The notes below the pieces were generated by a model. It saw only the letters and a program-made list of their open reading frames with translations. It did no database searches and was not told the origin of the DNA. The position numbers and the translations under genes are program-made. This document shows, one piece after another, positions 1 to 64,000 of a stretch of 64,000 nt of DNA. Position 1 is the stretch's first letter. The number at the start of each line of letters is the position of its first letter. The DNA comes from Pseudarthrobacter sp. NS4 (GTDB taxonomy: Bacteria; Actinomycetota; Actinomycetes; Actinomycetales; Micrococcaceae), in contig NZ_CP103288.1 of NCBI RefSeq assembly GCF_024758005.1, positions 3,658,001 to 3,722,000 on the forward strand, given 5' to 3'.

Positions 1-183
1 GGCCAGAAGCGGGCCGGCCAGAACGTCACCATCAACGGAACGTTCTACCCCCGGCTGGACGGCTTCATGATTGCCGGGCCGCAGTGGGCCAACTACATGG
101 TGAATGTCGCGCCACTCTACCCGGCCGCTCCATTCCCGGGGCCGCCCCCGTCGATGATCGGCCCAAACCCGCCCAAGCCCTAG
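1..183 (+). CDS. Penicillin-binding protein (class A type), C-terminal end only
   Basis: The first 60 codons read through to TAG at 181-183 with no start in the window, so this is the 3' end of a gene entering from the left. The residues include GFMIAGPQWANYM followed by a proline-rich tail (PFPGPPPSMIGPNPPKP). In actinobacterial bifunctional penicillin-binding proteins the transpeptidase domain ends in a similar G..IAGP.W..YM motif with a Pro-rich tail, so a membrane-anchored peptidoglycan glycosyltransferase/transpeptidase is the likely identity. The catalytic domains lie outside the window, so the call rests on this short tail. Confidence 0.6.
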   Translation, partial: GQKRAGQNVTINGTFYPRLDGFMIAGPQWANYMVNVAPLYPAAPFPGPPPSMIGPNPPKP

Positions 184-208
184 GTTTTGAGCACCAGCGG
201 TTCGCGGA

Positions 209-1198
209 TCACCAGTTTCCTCTGCAAAGGGGGCGCGGCCAACGTGGGCAGAGGTAACGGCGGCGCGGTCCCGGGTAGCGGGGGTGGGGTGGAGTGGTAG
301 GTGTGTCCGGTGGGGTGGAGTGGTAGGTGTGGCCGGTGGGGGTTCGGGTTTCGACCGTGTGCCGGCCGCCGGAGAGAGGTTTTGCATGCCAGCGGGGGTT
401 TTCTTTGGTGTGGTTGCAGGCTTCGCAGAGTCCTTGGCCGTTGCCGGCGGTGGTTGGGCCGTTGTTGTGCCGGGGGATGATGTGGTCGTGGTGCCGGATC
501 GGTGCGTCGCAGTAGGGGGTGCGGCAGGTGTCGTCCCGGATCTGGAGGAACCGGCGGAGCCCGGGCGGGAAGATCCTGGCTTTTGAGTCCATTGCGACGA
601 GTTCGCCGGTGCCCGGGGCGGTGTAGAGCCGGCGCAGCCAGACGGACAACCTGGCATTTTCAGCTGGACCGGTTTCGGCGCCCGTTGACCCGTTCAGAAC
701 TGTTTCCCGTGCCCATTGGGCCGGGACGGTGCCGTAGCCGGGGAGCCGGGCGGGTTTGCTGTCGCCCTGGAGGAGGGTGCGGTCGGTCATGACGAGCTGG
801 ATCTCGATGCCGGTGATCCCGGCCGGGGTTCCGGTGAGGCGTTCGACCAGGGCGTCGGCCATGATCTGGCCCCTGGTGCGTTCATCGCCGGTGGAGCGGA
901 GGGTGTCGGCGTGCCGGGTCAGGGCGGCGTGGGCGGCGACGCCCGCGCCCAGCCCAGCGGCAGGAACCCCCGCCGCAGCCTGGGCCCGGCGCTGGGACAG
1001 GTCAAAGGCCACAGCGATCTGCGCCTGCTTGGCGGCCGCGGCAGACTTCAAATCCTCAAGCTCCCGCAACTGCCCAATCATCCCCGCACCGTCAGCACAA
1101 ACACGGACAGCAGACAGGCCCTCCAGGACACCCGCAACCGACGGAACAGCAGGGTTTCCCGCTGTTCCTGCCCTTGCCAGTGCCCCCACCGCTTCCAT
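209..1198 (-). CDS. DUF222/HNH endonuclease (13E12 repeat family), internally shortened
   Basis: About 329 aa. The C-terminal third has an HNH nuclease motif: [20 protein letters not shown], then [13 protein letters not shown]. The N-terminal two thirds match the DUF222 region of the actinobacterial 13E12 repeat family. I chose the ATG at 1198 because GGAAGA lies just upstream and [11 protein letters not shown] is a normal family start. A longer frame back to 1279 would run into the divergent GNAT gene. The protein jumps from [13 protein letters not shown] straight to [12 protein letters not shown], whereas relatives and the copy at 62674 carry well over 100 residues there (ELP/RET segment). 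It therefore looks like an in-frame deletion derivative. Its role is unknown; these genes are multicopy and probably mobile or DNA-processing. Confidence 0.8.
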
Positions 1199-1278
1199 AA
1201 CCAAAGTCTTCCAGCAGGGAAAACTGCCGCGAAGAACCCTATGTGGAAAACCGGGGATCACCGCAGCTCTCTGCCACA

Positions 1279-1824
1279 ATGAACCGCGTGAAGACCCTCG
1301 AAACGGAGCGGCTGATCCTCCGGCAGTGGGAGCCGGCGGACGCCGACTTCGTGCTGGACCTCTACTCCCGGTGGGAGGTGCAGCGGTTCATCGGGAACCC
1401 GCCGCAGGTGATGACGGACCGCGCCCAGGCCGAGGAACGCATCCTCGCGTGGCGGGCTATGGATCACCCCGTCCACGCCGTGTGGGCGGTCCAGGTAAGA
1501 GCCAGCGGGGAACTCGCCGGAACGCTGCTCCTCAAGTCCATTCCTGCCTCAGGCGGTTCACTCCCCCTGCAGCCCTCCGGGGACACTGAGATCGGCTGGC
1601 ATTTCCACCCCGACCACTGGGGGCACGGTTACGCGACGGAGGCTGCGGCAGCTGTCCTGGCATACGCGTTCGAGGGCGGCCTGCCGAAGGTGGTAGCCGT
1701 GACGGCCCCGGCCAACACCGCGTCACAGAACGTGTGCACCCGGATCGGGCTGGTCCACCAAGGCCAGACCGGACGCTACTACAACACGCTCTGCGAGCTT
1801 TTTGAACTGCCTGTGCACCCCTGA
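1279..1824 (+). CDS. GNAT family N-acetyltransferase (RimJ/RimL type)
   Basis: 181 aa. It has the Acetyltransf_3 layout: N-terminal [18 protein letters not shown], then [28 protein letters not shown] carrying the acetyl-CoA-binding HxGxGxA loop, then [13 protein letters not shown] near the end. The start at 1279 puts TLETERL at the usual distance from the N terminus; an in-frame ATG at 1243 would add a nonconserved extension. Members acetylate protein N-termini, antibiotics or small amines with acetyl-CoA in the cytoplasm, and the substrate cannot be read from sequence. It is transcribed divergently from the DUF222-HNH gene with about 80 bp between their starts. Confidence 0.85.
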
Positions 1825-1827
1825 AAC

Positions 1828-1865
1828 GCGGGACGACGACGGCGGGAAGCGCCGGCGTCGTCCGC
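1828..1865. terminator. Imperfect hairpin of the GACGACGGCGGG family
   Basis: GGGACGACGACGGCGGG and GCCGGCGTCGTCCGC can pair imperfectly just after the GNAT stop codon (1824) and before the convergent gene ending at 1886. The position suggests a bidirectional terminator. It is the weakest member of a recurring hairpin family in this window. Confidence 0.5.
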
Positions 1866-1885
1866 TCGCCTGGTAAGGGGCCCGG

Positions 1886-2503
1886 CTAGCCAGCGCCGGC
1901 CTGGTCCGTCCCCTTCCAGATCCGCTGCCACCACGAGCGCGGCGGTTCAGGCTCCGGCTGTTCCTCGGCGGTTCGGGAGGCGCGGCGCTGGCGCCAGCGC
2001 TCCACCTCCTGCTCCACGTCGCGGGTCTTGGTGATGACGGGCGGGCCGCCCTGGAGCTGCCGCCGGGCGTCGACGACGCGCCGGTTGAAGTCCTGCAGGA
2101 TGTCCCGGACCTGCTGCTCCATGTACTGGTCATCGATCTTGGCATCCAGTTCTGCGTCCTCGGTCCGCAACAGGATGGCCGGCGGGCCCAGACCACTGAT
2201 GTTTTCCCGCTGGAGAAGGCCCTTGACCCACCAGTCGGGGTCGTACGACTCACCCAGGCCCGGAATCGGCTTGCCGGCATATTTGAGGTTGTCGAACTTC
2301 CCCTGCGCCATGGCATCCCGGACCAGGTACTCCGCCCGGGCGGCGTCGCTCACCTTGCGGCGCTTCTCGCGTTCCTTCTCGTCGAGGGCATCGAGTGCGG
2401 CTTCCTCCTCCGCGCTGATCCCGGCTCCCCGGTAGGAACGGAGCTCGGCGGCCCGCTCCAGCCGCTTCCGGATATCCCCCGGCCCACTGCTCATTCCACC
2501 CAC
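1886..2503 (-). CDS. DUF1992 (DnaJ-homologue subfamily C member 28-like) protein
   Basis: 205 aa. Residues around 35-110 carry the DUF1992 signature: VRDAMAQGKFDNLKYAGKPI followed by a WWVKGLLQREN stretch. The N-terminal half is highly charged (EEEAALDALDEKEREKRRK) and probably helical. A C-terminal segment with PEPEPPRSWWQRIW follows a region likely to form coiled coil. The domain occurs in DnaJ-like proteins but no J domain is visible here. The function is unknown; a cytoplasmic location is inferred from the lack of a signal peptide. It stands alone, convergent with the GNAT gene and divergent from the beta-galactosidase. Confidence 0.8.
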   Translation of the reverse strand: MGGMSSGPGDIRKRLERAAELRSYRGAGISAEEEAALDALDEKEREKRRKVSDAARAEYLVRDAMAQGKFDNLKYAGKPIPGLGESYDPDWWVKGLLQRENISGLGPPAILLRTEDAELDAKIDDQYMEQQVRDILQDFNRRVVDARRQLQGGPPVITKTRDVEQEVERWRQRRASRTAEEQPEPEPPRSWWQRIWKGTDQAGAG

Positions 2504-2582
2504 CGCCTCACCTCGGTTTGCTGCCTCTCTTCAAGTATTTCGAAGCCTTCCGCGCCGTTCAACGCTTGCCCCCACACACCCA

Positions 2583-2596
2583 CGGAAAGCGCTTCC
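2583..2596. promoter_or_regulatory. LacI-family operator-like palindrome
   Basis: GGAAAGCGCTTCCC is centred on GCGC with nine of ten arm bases able to pair, which is the classic LacI/GalR half-site pattern. It lies 22 bp upstream of the ATG at 2619, so it plausibly controls the beta-galactosidase. A LacI-type repressor is encoded at 13538 but there is no evidence linking the two. Confidence 0.6.
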
Positions 2597-2618
2597 CGGA
2601 TATGCAATACTCGGTCCT

Positions 2619-4987
2619 ATGCCCAACCCGGCCAATAGTTCCACTGCTGCCCTCCGCGCCATTCACCAGCCATGGGATTCGCCGCTGACCTCGCCGGCCA
2701 TGAGCAACACGCTGGACCGGCACGAAAGGTTCCGCGTGACCAACCGGTACGTGGAGACGGCGGGAAGCCGCGAATTCCAGTCTCCGGCGAATTGCATTTC
2801 AGCAGGCTTCCCCGCTCGCGCTGGGAAGAGCGGCTGCGGCTGATGAAGGCCGGTGGCATCACGGTGGTGGCGTCCTACGTTTTTTGGATCCACCACGAAC
2901 GCACCGAGGGCAAGGTCAGTTTCCACGGCGGCCTGGACGTTGCCACGTTCGTCCGGACGTGTGCGGAGGCAGGACTGGACGTAGTGCTGCGCATCGGTCC
3001 CTGGTGCCACGGCGAGGTCCGGAACGGCGGCTTCCCGGACTGGGTGCAGGCTGCCCCTGTCAAGCACCGCACCAATGATCCCGCCTATCTTGAACTGGTG
3101 AAGCGCTGGTTCGGTTACCTGGGGCAGGAGCTGGACGGGCTGACGGGCAGCAGCAGCAAGGTTATTGGCATCCAGCTCGAAAATGAGCTGTACAACCAAC
3201 CCGGGCACATCGCCGAACTCAAGCAACTTGCGCGGGACGCCGGCCTGTCCGCGCCCATCTGGACGGCAACCGCGTGGGGCGGCGCGGAACTTCCCGGCGG
3301 CGAGGTCCTTCCCCTCTTCGGCGGTTACGGTGACGGATTCTGGGTCGATGCAGGCGCTCCATGGGACCCCACCTTCCGCGAGCACTATTTCTTCAGCCAC
3401 GCCTGGGATGATCCCGGCATCGGCGCGGATCTTCGGGAGCATCTCGGAAACAACACCTGGGCACCTGCGCCACGTACGCCGTCGGCCCTGTTCCCGCCTG
3501 CCACCTGCGAGCTCGCGGGCGGCATGGCCACCGCCTACCAGCGCCGGCCGTGGCCGCGGGGGCTGGATGTGGCAGCGGTGGCGCACAACAAGATCGGCAA
3601 CGGTTCAGCGTGGCAGGGCTATTACATGTTTGCCGGCGGCATGAACCCGGCTGACGGGCTGCAGGAGTCCCAGGCCACGGGCTACCCGAATGACCTGCCC
3701 CGGTTCGATTACGATTTCCATGCCCCGATCGGAGCATCAGGCCGCCTGGCGTCCAGCTTTGCAGCCCTGCGGAAACAGCACGCATTCCTGGCGGCTTTCG
3801 GCGAGCGCCTGGCGGAGATGCCGTCCACCCTGCCCGAGGTGCTGCCGGAGGGCATCGACGACACCGCTACCCTGCGCTGGGCGCTCCGCAGTGACGGATT
3901 ATCAGGCTTTGTTTTCGTCACCTGGCACCAGCCGCATATCCCGCTTGGCACCTATCACGGTGCCCAGTTTGAGGTAACGCTCGACGGCGGCCCGGTCACC
4001 TTTCCCGAGGTTCCCGTCGATGTGCCGGCGGGAACCATCGCCCACTGGCCGGTGAACCTGCAGGTGGCCGGCGTGATCCTGGAGTGGGCCACTGCCTCCC
4101 CGTTGACCGTGCTCGAGCCGGCTGCGGGGACGCCGGATGCTGTGCCCACCTTGGTCCTGGCCGCCGGGTCCGGCATTCCGGTGGAGCTCCGTTTCGCCAG
4201 GGGCACCGAGGTCAGCGGGGCGGGCTGGGTACCGGGCCGCACCCAACGGCTGACCGTCAACGAACCGACAGTGCTTACAGCCCAGTCAGGGGCCGCCGTC
4301 GTCGATATCCTCGTCCTCCCCGCTGAAGACGCGGACCGGACCTGGGTCCTCGACACCAGCCACGGCCGCGATCTGGTCCTCTCCACCGGGCCGCTGTGGC
4401 TGGACGGAGCAGGCCGCCTGGCAGGAAGCGCGCAGGGGGAACCAAAGGTGAGCCGCTACATCCCGGTGGCTCGCTCCTTCAGAGCCGTGCAGACCCGGCC
4501 GGCGGAGGGTCCACTGGGTACCCGGAGCGTCCAAGTGCAGCCGGTGCGCCAGGCCCTCCCCGTTCCCGCTTCAGACGGAGAAGTTGCGAACCGGGCCTCC
4601 GCACCTGCCCCGGAGGTGATCAACGAACTGGCACAGATGTATGCCCTGGAGCTCCCTGCCAATGTCTTCGCCACTGCCCACGCGGAGCTCGGGATCCAGT
4701 GGGCCGGCGACGTGGCCCGGATCCTGGTGGACGGCCTGCCCGTGGCGGACCGGTTCTGGGACGGCTCGCCGTGGTTCCTCAATATCTCCGACTGCGGGAT
4801 CCGGTCCGGCGCCGAGGTAGCCCTGCAGATCCTCCCGCTTTCCCCGCAGGCCAAGGTGGGGCTGCCCGCGGAAGCACAGCAGCGGAGGGAAACGGCGCCC
4901 GGTGACCTGCTGGTGCTGGACGCTGTGACGCTGACCTGCTGGAGCGAATGGCAGGAGAGGACGGAGCAGACCGCACCCAAGGAATAG
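2619..4987 (+). pseudogene. GH35 beta-galactosidase, broken by an apparent -1 frameshift near 2760
   Basis: The frame from 2672 gives 771 codons with GH35 hallmarks: IPVSGELHFSRLPR, RLMKAGGITVVASYVFW, the acid/base segment IGIQLENELYNQ, and TCELAGGMATAY, a likely nucleophile region. The enzyme would release galactose from beta-galactosides or plant cell-wall galactan. The true N terminus lies in another frame, starting at 2619 (or the ATG at 2700) and reading RFRVTNRYVE. The two join sensibly only if one base is added around 2759-2762, giving NRYVETGGKPRIPVSGE. No secretion signal is visible. Either the gene is inactivated or one G is missing from the assembly. An operator-like palindrome lies just upstream. 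Confidence 0.8.
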
Positions 4988-5003
4988 CGCACCAAAGGAA
5001 TGC

Positions 5004-5033
5004 GGACGGCGACGGGAGGTCCCGCCGTCGTCC
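5004..5033. terminator. Hairpin of the GACGACGGCGGG family
   Basis: GGACGGCGACGGG, loop AGGT, then CCCGCCGTCGTCC, with two mismatches. It sits between the beta-galactosidase stop (4987) and the convergent SRPBCC gene ending at 5066, so it probably terminates transcription from both sides. Confidence 0.65.
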
Positions 5034-5065
5034 ACATTTCCGCTTGCTGTGCCGCGGCCCGTGCG

Positions 5066-5563
5066 TCAGGCGTTGGCGTGCTCGGCCAGGATTGCGTCGA
5101 TCTGGCCGACGGCCTCCTTCATGCCTTCCTCCATGCCCATCTGGACCATCTGTTCCATCTGCTCTTCGCTCTCGAAGGTGGACAGGAGGGTCATCCTCGT
5201 GCGGTCGCCGACGCCCTCGAGGTTGACGGAGGCGTGGGTGGTTCCCATTGCCTCCACGGGCTCGCCGTTGTCATCGGCAAATCCGTCGTCGAAGGCGAGC
5301 CTCTTGGGGCCTTCGATCGTGCTGAAGCGCCACCAGCCACGTGCCTTTTCGCCATCAGGACCGGTCATGTAGTAGCTGGCCTTCCCGCCCGGCCGGAAGT
5401 CGAACTCTTCGAAGGTGGCCGGCCAGGTGGGCGGACCCCACCAGCGTTCCAGCTGGCGGGGGTCTTCCCAGATCTGCCAGACCCGCTGGATGTCTGCGTC
5501 GAATTCTGCGATCAGTGTGAAGCTCAGCGCTTCAAGATTCTTGGTGGAACTGATGACGGTCAT
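5066..5563 (-). CDS. AHSA1-type SRPBCC domain protein
   Basis: 165 aa with the AHSA1/START-like fold pattern: EFDADIQRVWQIWEDPRQLERWWGP near the N terminus, PGGKASYYMTGPDGEKARGWWRF in the middle, and the C-terminal helix TFESEEQMEQMVQMGMEEGM. Proteins of this class bind hydrophobic ligands, and the name comes from Aha1, the Hsp90 activator. Bacterial members are usually of unknown substrate. It lies 14 bp downstream of an ArsR-family gene on the same strand, a very common pairing in which the regulator controls the operon. Confidence 0.9.
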   Translation of the reverse strand: MTVISSTKNLEALSFTLIAEFDADIQRVWQIWEDPRQLERWWGPPTWPATFEEFDFRPGGKASYYMTGPDGEKARGWWRFSTIEGPKRLAFDDGFADDNGEPVEAMGTTHASVNLEGVGDRTRMTLLSTFESEEQMEQMVQMGMEEGMKEAVGQIDAILAEHANA

Positions 5564-5577
5564 TGCAGGACCTTTCC

Positions 5578-5910
5578 TTATCCTTCAGCCAGAATGTCCG
5601 CGATCCGGTCGACGCGCTGCCGCCAGATCGCCTCGTACTCATCGAGCAGCCGCCGGGCTTTCTGCAGCCCTTCATGATTGCCCCGCACAATCTGCTCCCT
5701 TCCGCGTTTCTCCTTGGTGACCAGGGAGGCGCGCTCCAACACCGCCACATGCTTTTGGACTGCGGCGAAACTCATGGCATAGAGGGCCGCGAGACCGGAG
5801 ACCGAGTACTCGCCGACCGTCACGCGCCGGACAATGTCCCGGCGGGTGGAATCGGCGAACGCCTGGAAGAGGCGGTCAAGTTCGGTTTCGCGGAGCTGAT
5901 CTACAACCAT
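5578..5910 (-). CDS. ArsR-family winged-helix transcriptional regulator
   Basis: 110 aa. The winged helix runs from about residue 12 to 90 (LDRLFQAFADSTRRDIVRR, then the recognition-helix region YAMSFAAVQKHVAVLERA and the wing VTKEKRGREQIV). It lacks the CxC metal motif of ArsR/SmtB metal sensors, so it probably belongs to the SdpR/AHSA1-linked branch. A palindrome, ACAACC-ATTT-GGTTGT at 5903-5918, covers the start codon and is a likely autoregulatory operator. The ATG at 5910 leaves no room for a ribosome-binding site if transcription starts close by, so a leaderless mRNA is possible. Confidence 0.9.
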   Translation of the reverse strand: MVVDQLRETELDRLFQAFADSTRRDIVRRVTVGEYSVSGLAALYAMSFAAVQKHVAVLERASLVTKEKRGREQIVRGNHEGLQKARRLLDEYEAIWRQRVDRIADILAEG

Positions 5911-5918
5911 TTGGTTGT
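5903..5918. promoter_or_regulatory. Probable ArsR-family operator over the start codon
   Basis: ACAACC-ATTT-GGTTGT is a perfect 6+6 inverted repeat overlapping the ATG of the ArsR-family gene. ArsR proteins paired with AHSA1 genes commonly bind ACAACC(N4)GGTTGT-like sites, so autorepression of the two-gene operon is inferred. Confidence 0.65.
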
Positions 5919-6011
5919 ACGATATCCCCGGGTGCCAGCGGGTGTCAATGACTTTTCCCCGCTCTTTATGGTTAGCGGATAAAAGCGGGGCGCGCCGCTA
6001 TCTTGAAGGCC

Positions 6012-6758
6012 ATGAGCATTTTCCTTGTTGGTGCCGGGCCGGACTATGTGGCTTTTCCTGAAGTCTTTGACCGCTTCGCGGAGGAGGTCTCCCGGCATGT
6101 GCGGCCGGAAGGGCCGGTCCGGGTGGCCGTGGTGGTCCACGACCGGGGCGGAAACCCGGCGGCCCGCCTGCCGGAGTATGCCGAACCCTTGAACGCGCGT
6201 AATTCCTGTGACGTAGTGCCGGTGCTGCTCGGCCGGGAAGAGGCGGTGAACCCTGCAGTCTTCGACGGCGTCGACGCGGTGGTTGTGGGCGGCGGACTGA
6301 CGCCTGCCTATTGGGAAGCCCTGAAGGGCGCAGCGGCCGCAATTCTCCGCCGGGTGGCGGACGGGGCTCCCTACCTGGGCTTTTCCGCCGGCGCAATGAT
6401 CACCCCGGAAAGCGCACTGATCGGCGGGTACCGGGTGGACGGGAGGGAAGTGTGCGGCGAGGAGTGCTCCGAGGGTTTGGACGACGTCGCGATCCGTGAC
6501 GGCCTGGGCCTGGCCCCGTTCGCGGTGGACGTCCATGCCGCGCAGACCGGGACACTGAGCCGGGCGGTAGGCGCTGTGGCGGCGGGACTGGCAGCGAGGG
6601 CAGTGGCCATTGACGAGAACACCGCCATCGTCCTGCCCGCAGCCGGCTCCGCAGACTTCCAGGTGATTGGAACAGGCAACTGCTGGGATATCCGCACACT
6701 GCCCGGCGGCCCGGAAGGCTCCTCCGCCGTCACCGTCACTGTCCTGGGTGCCACCTGA
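6012..6758 (+). CDS. Peptidase S51 (dipeptidase E / cyanophycinase-like) family protein
   Basis: 248 aa. The nucleophile elbow is visible as YLGFSAGAMI (about residues 121-130), preceded by VDAVVVGGGLTPAYWEAL, which resembles the GG[GN] loop of the family. S51 enzymes are glutamine-amidotransferase-fold serine peptidases that cleave Asp-Xaa dipeptides or beta-Asp-Arg dipeptides. The substrate is not deducible here. No signal peptide is seen, so a cytoplasmic enzyme is likely. The ATG at 6012 (MSIFLVGAGP) is preferred over 6003 because the beta-strand begins there. Confidence 0.75.
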   Translation: MSIFLVGAGPDYVAFPEVFDRFAEEVSRHVRPEGPVRVAVVVHDRGGNPAARLPEYAEPLNARNSCDVVPVLLGREEAVNPAVFDGVDAVVVGGGLTPAYWEALKGAAAAILRRVADGAPYLGFSAGAMITPESALIGGYRVDGREVCGEECSEGLDDVAIRDGLGLAPFAVDVHAAQTGTLSRAVGAVAAGLAARAVAIDENTAIVLPAAGSADFQVIGTGNCWDIRTLPGGPEGSSAVTVTVLGAT

Positions 6759-6816
6759 TTTCCGGCGCCAGGTGACTGCCCCAGCGAGCTGACTGCGGCG
6801 CCGGCCCTAAAGGCAG

Positions 6817-7551
6817 TTACGCGTCGAAGTGGGTCTGGATGCCGCTGCCGGTCAGCTGTTCGATCAGCTCCCGGGCAACATCGCGCAGCTTGCGGTTGCG
6901 GTTGCTGGACACCTTCGTGAGGATTTCCATCGCTTCCGCCTGCGAGCAACGGTTCTGCGCCATGATCACGCCGCAGGCCAAATTGATGGCGGTCCGGCTT
7001 TCGAGCGCTGCTTCCAGGTCTTCCGCCCGGTTTTCGGCCGTTTTGATCCGGACGGACAGGTGGAGCGTGCTGTGGGCGGCGGCGGCGAATCCAACGGCCT
7101 TCTCGTAGACATCAGCGGTAAAGACCCGGGGCTTGGTGGCGAAGAAGTTGAGTGCGGCGCTGGCGGCGCCGCTGATCTCGAGCGGCACGCCCAGGGTGCT
7201 GTGCACATTCCGCTCGGCGAGCGCCTGGTTATACGCAGGCCAGCGGGGATCGCTGGCGACGTCGTCAATCATCACTGCTGACATCTCACGCAATGCCTTG
7301 ACACAGGGCCCATCACCGATTGCCTGCTCCACGTGGTCAAGCTGCACCGCCCGTTCGCTGCTGCCGGCAGCGGTAGCGGGTCTGCGCCTCAGCTTCAGGG
7401 TGACTGCGCATTCGATCCGGTCGTTGGCGGCTTCGGAAACTGCCGCGGCAGCCAGGCCCGAGAGCCCGGAGAGGAATTCCACCACGTTCTCGGCGCCCAC
7501 CAGGATCTCCTGGAGCTGAAGTACCGACTCTTTATCCGCAGAACTCGACAT
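6817..7551 (-). CDS. GAF-ANTAR regulator 1
   Basis: 244 aa. A GAF sensor domain spans roughly residues 20-165 (IGDGPCVKALREMSAVMIDDVASDPRW, then LGVPLEISGAASAALNFF). An ANTAR domain spans about 180-235 (SRTAINLACGVIMAQNRCSQ, then ILTKVSSNRNRKLRDVARELIEQL). ANTAR proteins bind paired RNA hairpins and prevent transcription termination, and the GAF part supplies the signal input. It is divergent from a second GAF-ANTAR gene with 64 bp between starts and is one of four such genes in 3.8 kb. Ligand and RNA targets are unknown. Confidence 0.9.
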   Translation of the reverse strand: MSSSADKESVLQLQEILVGAENVVEFLSGLSGLAAAAVSEAANDRIECAVTLKLRRRPATAAGSSERAVQLDHVEQAIGDGPCVKALREMSAVMIDDVASDPRWPAYNQALAERNVHSTLGVPLEISGAASAALNFFATKPRVFTADVYEKAVGFAAAAHSTLHLSVRIKTAENRAEDLEAALESRTAINLACGVIMAQNRCSQAEAMEILTKVSSNRNRKLRDVARELIEQLTGSGIQTHFDA

Positions 7552-7600
7552 GGGCTCATCTTACTGTTGCTCCCGCAGCGGGGGCGGGGGAAGACGGTGG

Positions 7601-7618
7601 CATATGCTTGGGCATATG
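7601..7618. promoter_or_regulatory. Inverted repeat CATATGC-TTGG-GCATATG over a start codon
   Basis: A perfect 7+7 inverted repeat with a 4-nt spacer. Its last three bases are the ATG of the GAF-ANTAR gene at 7616, and it lies in the 64-bp gap between two divergent GAF-ANTAR genes. It could be a protein operator or an mRNA hairpin that hides the start codon. Confidence 0.5.
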
Positions 7619-8334
7619 TCGCAGCACCTTCCCCTTGACGAGCTGAGCACCGTTATTGCTCGAATCCAGGGGCTGCTGCTCACCGAGGAAAAAGTCACAA
7701 CGGCGGTGCGCCTCCTGGCCCAGGCTGCTAAGGAGTCGGTGCCCGGAACCATTGGAGCGGGCGTTTCCCTCCTGGACCCCCGCGGCCGCCGCACCAGCAG
7801 CGGCTACACGGACGGAATCGTGGAACAGGCCGACGCCGCCCAGTACGAACATGGCGAGGGCCCATGCCTCACGGCGTGGGCCGCGGAGAAGCCAGTCCTC
7901 ATCGACGACCTCCTGGTTGACGGGCGGTGGCCTGCGTGGCGGCATGCCGTAAGGCAGTTGCCCATCCGTTCAGTGGTCAGCGCTCCGCTGCTCGCCAGCA
8001 AGGAAGCCATCGGCGCCCTGAAACTTTATGCCGCCGCCCCCACTCCTACGACGCGTCCAGCATGAAGTTGCTCCAACTCTTCGCTGTGCCTGCCGCAACC
8101 CTGCTCGCGCATATCCAGGCCAGCGAGGCCCCACAGAAGATGACTGAAGGACTGCAGTCATCCCTGCACAGCAGGGACATCGTTAACCGCGCTTGCGGTG
8201 TCCTGATGGAACGCCTGCATGTCCCGCACGAGGACGCGCTTCAACAGCTGATGAAGCAGGCCAGGGACAACGGCACCACCCTGCAACACGTCAGCGAATC
8301 CGTCCTGGCCCGGACGCCGGCATCCGGGAACTAG
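7616..8334 (+). pseudogene. GAF-ANTAR regulator 2, frameshifted in a C run
   Basis: The first frame (7616-8065) encodes a GAF domain ending GALKLYAAAPTPTTRPA and then stops. The correct continuation, HSYDASSMKLLQLFAVPAAT leading into the ANTAR helices DIVNRACGVLMERLHVPHEDALQQLMKQA, is in another frame and runs to 8334. Adding one C to the CCCCC run at 8036-8040 restores a continuous protein of about 239 aa. Both halves are well conserved in pattern, so the lesion is recent, a slippage-type variant, or an assembly error. If real, the product would be a GAF domain without its RNA-binding output. Confidence 0.8.
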
Positions 8335-8343
8335 GCGCTACCC

Positions 8344-8679
8344 ATGGGCTTCGATCCAAACGAACCGGAACAAAGGCGACGGCTCCGCGCCGCAATCAGG
8401 GCGGCCGACGTCCCAGTATCCGAGCTCTGGTTAAAGTACTTCAGCTTGTCGGGAGACGCCGGCGAGTACGAGGTGGAAGCTTACCTCCAGGGACTTCTCT
8501 CCTTGCCGCCGGTCCAGCGTGACTTGCTGGCTCTTGCGGCGAACGAACTGATCGATGGGCTCCCCCGGCCACGCGCCCCATACTCTGACGATTTTGGCTC
8601 CGGCCGCGTGGAATCCGAAAGCCGGGACGGCCACAGTGGCGGCAGCGCTGACGGGCGCAGCGCCGGGCGGGACGAATAG
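8344..8679 (+). CDS. Small GAF-ANTAR partner protein A, unknown function
   Basis: 111 aa and not recognised as a named family. The core, residues 27-75, reads ELWLKYFSLSGDAGEYEVEAYLQ and then LSLPPVQRDLLALAANEL; it is predicted helical. The C-terminal 30 residues are Gly/Ser/Asp-rich and probably disordered. The core is paralogous to the 83-aa protein at 9594 (shared LW..Y, GD..E, AYL, LP..Q, L). It begins 9 bp after the GAF-ANTAR 2 gene, and the paralogue has the same arrangement after GAF-ANTAR 3. This suggests a regulator-partner module, although no function can be read. Confidence 0.75.
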   Translation: MGFDPNEPEQRRRLRAAIRAADVPVSELWLKYFSLSGDAGEYEVEAYLQGLLSLPPVQRDLLALAANELIDGLPRPRAPYSDDFGSGRVESESRDGHSGGSADGRSAGRDE

Positions 8680-8719
8680 GACCTGCTTCCGGGCACAGCT
8701 CCTCCTGCTGTATCGGAAA

Positions 8720-8731
8720 CCCCTGCAGGGG
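8720..8731. promoter_or_regulatory. 12-bp palindrome upstream of GAF-ANTAR 3
   Basis: CCCCTGCAGGGG is a perfect palindrome in the 183-bp gap before the gene at 8863. It could be an operator or part of a terminator for the preceding pair. Nothing else in the gap is recognisable. Confidence 0.35.
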
Positions 8732-8862
8732 CGTAGTGTCGAAAGTAGGAGATTTCGGGATGACAACGGGATCCAGGGGTTGAATATACGGGCCATACTG
8801 CACCGAGAGCAGGGCCGAAAGCCAAAGGCCATAGCCTTGGCGCAATTTGGGATCGAGGCCTC

Positions 8863-9591
8863 ATGGCCGGGAACGATGCACTCACCACCTCCGATGGATA
8901 TCAGGACCTGCTGCTCGAAAGTGCCGGATTTGCTGACTTCCTCCTGGGCCTTGCCACCATTTCCGCATCGTTACTGAACGCCTGCACGGGTACCATGCTC
9001 TGCACCATCACCGTAGAGCGGGACGGTGCCCCGTCCACCGTTGCCAGCAGCAGTGAACGGGGCCGGCGGCTGGATGAAGCACAATATGCGGCCGGCGCCG
9101 GACCTTGCCTTACGGCAACCCGGCAGCAGAGGGCCGTGTTGGTTGAGGACATGGCCAATGACCAGCGGTGGGGCAAGTATCCGCAGGTCGCCCTTGATGC
9201 AGGCGTGAAATCAATGCTTGCTGTCCCCATTCCTGCCGGTTCCTCGTCCAAGGCAGCGTTGAACTGCTATGCGCAGGAGGCACACGCATTCGACCAAGAC
9301 TCCATGGGCATTATTGAAGAGCACGCGGCGTCCTTGTCCCGTATCCTCCGGCTGGCCCTTCGGGTGCACGCGCCGGGAGCCTATCCGGATCACCTGCGGG
9401 ATGCGTTGAAATCCCGTGCCGTGGTGGACGGGGCTGTCTCCCTCATCATGCTCCAGCACCGAGGGGGACGGGACGGTGCCCTGGAGCTGCTCCAACTGGC
9501 TGCCAAGTCCAGCAACCGCAGGATTCATGAAATAGCGAACGAAATTATGGACGGAGGCACCTTCTCCGCCGCCGGTTTGAATGGAGGGTAG
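8863..9591 (+). CDS. GAF-ANTAR regulator 3
   Basis: 242 aa. GAF domain about residues 20-165 (AGAGPCLTATRQQRAVLVEDMANDQRW, then MLAVPIPAGSSSKAALNCYA). The C-terminal ANTAR-like region is about 178-235 (LKSRAVVDGAVSLIMLQHRGG, then LLQLAAKSSNRRIHEIANEIM). The ANTAR segment is more divergent than in the neighbours: the usual A.G.IM turn reads AVSLIM. RNA binding may therefore be altered. It is followed two bases later by small partner protein B, so the genes are almost certainly cotranscribed. Confidence 0.85.
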   Translation: MAGNDALTTSDGYQDLLLESAGFADFLLGLATISASLLNACTGTMLCTITVERDGAPSTVASSSERGRRLDEAQYAAGAGPCLTATRQQRAVLVEDMANDQRWGKYPQVALDAGVKSMLAVPIPAGSSSKAALNCYAQEAHAFDQDSMGIIEEHAASLSRILRLALRVHAPGAYPDHLRDALKSRAVVDGAVSLIMLQHRGGRDGALELLQLAAKSSNRRIHEIANEIMDGGTFSAAGLNGG

Positions 9592-9593
9592 GC

Positions 9594-9845
9594 ATGAATT
9601 CGGATGGGACCGGGGGGCCGGAACAACTGGATGAGGCCGCCGAACAACGCCGGGGAGCAGCCCAACGATTCCGGGAGACTGAACTTCCGCTGGTCAAGCT
9701 GTGGACGTACTACTACGGGATCGGCGGGGACATCGACGAGGTATCCCTGGATGCATACCTCAACGAAGCCCTGGACCTGCCGGCCGCCCAGGTCGGACTC
9801 ATCACCACAGCGATGATGGAAATGACGGAAGGCGATACGCAATGA
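9594..9845 (+). CDS. Small GAF-ANTAR partner protein B, unknown function
   Basis: 83 aa. Residues 30-80 (LPLVKLWTYYYGIGGDIDEV, LDAYLNEALDLPAAQVGL) align with partner protein A at 8344, with about 14 identities over the 39 residues after the LW motif. It lies between GAF-ANTAR 3 (2-bp gap) and GAF-ANTAR 4 (ATGA overlap at 9842-9845), so translation is probably coupled. No metal-binding or catalytic residues are evident. A structural or regulatory partner of the GAF-ANTAR proteins is inferred from context only. Confidence 0.8.
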   Translation: MNSDGTGGPEQLDEAAEQRRGAAQRFRETELPLVKLWTYYYGIGGDIDEVSLDAYLNEALDLPAAQVGLITTAMMEMTEGDTQ

Positions 9846-10609
9846 AGGACCACGACAGATCTTCGGACCGGTCCCAAGCCACGGACCCCTTGGCCAACAG
9901 TGACCTGACGCTGCAGGAAATGGTCCTGCACAGCGGTGCGATAGGGGATTTCCTGGCCGAACTGGCGGTGCTGGCCGCAACCAGGATCTCCGTGCCGGGC
10001 AACGCCATCCACAGCGGCGTAACGGTCCTTCGCCGGAAGAGGCCGGAGGCGGTTGCCTCCAGTGATGAGACAGCCCACGCCCTGGACGAAATACAGAACG
10101 GGTTTGGTGATGGCCCCTGCCTCACCGCCCTGCGGAGCAAAACCACGGTGATGGTGCCCGATCTCGCCGAGGAACACCGATGGACACCATATGTCCGGGC
10201 AGCCGCGGAGAAGGGAGTTTCATCCATCCTTGCCGTTCCCCTGGATCTTGCGGGCGAGGCAGAAGCAGTCCTGAATCTCTACTCCGGGCACAGCAACGGA
10301 TTTTCCCCAGAGGACATTGCCATGGTGGAAGCCTTCACTGGCCAGGCGGCAAGCTCGCTGCGGCTGGTGCTGCGCATTGCCCAGCTCAGTGAGGCCAGGA
10401 ACGACTTGGCCACGGCAATGCAGTCCCGCACGGTGATTGACATGGCGGTGGGGGCCATCATGGCGGAGAACAGGTGCAACCGGGAAACCGCCTTCAAGAT
10501 CCTCACCAAGGCCTCCAGCACCCGAAACGTAAAACTGCGCGAGGTGGCAGCGGCGGTGATGGCCTCCATTTCCGGAGAAAAGCACATTACTGCCCATTTC
10601 GACGCCTGA
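9842..10609 (+). CDS. GAF-ANTAR regulator 4
   Basis: 255 aa. The start ATG at 9842 overlaps the stop of the preceding small gene (ATGA). The GAF domain is about residues 25-175 (FGDGPCLTALRSKTTVMVPD, then ILAVPLDLAGEAEAVLNLYS). The ANTAR domain is about 190-250 (SRTVIDMAVGAIMAENRCNR, then ILTKASSTRNVKLREVAAAVM). It resembles GAF-ANTAR 1 most closely, and both proteins end in the same HFDA residues. Antitermination through RNA hairpins is the family role; signal and targets are unknown. Confidence 0.9.
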   Translation: MKDHDRSSDRSQATDPLANSDLTLQEMVLHSGAIGDFLAELAVLAATRISVPGNAIHSGVTVLRRKRPEAVASSDETAHALDEIQNGFGDGPCLTALRSKTTVMVPDLAEEHRWTPYVRAAAEKGVSSILAVPLDLAGEAEAVLNLYSGHSNGFSPEDIAMVEAFTGQAASSLRLVLRIAQLSEARNDLATAMQSRTVIDMAVGAIMAENRCNRETAFKILTKASSTRNVKLREVAAAVMASISGEKHITAHFDA

Positions 10610-10898
10610 AGCCCACGCGCCCGCAAGGCCGGCTCCGGGCTTACCGGCACCCGGATTGTGAAACATGGGGTCCAGCTCACATGTGATGAGATTCACTCGC
10701 AACAATAGGCATTTTGGTTGAGGGCGCTCTTTCGGTTTGGGCACCATGGATGGATAGGGCAGGAGCACCTCCGGCCCCATCCATACCTGGTGACGCAATG
10801 AGGCCCACCGGTGTGCCCTCGGGCCGCCGACGCCGCAGTGCGCGAGCAGGCCGTTCCCCGGCTTCCACGGCCGGACCGAAACAAGGAAGCACTGAACA

Positions 10899-11081
10899 AT
10901 GACGTTTGAAACTGCCGACTCCGTGACGCTTAAGATCTGGGACCGCTCCACCGTGCACCACACACTGGACGCGATGGTTGAGGATCTTTGCACCCGCCAC
11001 AACACCACCAAGGGCAGCATCGCCGTGACCTGCAGCGGCCCGAACACCTTCACGCTCAGCCTCAACTCCGCCACTGCGTAG
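10899..11081 (+). CDS. Small protein, tandem copy 1, unknown function
   Basis: 60 aa, starting MTFETADSVTLKIWDRSTVHH and ending CSGPNTFTLSLNSATA. It is about 73% identical to the protein encoded at 11280 over 55 residues, and the two genes lie 200 bp apart on the same strand, so they are a tandem duplication. AAGGAAG upstream serves as ribosome-binding site. The alternating hydrophobic pattern suggests beta strands at both ends and a helix in the middle. No family name is recognised and no transmembrane or signal segment is seen. The 289-bp gap before it shows no gene. Confidence 0.75.
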   Translation: MTFETADSVTLKIWDRSTVHHTLDAMVEDLCTRHNTTKGSIAVTCSGPNTFTLSLNSATA

Positions 11082-11279
11082 CAGCCCTCCTTCAGCCAGG
11101 ACCGGGCAGGGCCATCACCGGTGTGCTTGGTCACATCGTCCGGGAACTGGTTGCCAACCACCCCAGCAGCATGCACCATTGAATTACGGGAATGCGCTTT
11201 CCCACTTTGCTTGTCCTCATCGACGAGGACACGGCCGGATATACCGGGCCGCTACGCCGCAAGAAATGGAAGTTGAATA

Positions 11280-11477
11280 ATGACGTTCGATGCCACTGAT
11301 TCCGTGACCCTGAAAATCTGGGACAAGGCCGCCCTGCACCACACGCTCGATTCCGCAGTCAGCGATCTCTCGGCCCGCCACAACACCACCACGTGCCGGA
11401 TTGCCGTCACCTGCAGCGGCCCCAACACGTTCACCCTCAGCCTGCGCGGCGAGGACCGGGTGCTGACCAACGCCTAG
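11280..11477 (+). CDS. Small protein, tandem copy 2, unknown function
   Basis: 65 aa, MTFDATDSVTLKIWDKAALHH through IAVTCSGPNTFTLSL with a short extra tail GEDRVLTNA. It is paralogous to the gene at 10899 and has an equivalent upstream context (GGAAG, then an AATAATG start). Conservation of both copies with mostly conservative changes argues that both are translated. A very strong hairpin follows the stop codon at 11491-11544. Confidence 0.75.
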   Translation: MTFDATDSVTLKIWDKAALHHTLDSAVSDLSARHNTTTCRIAVTCSGPNTFTLSLRGEDRVLTNA

Positions 11478-11490
11478 GCGGCAACCCCTT

Positions 11491-11544
11491 CTTAACGGAA
11501 GCGGACGACGGCGGAACATCCCGCCGTCGTCCGCTTCCGTTAAG
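11491..11544. terminator. Perfect 24-bp stem hairpin of the GACGACGGCGGG family
   Basis: A left arm beginning CTTAACGGAAGCGGACGACG pairs perfectly over 24 bp with the right arm ending CGTCCGCTTCCGTTAAG, with a 6-nt loop AACATC. It lies 14 bp after the tandem small-protein gene and ends 24 bp before the next start. A terminator is the simplest reading. Confidence 0.8.
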
Positions 11545-11568
11545 GCCGTCCACGCGCATACTTGACAC

Positions 11569-12513
11569 GTGACGGTAAGCAAGTGGCCGGGGTTCAAAAG
11601 GCAACGCGGACCCCGCGAGGTGTGGTCCGAGTGGACAGCCGCAGATGAGTCAGGAGAGGCGGAAAGGGCAGCGATCCTTGCCGCCGAGATGCTGCAGATG
11701 GCCCCGGGTTCCTTCGACGCCTGGTTCCATGCCGGACTCCTGTCAAAAGCACTGGGCGAGTGGGGCCAAAGCATGGAACGCAATGCGCGCGCACTCGAGC
11801 TCTTTACCCCCGAGGCCGCCGAAGAGTTCGACGGCGTCAATCCGGCCGCGTGGAACCTGGGAATTGCAGCAACAGCGCTGGGTGACTGGGCAACGGCCAG
11901 GAGGGCGTGGGAAGCCTACGGCGTCCAAGGCATCGGGGGTGGGTCCGGACCCATCGATTCCGATTTCGGCGTCGTGCCAATCCGGCTTAATCCGGACCAG
12001 CCTTCCCTTCCCCATCAGGTGCCTCCGTCAGCCGGGGCCACCGAGGTGGTCTGGTGCTGGCGAAGGAGTCCGGCCCATGCCGTCATAGCGAACGTTCCGC
12101 TCCCGGAATCCAGGCACAGGTTCAAGGACGTCGTCCTGCACGATGGCGAGCCGAAGGGGTTCCGCAGGCTCGGCGCACAAGCTGTTCCCGTATTCGACCA
12201 ACTCCAGCGCCTGGAGGATTCAGGCCTGCCCACGTGGGAGGCCCGGATCACGGGAGCCGCGCCGGACGACATACGGGAGCTGTCCAGCCACTTGGAACAG
12301 CGGGGACTGGGCCTGGACGACTGGTCCGGTATCCGGGTGATGTGCTCACAGTGCTCGCACGGCACTCCCGACCACGCCCACCATCACGAACCCGCACCGT
12401 CCGACGTGGCACGGCTTGGACTCGCCGGCCACGAAGGTGAGCTGAACCGGATATTGGAGGCCTGGATGGGCTCCAGGCCTGCGGTGGACCTGGATCTGAC
12501 ACTGCTCGGCTGA
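11569..12513 (+). CDS. Hypothetical protein with TPR-like N terminus
   Basis: 314 aa from a GTG start. Residues 30-115 form helix pairs typical of tetratricopeptide-like repeats (ERAAILAAEMLQMAPGSFDAWFHAGLLSKALGEW, then NPAAWNLGIAATALGDWATARRAW). The C-terminal part contains Cys/His clusters, CSQCSHGTPDHAHHHE, which might bind metal. The family is not recognised. CATACT ends 6 bp before the GTG, so a leaderless transcript with that -10 element is possible. It is separated from the upstream genes by a strong hairpin. Confidence 0.7.
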   Translation: MTVSKWPGFKRQRGPREVWSEWTAADESGEAERAAILAAEMLQMAPGSFDAWFHAGLLSKALGEWGQSMERNARALELFTPEAAEEFDGVNPAAWNLGIAATALGDWATARRAWEAYGVQGIGGGSGPIDSDFGVVPIRLNPDQPSLPHQVPPSAGATEVVWCWRRSPAHAVIANVPLPESRHRFKDVVLHDGEPKGFRRLGAQAVPVFDQLQRLEDSGLPTWEARITGAAPDDIRELSSHLEQRGLGLDDWSGIRVMCSQCSHGTPDHAHHHEPAPSDVARLGLAGHEGELNRILEAWMGSRPAVDLDLTLLG

Positions 12514-12535
12514 TGGAGCGGGTCCTCCCTCGTTT

Positions 12536-12579
12536 CGCTTCCGGTAAGTAAGTAAACTGTCTGGCATCCACCGGAAGCG
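12536..12579. promoter_or_regulatory. 10-bp inverted repeat flanking a possible promoter
   Basis: CGCTTCCGGT and ACCGGAAGCG are perfect inverted copies 24 bp apart. The spacer contains TAAGTAAGTAAACTG. The element ends 21 bp before the next start codon. A two-site operator or a long-loop terminator would both fit. Confidence 0.4.
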
Positions 12580-12600
12580 CCACTGAAGCATAGGGACGTG

Positions 12601-13446
12601 ATGAGGCAGCAATCCCAGGCGCAAGCCGAACTCCACGGAGCGGAAACAGGAAAACCGGCCCGCACAACACTGGCCGTCATTCCGGCAGCCCTTGTATCGG
12701 CGTCGGGGTTCCTGCTGTTTGCGCGGCAGGACCGGCTCTCCGGGTTCCTCCTCCTGGCTGCGGCACTTGTCCTCGCAGGCTTCATCAGCAGGCGCCTGCT
12801 GATTGACCTGGCGCTTATCGGGGTGGGCTTGACAGCCATGAGCCTGGTCCCCATCACCACGGACATCAGCACCGAACATATGGCCGTGATGGGAACGGCG
12901 ATGATCCTGGCCGTGGGCATGCCGTACGCCGTGTCGCGCTTCATCACCAAGGACCACGCCATCCGTTTCCCCATCAGGACCGGACAACCGTGGACCCGGG
13001 CGGAGAAGTGGTACCTGCCGGCCGTCCTGGTGATCGGCTACGCGCTGATGCCGGTCTACATGATCCGCACCGGCGTCTATAACAACTGGCCGGCCGTCAA
13101 CGACGTGGACGGCATTGCCCGGCTCTTCCTGGGAACCAACGCGCTCGGCATCTGGGATGAGCTGTTCTTCATCTGCACCGCGTTCACCCTGCTCCGCCGG
13201 CACCTGCCCGACTGGCAGGCCAACCTGCTGCAGGCCGTACTCTTCACGTCGTTCCTGTGGGAGCTCGGTTTCCATGCCTGGGCGCCCTTCTTCATCTTCC
13301 CGTTTGCCCTGCTGCAGGCGCGGCTGTTCACGGTGACCAAGTCCCTCTCCTACATCGTCAGCGTCCACCTGCTGTTCGATTTCGTGCTGTTCCTGGTGCT
13401 GATCCACGCCCACAACCGTGAATGGATCAACATTTTCCTTTACTGA
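12601..13446 (+). CDS. Polytopic membrane protein, probable CPBP-family intramembrane protease
   Basis: About 281 aa with some eight hydrophobic segments. The C-terminal part has the layout of CPBP (Rce1-like) glutamic proteases: WDELFFICTAFTLLRR in place of the EExxxR motif, SFLWELGFHAW as the FxxxH-like motif, and SVHLLFD as the third H-containing motif. The first motif has DE rather than EE, so catalytic competence is uncertain. It would act in the cytoplasmic membrane; substrates are unknown. GTG at 12598 directly precedes the ATG at 12601 and either could be used. Confidence 0.65.
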   Translation: MRQQSQAQAELHGAETGKPARTTLAVIPAALVSASGFLLFARQDRLSGFLLLAAALVLAGFISRRLLIDLALIGVGLTAMSLVPITTDISTEHMAVMGTAMILAVGMPYAVSRFITKDHAIRFPIRTGQPWTRAEKWYLPAVLVIGYALMPVYMIRTGVYNNWPAVNDVDGIARLFLGTNALGIWDELFFICTAFTLLRRHLPDWQANLLQAVLFTSFLWELGFHAWAPFFIFPFALLQARLFTVTKSLSYIVSVHLLFDFVLFLVLIHAHNREWINIFLY

Positions 13447-13537
13447 TCCCCGTCTTCAGGAGGGTTTAGGCTGAAGCGGATCCCTCCCGCGGCTGCAAAA
13501 ACATTACCGGGGCCGCCACAACCAAGGCAGGAAGCAG

Positions 13538-14566
13538 ATGGTGCAGGAAGCAGTTGAGCGCGGCAGGCCCAAGGCCGCCACGATTTACGACGTCGCTGCG
13601 CTGGCCGGGGTGTCGCACCAGACCGTGTCCCGCTACCTGAAGGACAAAAGCGCGCTGAAGCCGAGCACCCTGGAACGGGTGGAAAAGGCGCTCTTGGCAC
13701 TGAACTACAGCCCCAACCTGGCTGCCCGGTCGCTGCGGTCCCGGGAACTGTACCGCGTGGTTGTCGTGGTTCCTGAAGCGTCCTTGTACTTCCCGGCGCG
13801 GATGCTCAACGGCGCCGCGGCTGCGGCCCATGCGGCCGGCTACCGGGTGGACGTTGTGGCGATGGAGGGAACGGCTGATGCCCGCGGCCAGCAGCTGAAT
13901 ACCTTGCTGGCGGCCGAGGACATTGCGGGAATCCTTTCCTTTGTCCCCCAGCCGGGGTCCGCAACTGCCGGGCAGTCCGGCACTGCCGCTTTGGTGGTGG
14001 CCGGTGAATATGACAACCAGATGCGTGCCCTGGGCAGCATTGCGGACGGATCACCCGCGGCAAGCATCGTCCAGCACCTGGCGTCCCTGGGGCATCGGAA
14101 CTTTTTCCATGTGGCAGGCCCCCCGGGCTGGCCGTCTGCACATAACCGCCGCAAAGTTTATGAGGATACCGTCACGGCACTGGGGTTGAATTCACTGGGC
14201 ATCAGGGCCGGCGACTGGTCGGCCTCGTCCGGCTATGAGGCCGGACTCGAAGTGGCCGCCGCGAAGGACGTCACCGCTGTGGTCGTAGCGAACGACCAGA
14301 TGGCCATCGGCGTCATCCGCGCCCTGCACGATCACGGAATCTCCGTACCCGGCCAGGTGAGTGTGTTCGGCTGGGACGACACGCCGGAATCGAAGTTCCA
14401 CATCCCGTCCCTGTCCACCGTGCACATGGACCTTGAAGCACTGGGGGCCCGGAGCATGGCCGAGCTGATAGCCCGGATGCGCGGCGGGGAGTCCCGGGCG
14501 AAGCCCCTGGCGCTTCCGCCCATGGAACTGCTGTACCGGGAATCAACGGGGCCGGTTCGCAGCTGA
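13538..14566 (+). CDS. LacI-family transcriptional regulator
   Basis: 342 aa. The N-terminal helix-turn-helix is clear (TIYDVAALAGVSHQTVSRYL, then the hinge region NYSPNLAARSLRS). The periplasmic-binding-protein-like domain follows, with VVANDQMAIGVIRALHDHGISVPGQVSVFGWDDTPESKF near the C terminus. Such proteins bind palindromic GCGC- or CG-centred operators and respond to sugars. No sugar operon is directly adjacent. The beta-galactosidase about 9-11 kb upstream carries a LacI-type operator and is a possible but unproven target. Confidence 0.95.
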   Translation: MVQEAVERGRPKAATIYDVAALAGVSHQTVSRYLKDKSALKPSTLERVEKALLALNYSPNLAARSLRSRELYRVVVVVPEASLYFPARMLNGAAAAAHAAGYRVDVVAMEGTADARGQQLNTLLAAEDIAGILSFVPQPGSATAGQSGTAALVVAGEYDNQMRALGSIADGSPAASIVQHLASLGHRNFFHVAGPPGWPSAHNRRKVYEDTVTALGLNSLGIRAGDWSASSGYEAGLEVAAAKDVTAVVVANDQMAIGVIRALHDHGISVPGQVSVFGWDDTPESKFHIPSLSTVHMDLEALGARSMAELIARMRGGESRAKPLALPPMELLYRESTGPVRS

Positions 14567-14641
14567 CATTGGTGTGAAGGCAAAGGACGACGCCGGAGGT
14601 GCCATGGGTGCGGCAGGAGACAGCGCGGGCGGTGCCGGGGG

Positions 14642-15295
14642 GTGCGGCAGGAGTTGCCGGTTGCGCGGCGCAGGGCCGCTGATCCCGCCCGTCCTCCGGC
14701 CGGTTCACGCGGGTCGGAGGTCCGCCTGCGGGTTTTGAAGGCGGTCAGTGAGTTGATTGACCGCCTCAGCTACGACGATGTCACCATCGATGCGGTTGCC
14801 CGGGCGTCCGGCGTCAGCAAATCCACCCTTTACCGTCATTGGCCCTCGCGCCAGGTCCTGGTGCTGGAGGCCTTCACCTACAAAACCAACCTGCTGACCC
14901 ACATCGAGGACACGGGTGACGTTGGTCGGGATCTGCACTCCTACCTGGTGGCGCTGACCCGGTGCCTGGACGAAGGACAAACGGCTTCCACCGTGGCCAA
15001 CCTGCTTTCGGAAGCCATCCGCAGCAGCGGGTTCGCAGGCCTGTACCGGCAGACGCTGCTGCGGGACCGCCGCGACGGCTTCCTCACGGTTCTGCGGCGG
15101 GGGCGCGAACGTGGGCAGATCCGCCAGGACGCCGACCTCGAAACGGTGGTCGATGCCTTATACGGAGCGATCTACCACCGGCTCGTGGCCAGCGGGGAGT
15201 CCATTGATGGCCCCTTCCTTCGCCATCTGAATGGACTGGCAGTCCGAAGCTGCGCCACACCCGCCTACTTCCAGAAGCTGGCCGGACAAGGATGA
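14642..15295 (+). CDS. TetR-family transcriptional regulator
   Basis: 217 aa. The HTH is at residues about 25-75 (VLKAVSELIDRLSYDDVTIDAVARASGVSKSTLYRHW). The C-terminal domain is of the TetR_C AcrR-like type found in regulators with YRQTLLRDRR. The start is a GTG. It precedes an AhpD-like gene by about 110 bp on the same strand and may control it. The ligand is unknown. Confidence 0.9.
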   Translation: MRQELPVARRRAADPARPPAGSRGSEVRLRVLKAVSELIDRLSYDDVTIDAVARASGVSKSTLYRHWPSRQVLVLEAFTYKTNLLTHIEDTGDVGRDLHSYLVALTRCLDEGQTASTVANLLSEAIRSSGFAGLYRQTLLRDRRDGFLTVLRRGRERGQIRQDADLETVVDALYGAIYHRLVASGESIDGPFLRHLNGLAVRSCATPAYFQKLAGQG

Positions 15296-15406
15296 GACGT
15301 TGAGTGCCACTTCGTTCCACTTCCTCGCCCCTGGTATCCGGCCCGAACCATAGTTGAAGCAGCGCCGCTCCAGGCGCTGCAAGACTCAACAGAAGGATCG
15401 AAAGCC

Positions 15407-15886
15407 ATGACCATCACCACAACTCCGGTGCGAACAAACGTCGGCACCAGGCACCCGGAGCTTTACAACACCCTCGCCGCCATGGCCCAGGCGTCGGACC
15501 AGGCGGCCCTCACCGAGGGCATCTCCCCGCTCCTGCTCGAACTTGTCAAGATCCGGGTGTCCCAGATCAACGGCTGCGCCTACTGCCTGCGGATCCACCC
15601 GGCTGACTCATTGGCCAAGGGTGAGACACCCGAACGCCTGGCCGTCCTGCCGGCATGGCGGGAAACAAGGTACTTCGACGGGCAGGAGCGCGCCGCCCTG
15701 GCACTGGCCGAATACGTCGCCGGGATCAAGGACTTCCACGGGGACGCCGGCCTGTACGAATCCACCGTCGAGCACCTCACCCCGGGACAGGTGTCAGCCC
15801 TCACCTGGGTGGCCATGTCCATCAATTCCTTCAACCGCGTTGCCATCAGCAGCGCCTACAAGGTGGCACCCGGCAGGCAGCGGTGA
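15407..15886 (+). CDS. Carboxymuconolactone decarboxylase / AhpD-like protein
   Basis: 159 aa. It carries the CMD-family redox motif: ISPLLLELVKIRVSQINGCAYC, with CAYCLRIH forming the CxxCxxxH site, and the following helix SALTWVAMSINSFNRV. AhpD-like proteins reduce peroxiredoxin partners or act on alkylhydroperoxides. The CxxC pair suggests a thiol-based activity rather than the true muconolactone decarboxylase reaction. AAGGATCG upstream serves as ribosome-binding site. It is likely cytoplasmic and stress-related. Confidence 0.9.
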   Translation: MTITTTPVRTNVGTRHPELYNTLAAMAQASDQAALTEGISPLLLELVKIRVSQINGCAYCLRIHPADSLAKGETPERLAVLPAWRETRYFDGQERAALALAEYVAGIKDFHGDAGLYESTVEHLTPGQVSALTWVAMSINSFNRVAISSAYKVAPGRQR

Positions 15887-15959
15887 GCCTACGCTACCTT
15901 GGCATGCGCCCTGCAGACCGGCGTAGCGTTCGCCTGGCACCAGCTGGAAACGCGGACCG

Positions 15960-16124
15960 ATGAACAAAGCGCCCGGTGGCAACCACAGCTTCGATATCGC
16001 CTCCCTGCCCGTGCCGGTCATCCAGGCTCCCATGGCCGGCGGACCCTGCACCCCACAGCTTGCGGCAGCCGTCAGCGACGCGGGCGGGCCGGGCTTCCTG
16101 ATCCTGGCGCTGCTCAAGCCATAG
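15960..16124 (+). pseudogene. Truncated nitronate monooxygenase (2-nitropropane dioxygenase) remnant
   Basis: 54 codons reading [20 protein letters not shown], then [19 protein letters not shown] and TAG. The [24 protein letters not shown] start is diagnostic of FMN-dependent nitronate monooxygenases, which are normally 320-370 aa. Everything after the first beta-alpha unit is missing, and the next sequence is unrelated promoter DNA of the S45 gene. It is therefore a 5' remnant left by deletion. The remaining peptide could not bind FMN. Confidence 0.8.
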
Positions 16125-16163
16125 GTAACGTGTTTTTGGGGAAGCCGGAACCGGCCCGTACCC

Positions 16164-16182
16164 TTACTTAGGATTACCTAAG
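16164..16182. promoter_or_regulatory. Possible DtxR/IdeR-type iron box
   Basis: CTTAGG-ATTA-CCTAAG (16167-16182) is a perfect inverted repeat. The 19 bases ending at 16181 match the consensus TTAGGTTAGGCTAACCTAA at about 13 positions. It lies 48 bp upstream of the S45 acylase gene, which overlaps a siderophore-type acyltransferase, so iron control is plausible. The match is imperfect and unverified. Confidence 0.45.
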
Positions 16183-16229
16183 AAGAAGGAACCCTACCGT
16201 GCCCTCCACCTCCCCGGCCTACCCAGACC

Positions 16230-18362
16230 ATGCCCGCTGAGACTTTCCGCGACCCCTGGGGCATTCCGCACCTCCGCGCAGGCTCGGTACATGAGCTGGC
16301 GTTTTTGCAGGGGCAGAACGCCGCAACGGACCGGTCCTGGCAGATCGAATTGGAGCGCTGGCGGTCGGAGGGCAGGACGGCCGGGCAACTGGGGCCCGAA
16401 GGCGTGCTGTGGGACCGCTTCGCGCGGCAGGCCCGCATCAATGACACTGCCCGCTTATGCTTCGGGAACCTTGACCCGGCCACGCAGCAGTGGTGTACCG
16501 CCTACGTGGACGGCGTTAACCAGGCCCTGAGCTCCGGCCGCCGGGACGCACGGGAGTTCAGGGACACAGCCACGGCACCCGCTGCCTGGGAGCCGTGGAC
16601 TCCGCTGGGCGTGTTTTTGGTCCACCACATCCTGTTCAGCACCTTTCCCAACAAGCTCTGGCGGGAGCAGGTGGCGCAGGTTCTCGGTCCGGATGCCGTG
16701 GGGCTGTTCAGCATTGAGGCGCCGGTCTGGGCCGGCAGCAACGCGTGGGCTGTTTCAGGTGGCCTGACTGCCACGGGTTCGCCCCTGGTTGCCGGCGACC
16801 CGCACCGGCTCATGGAATTGCCCGGCGTGTACCAGCAGGTGCGGCTCGCCTGTCCGGAGTTCGACGTCGTCGGGCTGGCTTTTCCCGGCGTGCCCGGCCT
16901 CCCCCACTTCGGCCATGCAGGATCAGCGGCCTGGGCCGTCACCAATGCCATGGCGGACTACCAGGACCTGTACAGCGAGCAGCTGCGGCAGGAGGACTCC
17001 GCCCTGTTGGCGATGGGACCCGACGGGTGGGAGCCGGTTGTTGCGAACCATGAGGAGGAGATCCTGGTGCGCGGCGCCGCCGCAGAGACGGTCACCGTCA
17101 TCGAGACCCGGCGCGGGCCAGTCATTTCCGGAGGGGCCGACGGCGGCGCGCTGAGTCTGCGGACCCCGTCCCGGGCTGCGGGACGGCTGGGTTTCGAGGC
17201 CCTCCTGCCGCTCCTTCGGAGCCGCTCCGCCGCTGACGTCGAGTCAGCCCTGCAAGCCTGGGTGGAGCCCGTCAACTGCGTGCTGGCCGCGGATTCCAGC
17301 GGTGACGTCCGGCAATTGGTGGCAGGGAGGGTTCCCAAACGCAATCCCGGGAACCGCGTCCGCCCCGTTCCCGCGGAATCTCCGGACCAACAGTGGTCCG
17401 GAGATTGGGTGGACTTGCCAAAGTCCTCCGTGGACAGGCTGGCCGTGAACGCCAACGACCGTGATTCCGGCGGCGGAGACCTCACGGGACTCGAATTCGC
17501 CCCGGCCCACAGGGCACGCCGGATCCGGCGGCTTTTGGAGGAAGCCGGCCCCGGGCGGAACAGCGACACTGGCCTGGACAGTGACTCCAAACTCAACAGT
17601 GACGACATGCAGCGCATCCATATGGACACCCAGCTCGGATCGTGGCCGCTGCTGTGTAATGTGCTGCAAGAGCTGGAGGAACCTGCCGTCCACCTGTCTG
17701 CCGATGCCAGGGATCTGCGGGAGCGTTTGCTGGGCTGGAACGGAGTTATGGACGCCGGCAGTGGAGAAGCCGCAACCTTCGCGTCCTGGCGTTCGGAGCT
17801 GGTCCTGGCACTGGCCGGCACTCCCCTGCTGGCACCGCTCGCGGCCCCTGCCCGGCACTCTCCCCTGTTCACGCCATGGCTGAACCCCGTGGCAAGGGTG
17901 GGTTTCGCGCTCGAAACCATCCTTGCCAAAGGTGCCGCCTTCGGCATCGATGTTGCCGCAGCGGTGTGCAAGGCACTCGAGGCGGCGGCAGCGTCGCCGT
18001 CGTCCGCCACCTGGGGCGAACACCATACTGTCCTGCCGCTGCATGCGGTGGCTGACTACCCGGCAACGGGCGCCGCTTCGCTTTCCGTCCCGCCGACCGC
18101 CCTGTCCGGCGACACCGGCTGCGTGCTCTCAACGGAGAGCCTGCCGGGCGTCACCGACGCATCATTCCGTGGGCCGGTGGCCCGCTACGTATGGGACCTT
18201 TCAGACCGGGCGAAGAGCCGGTGGATCGTGCCGTTCGGTTCCTCCGGCAATCCGGACAGCAAAGACTTCGCCAGCCAGCTGCCGCTCTGGGCCGCCGGCC
18301 AACTTCTCCCTGTCGTCACCGACTGGGACCAGCTCATTAAGGAGACGCATGAACAGCGCTGA
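16230..18362 (+). CDS. Penicillin acylase (peptidase S45) family protein
   Basis: 710 aa. The N-terminal part has RDPWGIPHLRAGSVHELAFLQGQ and DRSWQIELERWRSEGR, as in S45 alpha chains. The autocatalytic cleavage site is visible as AGSNAWAVSG, whose Ser becomes the N-terminal nucleophile of the beta chain, followed by GDPHRLMELPG. S45 enzymes hydrolyse amide bonds in N-acyl compounds such as penicillins, acyl-homoserine lactones or acylated siderophores. No Sec signal is obvious at the ATG chosen. A separate GTG at 16199 with a good ribosome-binding site gives only 13 codons in another frame. The last 14 bp overlap the next gene. Confidence 0.85.
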   Translation: MPAETFRDPWGIPHLRAGSVHELAFLQGQNAATDRSWQIELERWRSEGRTAGQLGPEGVLWDRFARQARINDTARLCFGNLDPATQQWCTAYVDGVNQALSSGRRDAREFRDTATAPAAWEPWTPLGVFLVHHILFSTFPNKLWREQVAQVLGPDAVGLFSIEAPVWAGSNAWAVSGGLTATGSPLVAGDPHRLMELPGVYQQVRLACPEFDVVGLAFPGVPGLPHFGHAGSAAWAVTNAMADYQDLYSEQLRQEDSALLAMGPDGWEPVVANHEEEILVRGAAAETVTVIETRRGPVISGGADGGALSLRTPSRAAGRLGFEALLPLLRSRSAADVESALQAWVEPVNCVLAADSSGDVRQLVAGRVPKRNPGNRVRPVPAESPDQQWSGDWVDLPKSSVDRLAVNANDRDSGGGDLTGLEFAPAHRARRIRRLLEEAGPGRNSDTGLDSDSKLNSDDMQRIHMDTQLGSWPLLCNVLQELEEPAVHLSADARDLRERLLGWNGVMDAGSGEAATFASWRSELVLALAGTPLLAPLAAPARHSPLFTPWLNPVARVGFALETILAKGAAFGIDVAAAVCKALEAAAASPSSATWGEHHTVLPLHAVADYPATGAASLSVPPTALSGDTGCVLSTESLPGVTDASFRGPVARYVWDLSDRAKSRWIVPFGSSGNPDSKDFASQLPLWAAGQLLPVVTDWDQLIKETHEQR

Positions 18363-18939
18363 CGCCGCATTCGAGGCCAGGGACGCCTTATACGAGGAAG
18401 ACCTGCCGGGCCTGGGCAAGCTGCGGCTGCTTCGCCTCGCGCCGGACGGGGACGCCGACCTGGTTCACGGCTGGGTGAAGGAGGAACGCGCGCGGTTCTG
18501 GGGCATGAACGGCATGGGCCGGGACGAAGTCAGGGATATCTACCTGTTCCTGGACAGCCTGGACACGCACCACGGGTACCTGATGACGGTGGCGGGGCAG
18601 CCGGCCGGTATCTTCCAGACCTACGAACCCCGGCAGGACCCCGTGGCTGATGCCTACCCTGCACGGGCCGAAGATACCGGCATGCATCTGCTGCTCGCCC
18701 CGGCCACGCAACCGGTACCCAACTTCACGACCACCCTGCTCTCCGGCCTGGTCCGGTTCCTGCTGTCGGATCCGGCCAAGGACCGGGTGGTGGCTGAACC
18801 GGATGCCCGGAACAACAAGGCTATTGCCCGCTTCACAGGGTTTGGGTTCGAGGCCGGTCCGAAGGTGCAGCTGGCAGGGAAGGAAGCCCAGCTCGTGTTC
18901 CTGAGCAGGGAAAAGTTCGAATCACGGCCGGCCGGGTAG
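18349..18939 (+). CDS. IucB/MbtK-type acyltransferase (AlcB domain)
   Basis: 196 aa. The start ATG at 18349 lies 14 bp inside the end of the S45 gene. Features of the AlcB/IucB acyltransferase branch of GNAT enzymes are visible: DLVHGWVKEERARFWGM, QPAGIFQTYEPRQDPVADAY and DTGMHLLLAP, with a C-terminal RNNKAIARFTGFGFE helix. Relatives acylate N-hydroxylysine or cadaverine groups during hydroxamate siderophore synthesis. No IucA/IucC synthetase or lysine monooxygenase is present in the window. The substrate could therefore also be a related amine. Confidence 0.8.
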   Translation: MNSADAAFEARDALYEEDLPGLGKLRLLRLAPDGDADLVHGWVKEERARFWGMNGMGRDEVRDIYLFLDSLDTHHGYLMTVAGQPAGIFQTYEPRQDPVADAYPARAEDTGMHLLLAPATQPVPNFTTTLLSGLVRFLLSDPAKDRVVAEPDARNNKAIARFTGFGFEAGPKVQLAGKEAQLVFLSREKFESRPAG

Positions 18940-18952
18940 GGTAAGGCGCGCC

Positions 18953-19132
18953 CTACTCTTCGCCGGTGTCCTGGGCTTCCAGATATTTCGCCATCGCCTC
19001 GCAGGCCTGCTTCCAGCGGGCGTCCAGCGCGTGCCGGTTCAACGGCGAAAACATGCCGTCGAGGACTTTTTCCACTGCGTCGTATGCGGCGTCCTTGGCT
19101 CGTTCCTGCGCCGCCGGGGTGTAGTAGTTCAT
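18953..19132 (-). CDS. Small hypothetical protein, 59 aa
   Basis: ATG at 19132 to TAG at 18953. The protein begins MNYYTPAAQERAKDAAYDAV, then has a helical EKVLDGMFSPLNRHALDARW segment and ends KYLEAQDTGEE. It is soluble, mostly helical, and not recognised. It is inferred to be real because it fills the gap between two genes, has amphipathic composition and uses GC-biased third positions. It may be cotranscribed behind the lipoprotein gene, which ends 50 bp away on the same strand. Confidence 0.55.
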   Translation of the reverse strand: MNYYTPAAQERAKDAAYDAVEKVLDGMFSPLNRHALDARWKQACEAMAKYLEAQDTGEE

Positions 19133-19181
19133 GACAGTAATTCGTTGTGGCCTTGGACTCGGATGGCGGAAACTGTTGGGA

Positions 19182-19928
19182 TTAACCGGCTGGCCGGAGC
19201 GAAGTGATCATCCGCCTGATGTTCTGGTACTCGGTGGTGTCCATGTACTTCCGGGCCTGTTCCAGGTACGGCAGGGACTCGCCCCCTGGCGTCCTGTTGT
19301 TGTCCGGGCTGTAGAAGGCACCAAACATGGCGGCAGTGGGCGGCCACGTGAAGAAGTGGAAGATGGGGCAGGCTGAATCACCGGGGGGAGCTTCAACGGT
19401 GGTGATGCCGTAGGCCGCAGCCGGGGTATCAGCGGGGCCGGGAGTGGAGGCATCGCCGCGGGTTTCAAACACGTACCGGGGCACGTCGCCGTTCCGGGCC
19501 AGCGCCGGGAGTTCCTGCGACTCAAACTCCGAGAAGGGATACTTCTCCGTGCAGATGGACCCGGTTGCCATGTTGGTCCTCAGCGTGGCCAGCGGCCTGC
19601 CGGCCTCGTTGGTGACCTCCGCAAATGCCCCGCCGCCCTCGGGCAGTTCCCCTGCCGGGTCCTGCACGCTCCAGGCGGAAGGATAATCGAAGGCCAAGTC
19701 TCCATCCGCCGTCGTAAATGTTGTCCAGGCCGCCTTTGTGGCGGGAGGGGCAGGCGCCGTGGTCGCCGTCGTAGTGCCTGGGGCGGCAGGCGCCGGCGAC
19801 GCGGCGGAAGGGCTGGGGGCCGTCGTTGCCGGCGAGGTGGCAGAGGGCGGGGCTGCCTGGGGTCCGCACCCCGCAACCGCAACACCAACCAGAACCAATG
19901 CGGGAAGCAGTCCGCGCAGTCTTCTCAT
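19182..19928 (-). CDS. Secreted lipoprotein, unknown function
   Basis: 248 aa from the ATG at 19928, preceded by GGGAGGGTG. The signal MRRLRGLLPALVLVGVAVAGC ends in a lipobox (VAGC). A 50-residue Ala/Pro/Thr/Ser linker follows, then a globular domain with FTTADGDLAFDYPSAWSVQDP, which is common in actinobacterial lipoproteins of unknown role. Two cysteines (ICTEKY, SACPIF) may form a disulfide. It should be lipid-anchored on the outer face of the membrane. Confidence 0.8.
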   Translation of the reverse strand: MRRLRGLLPALVLVGVAVAGCGPQAAPPSATSPATTAPSPSAASPAPAAPGTTTATTAPAPPATKAAWTTFTTADGDLAFDYPSAWSVQDPAGELPEGGGAFAEVTNEAGRPLATLRTNMATGSICTEKYPFSEFESQELPALARNGDVPRYVFETRGDASTPGPADTPAAAYGITTVEAPPGDSACPIFHFFTWPPTAAMFGAFYSPDNNRTPGGESLPYLEQARKYMDTTEYQNIRRMITSLRPAG

Positions 19929-20060
19929 CACACCCTCCCAGGGCACGAAAAACCTGACCCTCCCATTGTGGAACCGCCAAGGCTTTCCGTACCGGGACAG
20001 TCCTGATTGCCGTCGAACCGTTGCGGTGGATAACAAAACTGCTCCCGGCCTTCCACGCAC

Positions 20061-20093
20061 GGCGGGCCGGTCCCACAAGGGAACCGGCCCGCC
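20061..20093. terminator. Stem-loop following the alcohol dehydrogenase remnant
   Basis: GGCGGGCCGGTCCC and GGGAACCGGCCCGCC can pair with a single bulge and the loop ACAA. It lies just past the stop of the minus-strand remnant ending at 20109, in the 180-bp gap before the lipoprotein gene. It would act as that remnant's original terminator. Confidence 0.65.
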
Positions 20094-20108
20094 GCCGCTA
20101 TTCCTGCG

Positions 20109-20290
20109 TTACAGGGTGGCGACGCCGATCACGAAGCGGTACCGGACGTCCGGGAACAGGACGCGCTCGTAGGCGTCGTTGATCATTTTCGGCAGGGTCA
20201 CCTCGATCTCCGCTCCGATGCCGTGCCCTGTGCAGAAGTCCGGCATCTTGGGTTCCACGGATGCTGCTGCTTCCGGTTGCCCGAGCCTCT
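20109..20290 (-). pseudogene. 3' remnant of a zinc-type NAD(P)-dependent alcohol dehydrogenase
   Basis: The frame ending at 20109 reads MPDFCTGHGIGAEIEV, then MINDAYERVLFPDVRYRFVI. This is very close to the C terminus of YahK/AdhA-type alcohol dehydrogenases (DFCAEHGIGAEIEVI....INEAYERV..SDVRYRFVID). Just upstream the matching residues, ATGSSSIRGTQD, are in another frame. The rest of the roughly 350-aa enzyme, including both zinc-binding regions and the Rossmann fold, is missing. It is a decayed 3' end left by a rearrangement next to the cupredoxin cluster. Confidence 0.75.
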
Positions 20291-20394
20291 TGGCCAGATT
20301 CATGAGTCGATCGGCCGTCCGTGGAAGCGGGGGTGACGAATAGCATGTGGGGTAGTTTCCTGATGGGCGCGCCGTCCGGTGTGTGCAGGACAAC

Positions 20395-20410
20395 ATCCCT
20401 TGAAAGGGAT
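20395..20410 (+). promoter_or_regulatory. Palindrome containing the ribosome-binding site of the cupredoxin gene
   Basis: ATCCCTT-GA-AAGGGAT is a perfect 7+7 inverted repeat ending 4 bases before the ATG at 20415. The right arm AAGGGA is the likely Shine-Dalgarno sequence, so pairing in the mRNA could hide it. A protein operator is the alternative. Confidence 0.4.
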
Positions 20411-20414
20411 TGTC

Positions 20415-20807
20415 ATGAAAAGGATCAACCGGAGTCTGACCCTGGTCACCGCCGTGTCGTTGGTGGCCATCACCGGGTGCGCGGCTCAGGGCGGGGACTC
20501 GTCAGCCCCGCCTGCGGCCAGCTCCGCTGCCCCGTCAGCGAATGGATCAGACCAGGCCGCCGCACCGGTCATCACCATTAAGGATTTCAAGTATGAGGTT
20601 CCGGGCTCGGTGAAGCCGGGGTCAATGGTAACGGTGACGAACGCTGACAGCGCCCCACACACCGTCACTGCCAAGGACGAGGGCGGGTTCGATGTGGAAG
20701 TCCCGGGAGGCGGAACGGCGATCGTCCAGGCGCCTGATGCCCCGGGTGAGTACGAGATCATCTGCACCTTCCATCCGCAGATGACCGGGTCGCTGGTCGT
20801 GAAATGA
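20415..20807 (+). CDS. Cupredoxin-domain lipoprotein 1
   Basis: 130 aa. The lipoprotein signal ends VSLVAITGC, followed by an Ala/Ser linker. The cupredoxin domain from about residue 55 has all four type-1 copper ligands in place: His in SAPHTVTA and the C-terminal loop CTFHPQM (Cys, His, Met). This is the plastocyanin/amicyanin pattern, so a membrane-anchored blue-copper electron carrier on the outer face is likely. The stop overlaps the next start (ATGA). A palindrome covers the ribosome-binding site. Confidence 0.9.
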   Translation: MKRINRSLTLVTAVSLVAITGCAAQGGDSSAPPAASSAAPSANGSDQAAAPVITIKDFKYEVPGSVKPGSMVTVTNADSAPHTVTAKDEGGFDVEVPGGGTAIVQAPDAPGEYEIICTFHPQMTGSLVVK

Positions 20808-21277
20808 ACCACCCTGGAGTGAAAGCGCATGACCGGTCCCTGTGGGTGTTGCGTGCCGGTGTCGCGGCGGGTCTGGTGGTCAGCGCCGTGATCCATGTCC
20901 AGCTCGCCCCGGGCTACCAGCAGGCGGCCCCCGGTGGCGTCGGCCAGGGCACCTTGTTTTTGGTCCAGGCCGGAGCCGCTGCCCTGGCAGCCGTGTTCGT
21001 GCTGCTCAAAGGCTCCCGTACGGCTTTCGCCGCCGCTGCTCTGGTGGCGTTGTCATCGCTGGCCGCGGTCATCCTTTACCGGTATGTCCAGGTTCCCGCT
21101 ATCGGCCCGTTGCCTTCGATGTATGAACCGGTCTGGTACACGGCCAAGGTCATCACTGCCGTCGCCGAAGCGGCCGCCGGGGCCCTGGCAGTGGCCGGGT
21201 ACGCCCTGCTGCACAAGAGCCGGGCTGGATCAGGGCGGGTTGCCCGGAATCGGCAACGCGGCACCTCAGCTGCCTGA
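20804..21277 (+). CDS. Four-TM hypothetical membrane protein
   Basis: 157 aa. Four hydrophobic segments are visible: WVLRAGVAAGLVVSAVIHV, TLFLVQAGAAALAAVFVLL, AFAAAALVALSSLAAVIL and ITAVAEAAAGALAVAGYALL. A conserved-looking His sits in the first segment (IHVQLAPGYQ). The ATG overlaps the stop of the cupredoxin gene, so translational coupling is likely. A membrane partner of the copper protein is inferred from context only; no family is recognised. Confidence 0.75.
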   Translation: MNHPGVKAHDRSLWVLRAGVAAGLVVSAVIHVQLAPGYQQAAPGGVGQGTLFLVQAGAAALAAVFVLLKGSRTAFAAAALVALSSLAAVILYRYVQVPAIGPLPSMYEPVWYTAKVITAVAEAAAGALAVAGYALLHKSRAGSGRVARNRQRGTSAA

Positions 21278-21362
21278 CCCTTCGTCTGGTGGCGTGCAGG
21301 AAATATTGTGAACCCGGCCACATCCGCACCCATCCTTTTCCGGAGCGGGTGCGAAGTACTGT

Positions 21363-21382
21363 ATGTCCCCTACTGGGGGCAT
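21363..21382. promoter_or_regulatory. G-tract inverted repeat, CsoR-like operator candidate
   Basis: ATGTCCCC-TACT-GGGGGCAT pairs at seven of eight positions and lies 38 bp upstream of the CHRD gene. C-tract/G-tract inverted repeats are typical of copper-sensing CsoR/RicR-type operators, and the neighbouring genes encode copper proteins. No CsoR gene is in the window. The assignment is tentative. Confidence 0.4.
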
Positions 21383-21420
21383 CAACATCACACGCGCGTG
21401 TATGAGGAGACTGCTTTCCG

Positions 21421-22191
21421 ATGAACAAGACACTCCGCTTTATGGCTGTTCCCACTCTCGCTTTGGGCGTCCTTGCCCTTTCCGGTTCCCCGGCCATGGC
21501 CGCCGACCAGTCCTACCAGACCACCCTGGGCCAGCTCAACGGCAGCTCAGCGTCTGGCACCGTCACCGTTGACGTCACGGGCAACCAGGCCCACGTTGTC
21601 CTGAATGTTTCCGGCCTGCCGGCAACGTTCATGGACGCCCCGTACCCGCACGTCCAGCACATCCACGGCGGCAAGCAGGGCACCTGCCCGGACCCGTCCG
21701 CTGACAAGGACGGTGACGGCGTCATCAACACCACCGAGGGTGACCCGGCCTACGGCCCCATCCTCACCACGCTCTCCACGAGCGGGGACACCAGCCCGGC
21801 AGCCGGTACGGACCTCAAGCTCGCCGGCCAGGGCGCTGCCTACACCGTTGACCGGACGTTCGAACTGAACGCCGAGACCAAGGCTTCCCTGGAAGCAGGC
21901 ACCGCAGTAGTGGTTGTCCACGGCCTTGACCCGGCCACGTTGAGCCCTGCCGCGCAGGCGGCGAAGAGCGACATCGTTCCGAGCCTTCCGCTTGCCGCCA
22001 CCTCCCCCGCCCTGTGCGGGACCTTGACGGCCGGGCAGATGAAAATGCCCGCAGGCGGCGCAGCAACCGGTATCCCCACCGAAACCGGCACCGACACCGG
22101 AGCCCTCGCCATCGGATCGGGCCTGGCCCTGATCGCCCTCGCCGGCGGAGCCTACGTCGTCCGCCGCCGCAGCACCACATCAGCAGCGTAA
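21421..22191 (+). CDS. Secreted CHRD-domain-like protein with C-terminal membrane anchor
   Basis: 256 aa. Signal peptide MNKTLRFMAVPTLALGVLALSGSPAMA, then a CHRD-like beta domain (SGTVTVDVTGNQAHVVLNVSGLP, PHVQHIHGG, LDPATLSPAAQAAKSDIVPSLP). The His-rich HVQHIHGG segment and Asp-rich DKDGDGVI loop could bind metals. The C terminus is a hydrophobic stretch followed by RRR, the layout of a sortase-processed protein. No exact LPxTG is present; the nearest is IPTETG before the hydrophobic stretch. A class F sortase gene follows 24 bp later, supporting cell-wall attachment. Confidence 0.8.
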   Translation: MNKTLRFMAVPTLALGVLALSGSPAMAADQSYQTTLGQLNGSSASGTVTVDVTGNQAHVVLNVSGLPATFMDAPYPHVQHIHGGKQGTCPDPSADKDGDGVINTTEGDPAYGPILTTLSTSGDTSPAAGTDLKLAGQGAAYTVDRTFELNAETKASLEAGTAVVVVHGLDPATLSPAAQAAKSDIVPSLPLAATSPALCGTLTAGQMKMPAGGAATGIPTETGTDTGALAIGSGLALIALAGGAYVVRRRSTTSAA

Positions 22192-22215
22192 CGACAGGCT
22201 GAACGGATCACTACA

Positions 22216-22923
22216 GTGACAACCAAGAACCCCGGCCACCGCAGAGGCCCCCGTGCCTTCGCGGCGGCCGGGCTTCTGCTCGCTTTGGCCCTGGGCGGGT
22301 GTGGCGCCGGCAGTACAGGAACGCCCGACGCCGGCTCATCGCCTTCTGCTTCCGCCGCACCAACCGCAGCGGCTGCCTCGCCCGCAGCCAGTCCAACAGC
22401 TGCGCCTGCGCCCCCTTCTTCAACTCCCGCGGCCCCGGCAGCGCCGCCCGCCGCGTCCACATTCCTGTCCAGGTCCGAACCGGTAACCCTCGAGATCCCG
22501 GCCATCGGCGTCCGCAGCGATCTGCTCCACCTGGGACTGGAACAGAACGGCTCCCTTCAGGTGCCCCAGGACGACGGCAACGGCGCCCCGGCCAGCTGGT
22601 ACAATGGCTCCCCCACACCCGGGGAACCCGGACCCTCAGTGCTGCTGGGCCACGTCAACTCACCAAACGGGCGCGGCGGCGTTTTTGCGGACCTGCGCAA
22701 ACTCACCCCCGGCGCCGAAATCAGCGTTTCCAGGGCCGACGGCAGCACCGCCGTGTTCACCGTTGACCGCGGCGCCCTCTACCCCAAAGACCAGTTCCCC
22801 ACCCTCGAGGTCTACGGCAACACCGCTGGCCCCGAACTGCGGCTCATCACCTGCGACGGCTACGACGCCGCCACCGGGGAATTTGATGACAACTACGTCA
22901 TCTACGCAACACTCAAAGCCTGA
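22216..22923 (+). CDS. Class F sortase
   Basis: 235 aa from a GTG start. A lipoprotein-like signal (LLLALALGGCGAG) and a 50-residue Ala/Pro/Ser linker precede the sortase domain (about residues 90-235). Catalytic residues are visible as His in LLGHVNS and Cys in LRLITCDGYD. I could not place the catalytic Arg with confidence because the usual region reads EFDDNYVIYA. Sortases join surface proteins to the cell wall or to each other. The upstream CHRD protein is the obvious candidate substrate. Confidence 0.88.
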   Translation: MTTKNPGHRRGPRAFAAAGLLLALALGGCGAGSTGTPDAGSSPSASAAPTAAAASPAASPTAAPAPPSSTPAAPAAPPAASTFLSRSEPVTLEIPAIGVRSDLLHLGLEQNGSLQVPQDDGNGAPASWYNGSPTPGEPGPSVLLGHVNSPNGRGGVFADLRKLTPGAEISVSRADGSTAVFTVDRGALYPKDQFPTLEVYGNTAGPELRLITCDGYDAATGEFDDNYVIYATLKA

Positions 22924-22971
22924 CAAGCGGCCGCAGAAACCTGAAAGGGCAGCGGCCAGGACGGAAGAGCC

Positions 22972-23595
22972 ATGAAAAACCGCACTCCCCTGCTGGCGTC
23001 CCTGGCACTCTCGGCCCTGCTGCTCGCCGGCTGCGCCGCTGCGGTGGGAGCCCCGGGAACGGCCGGGCCGCCGTCGTCCGCGCCAACCTCGTCACAGGGC
23101 GGCGGCCACGGCGGAGGGCATCACGACGGCGGCACCTCTTCCCCGCGCCCCAATGCCGACGGTCCCAGCGAAGCCGCAAAGATGGTCTGCGGTGACCAGC
23201 CCAAGGACCGCCTCACCGCGATCCTGGACCTAAAGCAGGCCCCGCACACCATCAACGACTGGGCGGACAGCACCTTCACCTGCACCTACCACCTGGACGA
23301 AGGGGACCTGGTCATCTCCGTCAAGGAAGCCAAGAACAAGGCCACGGCACTGACCTACTTCGATGCGATGCAGGCCCTCGCAAAGGACGCCACACCCATC
23401 GAAGGCCTCGCCAACCTCGGCTTCCCCGCCTACGAAACCGCCGACGGATCAGCAGTCTTCCAAAAGGACAGCTTCGTGCTCCAGGTAGACGCTTCAGGCC
23501 TTCCCGCGACCATCGGCCCGGACGCTGTGACCCGAAACGCCCTGGCGTACCAGCTCTCCACCACCATCCTTGCCTGCTGGATCGAACACCCCTGA
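22972..23595 (+). CDS. Lipoprotein with His/Gly-rich linker, unknown function
   Basis: 207 aa. The signal MKNRTPLLASLALSALLLAGC ends in a lipobox. A GGGHGGGHHDGG stretch follows (about residues 43-54), a possible metal-binding segment fitting the copper context. The globular domain (residues 70-207) has cysteines at MVCGD, FTCTY and ILACW. No family is recognised. It lies between the sortase and the second cupredoxin on the same strand, with gaps of about 50-60 bp, so one operon is likely. Confidence 0.75.
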   Translation: MKNRTPLLASLALSALLLAGCAAAVGAPGTAGPPSSAPTSSQGGGHGGGHHDGGTSSPRPNADGPSEAAKMVCGDQPKDRLTAILDLKQAPHTINDWADSTFTCTYHLDEGDLVISVKEAKNKATALTYFDAMQALAKDATPIEGLANLGFPAYETADGSAVFQKDSFVLQVDASGLPATIGPDAVTRNALAYQLSTTILACWIEHP

Positions 23596-23656
23596 GATAC
23601 CGGCTCCCGCCCACCAGCGCAGCCCGCCCGCCGCAGTCCCCTTGAGAGGTCCAGCC

Positions 23657-24109
23657 ATGAAAGCAAACACCAGAACCGGCAGCGCATTTGGACTCGCGGC
23701 AGCAGCAGTGGTGCTGGTCCTGTCCGGCTGCGGGAACCCTGGCACGTCCGGGTCCGGCACCACAGCGGCCCCCACCGTGACGGAACAATTCCCCTCAGCT
23801 CCTCCCGCCACCATAGAACCTGCTCCTACAGCTTCGGGTACGGGCTCAACATCTGCGGCGGCCCCAGCCGAAATACTGATCAAGGGCTTCAAATACCAGG
23901 GTGCGGAAACTGTCAGCCCCGGAGCGGAGATCACCGTCACCAATGAAGACAGCGAACCCCACACCGTCACCGCTGATACGGGTAACGCCTTCGATGTCAC
24001 CATCAAAGGCGGCAGCACCGCCACGTTCACCGCCCCGACTGAGCCCGGGACCTACCCCTACCACTGCAACTTCCACGGCAACATGAAAGGCGCCCTCACG
24101 GTGAAATAA
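23657..24109 (+). CDS. Cupredoxin-domain lipoprotein 2
   Basis: 150 aa. The signal ends LVLSGCGN (lipobox), followed by a linker and a cupredoxin domain from about residue 75 (EILIKGFKYQGAETVSPGAE). The first His ligand is in SEPHTVTAD. The C-terminal loop is YHCNFHGNM, giving Cys, His and Met. It is a paralogue of the protein at 20415 with the same fold and ligands. CTTGAGAGG upstream serves as the ribosome-binding site. It is probably another surface electron-transfer or copper-buffering protein. Confidence 0.88.
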   Translation: MKANTRTGSAFGLAAAAVVLVLSGCGNPGTSGSGTTAAPTVTEQFPSAPPATIEPAPTASGTGSTSAAAPAEILIKGFKYQGAETVSPGAEITVTNEDSEPHTVTADTGNAFDVTIKGGSTATFTAPTEPGTYPYHCNFHGNMKGALTVK

Positions 24110-24138
24110 CACCTTGGGGATAACCGTCACGGTTACTC

Positions 24139-24472
24139 TTATCCGGCACCTGCCGGGCCAAGGCACTGGCGCAGGTTGCGTAAGCCGTCCGGGATGCGGG
24201 ACTTGACTGCCGGCAGACTCAGGGTCAGCATCCCGGCCACCTCCGTGTACGTCTGCCCCTCCAAATATGCCAGGGTGATCGCTTCGGACTGGGCGCGACT
24301 TAGCGTGGATAAGCTGCCGAGAATTTTCTCATTCTCCATCCTGTGCAGTATGAGCTCTTCGACAGAATTCTGGCCCAGCGCCGTTGTCTCGTGGTGGTGC
24401 CAAAACGTCAATGAAATCTTCAGCAAATGACAAAGAATACGGCAAGTTGTAACAGCGGAAGCAAGGGAAACC
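24139..24472 (-). pseudogene. ECF sigma factor relic (region 4, SigK-like), interrupted by an IS element
   Basis: Residues encoded by about 24150-24370 read LSTLSRAQSEAITLAYLEGQ, then TYTEVAGMLTLSLPAVKSRI and PDGLRNLRQCLG. This is the region 4 helix-turn-helix of ECF sigma factors of the SigK type (QREA..LAY..G.TY.EVA..L...L.TVK.RIRDGL..LR). The usual region 2 that binds the -10 element is absent. Upstream of 24472 the frame enters the ISL3 element. On the far side (from 25949) the same frame meets a stop at once. The gene was probably already degraded before insertion. Confidence 0.8.
24465..24472. repeat. Target-site duplication, left copy (GGGAAACC)
   Basis: The 8 bases immediately left of the IS inverted repeat are identical to those immediately right of it (25949-25956). 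Eight bases is the duplication size of ISL3-family elements. Confidence 0.92.
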
Positions 24473-25948
24473 GGCTCTTCGCAGATGAGCATGGGTAGGG
24501 CGGTCTGAGGCTGGCGCTCGTACGTTGGCTGCGGCGTGGTGCAGGGGGAATGAGGTCAGGGCCTCTTTGAATTGGTAGCGACCAAGCAAACCAATACACA
24601 AAGAGACCCTTACATGAATAACTCTATGTCTTGTTCCGGCGGGCGCTGGTGCATGCGGGCAGATGCCTTGCTCGATGTCGAGGGCGTCCACATCAGTGCC
24701 GTCACTGCAACCGTGACGGGCTTGCTTCTGCACGTCGAGACCGGCGAGGACCTCACCGGGTGCCCTGACTGCGGCGTCGTCGCTGTGGGGCACGGCCGCC
24801 GCCAGGTCCGCCTCCATGACATTCCGTGTTTCGGCCGGCCAGTGCAGCTGCTATGGGCCAAGCGCGTCTGGCGATGCCCCGACAATGACTGTCCGCGAAC
24901 GACGTTCACCGAGGAGCATCAGTTGGCCGGACCTAGGGCGAAGCTCACGGCCAGGGCCGCCAGATGGGCAACCGATGGGCTGCAGCGTTTCGATACGTCT
25001 GTCTCTGCCCTGGCCCATCAGCTCGGCGTTTCGTGGCATACAGCGTGGGACGCCATCAGGACAGAAGCCACACGGCGCATCGCTATCACCGAGCGGCTGT
25101 CCGGGGTGAACGCGCTTGGTGTTGACGAACATGTCTGGTCCCACACAGGTCCGCCGGGGTCCGGCATGGTCACCGGGATCGTGGACCACACCCGTGACGC
25201 CCACGGTCGAGTTCATGCCCGGTTGCTGGACCTCGTCCCGGGCCGGTCCGGGAAGGCCTACGCCGACTGGCTTAAAGACCGCGGCGAGGAATTCACCGCC
25301 GGCATCAAGACCGCGGCGCTGGACCCGTTCCGCGGCTACGCCAACGCCATCCGCGACGAGCTGCCCGAAGCGATCACCGTCCTGGACGCCTTCCACGTCG
25401 TGAAACTGGGATCGGCCATGGTCGACGAGGTCCGCCGCAGGGTCCAGCAGGAGACCCTGGGCCACCGGGGCCGCAAGGGAGATCCGCTCTACGGTATCCG
25501 GCGGACTCTGCAGACCGGCGCGGAACATCTGACCGAGAAGCAGGCCGCCAGGCTCGATGCGAAACTCACCGCCGGGGACCACGGCCACGAAGTCACCCTG
25601 GCCTGGCAGTGCTATCAGAAGCTACGGAACATCTACCACTCCCGCCCGGAACGCGGCAGGGGGCTCGTCAACGAGGTCATCGCATCGTTCCCGTCCTGTC
25701 CGATCCCGGAAGTCGCCCGGCTCGGCAGGACACTCAAACAATGGAAGGCCGCGATCCTGGCCTACTTCGACACCCGCGGCGCCTCCAACGGCCCCACAGA
25801 AGCAATCAACGGCGTCATCGAAACCACCCGCCGTATCGCCCGTGGGTTCCGTAATTTCCCCAACTACAGACTCAGATGCCTACTTGCCGCCGGCGGCCAC
25901 CGACCCTACCGAATCAAACAGACGAACCATGCCTAAATGCGAAGACCC
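24473..25948 (+). mobile_element. ISL3-family insertion sequence, 1476 bp, apparently intact
   Basis: The ends are imperfect 22-bp inverted repeats: GGCTCTTCGCAGATGAGC followed by ATGG on the left (24473-24494) and, on the opposite strand at the right (25927-25948), GGGTCTTCGCATTTAGGC followed by ATGG. They match at about 17 of 22 positions. An exact 8-bp duplication, GGGAAACC, flanks the element. One full-length transposase is encoded. Intact ends, gene and duplication indicate a fairly recent transposition into the sigma-factor relic. Confidence 0.93.
24614..25936 (+). CDS. ISL3-family transposase
   Basis: 440 aa. The N-terminal zinc-binding segment has CPDCGVVAVGHGRR and CPDNDCPRTTFTE. 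The DDE core follows: GVDEHVWSHTG (first Asp), EAITVLDAFHVVKLG (second Asp), and TEAINGVIETTRRIARGFRNF (catalytic Glu). This order is typical of DDE_Tnp_ISL3. The ATG at 24614 gives the shortest sensible N terminus, MNNSMSC; an in-frame start at 24572 would add 14 residues. No frameshift or internal stop is present, so it should be active. Confidence 0.95.
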   Translation: MNNSMSCSGGRWCMRADALLDVEGVHISAVTATVTGLLLHVETGEDLTGCPDCGVVAVGHGRRQVRLHDIPCFGRPVQLLWAKRVWRCPDNDCPRTTFTEEHQLAGPRAKLTARAARWATDGLQRFDTSVSALAHQLGVSWHTAWDAIRTEATRRIAITERLSGVNALGVDEHVWSHTGPPGSGMVTGIVDHTRDAHGRVHARLLDLVPGRSGKAYADWLKDRGEEFTAGIKTAALDPFRGYANAIRDELPEAITVLDAFHVVKLGSAMVDEVRRRVQQETLGHRGRKGDPLYGIRRTLQTGAEHLTEKQAARLDAKLTAGDHGHEVTLAWQCYQKLRNIYHSRPERGRGLVNEVIASFPSCPIPEVARLGRTLKQWKAAILAYFDTRGASNGPTEAINGVIETTRRIARGFRNFPNYRLRCLLAAGGHRPYRIKQTNHA

Positions 25949-25956
25949 GGGAAACC
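25949..25956. repeat. Target-site duplication, right copy (GGGAAACC)
   Basis: Identical to 24465-24472 and directly adjacent to the right inverted repeat of the ISL3 element. Confidence 0.92.
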
Positions 25957-26465
25957 CTGCCGTCCTCTCATAACGAGCAGGGACTAGCTCATGGCCAGTC
26001 TGCACGCCTGAATTGCACGGGTTGTCGAAGCAGCAGTGTCGAGTCGCTCATCCACTCAGCAGGTGAGCGCTGGCCCGCCTCAGGTGATTCCGGACCGGCG
26101 GGCTCCTGGAAATCCTTCCGCCCGGCTTCCCCTGTCTGTGCTTCTGGTTTTTTCATTGTTCCCCCTGGACGAGCTTGGAGAAACCCACATTAGGGACCGG
26201 CACACGATCGAGGGAAGAGCTTTTATCAAGCGACGTTACTTATTGTGCGAATCTTGAGAAAACAGGAACTTGACCGCAAGTGGCTTTGAGCCTTTACCCG
26301 TTTTAGGCCGAGCCCCGGACAGGGCAGGTTTCCGCAGTTGGACAACACCAGCACGCCGCCGCTGCTGGTTCGAGTCGGCGTGTGGAAACAAACCCGCATA
26401 CATTGTCGAACAATCCTTGAATCTCATTCATGCTGAAGGGGACACCTAAACGAGACGAGATCACT
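25957..26465. other. Gene-free stretch of about 510 bp
   Basis: No frame here has a convincing start, ribosome-binding site or recognisable motif. The base composition is less GC-biased than in the flanking genes. It lies between the IS element and the pxpA remnant and is probably decayed coding DNA, but nothing identifiable remains. Confidence 0.5.
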
Positions 26466-26630
26466 ATGGCGTTCATCGACCTCAACAGCGACGTCGGCGC
26501 AGTCCTTCACGATGAGGACGCCGTCGCCGCTAACATGGCCCGTCCCGCCACCGAAGGTGCGGTAGTGATGTCCGCAGCGGTCCGCCGTGAACTGGACGCT
26601 GCCGGCGTCGGCATCCGGAGCTTCGTGTGA
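26466..26630 (+). pseudogene. pxpA: pxpA (5-oxoprolinase subunit A, LamB/YcsF) remnant with two internal deletions
   Basis: Only 54 codons remain of a gene normally about 250. The product starts MAFIDLNSD, the usual N terminus (IDLNSDLGE), then jumps to GAVLHDEDAVAANMAR, which lies about 60 residues before the end of a normal PxpA. It then jumps again from ATEGAVV to [20 protein letters not shown], the C terminus. The frame is kept across both deletions and the stop still overlaps the next start (GTGA at 26627-26630). The peptide cannot form the TIM-barrel-like active site. PxpA normally works with PxpB/PxpC to hydrolyse 5-oxoproline with ATP. Confidence 0.85.
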
Positions 26631-28255
26631 GCCCTGGTATCCCTCGTGACGACGTCCGATGGGCCGGGCCCCGCGCCCTGCTCATCGAGGTGGAGTCGCT
26701 CGACGCCGTCCTCACCCTGCACGCCCAACTGGTGGATCACCCGCTGACCGGGCAGGTCGAGGTGATAGCAGCTGCCCGGACCATCCTGGCCGTCTTCGAC
26801 TCCCGCACGAATGCCCGTGCGGCCCGCACCGCCCTCGCAACCCTGGAGGCCACGCCGTCCAAAGGCCGGCTGGTCTCCGGCGATCCAGTCCGGATTGAGG
26901 TGGTGTACGACGGCGAGGACCTGGCCGAAGTAGGCCGACTTACGGGTTTGGGCGTCGAAGGCGTGGTCGAAGCCCACAGCGGGCAGCTATGGACGGCGGC
27001 TTTTGGGGGCTTCGCGCCGGGGTTTGCCTACCTGGTGGGCGAAAACGAGGTGCTCAATGTGCCCCGCCGCACCAGCCCACGCACCGCGGTGCCCGCCGGA
27101 TCGGTCGCGCTGGCCGGCAACTTCTCTGCCGTCTATCCGCGGCGATCCCCTGGCGGCTGGCAACTGATCGGCCGCACGGCCGCGCGCATGTGGGACCTCG
27201 GGCGTGAGCAGCCTGCCCTCCTCCGCCCCGGAATGACAGTGCAGTACGTGCCCGTGCGCGAGCTGATCGAGCTCAACGAACAACGCGGTGACAGTGCCGT
27301 TTCACCGGACGCCGCAGCGGGCCCGTCACTTGAAATTGTCACGCCGGGACCGCAGTCACTGATCCAGGACCTCGGGCGGCCCGGGCTCGGCGACCTCGGC
27401 GTCTCCGCGTCCGGCGCGGCCGACACCACGAGCGCCCGCCAGGCGAACCGCTTGGTCGGCAATGAGCCGGGAGACGCCGTCATCGAAACCGTCCTTGGGG
27501 GGCTGTCCGTCCGGGCCCGTGGTGAACTAACCGGCGCCCTCACAGGTGCGGCGGCGCCGGCGCTCATCGAAGGACCGCGCGGCAATCGCCCCGCCCCGAT
27601 GTGCGCGCCCTTTGCCCTGCACGACGGCGAAAGCCTCCACCTCGACCTGCCCTACGCCGGACAGCGCACCTACCTCGCGGTCCGCGGCGGGATTGATGTT
27701 GACCCAGTGCTCGGCAGCCGCGCAACCGACCTGATGTCCGGCATCGGCCCCGCCATCCTCGAGCGGGGCACCATACTGCGCGTCCAGGAGGTGGAGCATG
27801 GACGGGTAGTCGGCGCCGCAGAACCTTCCACGCTGCCTCCGGCCGTCCTGCAAGGCGACGGAACAGCTGTCCTCCGGATTACCGCCGGCCCGCGCCAGGA
27901 CTGGTTCGCGCCTGAATCCCGCGCAGCGCTCACAGAACAGGCCTGGACCGTCACCGCCGATTCCAACCGCATCGGCGTCCGGCTCGCAACCGGCGACGGC
28001 GGCCAGCCCCTGGAACGGGCACGGTCCGAGGAACTGCCCAGCGAAGGCGTGGTGGCAGGCTCGCTGCAGGTGCCGCCGTCGGGGCTTCCCGTCCTGTTCC
28101 TGGCCGACCATCCGGTAACCGGCGGGTACCCGGTGATCGGCGTCGTCGTACCCGAAGACCTTCCGGCCGCCGCGCAGCTTCCCCCGGGTATCGCCATCCG
28201 TTTCGTCGAGGTGGATCCTGAAACGTTCCAGCCGGCCGCTACCCAAAGATGGTGA
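26627..28255 (+). CDS. PxpB-PxpC fusion (5-oxoprolinase subunits B and C; KipI/KipA)
   Basis: 542 aa from a GTG start overlapping the pxpA remnant. Residues 1-205 are a KipI/PxpB domain ([42 protein letters not shown]). Residues about 225-540 are a KipA/PxpC AHS2 domain ([51 protein letters not shown]). The two are separate genes in many bacteria but fused here, as in urea-amidolyase-type enzymes. With PxpA destroyed the complete 5-oxoprolinase cannot form from this locus, unless PxpA is encoded elsewhere or this protein works with the following biotin carboxylase. Confidence 0.88.
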
Positions 28256-28266
28256 AGGAACCAGCC

Positions 28267-30042
28267 ATGAAGAAGGTCCTGATTGCCAACCGCGGCGAGA
28301 TTGCCGTTCGAATTGTGCGCGCCTGCGCTGACTCTGGGTTGGTATCCGTGGCGGTGTACTCGGATCCCGACGCCGATGCGCTGCACGTGCGCCTCAGCGA
28401 CGAGGCGTATACCCTAAGTGGTTCCGCCAGCTCTGATACCTACCTGAACACAGACAAGCTGCTCAACGTCGCTGCCCGCGCCGGCGCCGACGCAGTGCAC
28501 CCAGGCTACGGCTTCCTGTCCGAGAACGCGGCTTTTGCCCAGGCGGTGCTCGACGCCGGTCTCACCTGGATCGGTCCTTCGCCAGAGGCCATCCGCAGTC
28601 TGGGGAACAAGGTCACAGCCCGCGGGATCGCAGTCCGCGCGGGCGCTCCCCTGGTTCCCGGGTCAGACGGTCCGGTGGCCGACGCCGAGGAGGTCCGCGC
28701 CTTCGCCCAGCAGTACGGCGTCCCGGTCGCCATCAAGGCCGCCTTCGGTGGTGGCGGCCGGGGGCTCAAAATTGCCTACCGCTTTGAGGACATCGACGAC
28801 GCCTTCGACTCCGCGGTACGCGAGGCGACCCTTGCGTTTGGGCGGGGCGAGTGTTTTGTGGAGCGCTTCCTGGACCGCCCCCGGCATGTTGAGGCGCAGG
28901 TGCTGGCGGATATCCACGGGAACGTCGTCGTCGCCGGAACGCGCGACTGTTCGCTGCAGCGGCGCAACCAGAAGCTTGTCGAGGAGGCTCCCGCACCGTT
29001 CCTGACCGATGAGCAGCGCCACCTCATCCATGAATCGGCCCGGGCAATCTGCCGCGAGGCCGGTTACGCCGGTGCGGGCACGGTCGAATACCTCGTGGCA
29101 CCCGACGGGGTCATTTCCTTCCTTGAGGTTAATACACGCCTGCAGGTCGAGCACCCGGTGACCGAGGAAACGTCCGGCCTCGACCTGGTACGCGAGCAGT
29201 TTCGCATCGCCGCCGGACTGCCCCTGTCCGTCACGGAAGACCCGGTTCCCCACGGCCACGCCATCGAGTTCCGCATCAACGCCGAAGACGCGGGCCGCGG
29301 GTTCCTGCCCTCTCCGGGGCCGGTCGACGTCTTCGAGGCACCCACCGGGGCGGGAATCCGAGTCGATACGGGTGTCCGATCCGGGTCAACCATCCCGGCC
29401 GAGTATGACTCCCTCATGGCCAAACTGATCGTGCACGGCGAGGACCGGGCGCAGGCACTGCGCCGCGCACGCATCGCCCTGGACGAACTCCGGGTCGAGG
29501 GCGTGCCCACTGTCGTCCCATTCCACCGTGCGGTCGTACGGGATTCGGACTTCACCCAGCCCGACCGGCTCCGTGTCCACACCACCTGGATCGAGTCCGA
29601 GTTCGCCGAACGCCTCGCCGTCTCGCTTGAGAGCGGGCTCACCGGTCCCGTCGCGCGACGGGAGACCCTCACCGTGGAGTTGGACGGCAAGGCCGTCCAA
29701 CTCGGGCTGCCCGCCCAAGTATTCGCGGCGCTCATGAACGGCGGGAGTGCTGCCGTCATACCGGCTTCCGGCGGGGATACGGAAGCCGACCGCGCTGCAG
29801 CAGATGGCAGGATCACCGCCCCGATGGGTGGGAACCTGGTGAAATGGCTGGCCGAAGACGGCGCCCAGGTGGCCGCTAACCAGCCCGTCGCAGTGCTGGA
29901 GGCGATGAAGATGGAAACAGTCGTGTCCGCATCGTCAGCCGGCGCTTTTCGCCGGGGCAACCAAACCCCGGGCGCCGCCGTCGCACGCGGCGAGGTCCTC
30001 GGCGACGTGGTCAGTCCCGTTGGCTGGCATCGCAGGCCATGA
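28267..30042 (+). CDS. Biotin carboxylase with C-terminal biotinyl domain (AccA/PccA type)
   Basis: 591 aa. The biotin carboxylase domain starts [20 protein letters not shown]. The ATP-grasp glycine loop is [13 protein letters not shown] and the active-site segment is [15 protein letters not shown]. The C-terminal biotinyl domain ends around [10 protein letters not shown], with biotin on the Lys of AMKM. It would carboxylate its biotin with ATP and bicarbonate. A carboxyltransferase partner is required; in this operon the PxpC-like AHS2 domain is the candidate. The ATG at 28267 follows GAAGGA, and an in-frame GTG-type start at 28249 is less likely. Confidence 0.92.
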
Positions 30043-30495
30043 ATACAGCATTGGACGAAGCAGGGCCGGCTAAGCACGCGCACGGCGTGGATTGCGTCCG
30101 TGCTGCGGGCGCGGATCGCGGCGGGCCAGCTGATGCCGGGGTCGAAGCTGTCGGAGCAGTTGCTGTCGGCGGCGCTCGGTGTTTCGCGGAACACCCTGCG
30201 GCAGGCGTTCACCACGCTCACCGGGGATCGATTGTGACCCGGATCCCGAACCGGGAGGTTTTCGTGGCGTCCCCCGGGGTCGAAGAGGTGCGCGAGATCT
30301 ACCGGATCCGAAGGACGATCGAGCCCTCAGCCGTGCTGTGGTCGGAGCCTCAGCCGAGGATCTTGACGCGCTGGAGGCTATTGGAAGACGAGCCGCATCT
30401 CGGCGAGCACCCGCTCCATCAGCTCCCGCAACGAATCGCTCCTGGTGAGAGAGTTGCTGAAGCACCTCAGCGGCGACGCCTCCTGATGCGTCAAC
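30039..30495 (+). pseudogene. GntR-family regulator (FCD type), multiply broken
   Basis: ATG at 30039 overlaps the biotin carboxylase stop. Pieces of one regulator are spread over several frames. [11 protein letters not shown] comes first. TAWIASVLRARIAAGQLMPG and VSRNTLRQAFTTLTGDRL (the winged helix) lie in the next frame. VTRIPNREVFVASPGVEEVR and EIYRIRRTIEPSAVLWSE return to the first frame, and SAEDLDALEAI is in a third. Each junction needs about one added base. On the opposite strand, about 30379-30450, LTRSDSLRELMERVLAEM and RLVF read like the FCD helix of the same regulator, so part of the gene appears inverted. It probably once controlled the pxp operon. Confidence 0.78.
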
Positions 30496-30504
30496 ACTGT
30501 CGGG

Positions 30505-31659
30505 TCATCCCTCCGTAAGGGGGACTGCGAGGATCCGGTCATCCCCGGGCCGCGGATCACCACGGCCGTCGGTGTTGTTGGTCATGAACCACAGCTGACC
30601 GTCCGGCGACAGTGCCACGTCACGGATCCGGCCGTACTCGCGCCTGTAATGCTCCGTGGACGTTGAGGGGTCAGAGACGGGTACTGACAGCAAAACCTGT
30701 CCCCGGAGGTTGGCGATGAACAGCGTCCCGCCTGCATGGGCCATTCCGCTGGGACTTGCCGCTCCGGGTTGCCATTGCTGCACGGGATCCACGAGACCTT
30801 CCCTGCCCGCAATCCCCTCCACCGTGGGCCAGCCGTAGTTGGCGCCGGGCGTGATGACGTTCAGCTCGTCCCAGGTGTTTTGCCCGAATTCGGTGGCGAA
30901 GAGGGTTCCGTCGTCAGTCCATGCCAGGCCCTGGGGATTCCGGTGCCCGTAGCTGTAGACGAAGGAGCCCGGGAAGGGGTTGTCTGCCGGGACGCCGCCG
31001 TCGGGAGTCATGCGCAGGATTTTGCCGCCGAGGGAGTCCGGGTCCTGGGCGCTGTTGCGCTGGCCCGCATCGCCGGTCGTCACGTACAGCATGCCGTCCG
31101 GCCCAAAGGCGATCCGGCCGCCGTCGTGGATGTTCGCTGCCGGGATCCGGTCAAGGAGGGTGTCGGGCTGTCCAAGGGACAGGGATCCTGGCGTGCCGGT
31201 CACGGGGAACCTCTGGACCCGGTTGCCGTCCGACGCCGTCGAATAAACGTACAGGTCACCGCCGCTGCCCACCGCGAGGCCCAGCAGGCCTGCCTCTCCC
31301 CGGTCATCCACGCCCTCAACGGTTCCGATAGGACGAGAGGAGCCATTCGGCGCGAGTTCGAGAATGCGCGCGCTGTTCCGCTCGCTGACCAGGGGAGTTC
31401 CGTCCCGGAACACTATGGACCATGGGGCGGCAAGGTCCGTTGCAACAGGCTGCGGGGTGCCGGCGATGGTGGCAGGGCCTGTCCGGGTGGGCTCACCGGC
31501 CGGGCCGGAAGTGGCCGGGGCGGAAGTAACCGGAGCCGAGGACGCCGGCGCAGGGAACGTGGAAGTGGACGGTGGAGCCGGTGCCGTGCACGCTGCGAGC
31601 AGGGTGCACGTGCCGGCGGCAACCGCTGTTTGAATCCAACGGCGCATGCGCTTCTCCAT
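30505..31659 (-). CDS. PQQ-dependent sugar dehydrogenase-type lipoprotein
   Basis: 384 aa from the ATG at 31659, with GAGGAAG upstream. The lipobox is LLAAC, followed by a Pro/Ser/Thr linker. The beta-propeller domain has motifs of the glucose/sorbosone dehydrogenase family: PWSIVFRDGTPLVSERNSAR, DDRGEAGLLGLAVG, YVYSTASDGNRV, NIHDGGRIAFGPDGMLYVTTGDAG, YSYGHRNPQGLAW and GANYGWPTVEG. These enzymes oxidise aldose sugars outside the cell using PQQ, although many family members have untested substrates. No PQQ synthesis genes are present here. Confidence 0.88.
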   Translation of the reverse strand: MEKRMRRWIQTAVAAGTCTLLAACTAPAPPSTSTFPAPASSAPVTSAPATSGPAGEPTRTGPATIAGTPQPVATDLAAPWSIVFRDGTPLVSERNSARILELAPNGSSRPIGTVEGVDDRGEAGLLGLAVGSGGDLYVYSTASDGNRVQRFPVTGTPGSLSLGQPDTLLDRIPAANIHDGGRIAFGPDGMLYVTTGDAGQRNSAQDPDSLGGKILRMTPDGGVPADNPFPGSFVYSYGHRNPQGLAWTDDGTLFATEFGQNTWDELNVITPGANYGWPTVEGIAGREGLVDPVQQWQPGAASPSGMAHAGGTLFIANLRGQVLLSVPVSDPSTSTEHYRREYGRIRDVALSPDGQLWFMTNNTDGRGDPRPGDDRILAVPLTEG

Positions 31660-31730
31660 CACCCACTTCCTCAATGGAGGCTTTCCCGGACGGATCATCA
31701 TCGCCTTGCCTTCCCCCAACGGGTAATGAG

Positions 31731-32753
31731 CTAGGAAGCGGAATCCCCGTCATGTTTCCCCGGCCGGTAGCCGGCAAGTTCGGCGCGGATGTCGCCTTCT
31801 TCGTGCCCGCCCTTCTTTTTGCCGATCGGCAGCGCTTTGAGCAGCGGGCCCACGATAGCCATGATGAGGAGGCCCCAGGCGAGTCCGAGGATGGCCGAGC
31901 ACAGGGTGTTCACCAGCCAGGCCAGGAGGCCGCCCACCACTGCGATCCCGGCGAAGGGTTTCTCGAGGACATGGACCAGGTCATAGGGCGCGTGCCAGCC
32001 GAGGTCGTATGCTCCCTGCAGCATGATGTGGCCGCCAACCCACAGCATGGCGATGGTCCCGATAAAGGTGATCCCGGCCAGGACGGCGGGCATCCCCTTG
32101 ACGAGCAGTTCGCCGAAGCGCTGGGAGCGCGCGGAGTTCTTGGTGGTCAGGTGCAGGCCGATGTCGTCCATCTTGACGATGAGTGCGACGGCGCCATACA
32201 CGGCCACCGTGATCACGAGAGCCACCACGACCAGGATGACAGCCCGGGACCAGATGGAATCGCCGGCCACCTCGTTCATCGAGATGACCATGATCTCGCA
32301 GGACAGGATGAAGTCGGTGGTGATGGCGCCCTTGATGACCTTGGCCTCCGCCTCCGGACCCCGCTCGACCGCCGGCGCCTTTTCCTCCGCGTGGTGGCCG
32401 CGGAGCTTGTGCCAGACCTTCTCGGCGCCCTCGTAGCAGAGGTAGGTGCCGCCCAGCATGAGGATGAACGGGATGACCCCCGGGATGAAGGCGCTGATGA
32501 GCAGCAGTGCCGGGAGGATGATCAACAGCTTGTTCCGCAGCGAGCCCCAGAAGATCTTCTTGATCATCGGCAGTTCGCGGGACGGGTCCGCGCCGGACAT
32601 GTACTGCGGGGTAACGGCGGCGTCGTCGATCACCACGCCGGCGGCCTTTGCGCCCGCCTTGGCGGCGCCGGCAGCGACGTCGTCCACCGAAGCGGCCGCT
32701 ATGCGGGCCAGGGCTGCGACGTCGTCCAGCAGGGCGACGAGACCGCCGCTCAC
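31731..32753 (-). CDS. DUF808 family membrane protein
   Basis: 340 aa. Starts MSGGLVALLDDVAALARIAAASVDDVAAGA with VVIDDAAVTPQYMSG, the signature N terminus of DUF808 (YedI-like). Several membrane helices follow (LLIILPALLLISAFIPGVIPFILMLGG, AVILVVVALVITVAVYGAVAL, GMPAVLAGITFIGTIAMLWVGG). The function is unknown. The gene is monocistronic, with more than 70 bp to the neighbours on either side. Confidence 0.9.
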   Translation of the reverse strand: MSGGLVALLDDVAALARIAAASVDDVAAGAAKAGAKAAGVVIDDAAVTPQYMSGADPSRELPMIKKIFWGSLRNKLLIILPALLLISAFIPGVIPFILMLGGTYLCYEGAEKVWHKLRGHHAEEKAPAVERGPEAEAKVIKGAITTDFILSCEIMVISMNEVAGDSIWSRAVILVVVALVITVAVYGAVALIVKMDDIGLHLTTKNSARSQRFGELLVKGMPAVLAGITFIGTIAMLWVGGHIMLQGAYDLGWHAPYDLVHVLEKPFAGIAVVGGLLAWLVNTLCSAILGLAWGLLIMAIVGPLLKALPIGKKKGGHEEGDIRAELAGYRPGKHDGDSAS

Positions 32754-32851
32754 AGACCGCTCCCGCGCTGCTCGGGGACGGACTGCTGGGCGTGGAAGCC
32801 TCGGTTGAGGCGCGTAATCGGCATGCTCAGATTATACGGTGGCGGGTGGAA

Positions 32852-33670
32852 CTACTGACTGACTCCCTGCTCCTGGGCGGGCTGGCGGTTCCTGCGAAGG
32901 TCGGTATCCAGGCTGTTCAGGCAGTAATCCTTGAACCAGTGCCGGATCCGCCGCGGGAGCCTGGGGTAGGCCACGGCCAGGATCCGCATGGTGCGGTCGA
33001 AACGGCGCTCGTGGCGGTCGCTCCACGGGAGGCCAAAGTCCTTCCGGAGCTGATCGGGAAGGAGGCCGGCGGTGAGGAACCGGGCGGACGGCATGATGGC
33101 GCGGTACCAGATCGCCGTGTGCTTTGGGAACAACAGGCCGCGGCCCACGCGCACCCCGGCGCCTTCCGCCCGCAGGTTGGAGATGCGCTTGTTCCAGTAG
33201 CGCCTGAACGCTGCCCGGTCCGCCGGCCACATGTCCGCCGGGAGCTGCAGGGCGGTCCCGAGCCTGGCGTAGTCGCGGTACATGGTGTCAGCGGACTCGT
33301 CGTCGAGCGGGCCGTAGATTTTCTCGATGATGGTTAGGGCCGTGTCGTAGAGCGTTGCTGTCACCCACAGCTGCAGTTCGGGGTTGTAGGCGTTGTACCC
33401 CTTGGAGGTCCCGTTGTCGTCCCGGTGGACTGGGCCATGCGCCCGGTTCACCCGACGCTGGACCTCTTTGACCTGTTCGTCCGTCCCGTAGGTTACGGCG
33501 TACACGTAAGTGAGGGTGCCCTTCAGCCTGTTGACCGGACGGCCTACGAACGTGCTGTGCTCCGCGACGCCGTGGCCCACTGCGGGGTCGGCAAGCTGCA
33601 GCAGAATGGCCCGTCCCGCCCCTGCCAGCAGGATGCCTTCCGCACCAAAGTCGCCCATTCCTCGTGCCAT
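32852..33670 (-). CDS. MpaB-type oxygenase domain protein (DUF2236)
   Basis: 272 aa from the ATG at 33670. Features of the latex-clearing/MpaB family are present: ILLAGAGRAILLQLADPAVGHGVAEHS, TLTYVYAVTYGT, RVNRAHGPVHRDD with the HxxV-type heme/iron region, NPELQLWVTATLYDTAL and MWPADRAAFRRYW. Such proteins are heme- or iron-dependent oxygenases whose substrate is mostly unknown. An upstream in-frame start at 33739 would extend into terminator-like sequence and is not preferred. Confidence 0.85.
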   Translation of the reverse strand: MARGMGDFGAEGILLAGAGRAILLQLADPAVGHGVAEHSTFVGRPVNRLKGTLTYVYAVTYGTDEQVKEVQRRVNRAHGPVHRDDNGTSKGYNAYNPELQLWVTATLYDTALTIIEKIYGPLDDESADTMYRDYARLGTALQLPADMWPADRAAFRRYWNKRISNLRAEGAGVRVGRGLLFPKHTAIWYRAIMPSARFLTAGLLPDQLRKDFGLPWSDRHERRFDRTMRILAVAYPRLPRRIRHWFKDYCLNSLDTDLRRNRQPAQEQGVSQ

Positions 33671-33740
33671 CTCAACAGGGTACCGGAGGTGCCAAAGAAC
33701 GGACGACGGCGGCGGCCCCGTCAGTCCGCTGCTTAACACG

Positions 33741-33781
33741 CAGCCGGCCGCGCCTGCCCATCAGGGAGGCGCGGCCGGCTG
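33741..33781. terminator. Perfect 15-bp stem hairpin
   Basis: CAGCCGGCCGCGCCT and AGGCGCGGCCGGCTG pair perfectly around an 11-nt loop, 5 bp beyond the end of the MHS transporter gene (minus strand, stop at 33786). It should terminate that transcript before the MpaB-type gene. Confidence 0.8.
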
Positions 33782-33785
33782 GTCG

Positions 33786-35144
33786 CTATCCGGCCTTGTG
33801 TACTTCGAGGTCTTCCAGTGACTTGCCCTTCGTGTCGGAGGACAGGAAGGTAGCCACCGCCGCCACGACGCAAATCCCGAACGTGATCAGCCCGATCACC
33901 ACCGGAACGTTTGCAGACCCTGGAGGAGCTACCGCTGTGAAGATGCTCGGGAAGAATGACGCGATCATGAGGCCGACGTTCTGCGACACCGCGAATCCGG
34001 TCACACGGATCCGCATGGGGAACTGCTCCTGGAAGAACGTGGCAAAGGTTGCGTTCCACATCTGGAAGAAGATTCCCTGCACGATCACGACAAAGACAAA
34101 GACCAGGAACAGGCTCTTCTGGTCGATGGCCCACAAGTAGCCCCCGGACATGAGGCCGCCGCCGATTCCGCCGGCCACCATCAGCGTTCGCCGGCCAATC
34201 CGGTCGGACAGGGCGCCGAACACCGGGATCGTCGCTACTGCAGCCAGGTTCGCCACGAGGGTTACCCACAGGAACTCGCTGCTGGAGAAGCCGATGCCGT
34301 AGCCCTCCTGGGTTGCATAGGAGACGCCAAAAATGAGGGTGGCCATGCCCACCACATTGGTGAACGTCATGATGACGCAAAGGATCATGACGCGCGGGTG
34401 CGTGCGCAGGAGGTCGAGGATCGGGAACCGGCGCTTCGCTGTACCGGTTTCCGACTGTGCCAGGTAGGCCGGCGGCTCCTGGACCCGACGGCGGATGATG
34501 TATCCGGCAAGGATCACGAAGGCGCTGAGCAGGAACGGAACGCGCCAACCCCAGCTCTGGAATTGGTCGGCGGGGAGAAGGGCCGCCAGCGGAAGCAGGA
34601 CGCCGGTGGCCAGGATGGATCCCACCTGCGTGCCCTGAAGGCTGAAGCTTGCGAAGAAGCCGCGCCGGGCGTCAGGTGAGTGCTCCACGATCATGGCGCT
34701 GGCGCCGCCGAGTTCGCCTGCCACCGCAAACCCCTGGATGAGGCGGAGGATCACCAGAAGGACGGGGGCGAGGATACCGACCTGCCCGTATGTGGGCAGG
34801 AGCCCTACGGCGAAAGTTGCAAAGCCCATAAGCAGCATCGCCAGGACAAGCACGTTCTTGCGCCCGTGCCTGTCACCGTATGCACCCAGGACAATAGCGC
34901 CGACGGGACGGGAGACGTAACCCACCGCATACGTCGCCAGCGACGCGATGATCGCGACTGTGGGGTTTTCGGACGGGAAGAAGATGGCGGGGAAGACGAG
35001 CGTCGCGGCCAGGCCGTACAAGGCGAAGTCGTAGTACTCGAGCGCGCCGCCGATCCAGCCGCTCATGGCGGCTTTCTTCGGATCCCTGCCTCCGATGCCT
35101 GCTTTGAGGCCGGGTTGGGCATTCCCGGTAGTCGTAATGCTCAT
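33786..35144 (-). CDS. MFS transporter, metabolite:H+ symporter (MHS) type
   Basis: 452 aa with about 12 membrane helices. MHS hallmarks are WIGGALEYYDFALYGLAATLVF, GAIVLGAYGDRHGRKN (loop 2-3 motif), ILRLIQGFAVAGELGGASAM and GALSDRIGRRTLMVAGG. Relatives carry organic acids, betaines or aromatic acids with protons. The ATG at 35144 (MSITTTGN) is chosen because sequence upstream of it is out of character. The gene is alone, divergent from the universal stress gene, so the substrate cannot be inferred. Confidence 0.9.
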   Translation of the reverse strand: MSITTTGNAQPGLKAGIGGRDPKKAAMSGWIGGALEYYDFALYGLAATLVFPAIFFPSENPTVAIIASLATYAVGYVSRPVGAIVLGAYGDRHGRKNVLVLAMLLMGFATFAVGLLPTYGQVGILAPVLLVILRLIQGFAVAGELGGASAMIVEHSPDARRGFFASFSLQGTQVGSILATGVLLPLAALLPADQFQSWGWRVPFLLSAFVILAGYIIRRRVQEPPAYLAQSETGTAKRRFPILDLLRTHPRVMILCVIMTFTNVVGMATLIFGVSYATQEGYGIGFSSSEFLWVTLVANLAAVATIPVFGALSDRIGRRTLMVAGGIGGGLMSGGYLWAIDQKSLFLVFVFVVIVQGIFFQMWNATFATFFQEQFPMRIRVTGFAVSQNVGLMIASFFPSIFTAVAPPGSANVPVVIGLITFGICVVAAVATFLSSDTKGKSLEDLEVHKAG

Positions 35145-35421
35145 GGGCTGATTCCTTCGTCGTCGTTGGCAAGGAGTGGAGGTGTCCCGTTCCGGATCGT
35201 CATATTGACTGCGGCCCGCCGGCGGAGCTGCCTGGCTACGTCGCGGGAAAGGACACACACCGCCCTTTGAATCGTTTCATAAAAGTATAGACAGTGCCGT
35301 CCATCACGTCAAAGCCTCCGGAAGCCCAACCCGCGGCCATCCGGAACATCACGGGAGTTCGGGCCGAAGTTCCCTAGACTGGCCACTGGGGACTAAGCCA
35401 CGGACTAGAGCAGAGGAGCAA

Positions 35422-35850
35422 ATGATGGGCGGAGTAGTCGTTGTAGGAGTGGACGGCAGCGAGTCGGCAAGGAAGGCGGCGGAAACCGCACGGGGCCTCG
35501 CGGAATCCCTGGGAGCTTCGCTTCACGTTGTGACCGCCTTCGAAACCGAGCGCGCCGAGACTTACGGTGTCGGATCGGACCAGGTGAGGATCTCGAATGC
35601 CGACAGCGCCGAGATTGTCGCGAAGTTGCTGGCCAATTCATCGGGACAGGGACTGGAAATAACCCACTCGGCCGCCCGCGGCAAACCAGCTGATGCCCTG
35701 ATCAAGGAAGCCATGCGCCTGGATGCCCGGCTGATCGTGGTGGGCAACCGCAGGATGCGCGGCATCGGCCGGCTCCTCGGCAGCGTCGCCAACAGCGTGG
35801 CGCACAACGCCCCTTGCGATGTGTACATCGCCAACACGTACGACGACTAG
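35422..35850 (+). CDS. Universal stress protein (UspA domain)
   Basis: 142 aa. It starts GGVVVVGVDGSESARKAAETA. The C-terminal ATP-binding motif is visible as VVGNRRMRGIGRLLGSVANSVAHNAPCDV (G-2x-G-9x-G(S/N)). Usp proteins bind ATP or AMP and are induced under nutrient or redox stress. GAGGAG lies about 8 bp before the start, and either of two adjacent ATGs could be used. It is monocistronic with a good terminator after it. Confidence 0.93.
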   Translation: MMGGVVVVGVDGSESARKAAETARGLAESLGASLHVVTAFETERAETYGVGSDQVRISNADSAEIVAKLLANSSGQGLEITHSAARGKPADALIKEAMRLDARLIVVGNRRMRGIGRLLGSVANSVAHNAPCDVYIANTYDD

Positions 35851-36205
35851 CAGCTAAGCCAGCGAGCGGCCGGCGCCGGGACCTCCCGCCGTCGGCCGCT
35901 CGTCTTTTAAGCCCTGGGACGTGACGCGGGCCTGCGGCCCGTCCAGAGGCAGAGGCGCGGGCCACCTGGATCATTGGTATTACTCCGGGGAGCCATGCGC
36001 CCAACACGGCCAGCGCACTAACCCAGGTTGTTCCCTGCCGTTTCGGACCCGCACCTCGTACCGCTTGAATACTATGCAGGCATCCTCTTTGACACCCTTT
36101 TATCCGCCAGTATTTGTGACTTGTACTGTACGGAAAGCATTGCTGTTCCTTATCGCCGGGACGCTGGATACTGAGACGCAGACCACTTTTCCCCGAAAGG
36201 CCGGC
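35851..36205. other. 355-bp gap with a terminator, otherwise no gene seen
   Basis: The first 60 bp hold the terminator after the universal stress gene. The remaining sequence has no credible frame until the small membrane protein at 36206. It may contain that gene's promoter (for example TTGTACTGTACGG around 36121), but nothing is certain. Confidence 0.4.
35864..35908. terminator. Hairpin plus T-run after the universal stress gene
   Basis: GAGCGGCCGGCGCCGGG, loop ACCT, CCCGCCGTCGGCCGCTC (two mismatches in 17), followed by GTCTTTT. It shares the CCCGCCGTCG core of the window-wide hairpin family. Confidence 0.8.
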
Positions 36206-36469
36206 ATGTTCCGCATCTACTTCCCAGCAATGCTCCTGCTTGTAGTGGCCGGCATTGCGCTCGCTGCCTCCGCCACCGCCATGCCCGGCCTGGCAGCCGG
36301 GCTGGCCTTGCTCACGGTGGGCGCGGGCGGAGTTTCGGCTGGACTTGTGACACGCAATTCCAAGCGGCCGGCGCGCCATAGGCGCCTGACCGCCCGGCAG
36401 ATCGAAGCAGCAGTCATGAAGAAACGAATCCCCCGCCCTGCAGCAGGAGCTTCCATTGACAACCTTTAG
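36206..36469 (+). CDS. Small two-TM membrane protein, unknown function
   Basis: 87 aa. ATG at 36206 follows CGAAAGG. Two hydrophobic stretches, FPAMLLLVVAGIALAASATA and GLAAGLALLTVGAGGVSAGL, lead into a basic tail RNSKRPARHRRLTARQIEAAVMKKR. The positive tail after the second helix suggests a cytoplasmic C terminus. No family is recognised. Confidence 0.6.
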   Translation: MFRIYFPAMLLLVVAGIALAASATAMPGLAAGLALLTVGAGGVSAGLVTRNSKRPARHRRLTARQIEAAVMKKRIPRPAAGASIDNL

Positions 36470-36545
36470 CCCCGCCCAGGACACCTGTGAAGACGGCTGC
36501 CACTTCTGCGAGGGGCCGGAAACGGACTAGCGGCGGAATCCAATC

Positions 36546-36848
36546 TCACGAGGCCAGCCGCTCGCCTGCCTTGCGCCCAGGGCGGGCAGGTCCGGCACCG
36601 CGTTCAGGCTGGTGGATTTCGGCCCACACCGCGTCCAGGGAGAGCCCGAGGACGTCGGCGAGCGCAGCGATGGTGGGGAAGGCGGGGGTCGCCACGCGGC
36701 CCGTCTCGATCTTGCGAAGGGTTTCCGGCGAGACACGCGCATCCAGGGCGACGTCGAGCATGGAGCGTCCTCCCCTGGCGCGGCGCAGCAGGGCGCCAAG
36801 ACGCTGCCCGCGCTCGACTTCTTCGGGTGTAAGCGGCAATCTGACCAT
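36546..36848 (-). CDS. XRE-family helix-turn-helix regulator
   Basis: 100 aa. The HTH_3 domain spans residues 14-75: LGALLRRARGGRSMLDVALDARVSPETLRKIETGR, then ALADVLGLSLDAVWAEI. The C-terminal tail is basic and rich in Gly/Arg. It is divergent from the methionine aminopeptidase gene with a 63-bp gap holding an inverted repeat, so it may autoregulate and control the aminopeptidase. Confidence 0.88.
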   Translation of the reverse strand: MVRLPLTPEEVERGQRLGALLRRARGGRSMLDVALDARVSPETLRKIETGRVATPAFPTIAALADVLGLSLDAVWAEIHQPERGAGPARPGRKAGERLAS

Positions 36849-36859
36849 AAGTCCGATCT

Positions 36860-36881
36860 TACCGGGATAATATGGCCGGTA
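36860..36881. promoter_or_regulatory. Inverted repeat TACCGG-N10-CCGGTA in a divergent promoter
   Basis: TACCGG and CCGGTA are perfect inverted copies with the spacer GATAATATGG. TATAGT at 36880-36885 could be the -10 for the rightward gene and TAATAT lies within the spacer. It is a plausible XRE-regulator operator between the divergent XRE and aminopeptidase genes. Confidence 0.45.
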
Positions 36882-36911
36882 TAGTTATTGGATGCTTGAG
36901 GAGGGAGCCGC

Positions 36912-37694
36912 ATGATCGAGATCCTGAACCCCACCGAGCTTGCCCGGGCAAAGGAAACAGGCGCCCTGGTGGGTAACATCCTGCAGAGCCTGAAAAACCG
37001 CACCGCAGTAGGCACGAACCTCCTGGACATCGACCAGTGGGCCCAGGCCATGATCGCCGAGGCCGGAGCGGAGTCCTGCTACGTGGATTACGAGCCGTCG
37101 TTCGGGCGGGGGCCGTTCGGCCATTACATCTGCACGTCGGTCAACGACGGCGTGCTCCACGGACTCCCCCACGATTACGCGCTGGCTGACGGCGACCTGC
37201 TGACGCTGGACATCGCCGTCTCCCTTGGCGGAGTCGCTGCGGACTCTGCGATCAGCTTCATTGTTGGCGAGTCAAAACCCCAGGAAAGCGTCGCGATGAT
37301 CAGCGCGACCGAACGTGCCTTGAAGGCAGGGATCGCCGCTGCCGGACCAGGGGCCCGGATCGGCGACATCTCCCATGCAATCGGCTCGGTCCTCAGCGAG
37401 GCGGGCTACCCGGTCAACACGCAGTTCGGCGGGCACGGCATCGGGTCGACCATGCACCAGGACCCGCACATTCCGAACACCGGGCGGCCGGGCCGGGGAT
37501 ACAAACTGCGCCCGGGGCTGCTGCTTGCACTGGAGCCGTGGGTCATGGCCGACACCGCCGAACTCATTACCGACGCGGACGGGTGGACGCTCCGCAGCGC
37601 GACAGGCTGCCGGACAGCACACAGTGAGCACACGATCGCCATCACCAAGGACGGCGCAGAAATCCTCACCCTGCCGACGCAGCCGCACCCCTAA
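36912..37694 (+). CDS. map: Type I methionyl aminopeptidase
   Basis: 260 aa. Metal-ligand segments of M24A are in place: LLTLDIAVSLGGVAADSA (two Asp), GGHGIGSTMHQDPHIPN (His), LLALEPWVM (Glu) and AHSEHTIAIT (Glu). The enzyme removes N-terminal Met from new proteins. The N-terminal SH3-type extension is absent. Actinobacteria usually have more than one map gene, and this one sits outside the ribosomal-protein cluster, so it is probably an accessory copy. Start ATG is preceded by GAGGAGGG. Confidence 0.93.
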   Translation: MIEILNPTELARAKETGALVGNILQSLKNRTAVGTNLLDIDQWAQAMIAEAGAESCYVDYEPSFGRGPFGHYICTSVNDGVLHGLPHDYALADGDLLTLDIAVSLGGVAADSAISFIVGESKPQESVAMISATERALKAGIAAAGPGARIGDISHAIGSVLSEAGYPVNTQFGGHGIGSTMHQDPHIPNTGRPGRGYKLRPGLLLALEPWVMADTAELITDADGWTLRSATGCRTAHSEHTIAITKDGAEILTLPTQPHP

Positions 37695-37697
37695 GGC

Positions 37698-37934
37698 TCA
37701 GGTGGACACGTCCCGCTCGATTTCCTCAGCGAGTTCATCCACCTCTTCAGGACGCATGTCGATGCCCTCCTCCTCGAAACGTTCCTCGAGAACATGGCTT
37801 ACATCGTCCTGGACATGGCCCAGGCGGATCTCGTCGCGGATCTCTTCCGCGATGCTTTCGGGAGTCTCAGTGTGGGAGGCCCCTTCTACGCTGTCGTCGA
37901 AGGGGACATCTGGGGTTTCATCTGACTCAGTCAT
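37698..37934 (-). CDS. Small acidic protein, unknown function
   Basis: 78 aa from the ATG at 37934 (MTESDETPDVPFDDS). Very acidic and probably helical: EEIRDEIRLGHVQDDVSHVLEERFEEEGIDMRPEEVDELAEEIERD. No cysteines, no signal, family not recognised. It is convergent with map, with three bases between stop codons. Confidence 0.7.
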   Translation of the reverse strand: MTESDETPDVPFDDSVEGASHTETPESIAEEIRDEIRLGHVQDDVSHVLEERFEEEGIDMRPEEVDELAEEIERDVST

Positions 37935-37981
37935 ACCCCATCGTCGCGGTGGTTCGCCGAACGGGTCAATAACCCGAGGCA

Positions 37982-38019
37982 AAACGGACGACGGCGGGAC
38001 CTCCCGCCGTCGTCCGTTT
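37982..38019. terminator. Perfect 17-bp stem hairpin of the GACGACGGCGGG family
   Basis: AAACGGACGACGGCGGG, loop ACCT, CCCGCCGTCGTCCGTTT, ending in a short T-run. It lies in the gap before the 17-bp tandem repeat and probably terminates the minus-strand deacetylase transcript. Confidence 0.8.
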
Positions 38020-38030
38020 GCCTATTTCCC

Positions 38031-38098
38031 TGGTTCAGCACGGCTCCTGGTTCAGCACGGCTCCTGGTTCAGCACGGCTCCTGGTTCAGCACGGCTCC
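38031..38098. repeat. 17-bp tandem repeat, four copies
   Basis: TGGTTCAGCACGGCTCC occurs four times head to tail (38031, 38048, 38065, 38082). A variant partial copy, TAGTTCAGCACG, covers the stop codon of the adjacent minus-strand gene. The array probably arose from repeated duplication of that gene's last codons. Confidence 0.9.
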
Positions 38099-39045
38099 TA
38101 GTTCAGCACGCCGTCCCGCACCAGGGCCGGCTCGAACTTTGCGCCGGCACCCGGGAAGGCGGGCACCTCGATCCGGGCGTGGGTGTGGATTTCGCTGACG
38201 GTTGCCTTGGTGTGTTCGGCGATCTTGTCCATGGTGGTCACCCACATGCCGTCCATGGCCTTTACCCGCTCGATCAGCTGCTCCAGGGCTACCGCCTTGG
38301 ACGGCCGGCCGGAGATGAACGGGTGGTTGGTCAGGACGAAGCAGCTGCCCTGGGAGTGGTGTGCCTCGGCTTCGAGCGTCCACATCTCCAGCACCTTGGC
38401 CGGGCTTTCGATGACGCCGCTGCCCGTCACGCCGGGGTAGAACGCGTACTGCTCCCAGTCGTCCAGGGCCCAGTCCACGGGAATCTCCACGATGTCCCGT
38501 GGATCATTGTGGGCGACGGCAAAGCGGTAGGGGGCGTCGCCGTCGAGCAGGCTCGAATCGTAGAGGAACCCGCGGTCTGCCAGCAGGCCGGGCGAGTGCC
38601 AGTTCAGCTCCCACCACGGGGCGCGGTAGCCGACGGGGCGGATACCGGCCACCTTTGCCAGTGCCTCCAGGCCGCGGTCGATGTAGCCGGCCTCGGTGGT
38701 GGCATCGACCCCCTGCATCGGTTCGTGCAGGTAGCCGTGGTGCGCCACCTCATGCCCGCCGTCCACGATCCGCCGCACCACGTCCGGGTAGGATTCCGCA
38801 GTGAATCCAGGGATGAAGAAGGTGGCCAGAATGTCCTGCCGCTCCAGGATCTTCAGGAGCCGCGGCACCGCGACTTTGGGTCCGTAGGACTGGTGGCTCA
38901 TCAGCGACATCCGGCGGGTGCTGGCGGGATCGTGGGCAATGGTGCAGGACTCGGCGTCCACATCGAAGGTGAAGGACGCGGCGGCTTTGACGCCGTCGGG
39001 CCAGGTGATCGGGTGCAGGAGGTCCGCGATGGCGGGCTGGTTCAC
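38098..39045 (-). CDS. Polysaccharide deacetylase-fold (NodB-like) hydrolase
   Basis: 315 aa from a GTG at 39045 (AAAGGATC upstream). NodB homology motifs: AAASFTFDVDAES (catalytic and metal Asp), DILATFFIPGFTAESYPD, GGHEVAHHGYLHEP (two His ligands), RPVGYRAPWWELN and FLTNHP-like FVLTNHPF. The group includes chitin/peptidoglycan deacetylases but also amidohydrolases acting on cyclic amides, such as PuuE allantoinase. The next upstream gene is an NCS1 permease and a PucR regulator is nearby, so a nitrogen-heterocycle amidase role is more likely than cell-wall editing. This is inference from context. Confidence 0.85.
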   Translation of the reverse strand: MNQPAIADLLHPITWPDGVKAAASFTFDVDAESCTIAHDPASTRRMSLMSHQSYGPKVAVPRLLKILERQDILATFFIPGFTAESYPDVVRRIVDGGHEVAHHGYLHEPMQGVDATTEAGYIDRGLEALAKVAGIRPVGYRAPWWELNWHSPGLLADRGFLYDSSLLDGDAPYRFAVAHNDPRDIVEIPVDWALDDWEQYAFYPGVTGSGVIESPAKVLEMWTLEAEAHHSQGSCFVLTNHPFISGRPSKAVALEQLIERVKAMDGMWVTTMDKIAEHTKATVSEIHTHARIEVPAFPGAGAKFEPALVRDGVLN

Positions 39046-39113
39046 GATAGATCCTTTCGGCGGGCGCAGGGCACCCGCCCGGGATAGCAGTGGTGTGTAA
39101 GTGAAGGGGCCGG

Positions 39114-40652
39114 TCAGGGGACCGGGATCACGGTGGTGCTGCCGGCGCTCTCGGGCTTGGGAACAACGGTATTCTTCAGGCCGAGGTACCGGACGTGGGC
39201 CCGTGGGCCGAGGACTGCGTAGACGCCGGCGCTGGTCAGGCCGCCTGCGAGCCAGGACAGGTCCCAGCCGCCCAGGGCCACGGCGATGGGGCCCTGCATG
39301 GCGGGGACGAGGCCGTACATAAACAGCCAGGTGGCGAAGATGCCGGCCAGGAGGGAGGTGACGCCCGCCCAGTTGATGCCGGGGAGCCGGTGCGTTCCGA
39401 CGTCGTCGAACAGCCGCTCGGGATCGCCCGGCCAGCGCTTCTCCAGCCAGAAGTAGTGCACCAGCATGACCCCGCCCCAGGCGGCAACCCAGGCCACCAG
39501 GCCGATGAGCCAGGCATCCAGGACCGCCGCGAAGTCCTCCTGGAAGATGAAGAAGACGACGGCGATGAGCGAGAAGACGCCGACGAACAGGTTCAGCTTG
39601 CGGCGGCTGATGGAGATGTCCAGGGCCTGCGTGGCCACCGAGAAGGTGTAGATGTTCAGGATGTTGGTGGCGATGGGTCCGTGGAGCACCATGAGGAGCA
39701 CCGGCAGCGCCAGGACGCCGAAGTTCTGCACAATGAGCTTGCCGGGATCCACCTCGCCGCTGTTCGTGGCCAGGCTGGCGCCCAGCACTCCGAGCCAGAC
39801 CACGGGGATGAACTGCCCCAGGACGGAGGCGAGGTAGACCTTGCGCTTGGGCACTTCGGTGCTGACAAAACGGGAGTAGTCGGCGGCGTAGGTGAACCAG
39901 GTGATGCCCCAGCCGATGCCGATGGCTGTCATGACGGCGCTCATTGCGGCGATGCGCTCGGAGCCTTCCAGGATGTTGCCGGCGGGGCCGGCGTAGGTCC
40001 AGTTGATCTCCATGCCGAACCAGGCGACGGCGGACATGACGGCCAGGATGATGATGGTGGGCGGCACCGTCCACTTTTCAAAGGCGGCGATGGCTTTGTA
40101 GCCGAACCAGGCGATGGCAACCTGGGCTGCCATGATGGCCGTGGCCACGCCGATCTTCCAGGCATAGTTCTGCGCTTCCGGGTCCACCCAGCCGAGGGTT
40201 CCGAAGAGCGCCATCACCAGGTCCAGGATGATCCAGGTGTTGACCGCGCACCAGCCGATGACCAGGAGCGCCTGGATGGCGGCCGGCAGGTAGTTTCCGC
40301 GCCTGCCGAACGCGGCCCGGGCCAGGACCATGCCGGTGGCGCCGGTCTTTTGGCCGAGGAGGACGAAGCAGCCGAACAGGAGCATGCCGATCAGGTTGCC
40401 AAGGACCAGGACGGTTACCGTGTCGGCGAACCCGAGTCCGAGGTGGATGCCGAGTGCACCCAGCACCCAGTTGATGGGCGCCAGGTTGGCACCCGCCCAG
40501 ATCCAGAACTGGCCGGAGACCTTGCGGGTCCGCGCTGACTCGGGGATGGGCTGCAGCCAGGCTTCGTGGTCTTCAGTGCTGTGCTCTTGTACGCCCTGGT
40601 TTCCTGCGGCAGCAGCGCGCCTTTGCGTTGCTGAAGAAAGCTTTTCTTGCAT
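39114..40652 (-). CDS. NCS1 family nucleobase/hydantoin-type permease
   Basis: 512 aa, about 12 membrane helices. The start region FWIWAGANLAPINWVLGALG matches the NCS1 helix-1 motif. GQKTGATGMVLARAAFGRRGNYLPA and FTYAADYSRFVS are also typical. NCS1 transporters import cytosine, purines, allantoin, thiamine or hydantoins with Na+ or H+. The gene is 68 bp upstream of the deacetylase-fold hydrolase on the same strand, probably one operon, and is divergent from a PucR regulator. Confidence 0.9.
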   Translation of the reverse strand: MQEKLSSATQRRAAAAGNQGVQEHSTEDHEAWLQPIPESARTRKVSGQFWIWAGANLAPINWVLGALGIHLGLGFADTVTVLVLGNLIGMLLFGCFVLLGQKTGATGMVLARAAFGRRGNYLPAAIQALLVIGWCAVNTWIILDLVMALFGTLGWVDPEAQNYAWKIGVATAIMAAQVAIAWFGYKAIAAFEKWTVPPTIIILAVMSAVAWFGMEINWTYAGPAGNILEGSERIAAMSAVMTAIGIGWGITWFTYAADYSRFVSTEVPKRKVYLASVLGQFIPVVWLGVLGASLATNSGEVDPGKLIVQNFGVLALPVLLMVLHGPIATNILNIYTFSVATQALDISISRRKLNLFVGVFSLIAVVFFIFQEDFAAVLDAWLIGLVAWVAAWGGVMLVHYFWLEKRWPGDPERLFDDVGTHRLPGINWAGVTSLLAGIFATWLFMYGLVPAMQGPIAVALGGWDLSWLAGGLTSAGVYAVLGPRAHVRYLGLKNTVVPKPESAGSTTVIPVP

Positions 40653-40760
40653 GGGGAGCCTCCAATGAGGTGATTGAGTACTCCAAGGTTATGTGGCCCT
40701 GATCACAAGCAACAAGATACGATGTGCCTAGCAAATAGCTCATGTACCGTACGGAGTGTC

Positions 40761-42329
40761 ATGTCAGTCTCCCTCGGCGATATCCTCGCCCATCCCGTCG
40801 TCGCCGCAGCGGATCCCGTGGTGCATTCACCCGGCACCTCCGGGGAGCGGCTGGTCCGCTGGGTCCACTCCAGCGAGGTGCTGGACATCGCCCCACTGCT
40901 GCGCGGCGGCGAGCTGCTGCTCTGCGGCGGTATCACGCTGGCGTCCGCAACGCCGGAGAAGCGCGCCGCCTACGTCCGTGAGCTGGCCCAGCGCGGCATC
41001 GCTGCCCTGGCTGTCGAGACCGGCGGCGTCCTGCCGGAGATCCCGCAGGCCATGCTGGAGGCGGCGGAGGAGCACGGCCTGACCGTGGTGGAACTGCGCA
41101 AGGTGGTGCCGTTCGTCGGCGTCATGCAGGCCATCAACTCCATCCTGGTCAGCGAATCCGTGGGCCACCTCCAGCAGGCCGACGCCGCCACCCGCGCGAT
41201 GGCGGCCGAGCTGGCGCACGGTGCGTCGCTGGACCAGATCCTCGGCGTCCTGGCGGGCATCATCAGCTCGGCGGTGAAGCTTATCTCCCCCTGGGGCGTC
41301 TCCCTTGGCAGCGGGGTGCCGGCTGACTGGCAGGGAAACGACGACGGCGGGAGCAGCCCGGGAGGAAAGGATGGCCTTCCCGAGGTGGCCCGGGGAACGG
41401 TGCTCAGCGTGGACATTCCCGTGCGCGGCGTGCTCATGGGCCGGCTTGAGGTGGAGATTCCCGACGGGGTGGATGCGGGCCTGGCGCGCGTGGCCGGTGA
41501 CCGCGCGGTAGACATCCTGGGCCTGGCGCTCCTGCAGCACATGCCGCCGGGGCTGCATGCCCAGGCCGGGGCGGAACTGATGCGGGCCGTCCTTACCACC
41601 GCCCCGGCGTGGCGCCTGGAGCAGCTGGCTCCGGCCGCCGGTTTTCCGGCGGATTCCCCCGCCGTGGTGGTGGCCATCCATGCGGCGTCGCCCCAAAAGC
41701 TCCGTCGCGCGATCGAGTCATTCCTGAGTTCCAACCGGATCCCCAGTGCCGCCTACCAGGACGACGCAGAGTTGGTGGTGATGATCGCCCTGCCCCCTAC
41801 CGACACTGCCGGTGAGCGGCGGAAGCTTCTGGACTCCATGCAGGGGCTGGACGGCGACCACGACGCGACCATAGCCGTGGGGCCGCTGGGAGGCGGGGTT
41901 GCGGAAGCTGCCTGGTCGCTGGCTGAAGCGCGCCGCGCCCTGGATGTGCGCCAAATCCGACGCCGGAATGCGTCCCCGCGCAGGCGGCACCCTTCCCAGG
42001 GCCTGGTAGTTGTTGATGCAGAGGACACCGCCGTGGAGAGTCTTGCATTGACTCGTATTGACGCATCGGCCCGGGACGCGTTTGTGAACCGGCAGCTGCG
42101 GGCGGTTTTGGACCATGATGCCCAGCGCCAGTCGCAGCTGCTGGAGACTCTGGAGGTGTGGCTGGACTCCGGCTGCAACACCGCCCAGTCGGCGCGGGAA
42201 CTGCACCTGGAGCGGCAGTCGATGCACCACCGGCTGCAACGGATTTTCGAGCTCTGCGGCGGCGACCCGCGGGGCACGGGCCGGTTGGCTGCCCTGCATC
42301 TGGCGGTGCGGATGGCAGGCCTGCCTTAA
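40761..42329 (+). CDS. PucR-family transcriptional regulator
   Basis: 522 aa from the ATG at 40761 (GGAG upstream). The N-terminal PucR domain is about residues 5-120 (SLGDILAHPVVAAADPVVHSP, WVHSSEVLDIAPLLRGGELLL). A GGDEF-like middle follows. The C-terminal HTH_30 is about residues 455-515 (LLETLEVWLDSGCNTAQSARELHLERQSMHHRLQRI). PucR proteins activate purine or related nitrogen catabolism genes. It is divergent from the NCS1 permease with 108 bp between starts, so that operon is the likely target. Confidence 0.9.
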   Translation: MSVSLGDILAHPVVAAADPVVHSPGTSGERLVRWVHSSEVLDIAPLLRGGELLLCGGITLASATPEKRAAYVRELAQRGIAALAVETGGVLPEIPQAMLEAAEEHGLTVVELRKVVPFVGVMQAINSILVSESVGHLQQADAATRAMAAELAHGASLDQILGVLAGIISSAVKLISPWGVSLGSGVPADWQGNDDGGSSPGGKDGLPEVARGTVLSVDIPVRGVLMGRLEVEIPDGVDAGLARVAGDRAVDILGLALLQHMPPGLHAQAGAELMRAVLTTAPAWRLEQLAPAAGFPADSPAVVVAIHAASPQKLRRAIESFLSSNRIPSAAYQDDAELVVMIALPPTDTAGERRKLLDSMQGLDGDHDATIAVGPLGGGVAEAAWSLAEARRALDVRQIRRRNASPRRRHPSQGLVVVDAEDTAVESLALTRIDASARDAFVNRQLRAVLDHDAQRQSQLLETLEVWLDSGCNTAQSARELHLERQSMHHRLQRIFELCGGDPRGTGRLAALHLAVRMAGLP

Positions 42330-42342
42330 GTGCGCCCCGGGC

Positions 42343-43194
42343 TCAGTTGGTGGTGCGGCCCCCAAGGCGGGTGGTCACCTGGGCCGCTGCCGTGACGCAC
42401 GCCTCCCCCAGGTTCTCGAGCCGTTCACGGGAGACGCGGAAGCGGGGAGCAGGGATCAGCACGACGGCGACGACGTCACCGCGGTGGTCCTGGACGGGCG
42501 CGGCAACCCCCACTTCGTCCATGGAGGACTCGCCGTAGTTCTCCGCCCAGCCCCTGCGGGCAACGTCCTGCAGCCTGGCTTCGTACGCCTCGAGGCCGGC
42601 GTCGTCCAGGCCCGGGTAGGTGATGGTGCCGCTGCGGAGCAGTTCGCGGACCCGCTCGCCGGGCTGGGTGGAGAGGAAGACCTGCACCGAGGCGCTCATG
42701 GCATCGCGGTACCGCGCGCCGAGGGGCGTGGTGTGTTTGATCTGGTGGTGGCTGGCGATCTGCTCCACGCAAATGGCCTCGTCACCGTTCCAGACCATGA
42801 GGGCGCTGGTCTCCCCCGTCTGCTCCGTGAGCCGGCGGAGCACCGGGTAGGCCACGCGGCGTTCTTCCATCTCTGCCAGCAGCGGCCCGGCGACGGCGAT
42901 CAGCCCGAGGCCCAGGCGGAACCGGCGGGTTTCCGGGTCCCGTTCCACCAGGTTTTCCTGCTCGAAGGTGGCCAGGATCCGGGAGACGGTGCTCTTGTGC
43001 ATCCCTACCCGGTTGGCGATCTCGGTGACGCCCAGCAGCGGCTCGTCCGCGGTGAAGGTGCGCAGGACGGCGATGGCATTGACGACGACGGATGCGCCTT
43101 TTGTGTCCGCGCTTCCGTTGCTGCCGTTGCCGTTAGCCGGGGCGTTGAGGTCGCTGGTGTTCTTGGCTGCTGATGGGGTCATGGTAGCCATCAT
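42343..43194 (-). CDS. IclR-family transcriptional regulator
   Basis: 283 aa. The winged helix is about residues 35-95 (VVNAIAVLRTFTADEPLLGVTEIANRVGMHKSTVSRILATFEQENLVER). The IclR effector domain follows to the end (AYPVLRRLTEQTGETSALMVWNGDEAICVEQIAS, GARYRDAMSAS, GWAENYGESSMDEVGVAAPV). It lies 72 bp downstream of the creatinase on the same strand and is convergent with PucR (13-bp gap). It is likely the local regulator of the creatinase-transporter pair. Confidence 0.92.
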   Translation of the reverse strand: MMATMTPSAAKNTSDLNAPANGNGSNGSADTKGASVVVNAIAVLRTFTADEPLLGVTEIANRVGMHKSTVSRILATFEQENLVERDPETRRFRLGLGLIAVAGPLLAEMEERRVAYPVLRRLTEQTGETSALMVWNGDEAICVEQIASHHQIKHTTPLGARYRDAMSASVQVFLSTQPGERVRELLRSGTITYPGLDDAGLEAYEARLQDVARRGWAENYGESSMDEVGVAAPVQDHRGDVVAVVLIPAPRFRVSRERLENLGEACVTAAAQVTTRLGGRTTN

Positions 43195-43223
43195 CTTTCC
43201 TTATCTTCGGCGGAGACGCCGAA

Positions 43224-43252
43224 AGCGGCGCCGCGTTGACCGCGGCGCCGCT
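43224..43252. terminator. 12-bp perfect stem hairpin after the creatinase gene
   Basis: AGCGGCGCCGCG, loop TTGAC, CGCGGCGCCGCT. It lies between the creatinase stop and the IclR start on the same strand and may separate the two transcripts partially. Confidence 0.65.
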
Positions 43253-43266
43253 CCGGGTTGTGGCTC

Positions 43267-44520
43267 CTACGCGCCGATGATGTTGTACTCCGGGCCGAAC
43301 GGGAACTTGGTGATGTTCTCGGCACCGTCCTCGCCCACCACCAGGATGTCGTGCTCGCGGTAGCCGCCGGCGCCGGGCTGGCCGTCAAGGACGGTGATCA
43401 TCGGTTCCATGGACACCACCATGCCGGGTTCGAGGACGGTGTCGATGTCCTCGCGAAGCTCGAGTCCGGCTTCACGGCCGTAGTAGTGGCTGAGGACGCC
43501 GAAGGAGTGGCCGTAGCCGAAGGTGCGGTTGGCCAGCAGGCCGTGGCTGACGTAGATCTCGTTCAGTTCGGCTGCGATGTCCTTGCAGACGGCACCGGGC
43601 TTGATGAGTTCCAGGCCGCGCTTGTGCACCTCCACGTTGATGTTCCACAGCTCCAGGGAACGGGCATCCGGTTCGCCGTAGAACAGGGTGCGCTCCAGGG
43701 CCGTGTAGTAGCCGGAGGTCATGGGGAAGCAGTTCAGGGACAGGATGTCGTGTTCTTGGATCCTGCGGGTGGTGGCCCAGTTGTGGGCGCCGTCGGTGTT
43801 GATGCCGGACTGGAACCACACCCAGGTGTCACGGATTTCGGAGTCGGGGAAGGTCCTGGCGATTTCGTGGACCATGGCCTCGGTGCCGATCAGCGCCACT
43901 TCGTATTCGGTGATGCCGGCGGTGATGGCGTTGCGGATGGCCTCGCCGCCCAGGTCGCCGATGCGGGCGCCGTGCTTGATGACTGCGATTTCCTCCGCGG
44001 ACTTGATCATGCGCTGGCGCATGGCGGCCTGGGCAACGTCCACCAGGGTGGCGGATTCGAAGGCGGCCTGGATCTTGTTGCGGTTGTCCAGCGGCAGGGA
44101 GTCGTCTTCGACGCCGAGCCGGCGGACGTTGATGCCGCGGGTGCGCAGGGACTCCTGGATGGCGTGGATGTAGTTGTCCCGGCGCCAGTCCGTGTACACC
44201 AGGTTGTCGCCGTAGCTGCGGCGCCAGGGCATGCCGGCGTCAATGTTGGCGGTGATGGTGACGGTGTCGTCCTTGGTGACCACCATGGCGTAGGAGCGGC
44301 CGAAGTAGGTGAACAGGAAGTCGGAGTAGTACTTGATGGAGTGGTAGCTGGTGAGGACGACGGCGTCCAGTTCCTTCTCTGCCATGATCCGACGGAGGCC
44401 CGCCAGGCGGCGCTCGAACTCCACATCGGAGAAGGTGAGCTTCTCCTTCTGCCCGTTATGCAGCACTTTGGTGCGCTCGAGTTCGGCGATGGAGGAGATG
44501 TTCTCGGCAGTGGTGGTCAT
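43267..44520 (-). CDS. Creatinase (creatine amidinohydrolase)
   Basis: 417 aa, similar along its whole length to Pseudomonas creatinase. Shared segments include SYHSIKYYSDFLFTYFGRSY, SANID-like TANIDAGMPWRRSYGDNLVYTDWRRDNY, WFQSGINTDGAHN (with the active-site His), LERTLFYGEPD, FGYGHSFGVLSHYYGREAGL and MEPMITV with the catalytic Glu. It has the M24 pita-bread fold without a metal site. It hydrolyses creatine to sarcosine and urea. A sarcosine oxidase is not seen in the window. It lies 57 bp downstream of an MHS transporter, probably a creatine or creatinine importer. Confidence 0.93.
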   Translation of the reverse strand: MTTTAENISSIAELERTKVLHNGQKEKLTFSDVEFERRLAGLRRIMAEKELDAVVLTSYHSIKYYSDFLFTYFGRSYAMVVTKDDTVTITANIDAGMPWRRSYGDNLVYTDWRRDNYIHAIQESLRTRGINVRRLGVEDDSLPLDNRNKIQAAFESATLVDVAQAAMRQRMIKSAEEIAVIKHGARIGDLGGEAIRNAITAGITEYEVALIGTEAMVHEIARTFPDSEIRDTWVWFQSGINTDGAHNWATTRRIQEHDILSLNCFPMTSGYYTALERTLFYGEPDARSLELWNINVEVHKRGLELIKPGAVCKDIAAELNEIYVSHGLLANRTFGYGHSFGVLSHYYGREAGLELREDIDTVLEPGMVVSMEPMITVLDGQPGAGGYREHDILVVGEDGAENITKFPFGPEYNIIGA

Positions 44521-44577
44521 CGTGATGATGCCTTTCTATAGTGCGTTTCTTAAGGTGCGGTTGGTTGAGGAGGAAAG

Positions 44578-45987
44578 CTATTCGTGGCGCAGGGGCTCTT
44601 TGCCGGTTTCCCTGGAGAGGGCCACGGCGATCAGGGAGACGACGGCGGCAGCGACGAGATACCAGGCCGGGGCCAGGTCGTTGGCTGTGGCCGCGATGAG
44701 GAGCGTTGCCATGAACGGGGCGGTGCCGCCGAAGAGGGCGTTGGACAGGTTGAAGCTGACTGCAAAGCCGCTGTAGCGGACCCGGGTGGGGAACATTTCC
44801 GCCAGGAAGCTGGGCAGGGTGCCGTCGTTCAGGGTGAGCATGGCGCCCAGGAGGATCTGGACCAGGACGACGACCAGGAAGTTCCCGGTTCCCAGCAGCG
44901 CGAATGCGGGGACGGTCAGGACGATGAAGGAGACCGATGCGCTGATGAGCACCTTCTTGCGCCCATACCGGTCCGAGAGCATGCCTGTGAGGAAGATGAA
45001 GCCGATGTAGGTGATCAGCGCGATGGTTGTGGCCAGGAATGATTCGGTTTCGCCCAGGCCCAGCTCGGAGGACAGGTAGGTGGGCATGTAGCTGAGGATC
45101 ACGTAGAAGCCGACGGCGTTGAGCAGCACGGCCCCGACGGCCTGCAGGAGTTGTCGCCAGTGGTTCCGGAAGAGGCTGGATACAGGTGCCTTGACGGCCT
45201 GGTCCTCGGCGGCCAGTTCGCGGAACACGGGGGTGTCTTCAAGCTTGGTTCGGATGTACCGGCCGATGAGGCCCATCGGGGCTGCCAGGAGGAACGGCAG
45301 CCGCCAGCCCCAGCTGTGCATCGCTTCGGTAGACAGCAGGGCTGTCAGCAGGCCGGCCATCAGGGAACCGAGGAGCAGGCCGGCGGCGGTGCTGGCAGGA
45401 ACCACGGCGGCGTACAGGCCGCGCCGGTTGGCAGGGGCGTATTCCACCAGGAAGGCTGATGCTCCGGCGTATTCACCGGAAGCGGAGAAGCCCTGGAGAA
45501 CCCTGATCATCAGGAGCAGGATGGGCGCCCAGATGCCGATCGTGTCGTAGCCCGGAATCAGCGCAATACAGAACGTTGCTCCGGACATGATCAGGATGGA
45601 AAGCGAGAGTGCCGTCCGGCGGCCCACCCTGTCGCCGATGTGGCCCCAGACAAACCCGCCAAGCGGGCGGACCAGGAACGAAATCGCGAAAAGGGCGAAC
45701 GTCAGCAGAAGGCCGGTCTGGGGATCCGATTCGGGGAAAAAGACTGTCGCGATGGTGACGGCCAGGTAGCCGTAGACGGCGTAGTCAAACCACTCGACGA
45801 AGTTTCCGATAAAGCTGGCCGCAACCACCCGGCGTCGGACGTCCTTGCCTGGCCCGCCGGCCGTGACGGCATTAGTTGGATCAGTCACGCCGGAGCCTGA
45901 GGCACGTACGGCAGCTGCGCCCGAAGCAGGGCCGTTGGCGCCATCGGCAATGACTCCTGCCCCGGGTGCGTTTGATTCGTTGCTCAT
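44578..45987 (-). CDS. MHS-type MFS transporter, possible creatine/creatinine importer
   Basis: 469 aa with about 12 helices after a 45-residue Ala/Gly-rich N-terminal extension. MHS motifs: ASFIGNFVEWFDYAVYGYLAV, GGFVWGHIGDRVGRRTALS, RVLQGFSASGEYAGASAFLVEYAP and GMLSDRYGRKKVLI. It precedes creatinase and IclR genes on the same strand, so uptake of creatine, creatinine or a related guanidino compound is a reasonable inference. The substrate is not shown by the sequence alone. Confidence 0.88.
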   Translation of the reverse strand: MSNESNAPGAGVIADGANGPASGAAAVRASGSGVTDPTNAVTAGGPGKDVRRRVVAASFIGNFVEWFDYAVYGYLAVTIATVFFPESDPQTGLLLTFALFAISFLVRPLGGFVWGHIGDRVGRRTALSLSILIMSGATFCIALIPGYDTIGIWAPILLLMIRVLQGFSASGEYAGASAFLVEYAPANRRGLYAAVVPASTAAGLLLGSLMAGLLTALLSTEAMHSWGWRLPFLLAAPMGLIGRYIRTKLEDTPVFRELAAEDQAVKAPVSSLFRNHWRQLLQAVGAVLLNAVGFYVILSYMPTYLSSELGLGETESFLATTIALITYIGFIFLTGMLSDRYGRKKVLISASVSFIVLTVPAFALLGTGNFLVVVLVQILLGAMLTLNDGTLPSFLAEMFPTRVRYSGFAVSFNLSNALFGGTAPFMATLLIAATANDLAPAWYLVAAAVVSLIAVALSRETGKEPLRHE

Positions 45988-46009
45988 GTGTCCACCAATG
46001 AGAGTTGGA

Positions 46010-46026
46010 GTTGCATTCGTTGCAAC
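46010..46026. promoter_or_regulatory. Inverted repeat upstream of the creatinase operon
   Basis: GTTGCA-TTCGT-TGCAAC is a perfect 6+6 inverted repeat, 23 bp upstream of the MHS transporter start. It is a candidate binding site for the IclR regulator at the other end of the operon. Confidence 0.45.
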
Positions 46027-46193
46027 ACTGTTGTTTCAAGGTAGGCCGTGATCCACGCCACAGTCAATAGGGCTGGCAAGATTGTTTCAGCCTAACTGGG
46101 AAGCCTCTAGGTGAAACGCGGCCAGCGGAGGCGGAGTACGCCGGATCCAAATGTTGCACGAGAAGCAACGGCGTTCCCGCACGAACGAAGACC

Positions 46194-46225
46194 GGATGAC
46201 GACGGGGCGATCTCCGCCGTCATCC
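46194..46225. terminator. Hairpin of the GACGACGGCGGG family
   Basis: GGATGACGACGG and CCGCCGTCATCC pair with one mismatch around an 8-nt loop, followed by CTTCTCCTC. It lies 8 bp beyond the end of the OsmC gene (minus strand). Confidence 0.65.
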
Positions 46226-46232
46226 CTTCTCC

Positions 46233-46745
46233 TCAGCCGAGCCGGAGATCCAGTTCCACCGGGACGGCCCGCCGCACTGCATCGTCCACCGGGCAATGCT
46301 TCAGCCCCCACTCGACGATGTCCCGGACGGCTGCTTCATCCGCGGCTGATTCCACCCGGACCGCGACGCGCATGCTTGCCGGGCCAGCAGGCACGTCGTC
46401 CGCGATGCCGAGAATGCCCCGGTCATCAGATTCGCCGTCCACGTCGACTTCCAGGCCGGACAACTCCACGCCCTGCTCGGCGGCGCGCATCACGATGAGT
46501 GTGGCCGCACACGAGGCGTAGGCAGCACGGAAGAGCCAGCCCGGCGAGGGAGCTGAGCCCGTTCCGCCCACACCCGCCACCATGTCGGTGACGAGGGAGG
46601 AACCATCGGGGCCGGCCACGCGGATCCGAAGCCCGTCCTCCACGGCGGCGGATGCAACGGAATCGCGGTAACGGGCTTCGTCAGGATGGGCGGCCAGATA
46701 GGTTTTTGCTGACGTGATCGCCTCGGCTATTCGCGAGTTGCCCAT
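46233..46745 (-). CDS. OsmC-family protein
   Basis: 170 aa. OsmC features include VGGTGSAPSPGWLFRAAYASCAATLIVMRAAEQG, with the first redox Cys, and GLKHCPVDDAVRRAVPVELDL with the second. OsmC/Ohr proteins reduce organic hydroperoxides or bind small ligands with a conserved Cys pair. Both cysteines are present here. It is downstream of a GOLPH3-type gene on the same strand (30-bp gap). Confidence 0.9.
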   Translation of the reverse strand: MGNSRIAEAITSAKTYLAAHPDEARYRDSVASAAVEDGLRIRVAGPDGSSLVTDMVAGVGGTGSAPSPGWLFRAAYASCAATLIVMRAAEQGVELSGLEVDVDGESDDRGILGIADDVPAGPASMRVAVRVESAADEAAVRDIVEWGLKHCPVDDAVRRAVPVELDLRLG

Positions 46746-46775
46746 CGGTGGTTCCTCCGCCCATAGTCTGCAGCA

Positions 46776-47567
46776 TCACAATGCTGGGGCTTCTTCCTCC
46801 GCCAGCCTGATCATGCGGAGTTCGTCCTCCACCGCCCGGGCCGGCCAATACTCCTTCGCCAGCTCATCCGCCCAGATCCTGTCGGCTGCCGGGAAGAGCT
46901 TGTGGAGCAGTCCGGCCGCATGAGCCAGCGCAATGAGAGCCAGGGTCCTGTCATCGGGCCGTTGCCCACCAGGCTGAGCGGCATCGGAAGGCCCGGCGTC
47001 AGTTTTCGCGGCATCGGAAGGCCCGGCGTCAGGCGCCGCCGTATCAGCCGCTTGCCCATCAGTGGCCCCGGCGCCGGCCGCCGTAGAATCAAGTACCCCG
47101 GCCTTGGTGGATGAACCCTTGAGTGCCGCCTCGATCTTTTTCAGGAGGGCTGCTTCTGGACCGTGGTCCTTCTCCGGATACCGCACGGTCCGGAAAAAGC
47201 CCAGGTGCTTTTCGCCGACAGGTTCCACGATGCCCAGCGACGCCATCCGCTCATAGACGCGCTGCACCTCGGCACGGCCTTCCAGTATGGAGACCCATCG
47301 CTTGGGTTTGTGGGGCCGTGATTTGTGACGGATCAGCTCCAGCTCGCGTTGCAGGTCGGTTGCGGGGGTGGCACCCGTAGCCCTGACATGCTTCCCCTGC
47401 AGCTCGATGGCACCGATCATTTCCAGCTCGGCCAGTATGGCTCCTGCCAGGGTGGTCCTGAGCGCGAACACCGGAATTTCAGGTTTTCCGTCTTTATCGT
47501 TTGTTGCCAGAAGGAGGAAGGCTTGAGGGAGGTTCAGCTCCGCCGCCTTCGGTGATTCCTCGTTCAT
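46776..47567 (-). CDS. GOLPH3/VPS74-like (GPP34) family protein
   Basis: 263 aa from the ATG at 47567. The GPP34 fold is indicated by NLPQAFLLLATNDKDGKPEIP, LRTTLAGAILAELEMIGAIEL, GILEGRAEVQRVYERMASLGIVEP (read as ILEGRAEVQ...) and a C-terminal RTLALIALAHAAGLLHKLFP. The eukaryotic relatives bind phosphatidylinositol-4-phosphate and retain Golgi glycosyltransferases; bacterial roles are unknown. An inserted linker of Ala/Asp/Pro contains two copies of DAGPSDAA, encoded by a direct repeat around 46980-47035, so its length may vary. Confidence 0.88.
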   Translation of the reverse strand: MNEESPKAAELNLPQAFLLLATNDKDGKPEIPVFALRTTLAGAILAELEMIGAIELQGKHVRATGATPATDLQRELELIRHKSRPHKPKRWVSILEGRAEVQRVYERMASLGIVEPVGEKHLGFFRTVRYPEKDHGPEAALLKKIEAALKGSSTKAGVLDSTAAGAGATDGQAADTAAPDAGPSDAAKTDAGPSDAAQPGGQRPDDRTLALIALAHAAGLLHKLFPAADRIWADELAKEYWPARAVEDELRMIRLAEEEAPAL

Positions 47568-47780
47568 AAGACCATGGTGCGCCCGCAAGACGGCCATCAC
47601 AATGCCGGATTTAAAGGCAGCCCGCGAGGGCGGTGCTTGAGGCGCCTGATGACGAAGTGAAAATTCCCCCTTGCCGAGAAACCGCTTTCTCGATAGTGTC
47701 CTTTTCAGCGCTTCGCAGTGACCGGCGTCATAGTGGCCGCAGGCCGGAGCGCAGTTCATTCCAATGACGGAAGAGAAAAC

Positions 47781-49151
47781 ATGCGAAAAGGCAGTACCTA
47801 CTTGTCCATCTCCGCAGCCATAGCGGTGGCAGGAGCGCTGATGGTTTCGGCCCCTGCAGGTGCATCCCCCAACCCGGTGGCGGGCCCCTCGGGCCAGACC
47901 GCGCAGACACCCCTGGAGCGCCAGGTCCTGTCCCCGGGCGACGGCTGGGCCTCCGCAGGTACAGGCACCACCGGCGGTTCGGCAGCAGTGGACGCGCACG
48001 TCTACGACGTCTCCACCAAGGCCGAACTGCAGGCGGCCTTCGCAGCCGCCGGCGTGCAGCCGAAGATCGTCCGCGTGCACGGCACCATTGACGCCAATAC
48101 CGCGCCGGACGGCTCGCCGATGACCTGCGAAAACTATTCAGAGGGCACCGGCTACAGCCTTCAGCAGTACCTCACGGACTATGACCCGGCCACCTACGGC
48201 CGGGACAAGGAGCCGGCAGGCCCCCAGGAAGACGCCAGGCGGGCGGCTGCCACCAAACAGGCACGGAACATCCGCGTAGATATTCCCAGCAACACCACCG
48301 TCGTCGGCGCCACTCCGGACAGCAGCATCACGGGAGCGGCCTTGCGCATCAACGGCGCCAGTAACGTGATCGTCCGCAACCTCACAGTGCGTGACGCCCA
48401 TGACTGCTTCCCGTCCTGGGATCCGACGGACGGGTCCGAGGGTAACTGGAACAGCGAGTACGACATGCTCCAGGTGATCAACAAGGCCACCAACGTCTGG
48501 ATCGACCACTCCGAATTCACCGACGCCCCCAACCTGGACAGCAACCAGCCCGTCTACTTCGGCCGCCCCTACCAGGTGCACGACGGCGCCGTGGACGTCA
48601 CCAACGGCTCGGACCTGGTAACGATGTCCTTCAACCGGTTCGCTGACCATGACAAGCTGCTGCTGATCGGCTCCACTGACAACACCAACCGTGGGGACCC
48701 CGGCAAGCTCCGCGTCACCATCCACCACAACGAGTTTGTGAATGTCGGCCAGCGCGCCCCCCGGGTCCGCTTCGGCCAGGTGGACGTGTACAACAACCAC
48801 TACGTGGTAACGGAGGACAGCACTGTTCCCTACGGCTACACGTTCGGCGCCGGATTCGACTCCCACCTCTACGCCGAGGCAAATGCCTTCACGCTTCCGG
48901 CCGGGATTGACCCCGCGAACATCATCGGGCGCTACAAAGGCAGCGTCATTACCACCATCGGGAACACTGTCAACGGCAAGATCACGGACCTTCGCGCCGT
49001 GTACAACGCCAGCGCCTCGCCCGCAAACCAGCTGGCGGAGGACACCTCCTGGACGCCCACGCTGCGCACCCAAGTCCATCCTGCCCAGGCCGTACCCGGA
49101 CTGCTTAAGAGCTCCACCGGCCCCATCTTCACCGCAGGCGGAAAAGGCTGA
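47781..49151 (+). CDS. Pectate lyase (polysaccharide lyase family 1)
   Basis: 456 aa with a Sec-type signal MRKGSTYLSISAAIAVAGAL ending near APAGASP. Family 1 beta-helix motifs: VDIPSNTTVVG, WIDHSEFTDAP (vWiDH), TMSFNRFADHDKLLLIGSTD and RVTIHHNEFVNVGQRAPRVRFG, containing the catalytic Arg region, then VDVYNNHY. It cleaves de-esterified pectin outside the cell by beta-elimination. Its stop codon overlaps the next start (ATGA-type junction at 49148-49151), so the two pectinases are cotranscribed. Confidence 0.92.
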   Translation: MRKGSTYLSISAAIAVAGALMVSAPAGASPNPVAGPSGQTAQTPLERQVLSPGDGWASAGTGTTGGSAAVDAHVYDVSTKAELQAAFAAAGVQPKIVRVHGTIDANTAPDGSPMTCENYSEGTGYSLQQYLTDYDPATYGRDKEPAGPQEDARRAAATKQARNIRVDIPSNTTVVGATPDSSITGAALRINGASNVIVRNLTVRDAHDCFPSWDPTDGSEGNWNSEYDMLQVINKATNVWIDHSEFTDAPNLDSNQPVYFGRPYQVHDGAVDVTNGSDLVTMSFNRFADHDKLLLIGSTDNTNRGDPGKLRVTIHHNEFVNVGQRAPRVRFGQVDVYNNHYVVTEDSTVPYGYTFGAGFDSHLYAEANAFTLPAGIDPANIIGRYKGSVITTIGNTVNGKITDLRAVYNASASPANQLAEDTSWTPTLRTQVHPAQAVPGLLKSSTGPIFTAGGKG

Positions 49152-51031
49152 TGGCCGCCATTCTGCCGAGCCGGCGCAGCGTCCTGGCCACCCTGGCACT
49201 TACCGCAGGAACTGTGGCCCTCTCGGGAACGGGCATGGCGAACGCCTTCACGCAGACAACCCTTGACCCAACGAAACCCCGCACCAAGCCGGTGATCTTC
49301 GTCGTCGGGGACTCGACGTCGTCGGCGTACCAACAATCCGAGCGTCCCCGCGCCGGCTGGGGACAGGCCCTGCCGCTCCTGCTGGGGCCGCAGGCAACCG
49401 TCTTTGACTACGCCTGGTCCGGGGCGTCGTCCAAGAGCTTTGCCGACGCCGGACTGCTGGACCGTGTGCTGGCCTTGATGCAGCGCGGCGACTACCTGCT
49501 GATCTCCTTCGGCCACAACGACGAGAAGGTGACGGACCCGGCCAGGGGAACGCTTCCGGACTCCACCTTCAAGGAGTACCTGAGCCGCTACGTGGACGGG
49601 GCCAAAGCACGCGGAGGCAGGCCCGTCCTGGTCACTCCCGTGGAACGGCGCCGCTTTGATTCGTTCGGCAATGCCCGTGATTCCCACGGCGCGTATCCGC
49701 AGGCTGTGCGGGAACTCGCTGCGGCGTCCGGCACCCCGCTGGTGGACCTGGCGGCTTCCTCAAAGGACCTGTGGCAGCAGTTGGGGCCGGAAGGAACCAA
49801 GTCGCACTTCCTGTTCCTGGCTCCCGGCGAGCACCCGCAGTATCCGCAGGGCTCCGAGGACAACACCCACTTCCAGGCCGCAGGCGCCTTGGCGGTGGCC
49901 CGGCTCGTGGCACGCGAACTGCAATCCAAGGAGATTGCCCCGCCGGGCTACTTCCGGAATCTCGACGGCGGCGCCGATCCGCTGCTGGACATGTACTGGC
50001 CGGCGGAGCGCCCCATCGATGTCCCGGTGACGCTCGACGTCGGACCGGGCAGGACCTTCGCGACCGTACAGTCCGCCGTCGACTCCGTGCCGTCGAACAG
50101 CACACGGCGGACGGTCATCAGGATCCAGCCGGGCACTTATCGGGAGGCCGTGCGGGTGCCGAGCAACAAGCCCCGGATCTCGTTTATTGGGCAAGGCAGC
50201 AGGCCGGAGGATGTGGTGCTCGTCTTCAACAACGCATCCGGCACGCCCAAGCCGGACGGCACCGGAAACTTCGGCACGTCAGGGAGCGCGTCCGTACGGA
50301 TTGACGGGGCGGACTTCGTGGCCCGGAACCTGACGTTCAGCAATGATTTCGATGAGGCCGCCAACATGGGGATGAAGGACCGCCAGGCAGTCGCGCTGCA
50401 CATCACGGCTGACCGGTCGGTGTTGTCCAACGTGAGGATGCTTGGCAACCAGGACACCCTCCTGGTTAATTCGCCCCGGTCAGGCGTCCAGGCCCGCTTT
50501 TACTTTGACGGCTGCTACGTGGAAGGCGACGTTGATTTCATCTTCGGCCGCGGCACCGCTGTGTTCAGTGGCTGCGAGATCAAGTCCCTGGACCGCGCCT
50601 CGACGACGAACAATGGCTATGTGACGGCAGGAAGCCTGGATCTGTCGATTCCGTATGGCTACCTCTTTGACCAGTGCCGGCTTGTCTCGGATGCTGCGGC
50701 CAATACCGTCCACCTGGGCAGGCCGTGGCATCCGAGCGGTGACCCGAGAGCGGTGGCGCAGGTCCTGGTCAGGGACTCGTGGCTCGGCGCCCACATCTCC
50801 GGCACGCCCTGGACCGACATGAGCGGGTTCTCATGGCGGGAGGCACGGTTCCACGAGTACAACAACCGCGGTCCCGGCGCCCAGGTGACCCCCGACCGTC
50901 CGCAGTTGCCTGGGGCTGAGGCAGGCAACTTCACGGTCAGGAACTACCTGCAGGGCACGGACGGCTGGGCACCGCAACTTGCGGGTACGACGGCGGACTG
51001 CAGCGTAGTGCCATCGGAGGTGGCCGCGTAA
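49151..51031 (+). CDS. Two-domain SGNH esterase and pectinesterase fusion
   Basis: 626 aa. The N terminus has a Tat motif, SRRSVLATLALTAG. Domain 1 (about residues 45-275) is a rhamnogalacturonan-acetylesterase-like SGNH hydrolase: FVVGDSTSSAY (nucleophile Ser), LISFGHNDEK and EDNTHFQAAGA (Asp/His). Domain 2 (about 300-615) is a CE8 pectin methylesterase: VQSAVDSVPSNST, YREAVRV, RQAVALHITADRSVL, GNQDTLLV, GDVDFIFGRGTAVFSGC and LGRPWHP. One protein would thus remove acetyl and methyl groups from pectin, preparing the substrate for the upstream pectate lyase. Confidence 0.92.
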   Translation: MAAILPSRRSVLATLALTAGTVALSGTGMANAFTQTTLDPTKPRTKPVIFVVGDSTSSAYQQSERPRAGWGQALPLLLGPQATVFDYAWSGASSKSFADAGLLDRVLALMQRGDYLLISFGHNDEKVTDPARGTLPDSTFKEYLSRYVDGAKARGGRPVLVTPVERRRFDSFGNARDSHGAYPQAVRELAAASGTPLVDLAASSKDLWQQLGPEGTKSHFLFLAPGEHPQYPQGSEDNTHFQAAGALAVARLVARELQSKEIAPPGYFRNLDGGADPLLDMYWPAERPIDVPVTLDVGPGRTFATVQSAVDSVPSNSTRRTVIRIQPGTYREAVRVPSNKPRISFIGQGSRPEDVVLVFNNASGTPKPDGTGNFGTSGSASVRIDGADFVARNLTFSNDFDEAANMGMKDRQAVALHITADRSVLSNVRMLGNQDTLLVNSPRSGVQARFYFDGCYVEGDVDFIFGRGTAVFSGCEIKSLDRASTTNNGYVTAGSLDLSIPYGYLFDQCRLVSDAAANTVHLGRPWHPSGDPRAVAQVLVRDSWLGAHISGTPWTDMSGFSWREARFHEYNNRGPGAQVTPDRPQLPGAEAGNFTVRNYLQGTDGWAPQLAGTTADCSVVPSEVAA

Positions 51032-51038
51032 CTCTTGG

Positions 51039-51070
51039 CGGACGACGGCGGGACCTCCCGCCGTCGTCCG
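51039..51070. terminator. Perfect 14-bp stem hairpin of the GACGACGGCGGG family
   Basis: CGGACGACGGCGGG, loop ACCT, CCCGCCGTCGTCCG, 8 bp after the esterase fusion stop codon. It is nearly identical to the hairpin at 37982. Confidence 0.8.
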
Positions 51071-51247
51071 TTCACGTTAGTGCCACCGTCGTTGAGCGCC
51101 TATCGGCGATGTTCGTGGGGAGGGTCCAGTCGGGCCGCCTGGGGGCGCCTGGCCGCGCAGGACCAGGGCGCCCAGCATATTTCACCTATGGCCACAGCCG
51201 TAGGGACACTCCTGCCCAATGGTGAGCGTCCGACGGCGACGGGGGGA

Positions 51248-51916
51248 TCACCGTTCCGGCAGTCGCCCGGCAAGTCCTTGGAGCGACGGTTCACGGCCCA
51301 GCTCGACATGTGCGAAGGCAAGCGCCGCAGCAAGGTCCGCCTTGCCGTCATAGATTGCCTGGCACAGGCCCAGGTGTTCCGCGCACTGCACCTGCGGGTC
51401 ACGGTGCCCAGTCAGGGTGAAGAGCCACTGCATCCTGCCCAGCAGAGGCTTCATGGAGTACTCCAATAGCGAGTTGCCCCCCAGCGCCACGATTTCTGCA
51501 TGGAGCGCCGTGTTTATGAGTGGTATCTGGGCATGGTCGTGCCGGAGCGTTGCCTCTTCTGCCAGGCTCATTACCTGCTGCAGGCGCGACGATGACCCCC
51601 CACTGGCCGCGGCCTGGGCGGCGAGGCGCGCGGCGAGGACTTCGAGGCTGAGTCGCACATCGAAGAGCTCGTTGACGTCCCGGAGGGTGATCTGCTTGAC
51701 GGTAGCCCCGCGTCGGGGCGAGGTATCAATGAAGCCTTCGGCTTCCAGTTGCTGGAGGGCTTCCCGGACGGGAACCCTGGAAACATCCAGGGCTTGGGAC
51801 AGCTCCCGTTCCCTGAGCCGGGATCCCGGAGCGAACTCCCCTGAGATGATCAACTCCCGGATACGTGCGCGGGTAGTATCGGCCGAGGACGCGGGAGATT
51901 CCGCCTGGACTGTCAC
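51248..51916 (-). CDS. GntR-family transcriptional regulator (FCD domain)
   Basis: 222 aa. The winged helix is about residues 15-80 (RIRELIISGEFAPGSRLRERELSQALDVSRVPVREALQQLEAEGF). The FCD domain is helical with VRLSLEVLAARLAAQAA, NTALHAEIVALGGN and HLGLCQAIYDGKADLAAALAFAHVE. It heads a set of catabolic genes, and two copies of the GntR-type palindrome TTGGTATACCAA in this cluster (54484 and 56097) are likely targets. The effector is unknown. Confidence 0.92.
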   Translation of the reverse strand: MTVQAESPASSADTTRARIRELIISGEFAPGSRLRERELSQALDVSRVPVREALQQLEAEGFIDTSPRRGATVKQITLRDVNELFDVRLSLEVLAARLAAQAAASGGSSSRLQQVMSLAEEATLRHDHAQIPLINTALHAEIVALGGNSLLEYSMKPLLGRMQWLFTLTGHRDPQVQCAEHLGLCQAIYDGKADLAAALAFAHVELGREPSLQGLAGRLPER

Positions 51917-51958
51917 TGAAGCCTCCGTTATGTGGCAGCGTTTAACTGCCCCGCTTTC

Positions 51959-52945
51959 TCAATTATTCAGCTCGATGTGCGTGCCGACGCCCTGGTCGAG
52001 CGCAGCGTCATACAGCAGCCGCCCGATGGCAAGGTCCTGCAGGCCGATGCCCACCGAGTTGAACAAGGTTACGTCCTCATCCCCCAGGCGCCCTGCTTTT
52101 GTCCCGGCGGCCACGTCACCAAGTTCAGCCTCCACATCCTCGAAGCCCATGACGCCTTCGGCCACCGGGATGATCAACCCACCGGATTTGGCCCTCGCCG
52201 TTGCGATGCTGTCGACGAAGATCCTTGCCCGCAGCATTCCTGCCGTATCGATCTCCCGGTGATCCGCCCTCGGACGTGATCCGACGGCGTTGATATGGAG
52301 TCCGGGCTGGAACCACTCGCCTTTAACCACAGGTTCAACGGCCGGCGTCAGGGTGCACAGCACGTCGGCAGTCTGCACCACTTCCCGGACGCTGGATGCC
52401 CGCGTGATGTTCAGCCCGTAGTCGGAAATCCCGTCACAAAAGGCGCCGACGGTGTCCGCCGAACGGGACCACACCACCACGTTTTCGATCGGCAGGACGG
52501 CCAGGATTGCTTCCACATGTGCCACGGCCAGGGCACCCGCCCCCACCAGTCCCAAGGTGGTGCTGCCGGGCCTCGCGAGGAGCTTCGTTGCCACGGCGCT
52601 GGCGGCGGCAGTGCGGACGCGGGTGGGGACTTTGCCGTCGAGGATCGCCAGGGTTTCCCCGTTCAGCTGGGAGACGAGCATGATGGTGGACCGTTGCGTG
52701 GGCAGGCTGACCGCCCCGTTGTCCGGGATGTCCGCCAGCAATTTCACCGATGCCAGCTCCTCTGCGTCGGACAGCGCCGCCATGGGCAGGAACCTCGCGT
52801 CCGAGGACGGCAGGAGGAGCGAATCCGGCGCCGGCTGGACAGCAGTGCCCCGGCTGAGGCCGGCAAAGACGCGCTCGACGGCGGCAATTGTCCCGGGCAT
52901 ATCGGCCAGGGCCTGGAGCTCGGAGGCTTTAAGAATCAGGGTCAT
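51959..52945 (-). CDS. Ornithine cyclodeaminase / mu-crystallin family protein
   Basis: 328 aa. Features: QPAPDSLLLPSSDARFLPMAALSD, VKLLADIPDNGAVSLPTQRSTIMLV, DGKVPTRVRTAAASAVATKLLARPG and the NAD-binding glycine loop LGLVGAGALAVAHVEAIL. The C-terminal part has NAVGSRPRADHREID and GLQDLAIGRLLYDAA. Family members interconvert ornithine and proline, or reduce imines such as pyrroline or piperideine carboxylates, using NAD(P). The upstream partner genes are amidohydrolases, so an imine from a degradation route is a possible substrate. Confidence 0.9.
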   Translation of the reverse strand: MTLILKASELQALADMPGTIAAVERVFAGLSRGTAVQPAPDSLLLPSSDARFLPMAALSDAEELASVKLLADIPDNGAVSLPTQRSTIMLVSQLNGETLAILDGKVPTRVRTAAASAVATKLLARPGSTTLGLVGAGALAVAHVEAILAVLPIENVVVWSRSADTVGAFCDGISDYGLNITRASSVREVVQTADVLCTLTPAVEPVVKGEWFQPGLHINAVGSRPRADHREIDTAGMLRARIFVDSIATARAKSGGLIIPVAEGVMGFEDVEAELGDVAAGTKAGRLGDEDVTLFNSVGIGLQDLAIGRLLYDAALDQGVGTHIELNN

Positions 52946-53017
52946 GAGATGGCTTTCTGGAAGGGACGGCGCGTGACCAGGAGGCGCCGGGATAGGAGGA
53001 GGCGTGCGTCCGGCCGG

Positions 53018-54352
53018 TCAGAGGGTGTTCCGCACAAGGACTCCCTGTGCCACCACCGCACTGATCTGCTCCAGGGCGGAGGCGCTGTTCAATGGATCGG
53101 AGTCCACGATGACGGCATCTGCAAAGGCCCCGCGCACCAGGCGTCCGGCGTTCCCACTCCAACCGAGCAGGGCAGCCGCATTAACCGTCGCGGCCCTCAG
53201 CGCGTCCAGCGGGGAAAGTCCGGCTTCAGCGAGCAGCCGTACTTCCGTGCCGATCGGAGTCACGTCCGACCCGAAGGAGTCCGTGCCTGCCACGACCGTC
53301 ACACCGGCTTCATGGGCTGCCCGCACCGCTGCCCTGATGACCGGGGTGTACTCCTCGCCCCGCGCGGCGAGGACCGGATTGGAGGAGCGTGCCATGCTGG
53401 TGATGGCATCCATGGTGGGCGTGAAGTAGGTGCCGCGGCGGGCCATCCGGGAGATCGTCTCCTCGCTGACGAAGACGCCGTGCTCGATGCTGCGCACTCC
53501 GGCACGGACGGCACCGTCAATCCCCTCAGCACTGTAGGCGTGGCACAGGACGCCCGCCTTGCCGGCCGCCTTGACCACCGCGGAGAGTTGCTCGTAGCCG
53601 TAGACCAGTTCGCGGGGGTCCTGCTCAGCCAGACCGGCGCGCGGGTTGGCCCGGGTCTTGATGACCTGGGCACCGCGTTTCAGGTTGACCCGGGTGAGGT
53701 AGGCAAGGTCCGTGGGCTCGGTGACTCCCCCTTGGAGGGAGGCGAGTGGTGCGAGGTCGGGGTCCGCGAGGAGCGAGTCCCCCAACTCCGGCGAAACGAA
53801 CAGTCCTGCCGGGCTCATCCGGGGTGAGGCGCCGGCTGCCCAGACAGGCAGGGCAGCGAGGGCAACGTCCTGGTAGAAGCTGCTCGAGCCGCTCCTGACA
53901 CTGGTGGCCCCGCCCTGCAGGATGGCCCCGGCATCGGACAGCGCATTTGCGTGGACATGCACGTCGATGAGGCCGGGAAGGACCCAACGGCCGGAGGCAT
54001 CCACTATGCGTGCCCGGCCGGCAAGGGCAGCCACTTCACGCCGGGTTTCCTCCCGACTGCCGACGGCGGTGACCTTGCCTCCTTCCAGCACCAGGACCCC
54101 ATCTTCCACCACACCACCCGTCTTCGGATCAACGATGGTGCCACCCTCGATGATCAGGGGCGGGGGTGACGCGGGGCGGCCAGGGTAGCCGGGATTCGCT
54201 GCGTTACCTTCCGCCTTCGCGGCCGGGGCGCTACCGAGCTGGGCTGCAAGCCCGGCCACCGAGATTCCGGCCAAGGCGGCTGCCCCGGCCAGGATGCCGC
54301 GGCGTGGAACAGCGGCGACTGGGACAGCGGGCGTGTGATCGTGCAGGCACAT
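53018..54352 (-). CDS. Exported amidohydrolase (Tat-type signal)
   Basis: 444 aa from the ATG at 54352. The N terminus has VPRRGILAGAAALAGISVAG, a twin-arginine signal. Amidohydrolase metal motifs: GLIDVHVHANALS (HxH), VIKTRANPRAGL with the Lys region, LCHAYSAEGIDGAV, VRSIEHGVFV (His) and VAGTDSFGS (metal Asp). It resembles prolidase/imidazolonepropionase-type exported amidohydrolases. Substrate unknown, but amide bonds of dipeptides, acylated amino acids or cyclic imides are typical. An operator-like palindrome lies upstream at 54484. Confidence 0.88.
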   Translation of the reverse strand: MCLHDHTPAVPVAAVPRRGILAGAAALAGISVAGLAAQLGSAPAAKAEGNAANPGYPGRPASPPPLIIEGGTIVDPKTGGVVEDGVLVLEGGKVTAVGSREETRREVAALAGRARIVDASGRWVLPGLIDVHVHANALSDAGAILQGGATSVRSGSSSFYQDVALAALPVWAAGASPRMSPAGLFVSPELGDSLLADPDLAPLASLQGGVTEPTDLAYLTRVNLKRGAQVIKTRANPRAGLAEQDPRELVYGYEQLSAVVKAAGKAGVLCHAYSAEGIDGAVRAGVRSIEHGVFVSEETISRMARRGTYFTPTMDAITSMARSSNPVLAARGEEYTPVIRAAVRAAHEAGVTVVAGTDSFGSDVTPIGTEVRLLAEAGLSPLDALRAATVNAAALLGWSGNAGRLVRGAFADAVIVDSDPLNSASALEQISAVVAQGVLVRNTL

Positions 54353-54483
54353 TGTTTTCTCCAAGGGACGGGCCCTGCCGAAGGAGCGGGCCGATACAAG
54401 TAGTTCAAAACCGGGATTCCCGGGAGGGCGGATAAACGTACCCGCAAGGTGCTGGCAGCCCTCCTGAGTCCTCACCCTACCGC

Positions 54484-54499
54484 GCTTGGTATACCAAGC
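54484..54499. promoter_or_regulatory. GntR-type operator GCTTGGTATACCAAGC
   Basis: A perfect 16-bp palindrome in the 171-bp gap upstream of the exported amidohydrolase (minus strand). Its core, TTGGTATACCAA, recurs exactly at 56097-56108. FCD-type GntR proteins bind this kind of TA-centred palindrome, and one is encoded at 51248. Confidence 0.75.
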
Positions 54500-54523
54500 C
54501 AAGAGTTGAGGAATGCACCACCA

Positions 54524-56011
54524 TTAGCGGGCGGCGACGGCCGTTGTGATTTCCGCCCGCGGATAGGTGGGCGGAAACAGCTGCTCCGGGTCCCTGTGCC
54601 GGACGTCCCGCGTGGAGTAGGCCGCCCGCATTTTGTCGAACAGCCCCTGCCCCTCAGCCCGCAGGGCATCGAGGTCATAACCCGGGAGTGCACCGTCGAC
54701 GACGACGGCGCGCCCCGCCACGAAGGTATCGGTCACCTGGCGCGCCGTGCCGTTCAGCACGAGCGTGCGGAGTGGGTCTTCGACGGCCCCGTTCCCGAAG
54801 TGCCCCAGGGAAACGATCGTGATGTCGGCCTGCGCACCGGGGGCGAGCCTTCCCAGATCAGCCCGCCCGAGGGCCCGTGCCCCGCCGAGGGTGGCGGCGT
54901 CGAAGTAGTCAGCCAGGGTCCCGGCGTCGGGCCTTTCCTCAACCAGCCGGGCCAGGTGCATGCCCACGTCCATGCCGCGCACCAGGTCGGGCGGGAAGGA
55001 GTCGGTGCCGAGGCACAGGTTGACGCCGGCTGCACGGAAGCGGTCGAACGAAACAAGCTGCTTCTGATAGCGGAAGGACGTCAGCGGGCAGTGCACAATG
55101 CTGACCCCGTGCCGGGCAAGCAGGTCCAGCGGCCCGCCCGGAGCCGACGCTGCGGGGTCCTTGCCGTTGATTACCACACCGTGCGGGATCAGAAGCCGGG
55201 TGCCGAACAGGCCGGTGGATTCCAACAGTTCCAGCACCCCGCGTCCGGCGGACTGCTGCAGGAGATCGTCCTCCAGCGGGGATTGGAGGCAGTGGAGCCG
55301 CACCGGAACGTCCCACTCCCGGCCGATCCGTGCGGTTTCCCGCATGAGGTCTTCGGACAGTGTCTCAATCCGGCACGGCAGCAAGGCCCCGGTGACGAGC
55401 GGATCTGCGAGGGCGGCGGCATAGTCCAGGAATCGCTCTGCGTCGCGAAGGCCCGCAAGACCTTGGGTTTCGTCGAAGTGGACCTCGCGGCCGCCTGCGG
55501 CTGTAGTGACATGGACCCCTGACCGGTAAGCGGGTCCCAGGTAGCCACGCAGGCCGATCCGGAGGCTTGTCGCCGCCATATCCATGAGTTCGTCAAGGCC
55601 CTCGGCCCAGGAGCTGTGGATCTCCGAGGCGATGGGCATGTAAGTCGTAATGCCGTGCAAGGCGAGCTGTGCCAGTGCAAACTCGCGGACCTTGGCCCGC
55701 TCGGCCCGTGTGAACACATCCCGGCGGCCGTTGGCGAAGTAGTCCTCAGACCACAGATGGCCGGATGCAACCTCCGGTGAGGGCCACGAGTCCAGAATGA
55801 GGTGATCGATGTCAGCCAAGGCATCCAGGTCGATCAGGCCAGGCATAATCAGGCTCTGGCCGTAGTGGCGCTCCTCGTCAACCGGACCGTCGTAGTTGCG
55901 TCCCACGAAGACGATGGAGTCACCCTCGAAGACGACTTCACCGTCCTCAATCAGGGTGTGCTGTTTTCCATCGAATCCCAGAACGTACCGGGCCGAAATT
56001 TTCTTGTACAA
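54524..56011 (-). CDS. Amidohydrolase family protein (TrzN/AtzB-like) lacking the usual HxH
   Basis: 495 aa. I chose the TTG at 56011 because AAGGAGG lies 4 bases upstream; a GTG at 56026 would include that ribosome-binding site in the gene. Family features: TLIEDGEVVFEGDSIVFVGRNYDG, LIMPGLIDLDALADIDHL, ITTYMPIASEIHSSW, GYLGPAYRSG, VPVRLHCLQSP, LLIPHGVVING and LCLGTDSFPPD. The first metal motif reads DLDALAD rather than DLHxH, so two metal-binding His are absent. This may mark a distinct subfamily, or an inactive enzyme. The remaining His and Asp positions are kept. Confidence 0.82.
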   Translation of the reverse strand: MYKKISARYVLGFDGKQHTLIEDGEVVFEGDSIVFVGRNYDGPVDEERHYGQSLIMPGLIDLDALADIDHLILDSWPSPEVASGHLWSEDYFANGRRDVFTRAERAKVREFALAQLALHGITTYMPIASEIHSSWAEGLDELMDMAATSLRIGLRGYLGPAYRSGVHVTTAAGGREVHFDETQGLAGLRDAERFLDYAAALADPLVTGALLPCRIETLSEDLMRETARIGREWDVPVRLHCLQSPLEDDLLQQSAGRGVLELLESTGLFGTRLLIPHGVVINGKDPAASAPGGPLDLLARHGVSIVHCPLTSFRYQKQLVSFDRFRAAGVNLCLGTDSFPPDLVRGMDVGMHLARLVEERPDAGTLADYFDAATLGGARALGRADLGRLAPGAQADITIVSLGHFGNGAVEDPLRTLVLNGTARQVTDTFVAGRAVVVDGALPGYDLDALRAEGQGLFDKMRAAYSTRDVRHRDPEQLFPPTYPRAEITTAVAAR

Positions 56012-56096
56012 CGTGCCTCCTTGCACAGGGGCCGGGGCCTCACCCGGGCATTTGAAAATGTGACTTGCCTCTCAGTGGTTCCGAGTATACAGTCTT

Positions 56097-56108
56097 TTGG
56101 TATACCAA
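56097..56108. promoter_or_regulatory. GntR-type operator TTGGTATACCAA, second copy
   Basis: A perfect 12-bp palindrome between the divergent amidohydrolase (start 56011) and DUF3100 (start 56174) genes, identical to the core at 54486-54497. A half-similar GAGTATAC lies 13-20 bp away. Joint control of both divergent genes by the local GntR regulator is inferred. Confidence 0.75.
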
Positions 56109-56173
56109 GCGCAAGATTCGCAAAAGCGAGATGTCTTGCCCAGGATCCCCAACCCCCTCGAAAGGCCTGCGTC

Positions 56174-57628
56174 ATGCGCAATGAAGCGAAGACCACAGTC
56201 GGCCCCGCGACTGCCTTAGTGGACACGCCGCCCACACGTTCTTTCCGTGCCAGTCCCGCCATGTGGCTCGCGATGATCGGGATTTCCACCGCTGTGTGCG
56301 CCGTGGCCATCATGATCGGAACCCATAAGTTCCATCTCGGCCCGGCCGCCATCGTCCTGATGCCCATCCTGTGGACCGTGCTCATCGGCGGATTCCTCGG
56401 CGTCCAGAAATGGAAACCCATCGGAGGGCGTGCCCGTGCAGTGTCCACCCACCTGATGGACGTATCCATTGTTTTCTTCCTCGCAGGCCTCGGCACCCAA
56501 ATCGGCCCGTCGCTGACGAAGTTCACCAACATCGGCCCCGCGATCCTCCTGCAGGAGGTCGGCCACGTGGTGGGCACGGTGATCCTGGCCCTGCCCGTGG
56601 CAGTTGCGCTCGGGTTGGGCCGCACGTCAATCGGCGCCACCTGGTCGATCGACCGTGAGTCCTACCTTGCCTTCGCCATCCAGCGCTTCGGCGTCCGCTC
56701 CCCCGAGTACCGCGGCGTCTTCGCGGTGTGGGTGCTGGGCAGCGTCTTTGGCGCCGTGTTCATCTCCCTCCTGGCCGGCCTTCTCGGCGGGCTGGACTTC
56801 TTTGATCCCCGAGCCCTCGCGCTGGGCCTCGGACTCGGCTCCGCGTCCATGATGCTCGGCGGCGTGGGTGCCCTGTCCATCCTGTATCCGGAGATGGCAG
56901 GGGAAATCATGGCCCTCGCCGCACTGTCCAACCTCGTCACCAACATCGTGGGATTCTACGCAGGCGTATTCATCGCACTGCCGATGTGCCAGAAGCTCTA
57001 CAAGATGTGGTCGCGCCTGTTCGGGCGTGACGACCTGGGCCGCCGTGTCCGGCGCGGCTCCCTGGTAGGTGCAGGCGGAACCGTCGCGGGCACCTCAGGC
57101 CAGGCACGCACAAGCGGGGCCCTGAGTGAATCGGATGAATCGCCGGATATCGAGGCTGTGGATGTCAACGGCATCGAGGCGGACCCCACCGTCGTCAGGT
57201 CACGCAGGACATGGCTGATTGCGTTCGCCGCGACCGGCGGGGCCGGTATCCTGTTGAACGCTCTGGGCACAGGTTCGGCGCGGCCCTTGGACGTCGTCGG
57301 CGTGCTCATCCTGCTGGCCCTTACCGCCGTCGCACTCGTGCTCGCAAAGCTCGTTCCCGCGGTCCCGTCCAGCATCTGGGTTTTGGCTCTGGCCACCATT
57401 GCCTCTGCGACCTTCTTTCCCTTCGGTCCTTTCATCGCTTCCACGACGCAGAACATCAACGTCCTGTTCGCGGGCCTGCCGATGATCGCACTGATCGGCA
57501 TGTCACTCGGCAGGGACGTCAAGGCACTGCGCTCACTGAGCTGGAAGATTGTCATTGTCGCCCTGATGACATTCACGGCCAGCTTCATCGCCGCGGCAGT
57601 CATCGCGCAGGTTGCCTTGAACTTCTAG
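56174..57628 (+). CDS. DUF3100 membrane protein, possible transporter
   Basis: 484 aa from the ATG at 56174. About ten membrane helices in two halves (LGPAAIVLMPILWTVLIGGFLG, SIVFFLAGLGTQIGPSLTKF, VVGTVILALPVAVALGLGR, SIDRESYLAFAIQRFGV, ALSNLVTNIVGFYAGVFIALPM) separated by a 60-residue Ser/Asp-rich loop. DUF3100 proteins commonly sit beside amidohydrolases and are probably importers. Here it lies between two amidohydrolase genes, so it probably carries their substrate. The function has not been shown. Confidence 0.85.
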   Translation: MRNEAKTTVGPATALVDTPPTRSFRASPAMWLAMIGISTAVCAVAIMIGTHKFHLGPAAIVLMPILWTVLIGGFLGVQKWKPIGGRARAVSTHLMDVSIVFFLAGLGTQIGPSLTKFTNIGPAILLQEVGHVVGTVILALPVAVALGLGRTSIGATWSIDRESYLAFAIQRFGVRSPEYRGVFAVWVLGSVFGAVFISLLAGLLGGLDFFDPRALALGLGLGSASMMLGGVGALSILYPEMAGEIMALAALSNLVTNIVGFYAGVFIALPMCQKLYKMWSRLFGRDDLGRRVRRGSLVGAGGTVAGTSGQARTSGALSESDESPDIEAVDVNGIEADPTVVRSRRTWLIAFAATGGAGILLNALGTGSARPLDVVGVLILLALTAVALVLAKLVPAVPSSIWVLALATIASATFFPFGPFIASTTQNINVLFAGLPMIALIGMSLGRDVKALRSLSWKIVIVALMTFTASFIAAAVIAQVALNF

Positions 57629-57642
57629 TACACGCTGCGGCA

Positions 57643-57678
57643 GGGAAGGTGCCGGTCCCGCGGGATCGGCACCTTCCC
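57643..57678. terminator. 17-bp stem hairpin after the DUF3100 gene
   Basis: GGGAAGGTGCCGGTCCC and GGGATCGGCACCTTCCC pair with a single G-U and a 2-nt loop, 15 bp after the stop. It is unrelated to the GACGACGG family. The next gene starts 38 bp later, so read-through may be partial. Confidence 0.75.
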
Positions 57679-57715
57679 TACTGTGGTTCGTAGCACCAGC
57701 CGAAAGGAATGCACC

Positions 57716-58948
57716 ATGATCATCGCCAATGTCCGCCCCTGGGGCAGGGACGCCGTGGACCTCGAGGTCCGCGAGGGACGGATCGCAGCCATTCACCCGG
57801 CGGGGACCGCCGTCGTATTGTCCGATGCTGACGGCGTGGCAGTGGACGGACGGAACCGCATAGCCATGCCGGCGTTCACCGACGTGCACGTCCACCTCGA
57901 CTCGACCCGCATCGGGCTGCCGTTCCGGGAGCACACTGCCTCGCCCGGAGTGTGGAATATGATGTGCAACGACCGGGAAAACTGGCGCGATACCCCCGTC
58001 CCCTACCGCGATGTTGTGGCGGGAACGCTGGAACGGATGATTGCGCGGGGCACCACCCGCGTCCGTTCCTACGCCCAGGTCGACGTGGACTGCAAGCTTG
58101 AACGCTTCGAGGCAGTGATGGCCGCCAAGGAACGCTTCGCCCACGCCGCCAGGGTAGAGGTCATGGCTTTCCCCCAGGCCGGTCTTCTGCTTGAGGAGGG
58201 CACCGTGCCGCTCCTTGAGGAGGCCCTCCGTGCAGGCGCCACCACTATTGGCGGTATTGATCCCTGCCAGCTGGACCGGGACCCGGTCCGCCACCTCGAT
58301 ATCGTGTTCGGTCTGGCTGAGAAGTACGGGGTCGACGTCGACATTCATCTGCACGAGCCTGGCCACCTGGGGGTTTTCAGCGCTGAGCTTGTGTTCGACC
58401 GCACCCGCGCCCTGGGCATGCAAGGACGCGTCTCGCTGTCCCATGCGTACGATCTGGCCAACATCCACCCCGATGTGACCGCCCGGCTGGTGGAACAGAT
58501 GGCAGAACTCGACATCGCCTGGGCGACCGTCGCCCCGGCGAGCGGCGGCGGCCAGTTCGACCTTGCCCAGCTGGCCCAGGCCGGTATCCGCGTCGGTTTA
58601 GGGGAGGACGGCCAGCGGGACTACTGGAGCCCCTACGGCAATTGCGACATGCTCGAACGCACGTGGCAGCTGGCTTTTACCCACCGGCTGCGCAAGGACC
58701 GCCTGATCGAGCACTGCGCGGCGATCGCCACGATTGGGGGCGCGTCCATCATTGACCGCTCCGTCCAGCGCCTCACTGGTCCCGACGACCGGCCCGGCTT
58801 CGCTGTTGGAGATCCGGCAGACATCGTCCTGGTCGATGGCGAAACGATCACGAGCACCGTCATGGACCGCGGCGCCGACCGGACCGTCATCCACGATGGC
58901 CGGATCGTCGCCGATGGGCTGACCGTTCTTCCGAGACCGGTCGTGTAA
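57716..58948 (+). CDS. Cytosine deaminase-like amidohydrolase
   Basis: 410 aa from the ATG at 57716 (GAAAGGA upstream). The metal site is complete: AMPAFTDVHVHLDS (HxH), IHLHEPG (His), LSHAYDLA (His) and RVGLGEDGQRDYWSPYGNCDML, with the metal Asp in the cytosine-deaminase-like DG...DYW.PYG motif. CodA-type enzymes deaminate cytosine or isocytosine, or hydrolyse cyclic amides. It lies downstream of the DUF3100 gene on the same strand and is probably part of the same catabolic unit. Confidence 0.9.
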   Translation: MIIANVRPWGRDAVDLEVREGRIAAIHPAGTAVVLSDADGVAVDGRNRIAMPAFTDVHVHLDSTRIGLPFREHTASPGVWNMMCNDRENWRDTPVPYRDVVAGTLERMIARGTTRVRSYAQVDVDCKLERFEAVMAAKERFAHAARVEVMAFPQAGLLLEEGTVPLLEEALRAGATTIGGIDPCQLDRDPVRHLDIVFGLAEKYGVDVDIHLHEPGHLGVFSAELVFDRTRALGMQGRVSLSHAYDLANIHPDVTARLVEQMAELDIAWATVAPASGGGQFDLAQLAQAGIRVGLGEDGQRDYWSPYGNCDMLERTWQLAFTHRLRKDRLIEHCAAIATIGGASIIDRSVQRLTGPDDRPGFAVGDPADIVLVDGETITSTVMDRGADRTVIHDGRIVADGLTVLPRPVV

Positions 58949-58964
58949 CCCGTATCCCGCCCGT

Positions 58965-59000
58965 GACGGACGACGGAGGGGCCTCCCGCCGTCGTCCGTC
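58965..59000. terminator. 16-bp stem hairpin of the GACGACGGCGGG family
   Basis: GACGGACGACGGAGGG, loop GCCT, CCCGCCGTCGTCCGTC, one mismatch, followed by ATCTTTG. It lies 16 bp past the cytosine-deaminase-like stop. Confidence 0.8.
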
Positions 59001-59090
59001 ATCTTTGTGCGCCCGCAACAGCATTTCCCCTAGTCACACAGGTACTAAGTGTGCTTACCATATTAATGCCACCTATTTAGGAGGAAAGAG

Positions 59091-59564
59091 ATGGAAACAG
59101 TAGAAGAAACTGTGGAGGTCGCTGTTCCCGTGCGGACGGCGTATGACCAGTGGACACAGTTTGAAACGTTCCCTGAGTTCATGTCAGGTGTTGAGTCCGT
59201 CACCCAGTTGACTGACACCACCAATCACTGGGTGACCAAGATAGGCGGTGTGGAGCGTGAATTCGACACCGAGATCGTGGAACAGCAACCCGATCAACGG
59301 ATTGCCTGGCGCAGCGTCGACGGAAAATCCCACGCGGGTGTAGTCACGTTCGACTCACTGGGCCCGACGGACACCAAGGTCGCCGTCAGATTCGAATGGG
59401 ACCCGGAAACCTTCGTTGAAAAAACCGGAGCCGCCCTGAACCTCGATCAAATGCAGGTCAAGGCCGATATGCGCAAATTCAAGGATTTCATTGAGTCCCG
59501 CGGCACTGAAACGGGTGCCTGGCGCGGAGAAGTGGAAGACAGCGGCCCGACCGGGCAAATCTGA
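59091..59564 (+). CDS. SRPBCC/cyclase-dehydrase family protein, copy 1
   Basis: 157 aa. The Polyketide_cyc/START-like fold is indicated by VEVAVPVRTAYDQWTQFETFPEFMSGVESV, the middle strand RIAWRSVDGKSHAGVVTF and the long C-terminal helix MQVKADMRKFKDFIESRGTE. It is about 80% identical to the protein encoded on the other strand at 61396. GGAGG precedes the ATG, and TATTAAT around 59062 could be its -10. Related proteins are common in stress regulons, bind hydrophobic ligands, and have no known enzymatic role. Confidence 0.92.
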   Translation: METVEETVEVAVPVRTAYDQWTQFETFPEFMSGVESVTQLTDTTNHWVTKIGGVEREFDTEIVEQQPDQRIAWRSVDGKSHAGVVTFDSLGPTDTKVAVRFEWDPETFVEKTGAALNLDQMQVKADMRKFKDFIESRGTETGAWRGEVEDSGPTGQI

Positions 59565-59614
59565 GGCGACAGAACGTCTCGAACCATCCCTTATAAGTAG
59601 GGAGTGTTTTCACC

Positions 59615-59848
59615 ATGGCGATCTGCGATACCTGCGGAAACGATTACGACAAAACCTTCACGATCAGCAAAGACGGCCAATCCGGCACATATGACAGTTT
59701 CGAGTGCGCCATCCATGCCATGGCACCCGCCTGCAACCACTGCGGTTGCCGGATATTGGGGCACGGGGTTGAGAGCGCCGAAGGTATGTACTGCTGTGCG
59801 AACTGCGCCCGTCATGCCGGGGAAACCGAGGCTGCCGACCGGGTCTGA
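59615..59848 (+). CDS. Prokaryotic metallothionein-like cysteine-rich protein
   Basis: 77 aa with 10 cysteines: CDTCGNDYDK, FECAIHAMAPACNHCGCRILG and MYCCANCARHAGE. The CxxC pairs and His residues match the bacterial metallothionein/zinc-ribbon type that binds Zn2+, Cd2+ or Cu+. It lies 50 bp after the SRPBCC copy 1 gene on the same strand and may be cotranscribed. Metal buffering or redox sensing is the family role. Confidence 0.88.
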   Translation: MAICDTCGNDYDKTFTISKDGQSGTYDSFECAIHAMAPACNHCGCRILGHGVESAEGMYCCANCARHAGETEAADRV

Positions 59849-59894
59849 AGAGTGAAGGCCCGCCTTTGATTCGAGACAGCCAGGACCGATATTA

Positions 59895-59936
59895 GGAAGC
59901 GGACGACGCCGGGGCCTCCCGGCGTCGTCCGCTTCC
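59895..59936. terminator. Perfect 19-bp stem hairpin of the GACGACGGCGGG family
   Basis: GGAAGCGGACGACGCCGGG, loop GCCT, CCCGGCGTCGTCCGCTTCC, then GTTT. The core has the compensating change GACGCCGGG/CCCGGCGTC, so the pairing is kept while the sequence varies. It lies between convergent gene ends. Confidence 0.85.
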
Positions 59937-59945
59937 GTTTGGTGC

Positions 59946-61091
59946 CTACTGGCTGAAGGGGACCTTCTCCCAGGTCAGGACGCCGGCGTCGGAGCTGTTG
60001 CCGGCCACCGTGAACCGGACGTAGTTGGTGGCATTGGCGGAGCCGTCCACGGTGATGCGCTGCAGGTCGTCCGCGGCGGGCTGTCCGTAGATGTCCAGCC
60101 ACGGTGACCCCGCGGCCAGCGGCTGGTTCTCGGCGAAGACGTGGCTGTCCCCGTTGATGAGGTAGACGGGGCGGTCGAAGCTGTTGGTCCCCTCGATGAT
60201 GGCCGCAATGATTTCACGGAAGCCGGAAACGATTTCCGGGTTGGCGGTGGCCGCGGCGAGCAGCGACGGATCGAACATGTCGGCCTGCGTCATCAGCACC
60301 ACGGCGCGGTCGTTGCGGCGCTCGGCGTCCGCGAAGGTGCCGCGGATCTGGTCCAGGACGGCGTTCGTCCGGTGTTCAACTTCGGTCAACTGCTCGGGCG
60401 TGGCTGTGGTGTTGCCCAAACCGCTCCAGGGCTGCAGAGAGTTGTTGCTGCCCTGGATGTTCAGCACGGAGAAGGCTACGCGGTTCTGGTTGAAGCGGAC
60501 GTTTTCGGGCAACCCAAGGTTCTCCTGGGTCTTCACCGGCATGGTGGCTCCAAGGGTCTTGCCGGGCTCGTTGAAGAAGACTTCCCGGAGCTTGTCCAGC
60601 CGTTCCAGCGGGTTGTAGGCACCGTTGTTGGTGCGGTGGCAGTCCACCCACTCGTTGTCGCCCGGGGTGAAGACCAGCGGGTGCGCGAAGGTGTCGAACT
60701 GCGTCCGGATGTTGGTGAAGTACTCGTCCGAGCAGACCGAGGAGCCGTTCTTGATGTCACCCACGTGGGTGACGAACTTCAGTTCCTTGTCTGCGTTGAT
60801 GTCCTGGATGCGTGCGGGGAACTTGGCGATTTCGGCGTCGCCGTAGGGGATGTCGCCGATGACGCCGAAAGTGAACGCCTGATTGTCGGCGGCGTTGGCT
60901 GCAGTGGCGGGCTGGGACGCAAGGAGGCCGAGCACCAGGACGACTGCCGCCGTCGTAGTTTTCAAGGTCTTTGAAGGCATGGGGATGTTCCGGGGAGCGG
61001 GCTTGGTTGCCTCGGCTTGGGCCGGGGCTGCTGCCGTTCCGGCCAGGGAGGCAAGGACCGCGACGGCGGCGAGGGTGCTTTTCACGAACAC
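59946..61091 (-). CDS. Exported metallophosphoesterase with two successive signal sequences
   Basis: 381 aa from a GTG at 61091 with AGGAG 6 bases upstream. The N terminus contains two export-signal-like segments in a row: KSTLAAVAVLASLAGTAAAPAQA, then, after MPSKTLKT, TTAAVVLVLGLLASQPATAANA. The calcineurin-like domain follows (FGVIGDIPYGD, VTHVGDIKNG, FTPGDNEW, INGDSHVFA), with metal ligands Asp, Asp, Asn and His. It hydrolyses phosphate esters outside the cell; the substrate is unknown. The second start, ATG at 60980, would give a normal protein by itself, so the upstream segment may be a duplication. Confidence 0.85.
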   Translation of the reverse strand: MFVKSTLAAVAVLASLAGTAAAPAQAEATKPAPRNIPMPSKTLKTTTAAVVLVLGLLASQPATAANAADNQAFTFGVIGDIPYGDAEIAKFPARIQDINADKELKFVTHVGDIKNGSSVCSDEYFTNIRTQFDTFAHPLVFTPGDNEWVDCHRTNNGAYNPLERLDKLREVFFNEPGKTLGATMPVKTQENLGLPENVRFNQNRVAFSVLNIQGSNNSLQPWSGLGNTTATPEQLTEVEHRTNAVLDQIRGTFADAERRNDRAVVLMTQADMFDPSLLAAATANPEIVSGFREIIAAIIEGTNSFDRPVYLINGDSHVFAENQPLAAGSPWLDIYGQPAADDLQRITVDGSANATNYVRFTVAGNSSDAGVLTWEKVPFSQ

Positions 61092-61301
61092 GGAGTACTC
61101 CTGGTACCTCGGGGATGTCCGCCCGGGCGTTGGGGGTGCCGGACAGAAAGGGTGCGTGAAAAGACTGCTGGTTACGTGAAAACGTCCGAGGGCTGTGGGG
61201 TAGCCGAAAGGTGAACCGGACGTGACAGGCATCCGATGCGCAGATTAGGCGACCCGGTGGAGCGGGTAACGGAGAACGACGCCGCACACAGGGCATAAAG
61301 A

Positions 61302-61328
61302 ACGACGGCGGGAGGCACCCGCCGTCGT
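61302..61328. terminator. 11-bp stem hairpin of the GACGACGGCGGG family
   Basis: ACGACGGCGGG, loop AGGCA, CCCGCCGTCGT. It lies 68 bp beyond the end of SRPBCC copy 2 (minus strand, stop at 61396) and upstream of the phosphoesterase start. Confidence 0.7.
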
Positions 61329-61395
61329 CCGCCTTCTGTTCTAAGGCGTTGATTGCTCAGCTGGTCTGGCACTTCCGGCCAGTCGGGCCGCCCTC

Positions 61396-61842
61396 CTAGA
61401 CTTCGCCACGCCAGGCGCCGGTTTCGGTACCGCGCGACTCAATGAAGTCCTTGAACTTCCGCATGTCGGCCTTTACCTGCATCTCGTCGATCTTCAGTGC
61501 CGCGCCTGCCTTTTCGGTGACGGTTTCCGGCGCCCATTCGAAATGGACTTTGACCTTCGTGTGATTGGCATCCAGCGGCGTGAACCGGATGATGCCGGCG
61601 TGGGACTTGCCGTCGATGCTGCGCCAGGCGATCCGGTCGTCAGGCTCCTGGTCGACTATTTCAGTATCGAATTCGCGCTGAACGCCACCCACCTTGGTAA
61701 CCCAGTGGTTGGTGGTGTCGGTCAGCTGGGTTACGGATTCCACACCGGACATGAACTGCGGAAAGGATTCGAACTGGGTCCACTGGTTGTACGCGGTCCG
61801 CACCGGGACTGCGACTTCAACGGTCTCTTCAACTTGTTCCAT
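61396..61842 (-). CDS. SRPBCC/cyclase-dehydrase family protein, copy 2
   Basis: 148 aa from the ATG at 61842, with GAGGAAG 6 bases before it. An upstream in-frame start would engulf this ribosome-binding site. It is about 80% identical to copy 1 at 59091, and its C terminus DFIESRGTETGAWRGEV is the same before copy 1 continues with EDSGPTGQI. Substitutions are mainly conservative, as expected of two working copies. They lie 2 kb apart in opposite orientation, flanking the metallothionein-like and phosphoesterase genes. Confidence 0.92.
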   Translation of the reverse strand: MEQVEETVEVAVPVRTAYNQWTQFESFPQFMSGVESVTQLTDTTNHWVTKVGGVQREFDTEIVDQEPDDRIAWRSIDGKSHAGIIRFTPLDANHTKVKVHFEWAPETVTEKAGAALKIDEMQVKADMRKFKDFIESRGTETGAWRGEV

Positions 61843-62037
61843 CTGCTTCCTCCTCATGACGGACGGCCGCAACAGCGGACCGGCAGAGCTTGCCATCCTG
61901 CCAGTCAGGCAGCCGCCACCTCTGCACGATAAGTCCGGCCGCAACCTGTGTCCAGACCTTTGGAATCCCCAGGACGTCGCTCCACCGCTGGCCCAATCTG
62001 CTATGCCAATCAGGCACCGGGAGGTCGTAGATAGGAC

Positions 62038-62068
62038 GGACGACGGCGGGAGGCGCCCGCCGTCGTCC
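62038..62068. terminator. Perfect 13-bp stem hairpin of the GACGACGGCGGG family
   Basis: GGACGACGGCGGG, loop AGGCG, CCCGCCGTCGTCC, followed by GCTTTCGTTT. Unlike the others it lies between two divergent starts (61842 and 62118), so it is not an obvious gene end. It may be a remnant terminator or have another role. Confidence 0.7.
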
Positions 62069-62117
62069 GCTTTCGTTTGGTGCGCACTGGCAGCGCCCGC
62101 CGGTAGATTTAAGCCCG

Positions 62118-62699
62118 ATGATTTCCATTGACCGGGACGACCCCGCACGCGGCGACGTCCATCAGCTCCTCAGCGAACACCTGGCGGACATGTTTGCCAC
62201 GTCCCCGGCCGACAGCGTCCATGCCCTGGACCATTCCGCCCTGTCCGCGCCGTCAATTACGTTCTGGACCGCCCGTGAAGACGGCGATCTGCTGGGGTGC
62301 GGCGCACTCAAACTGTTAGAGTCCCCGCCGGGGTCCGCGGTGCACGGCGAGATCAAGTCCATGCGCACTACGGCAAGCGCACGGGGACGGGGCGTAGCCA
62401 CCCTGATGCTCCGCCATATCCTCGACGACGCCCGCGCCCGGAACCTTGAGCGCGTCTACCTTGAGACTGGCACCCAGGACTACTTCGCTCCCGCACGCCG
62501 ACTGTACGCCAGACACGGCTTCACCCAGTGCCCGCCTTTCGCCCACTACGTCCTGGACCCCAACAGCGTCTTCATGGAGCTCCGCCTGTCGGGACCCGAT
62601 CCAACGGGGCACCGCAAACACAGCCGTCCCGCCGTTCCGTCAGGCGGCGAGGCACGTCCCGCGGCAATGAGCCTCAGGCGGCGAGGTGCGTCAGGATGA
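62118..62699 (+). CDS. GNAT family N-acetyltransferase
   Basis: 193 aa. The acetyl-CoA fold is clear from about residue 40 to 150: FWTAREDGDLLGCGALKLL, EIKSMRTTASARGRGVATLMLRHIL (the RGRGVA acetyl-CoA loop), LERVYLETG and FAPARRLYARHGFTQCPPFA. The C-terminal 40 residues after FMELRLSG are Pro/Arg-rich and overlap the convergent DUF222-HNH gene by 26 bp, so the true protein function ends near residue 158. The substrate is unknown. Confidence 0.88.
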   Translation: MISIDRDDPARGDVHQLLSEHLADMFATSPADSVHALDHSALSAPSITFWTAREDGDLLGCGALKLLESPPGSAVHGEIKSMRTTASARGRGVATLMLRHILDDARARNLERVYLETGTQDYFAPARRLYARHGFTQCPPFAHYVLDPNSVFMELRLSGPDPTGHRKHSRPAVPSGGEARPAAMSLRRRGASG

Positions 62700-64000
62700 C
62701 CTGTTCCAGTGGGCTGAAGGCGGCGGGCACGCAGCCTGGTGGCATAAGTGGTGGTTCCCGGTCCGGATGCTCGGCTGGATAATATCGGCCGGTCGGTGAA
62801 ATCCAGCCAGGTGGCTGATCCTTCGTTGCCTGCGTTGGTGTCCATGCCGACCGGTGTTTGAGCCGGTGATGTTTTGGGCACGCCTGTCCAAGGTTGCTGA
62901 TCCCGGTGCTCCCACCGTGCTGCCAGGCGGTGAGATGATCCACGTCATTATCCTGAGTGTGGTTGCTGCAGCCCGGGAAAGTGCATGTGCCGTCCCGCAT
63001 CCTGAGCCACCGCTTCAGCGATTCCGGGAGCCGGTAGCTGGTGCGCCCGATTTCCAGCGGTGCCCCGTCGCGGGGGTCCACCAAAACGCGGTAGAACGAG
63101 CTCGCACCGTTGGCAACGAGCCTGCGTGCCATCGATGGCGGGACCGGGCCCAACCCATCGACATGGGCGGGTTCGTCGGTAAGGCCAAGGAGGGAGAAGA
63201 CCGGGACGGTAACGAGCACATCAGCCTTAGGCGAGGGCACTTCTCCGGCGTTCTGGTTCGCACTGCCCAGCAGCAGCCCTGCGGCGACGTCGGCGCGCAA
63301 CTGGGTGAGGTTGCGTGATTCGTGCGGGTCTTGAAGGCCGCGGGCAACAGCGGTGGTTTTGTTCCAGATGGCCAAGGCCGTGTCCCCGGGAAGGTAGAGC
63401 GATAGCCAGGCCATGCCGTCCCGGTCCGGGGCGTACTCCATCCGCCGGTCGGCCAATTTCTCCGCGTGGCGTTTCTCAACGGACTCGGGGTGGTGGCGTT
63501 CGCGCCAGGCCCGGACTTTCCGCCGGAACCGGGCGGGCACCAGCTCTCCGGGCGCGGCACCGCGGGCCGGGTTCGGTGCGTCCGGGTCGAAGAAGTGTGC
63601 CTCCAGGGCAGACGCTGCGGCGGGCGTAAGGCCGGTAGTTTCCTCGACCACGATGCGGGCGTGCTGCCAGGCGATGGTGCCGGTCTGCAGCGCATCGAGT
63701 GCCGCCGGCAGTGACGTGGTCAGCGCGTGGGCTTCTCCAAGGAGGGCGGATGCGGCGCGTTCGCCGATGGTGAGCACGCACGCGACTTCTGCCACCCGGC
63801 TCATCTCCCGCGCCGACGCCTCATACGCGCTGGCCGGCTGGGCTTCCATCGCATCTGCTGCCTCCGCGTAGGCGGCCACCAGGCGGACCTTCGCCGCCGC
63901 CGTCGCGGCCTCGACCCGCGCCAGCACCCCTAACCCGTCCAGGCACACCTCGGACAACTCCTGCAGTGGATCAGCATCAGCATCGGGAACACGGTCAGGC
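62674..64000 (-). CDS. DUF222/HNH endonuclease (13E12 repeat family), 5' end outside window
   Basis: At least 441 codons; the frame is open to the window edge with no preferred ATG, so the start lies beyond 64000. The DUF222 domain is complete for the visible part: SLPAALDALQTGTIAWQHARIVVEET, VPARFRRKVRAWRERHHPES and MAWLSLYLPGDTALAIW. The C-terminal HNH motif is RDGTCTFPGCSNHTQDNDVDHLTAW and QACPKHHRLKHR. Unlike the copy at 209 it keeps the central segment. A role in DNA processing or mobility is suspected for this multicopy family, but unproven. Confidence 0.88.
   Translation of the reverse strand, partial: PDRVPDADADPLQELSEVCLDGLGVLARVEAATAAAKVRLVAAYAEAADAMEAQPASAYEASAREMSRVAEVACVLTIGERAASALLGEAHALTTSLPAALDALQTGTIAWQHARIVVEETTGLTPAAASALEAHFFDPDAPNPARGAAPGELVPARFRRKVRAWRERHHPESVEKRHAEKLADRRMEYAPDRDGMAWLSLYLPGDTALAIWNKTTAVARGLQDPHESRNLTQLRADVAAGLLLGSANQNAGEVPSPKADVLVTVPVFSLLGLTDEPAHVDGLGPVPPSMARRLVANGASSFYRVLVDPRDGAPLEIGRTSYRLPESLKRWLRMRDGTCTFPGCSNHTQDNDVDHLTAWQHGGSTGISNLGQACPKHHRLKHRSAWTPTQATKDQPPGWISPTGRYYPAEHPDREPPLMPPGCVPAAFSPLEQVILTHLAA

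Follow-up and report, generated by a model that had tools for sequence, protein, structure and literature searches.

The window, the 64,000-nucleotide stretch of the Pseudarthrobacter sp. NS4 genome analysed here, contains a cluster of GAF-ANTAR genes interleaved with two genes for small proteins, A and B, in the order GAF-ANTAR1 (minus strand), GAF-ANTAR2, A, GAF-ANTAR3, B, GAF-ANTAR4. ANTAR proteins are known as RNA-binding antiterminators, and Actinobacteria have many GAF-ANTAR proteins. GAF-ANTAR1 (6817-7551, minus strand; Pfam GAF_2 1.2e-10, ANTAR 8.8e-18) is the divergent neighbour of the other genes, all of which lie on the plus strand. In this assembly GAF-ANTAR2 (7550-8334) spans two reading frames, with its GAF domain (GAF_2 1.1e-10) in ORF 7550-8065 and its ANTAR domain (9.1e-14) in ORF 7927-8334; comparison with the relative locus L037 places the frame break near 8040, and it is either an assembly error or a real lesion. 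A (8344-8679, 111 aa) has a core domain at about residues 7-72 and a low-confidence tail. It is followed by GAF-ANTAR3 (8863-9591; GAF_2 2.4e-12, ANTAR 4.8e-10), B (9594-9845, 83 aa), and GAF-ANTAR4 (9842-10609; GAF_2 1.1e-14, ANTAR 6.5e-16), whose ATG at 9842 falls inside the stop region of B and produces a 4-bp overlap. Both small ORFs named in the original prediction are real, and the spacing it described is correct, with A starting 9 bp behind one gene (8334 to 8344) and B 2 bp behind another (9591 to 9594), both of them GAF-ANTAR by Pfam. A search of positions 6000-12000 against Rfam gave a single microRNA match far under its gathering score, which we rejected, and a promoter and terminator scan gave nothing exceeding chance.

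A and B are homologues. The common motifs that had been described in the same spacing are all present and in register (LWLKY, GDAGE, AYL, and LPPVQRDL in A; LWTYY, GDIDE, AYL, and LPAAQVGL in B). Local alignment scores 116 with 23/64 identical residues (~36% over 64 aa), whereas 2000 shuffles averaged 26 and never exceeded 51. The suggestion that they belong to no named family also stands, as neither protein has a match above cut-off or otherwise noteworthy in Pfam, NCBIfam, or PHROGs. Seven paralogues from the same genome yielded one match to family databases, only to the GAF part of one protein. When 112 members were compared with family models, the best E value was 0.011 and 21 families were listed at E up to 10, within the limit that HMMER filters lose most matches above E ~0.1. 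A sequence search of solved structures with profile A5 gave a best E of 0.42 (14-3-3), which we take as noise. The core of the family is predicted to consist of ~65 residues in four helices, and it is acidic, with a pI below 5 in 101 of the 112 members. Titles and abstract beginnings in the open-access literature yielded no description of the family, nor did passages of PMC8164766, PMC7496416, and PMC8934654. According to the first of these, some Arthrobacter have numerous ANTAR RNAs, and ANTAR is tied to several processes in them; its main text contains neither the word GAF nor the word hypothetical.

Ten family-profile matches occur in the Pseudarthrobacter sp. NS4 genome, next to 20 ANTAR matches, 19 of them over the cut-off and two being the halves of one split domain. 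A second ANTAR split over two frames lies at 1914283-1914443 (L193), close to two short family members. Among congeneric genomes, 48 of 61 carry the family, as do 10 of 61 in a family-level sample, three of the 10 being congeneric. Its distribution in the class is patchy, in at least 6/246 genomes with profile A4 and at least 11/394 with profile A8, and the bacterial family f47 has the domain in at least 38/249; these counts are lower bounds because 19 (246 set), 13 (394 set), and 21 (f47) first-look candidates were scored per genome. One profile search returned 438 matches out of 8000 candidates scored, so that hundreds of 'hypothetical proteins' share a domain worth naming. Seven plasmid records contain family members. 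In the two that were opened, from Kocuria rosea (by annotation) and Arthrobacter sp. MN05-02 (by Pfam), the family gene is immediately preceded by a GAF-ANTAR gene.

Pairing with ANTAR genes, the central claim of the original prediction, is borne out by a neighbourhood survey of the listed matches from 20 few-contig congeneric genomes, genome G031, and the NS4 genome itself, together with eight loci of G015, G017, G022, G039, G050, and G057 and four loci from outside the bacterial family. Family members lie mainly beside ANTAR genes, with 66 of 91 ORFs within 1 kb of one; for the 20 congeneric genomes this covers the matches listed, the listing ending among the weakest ones with at least five further matches outside the survey. 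Neither of the two outcomes that the original prediction had named as refuting it, hits mainly away from ANTAR genes or membership in a known unrelated family, was observed. Forty of the 91 ORFs are downstream of an ANTAR gene on the same strand within 1 kb, and in 36 of them the two domains are no more than 70 nt apart; a further 14 are convergent, 7 divergent, and 5 upstream. For 20 no ANTAR lies in the locus as fetched, and for 5 the nearest is 1 kb or more away. Set by set, the fraction within 1 kb is 39/53 for the congeneric genomes, 9/16 for G031, 6/10 for NS4, 8/8 for the eight loci, and 4/4 outside the family, and as many loci are orthologues these counts are not independent events. 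The six paired members of NS4 compare with a mean of 0.09 and a maximum of 3 in 20000 random placements. In ten loci (L123, L126, L136, L140, L145, L149, L156, L163, L190, and L196), a convergent family gene and GAF-ANTAR gene share exactly 16 bp at their 3' ends.

Copy numbers of the family and of ANTAR correlate across the 61 congeneric genomes (Spearman rho 0.82), with a p value too small to take literally because the genomes are related. In the family-level sample, the family is found in 0/44 genomes with three or fewer ANTARs versus 10/17 with four or more. The congeneric genomes hold 172 family and 682 ANTAR matches, so most ANTARs have no such partner. Conversely, in a tree of 88 members, 24 have no ANTAR within 1 kb; 10 of these belong to a single group of 14 short forms, and the others are scattered. 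Distances among regulators correlate with distances among partners, both for six paralogous pairs of one genome (correlation 0.91; 13/720 permutations) and for 13 pairs (0.88; 0/20000), a pattern that co-duplication or co-inheritance alone could give without binding.

The assignment of B to its upstream gene fared less well. A GAF-ANTAR gene does precede B in the window, but its conserved partner is probably the downstream one. We compared 21 B-type loci (12 from search matches, eight fetched, and the window). All 21 have a GAF-ANTAR gene downstream of B, and 11 have one directly upstream as well, the other 10 having none there, which makes the downstream gene the likelier partner. The 4-bp overlap between B and the downstream gene recurs in 19/21 loci, the exceptions being L146, where the called overlap is longer, and L046. 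In L046, a Pseudarthrobacter oxydans record (3545-5014), B and GAF-ANTAR4 are in frame in one ORF and resemble a fusion; we left it out of the fusion counts because a frame change within B scrambles its helix 3. A counterpart of GAF-ANTAR1 is on the opposite strand in 20/21 B-type loci. In the genus, nine loci have the A-type gene 9 bp behind its GAF-ANTAR gene, five more have a spacing of 7 to 13 bp, and in others the longest called ORFs overlap.

We identify fusions of the same domain to signalling enzymes and sensors. It is N-terminal to GAF in NS4 (L007/L198), G031, and G057, and N-terminal to a SpoIIE-type PP2C phosphatase in L182 and L183 and in 8/9 database proteins with PF07228, including those of Motilibacter and Lentzea atacamensis. 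A and B themselves have no SpoIIE domain. A scan of 52 loci (44 of the f47 set and eight of the class-level set) found SpoIIE fusions in 36 with our own SpoIIE profile, and Pfam confirmed SpoIIE in all five checked (L182, L183, L221, L222, and L246). An ANTAR gene lies upstream on the same strand in 26 of these 36 loci (25 within 80 nt and one at 1285 nt, domain to domain); in the other 10 it is encoded on the opposite strand, 849 to 1279 nt away. In genus g180 of f47, the SpoIIE fusion gene is not behind an ANTAR gene but lies ~1 kb, domain to domain, from a divergently oriented 305-aa ANTAR ORF (L260, L261, L263-L265, L267, L270, and L271). The 16 loci of the scan without SpoIIE comprise six with no ANTAR, five behind one, three with one on the opposite strand, and L229 and L282. 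In L229, the domain is fused to STAS and lies behind an ANTAR; STAS is on the ANTAR side in L220, whose upstream gene is a GAF-ANTAR-STAS. In L282, GAF, ANTAR, and the domain are found by Pfam in a single 340-aa ORF whose C-terminal part shares 51% identity with the free-standing protein of L225, although this ORF could reflect an assembly error or the loss of a stop codon. The functional partnership originally proposed thus appears better supported, by co-occurrence, an old paired clade, and the single GAF-ANTAR-domain ORF, but its picture of the partner was too narrow, as the domain also occurs in fusions with GAF, SpoIIE, and STAS and roughly one member in four has no ANTAR gene nearby.

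The ANTAR side carries its own mark of pairing. We built a tree of 169 GAF-ANTAR ORFs (from 193 domains, with ORFs of <200 or >420 aa dropped and midpoint rooting), in which several long branches leave details unsure. One group of 44 ORFs (SH-aLRT 98) holds 42 of the 55 that immediately precede a family gene, and it includes L079 and L082 from two genomes of another bacterial family, f34. A second group, containing GAF-ANTAR3, has 11/14 members paired, and two upstream ORFs stand alone. We then mapped RNA-contact residues of EutV, as given in passages of PMC8934654, onto the surveyed ANTARs by our own alignment. The aromatic at EutV position 164 is kept in 6/64 upstream ANTARs, 21/25 downstream ones, 18/29 convergent or divergent ones, and 24/75 others, and this last fraction means that its loss is not confined to paired ANTARs; GAF-ANTAR3 has Leu where EutV has Tyr164. 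Upstream ANTARs have N at 175 in 22/64 and K at 177 in 4/64, versus 111/129 and 107/129 in the other three classes. In other bacterial families, the 164 aromatic is kept in 30/31 upstream or fused ANTARs, and N175 and K177 are each found in 9/31 of these versus 13/13 of opposite-strand ones. Derived ANTAR loops therefore go with direct pairing, and loss of the stacking residue belongs to Micrococcaceae-type loci. Work on NasR (PMC7496416) shows that the RNA-binding face of an ANTAR can be covered by a signalling domain.

The recurrence of this unnamed family beside, or fused to, ANTAR regulators and stress-signalling enzymes suggests a previously undescribed signalling adaptor. We propose, with confidence a little above even and from sequence-based evidence, that A and B are free acidic helical adaptor domains that dock on their cognate GAF-ANTAR proteins and relay or gate the signal. 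Homology, pairing, co-occurrence, fusions, and the fold model are the observations behind this proposal; from them we infer binding, a docking site, a direction of control, and a ligand. The domain would dock probably at the coiled coil or the ANTAR part of its GAF-ANTAR protein, and once docked might relay a GAF-sensed signal to a protein output or gate the ANTAR. In other actinobacterial families the domain may carry the output itself, N-terminal to a PP2C/SpoIIE phosphatase or STAS, an arrangement in which the GAF-ANTAR protein would control partner switching. The SpoIIE and STAS fusions may represent the ancestral output, shed in Micrococcaceae, where the domain would act in trans and be made together with its regulator through translational coupling. 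Counting against the adaptor reading, we identified no output for the free domain in Micrococcaceae, and the AlphaFold model of joined GAF-ANTAR2 and A, in which both parts fold, has a pTM of 0.55, a value from which we draw no claim on docking. RsbU offers a parallel, with a small helical domain (PF08673) N-terminal to SpoIIE/PP2C, as in 36/52 of our loci. The RsbU N-terminal domain is the docking site for the activator RsbT, whereas the neighbour here is a GAF-ANTAR protein. We rejected RsbU_N as the identity of the family for want of a Pfam match, since it is not among the 21 families matched by the 112 members at E up to 10; it is also absent from the 61 family-level genomes. The solved RsbU N-domain is not among the fold matches listed, which excludes nothing.

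A bolder version, which we hold tentatively and at less than even weight, wires ANTAR regulators to partner switching by protein contact, with the Micrococcaceae proteins as freed adaptors for derived ANTARs. GAF-ANTAR proteins would then act on an acidic, HTH-shaped adaptor with PP2C or STAS output rather than, or besides, RNA. In Micrococcaceae the freed adaptor might have expanded into sets of cognate partners that act in trans, and the derived ANTARs there might no longer bind canonical RNA. A domain paired with GAF-ANTAR proteins and fused to phosphatases or STAS would give ANTAR regulators a concrete, protein-based way into stress-type partner switching.

By analogy with NasS and NasT, A and B could instead be anti-antiterminators that sequester the GAF-ANTAR protein and block RNA binding until GAF senses its signal, an alternative we consider rather unlikely. 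NasS-type and AmiC-type partners inhibit their ANTAR proteins by binding, and AmiC-AmiR is a second case of an ANTAR regulator with a protein partner. As with A and B, NasS-NasT has a dedicated partner encoded beside the ANTAR protein (here 66/91 within 1 kb). NasS and AmiC are large, binding-protein-like ligand sensors, whereas the partner here is a ~65-residue four-helix domain that is also fused to phosphatases, and the GAF domain is the likely sensor. Inhibition is favoured by the NasS-NasT precedent, by the departure of upstream ANTARs at 175 and 177 in the alpha7-alpha8 loop, and by the acidity of the family cores together with the net positive charge of 13/17 ANTAR domains in NS4; those paired with A and with its paralogue, however, have net charges of -1 and 0. 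These two non-basic ANTARs also weaken the notion of the partner as an RNA mimic for a basic ANTAR. With the stacking aromatic in only 6/64 upstream ANTARs of Micrococcaceae-type loci, an inhibitor might have no RNA binding to block, and the SpoIIE and STAS fusions would be left unexplained.

The small proteins could also be DNA-binding HTH regulators that merely share operons with GAF-ANTAR genes, a reading we judge improbable. The predicted fold resembles XRE/POU HTH domains, including the lambda-repressor-like HTH_3 type, in helix order and shape. A viral fold library gave many XRE-like rows and a best match (E 0.024) to an unnamed protein, from which we draw no function. Against the HTH reading, the best Foldseek match in the PDB has an E of 1.4, and sequence support for HTH is lacking. 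No HTH model is among the 21 families listed for the 112 members, and hhalign against eight HTH_3 domains of NS4, a small profile, gave 0.5% probability over 14 columns; we therefore rejected membership in XRE/HTH_3 as judged by sequence. Helix 3, equivalent to the recognition helix, is acidic at positions 41, 43, and 45 in 71, 68, and 78% of members, and basic in at most 10%. Less credible still is adjacency without function, through clusters that are duplicated and transferred as units, in part on plasmids, for although cluster parts are present or absent between strains and seven plasmid records carry the family, adjacency recurs in five further bacterial families (f12, f23, f34, f47, and f48) and in four relative orientations, and the domain is fused to signalling domains.

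Downstream of the ANTAR cluster, the window also encodes tandem small proteins of 60 and 65 aa (10899-11081 and 11280-11477), which have no Pfam match and are 73% identical to each other over 55 aa.
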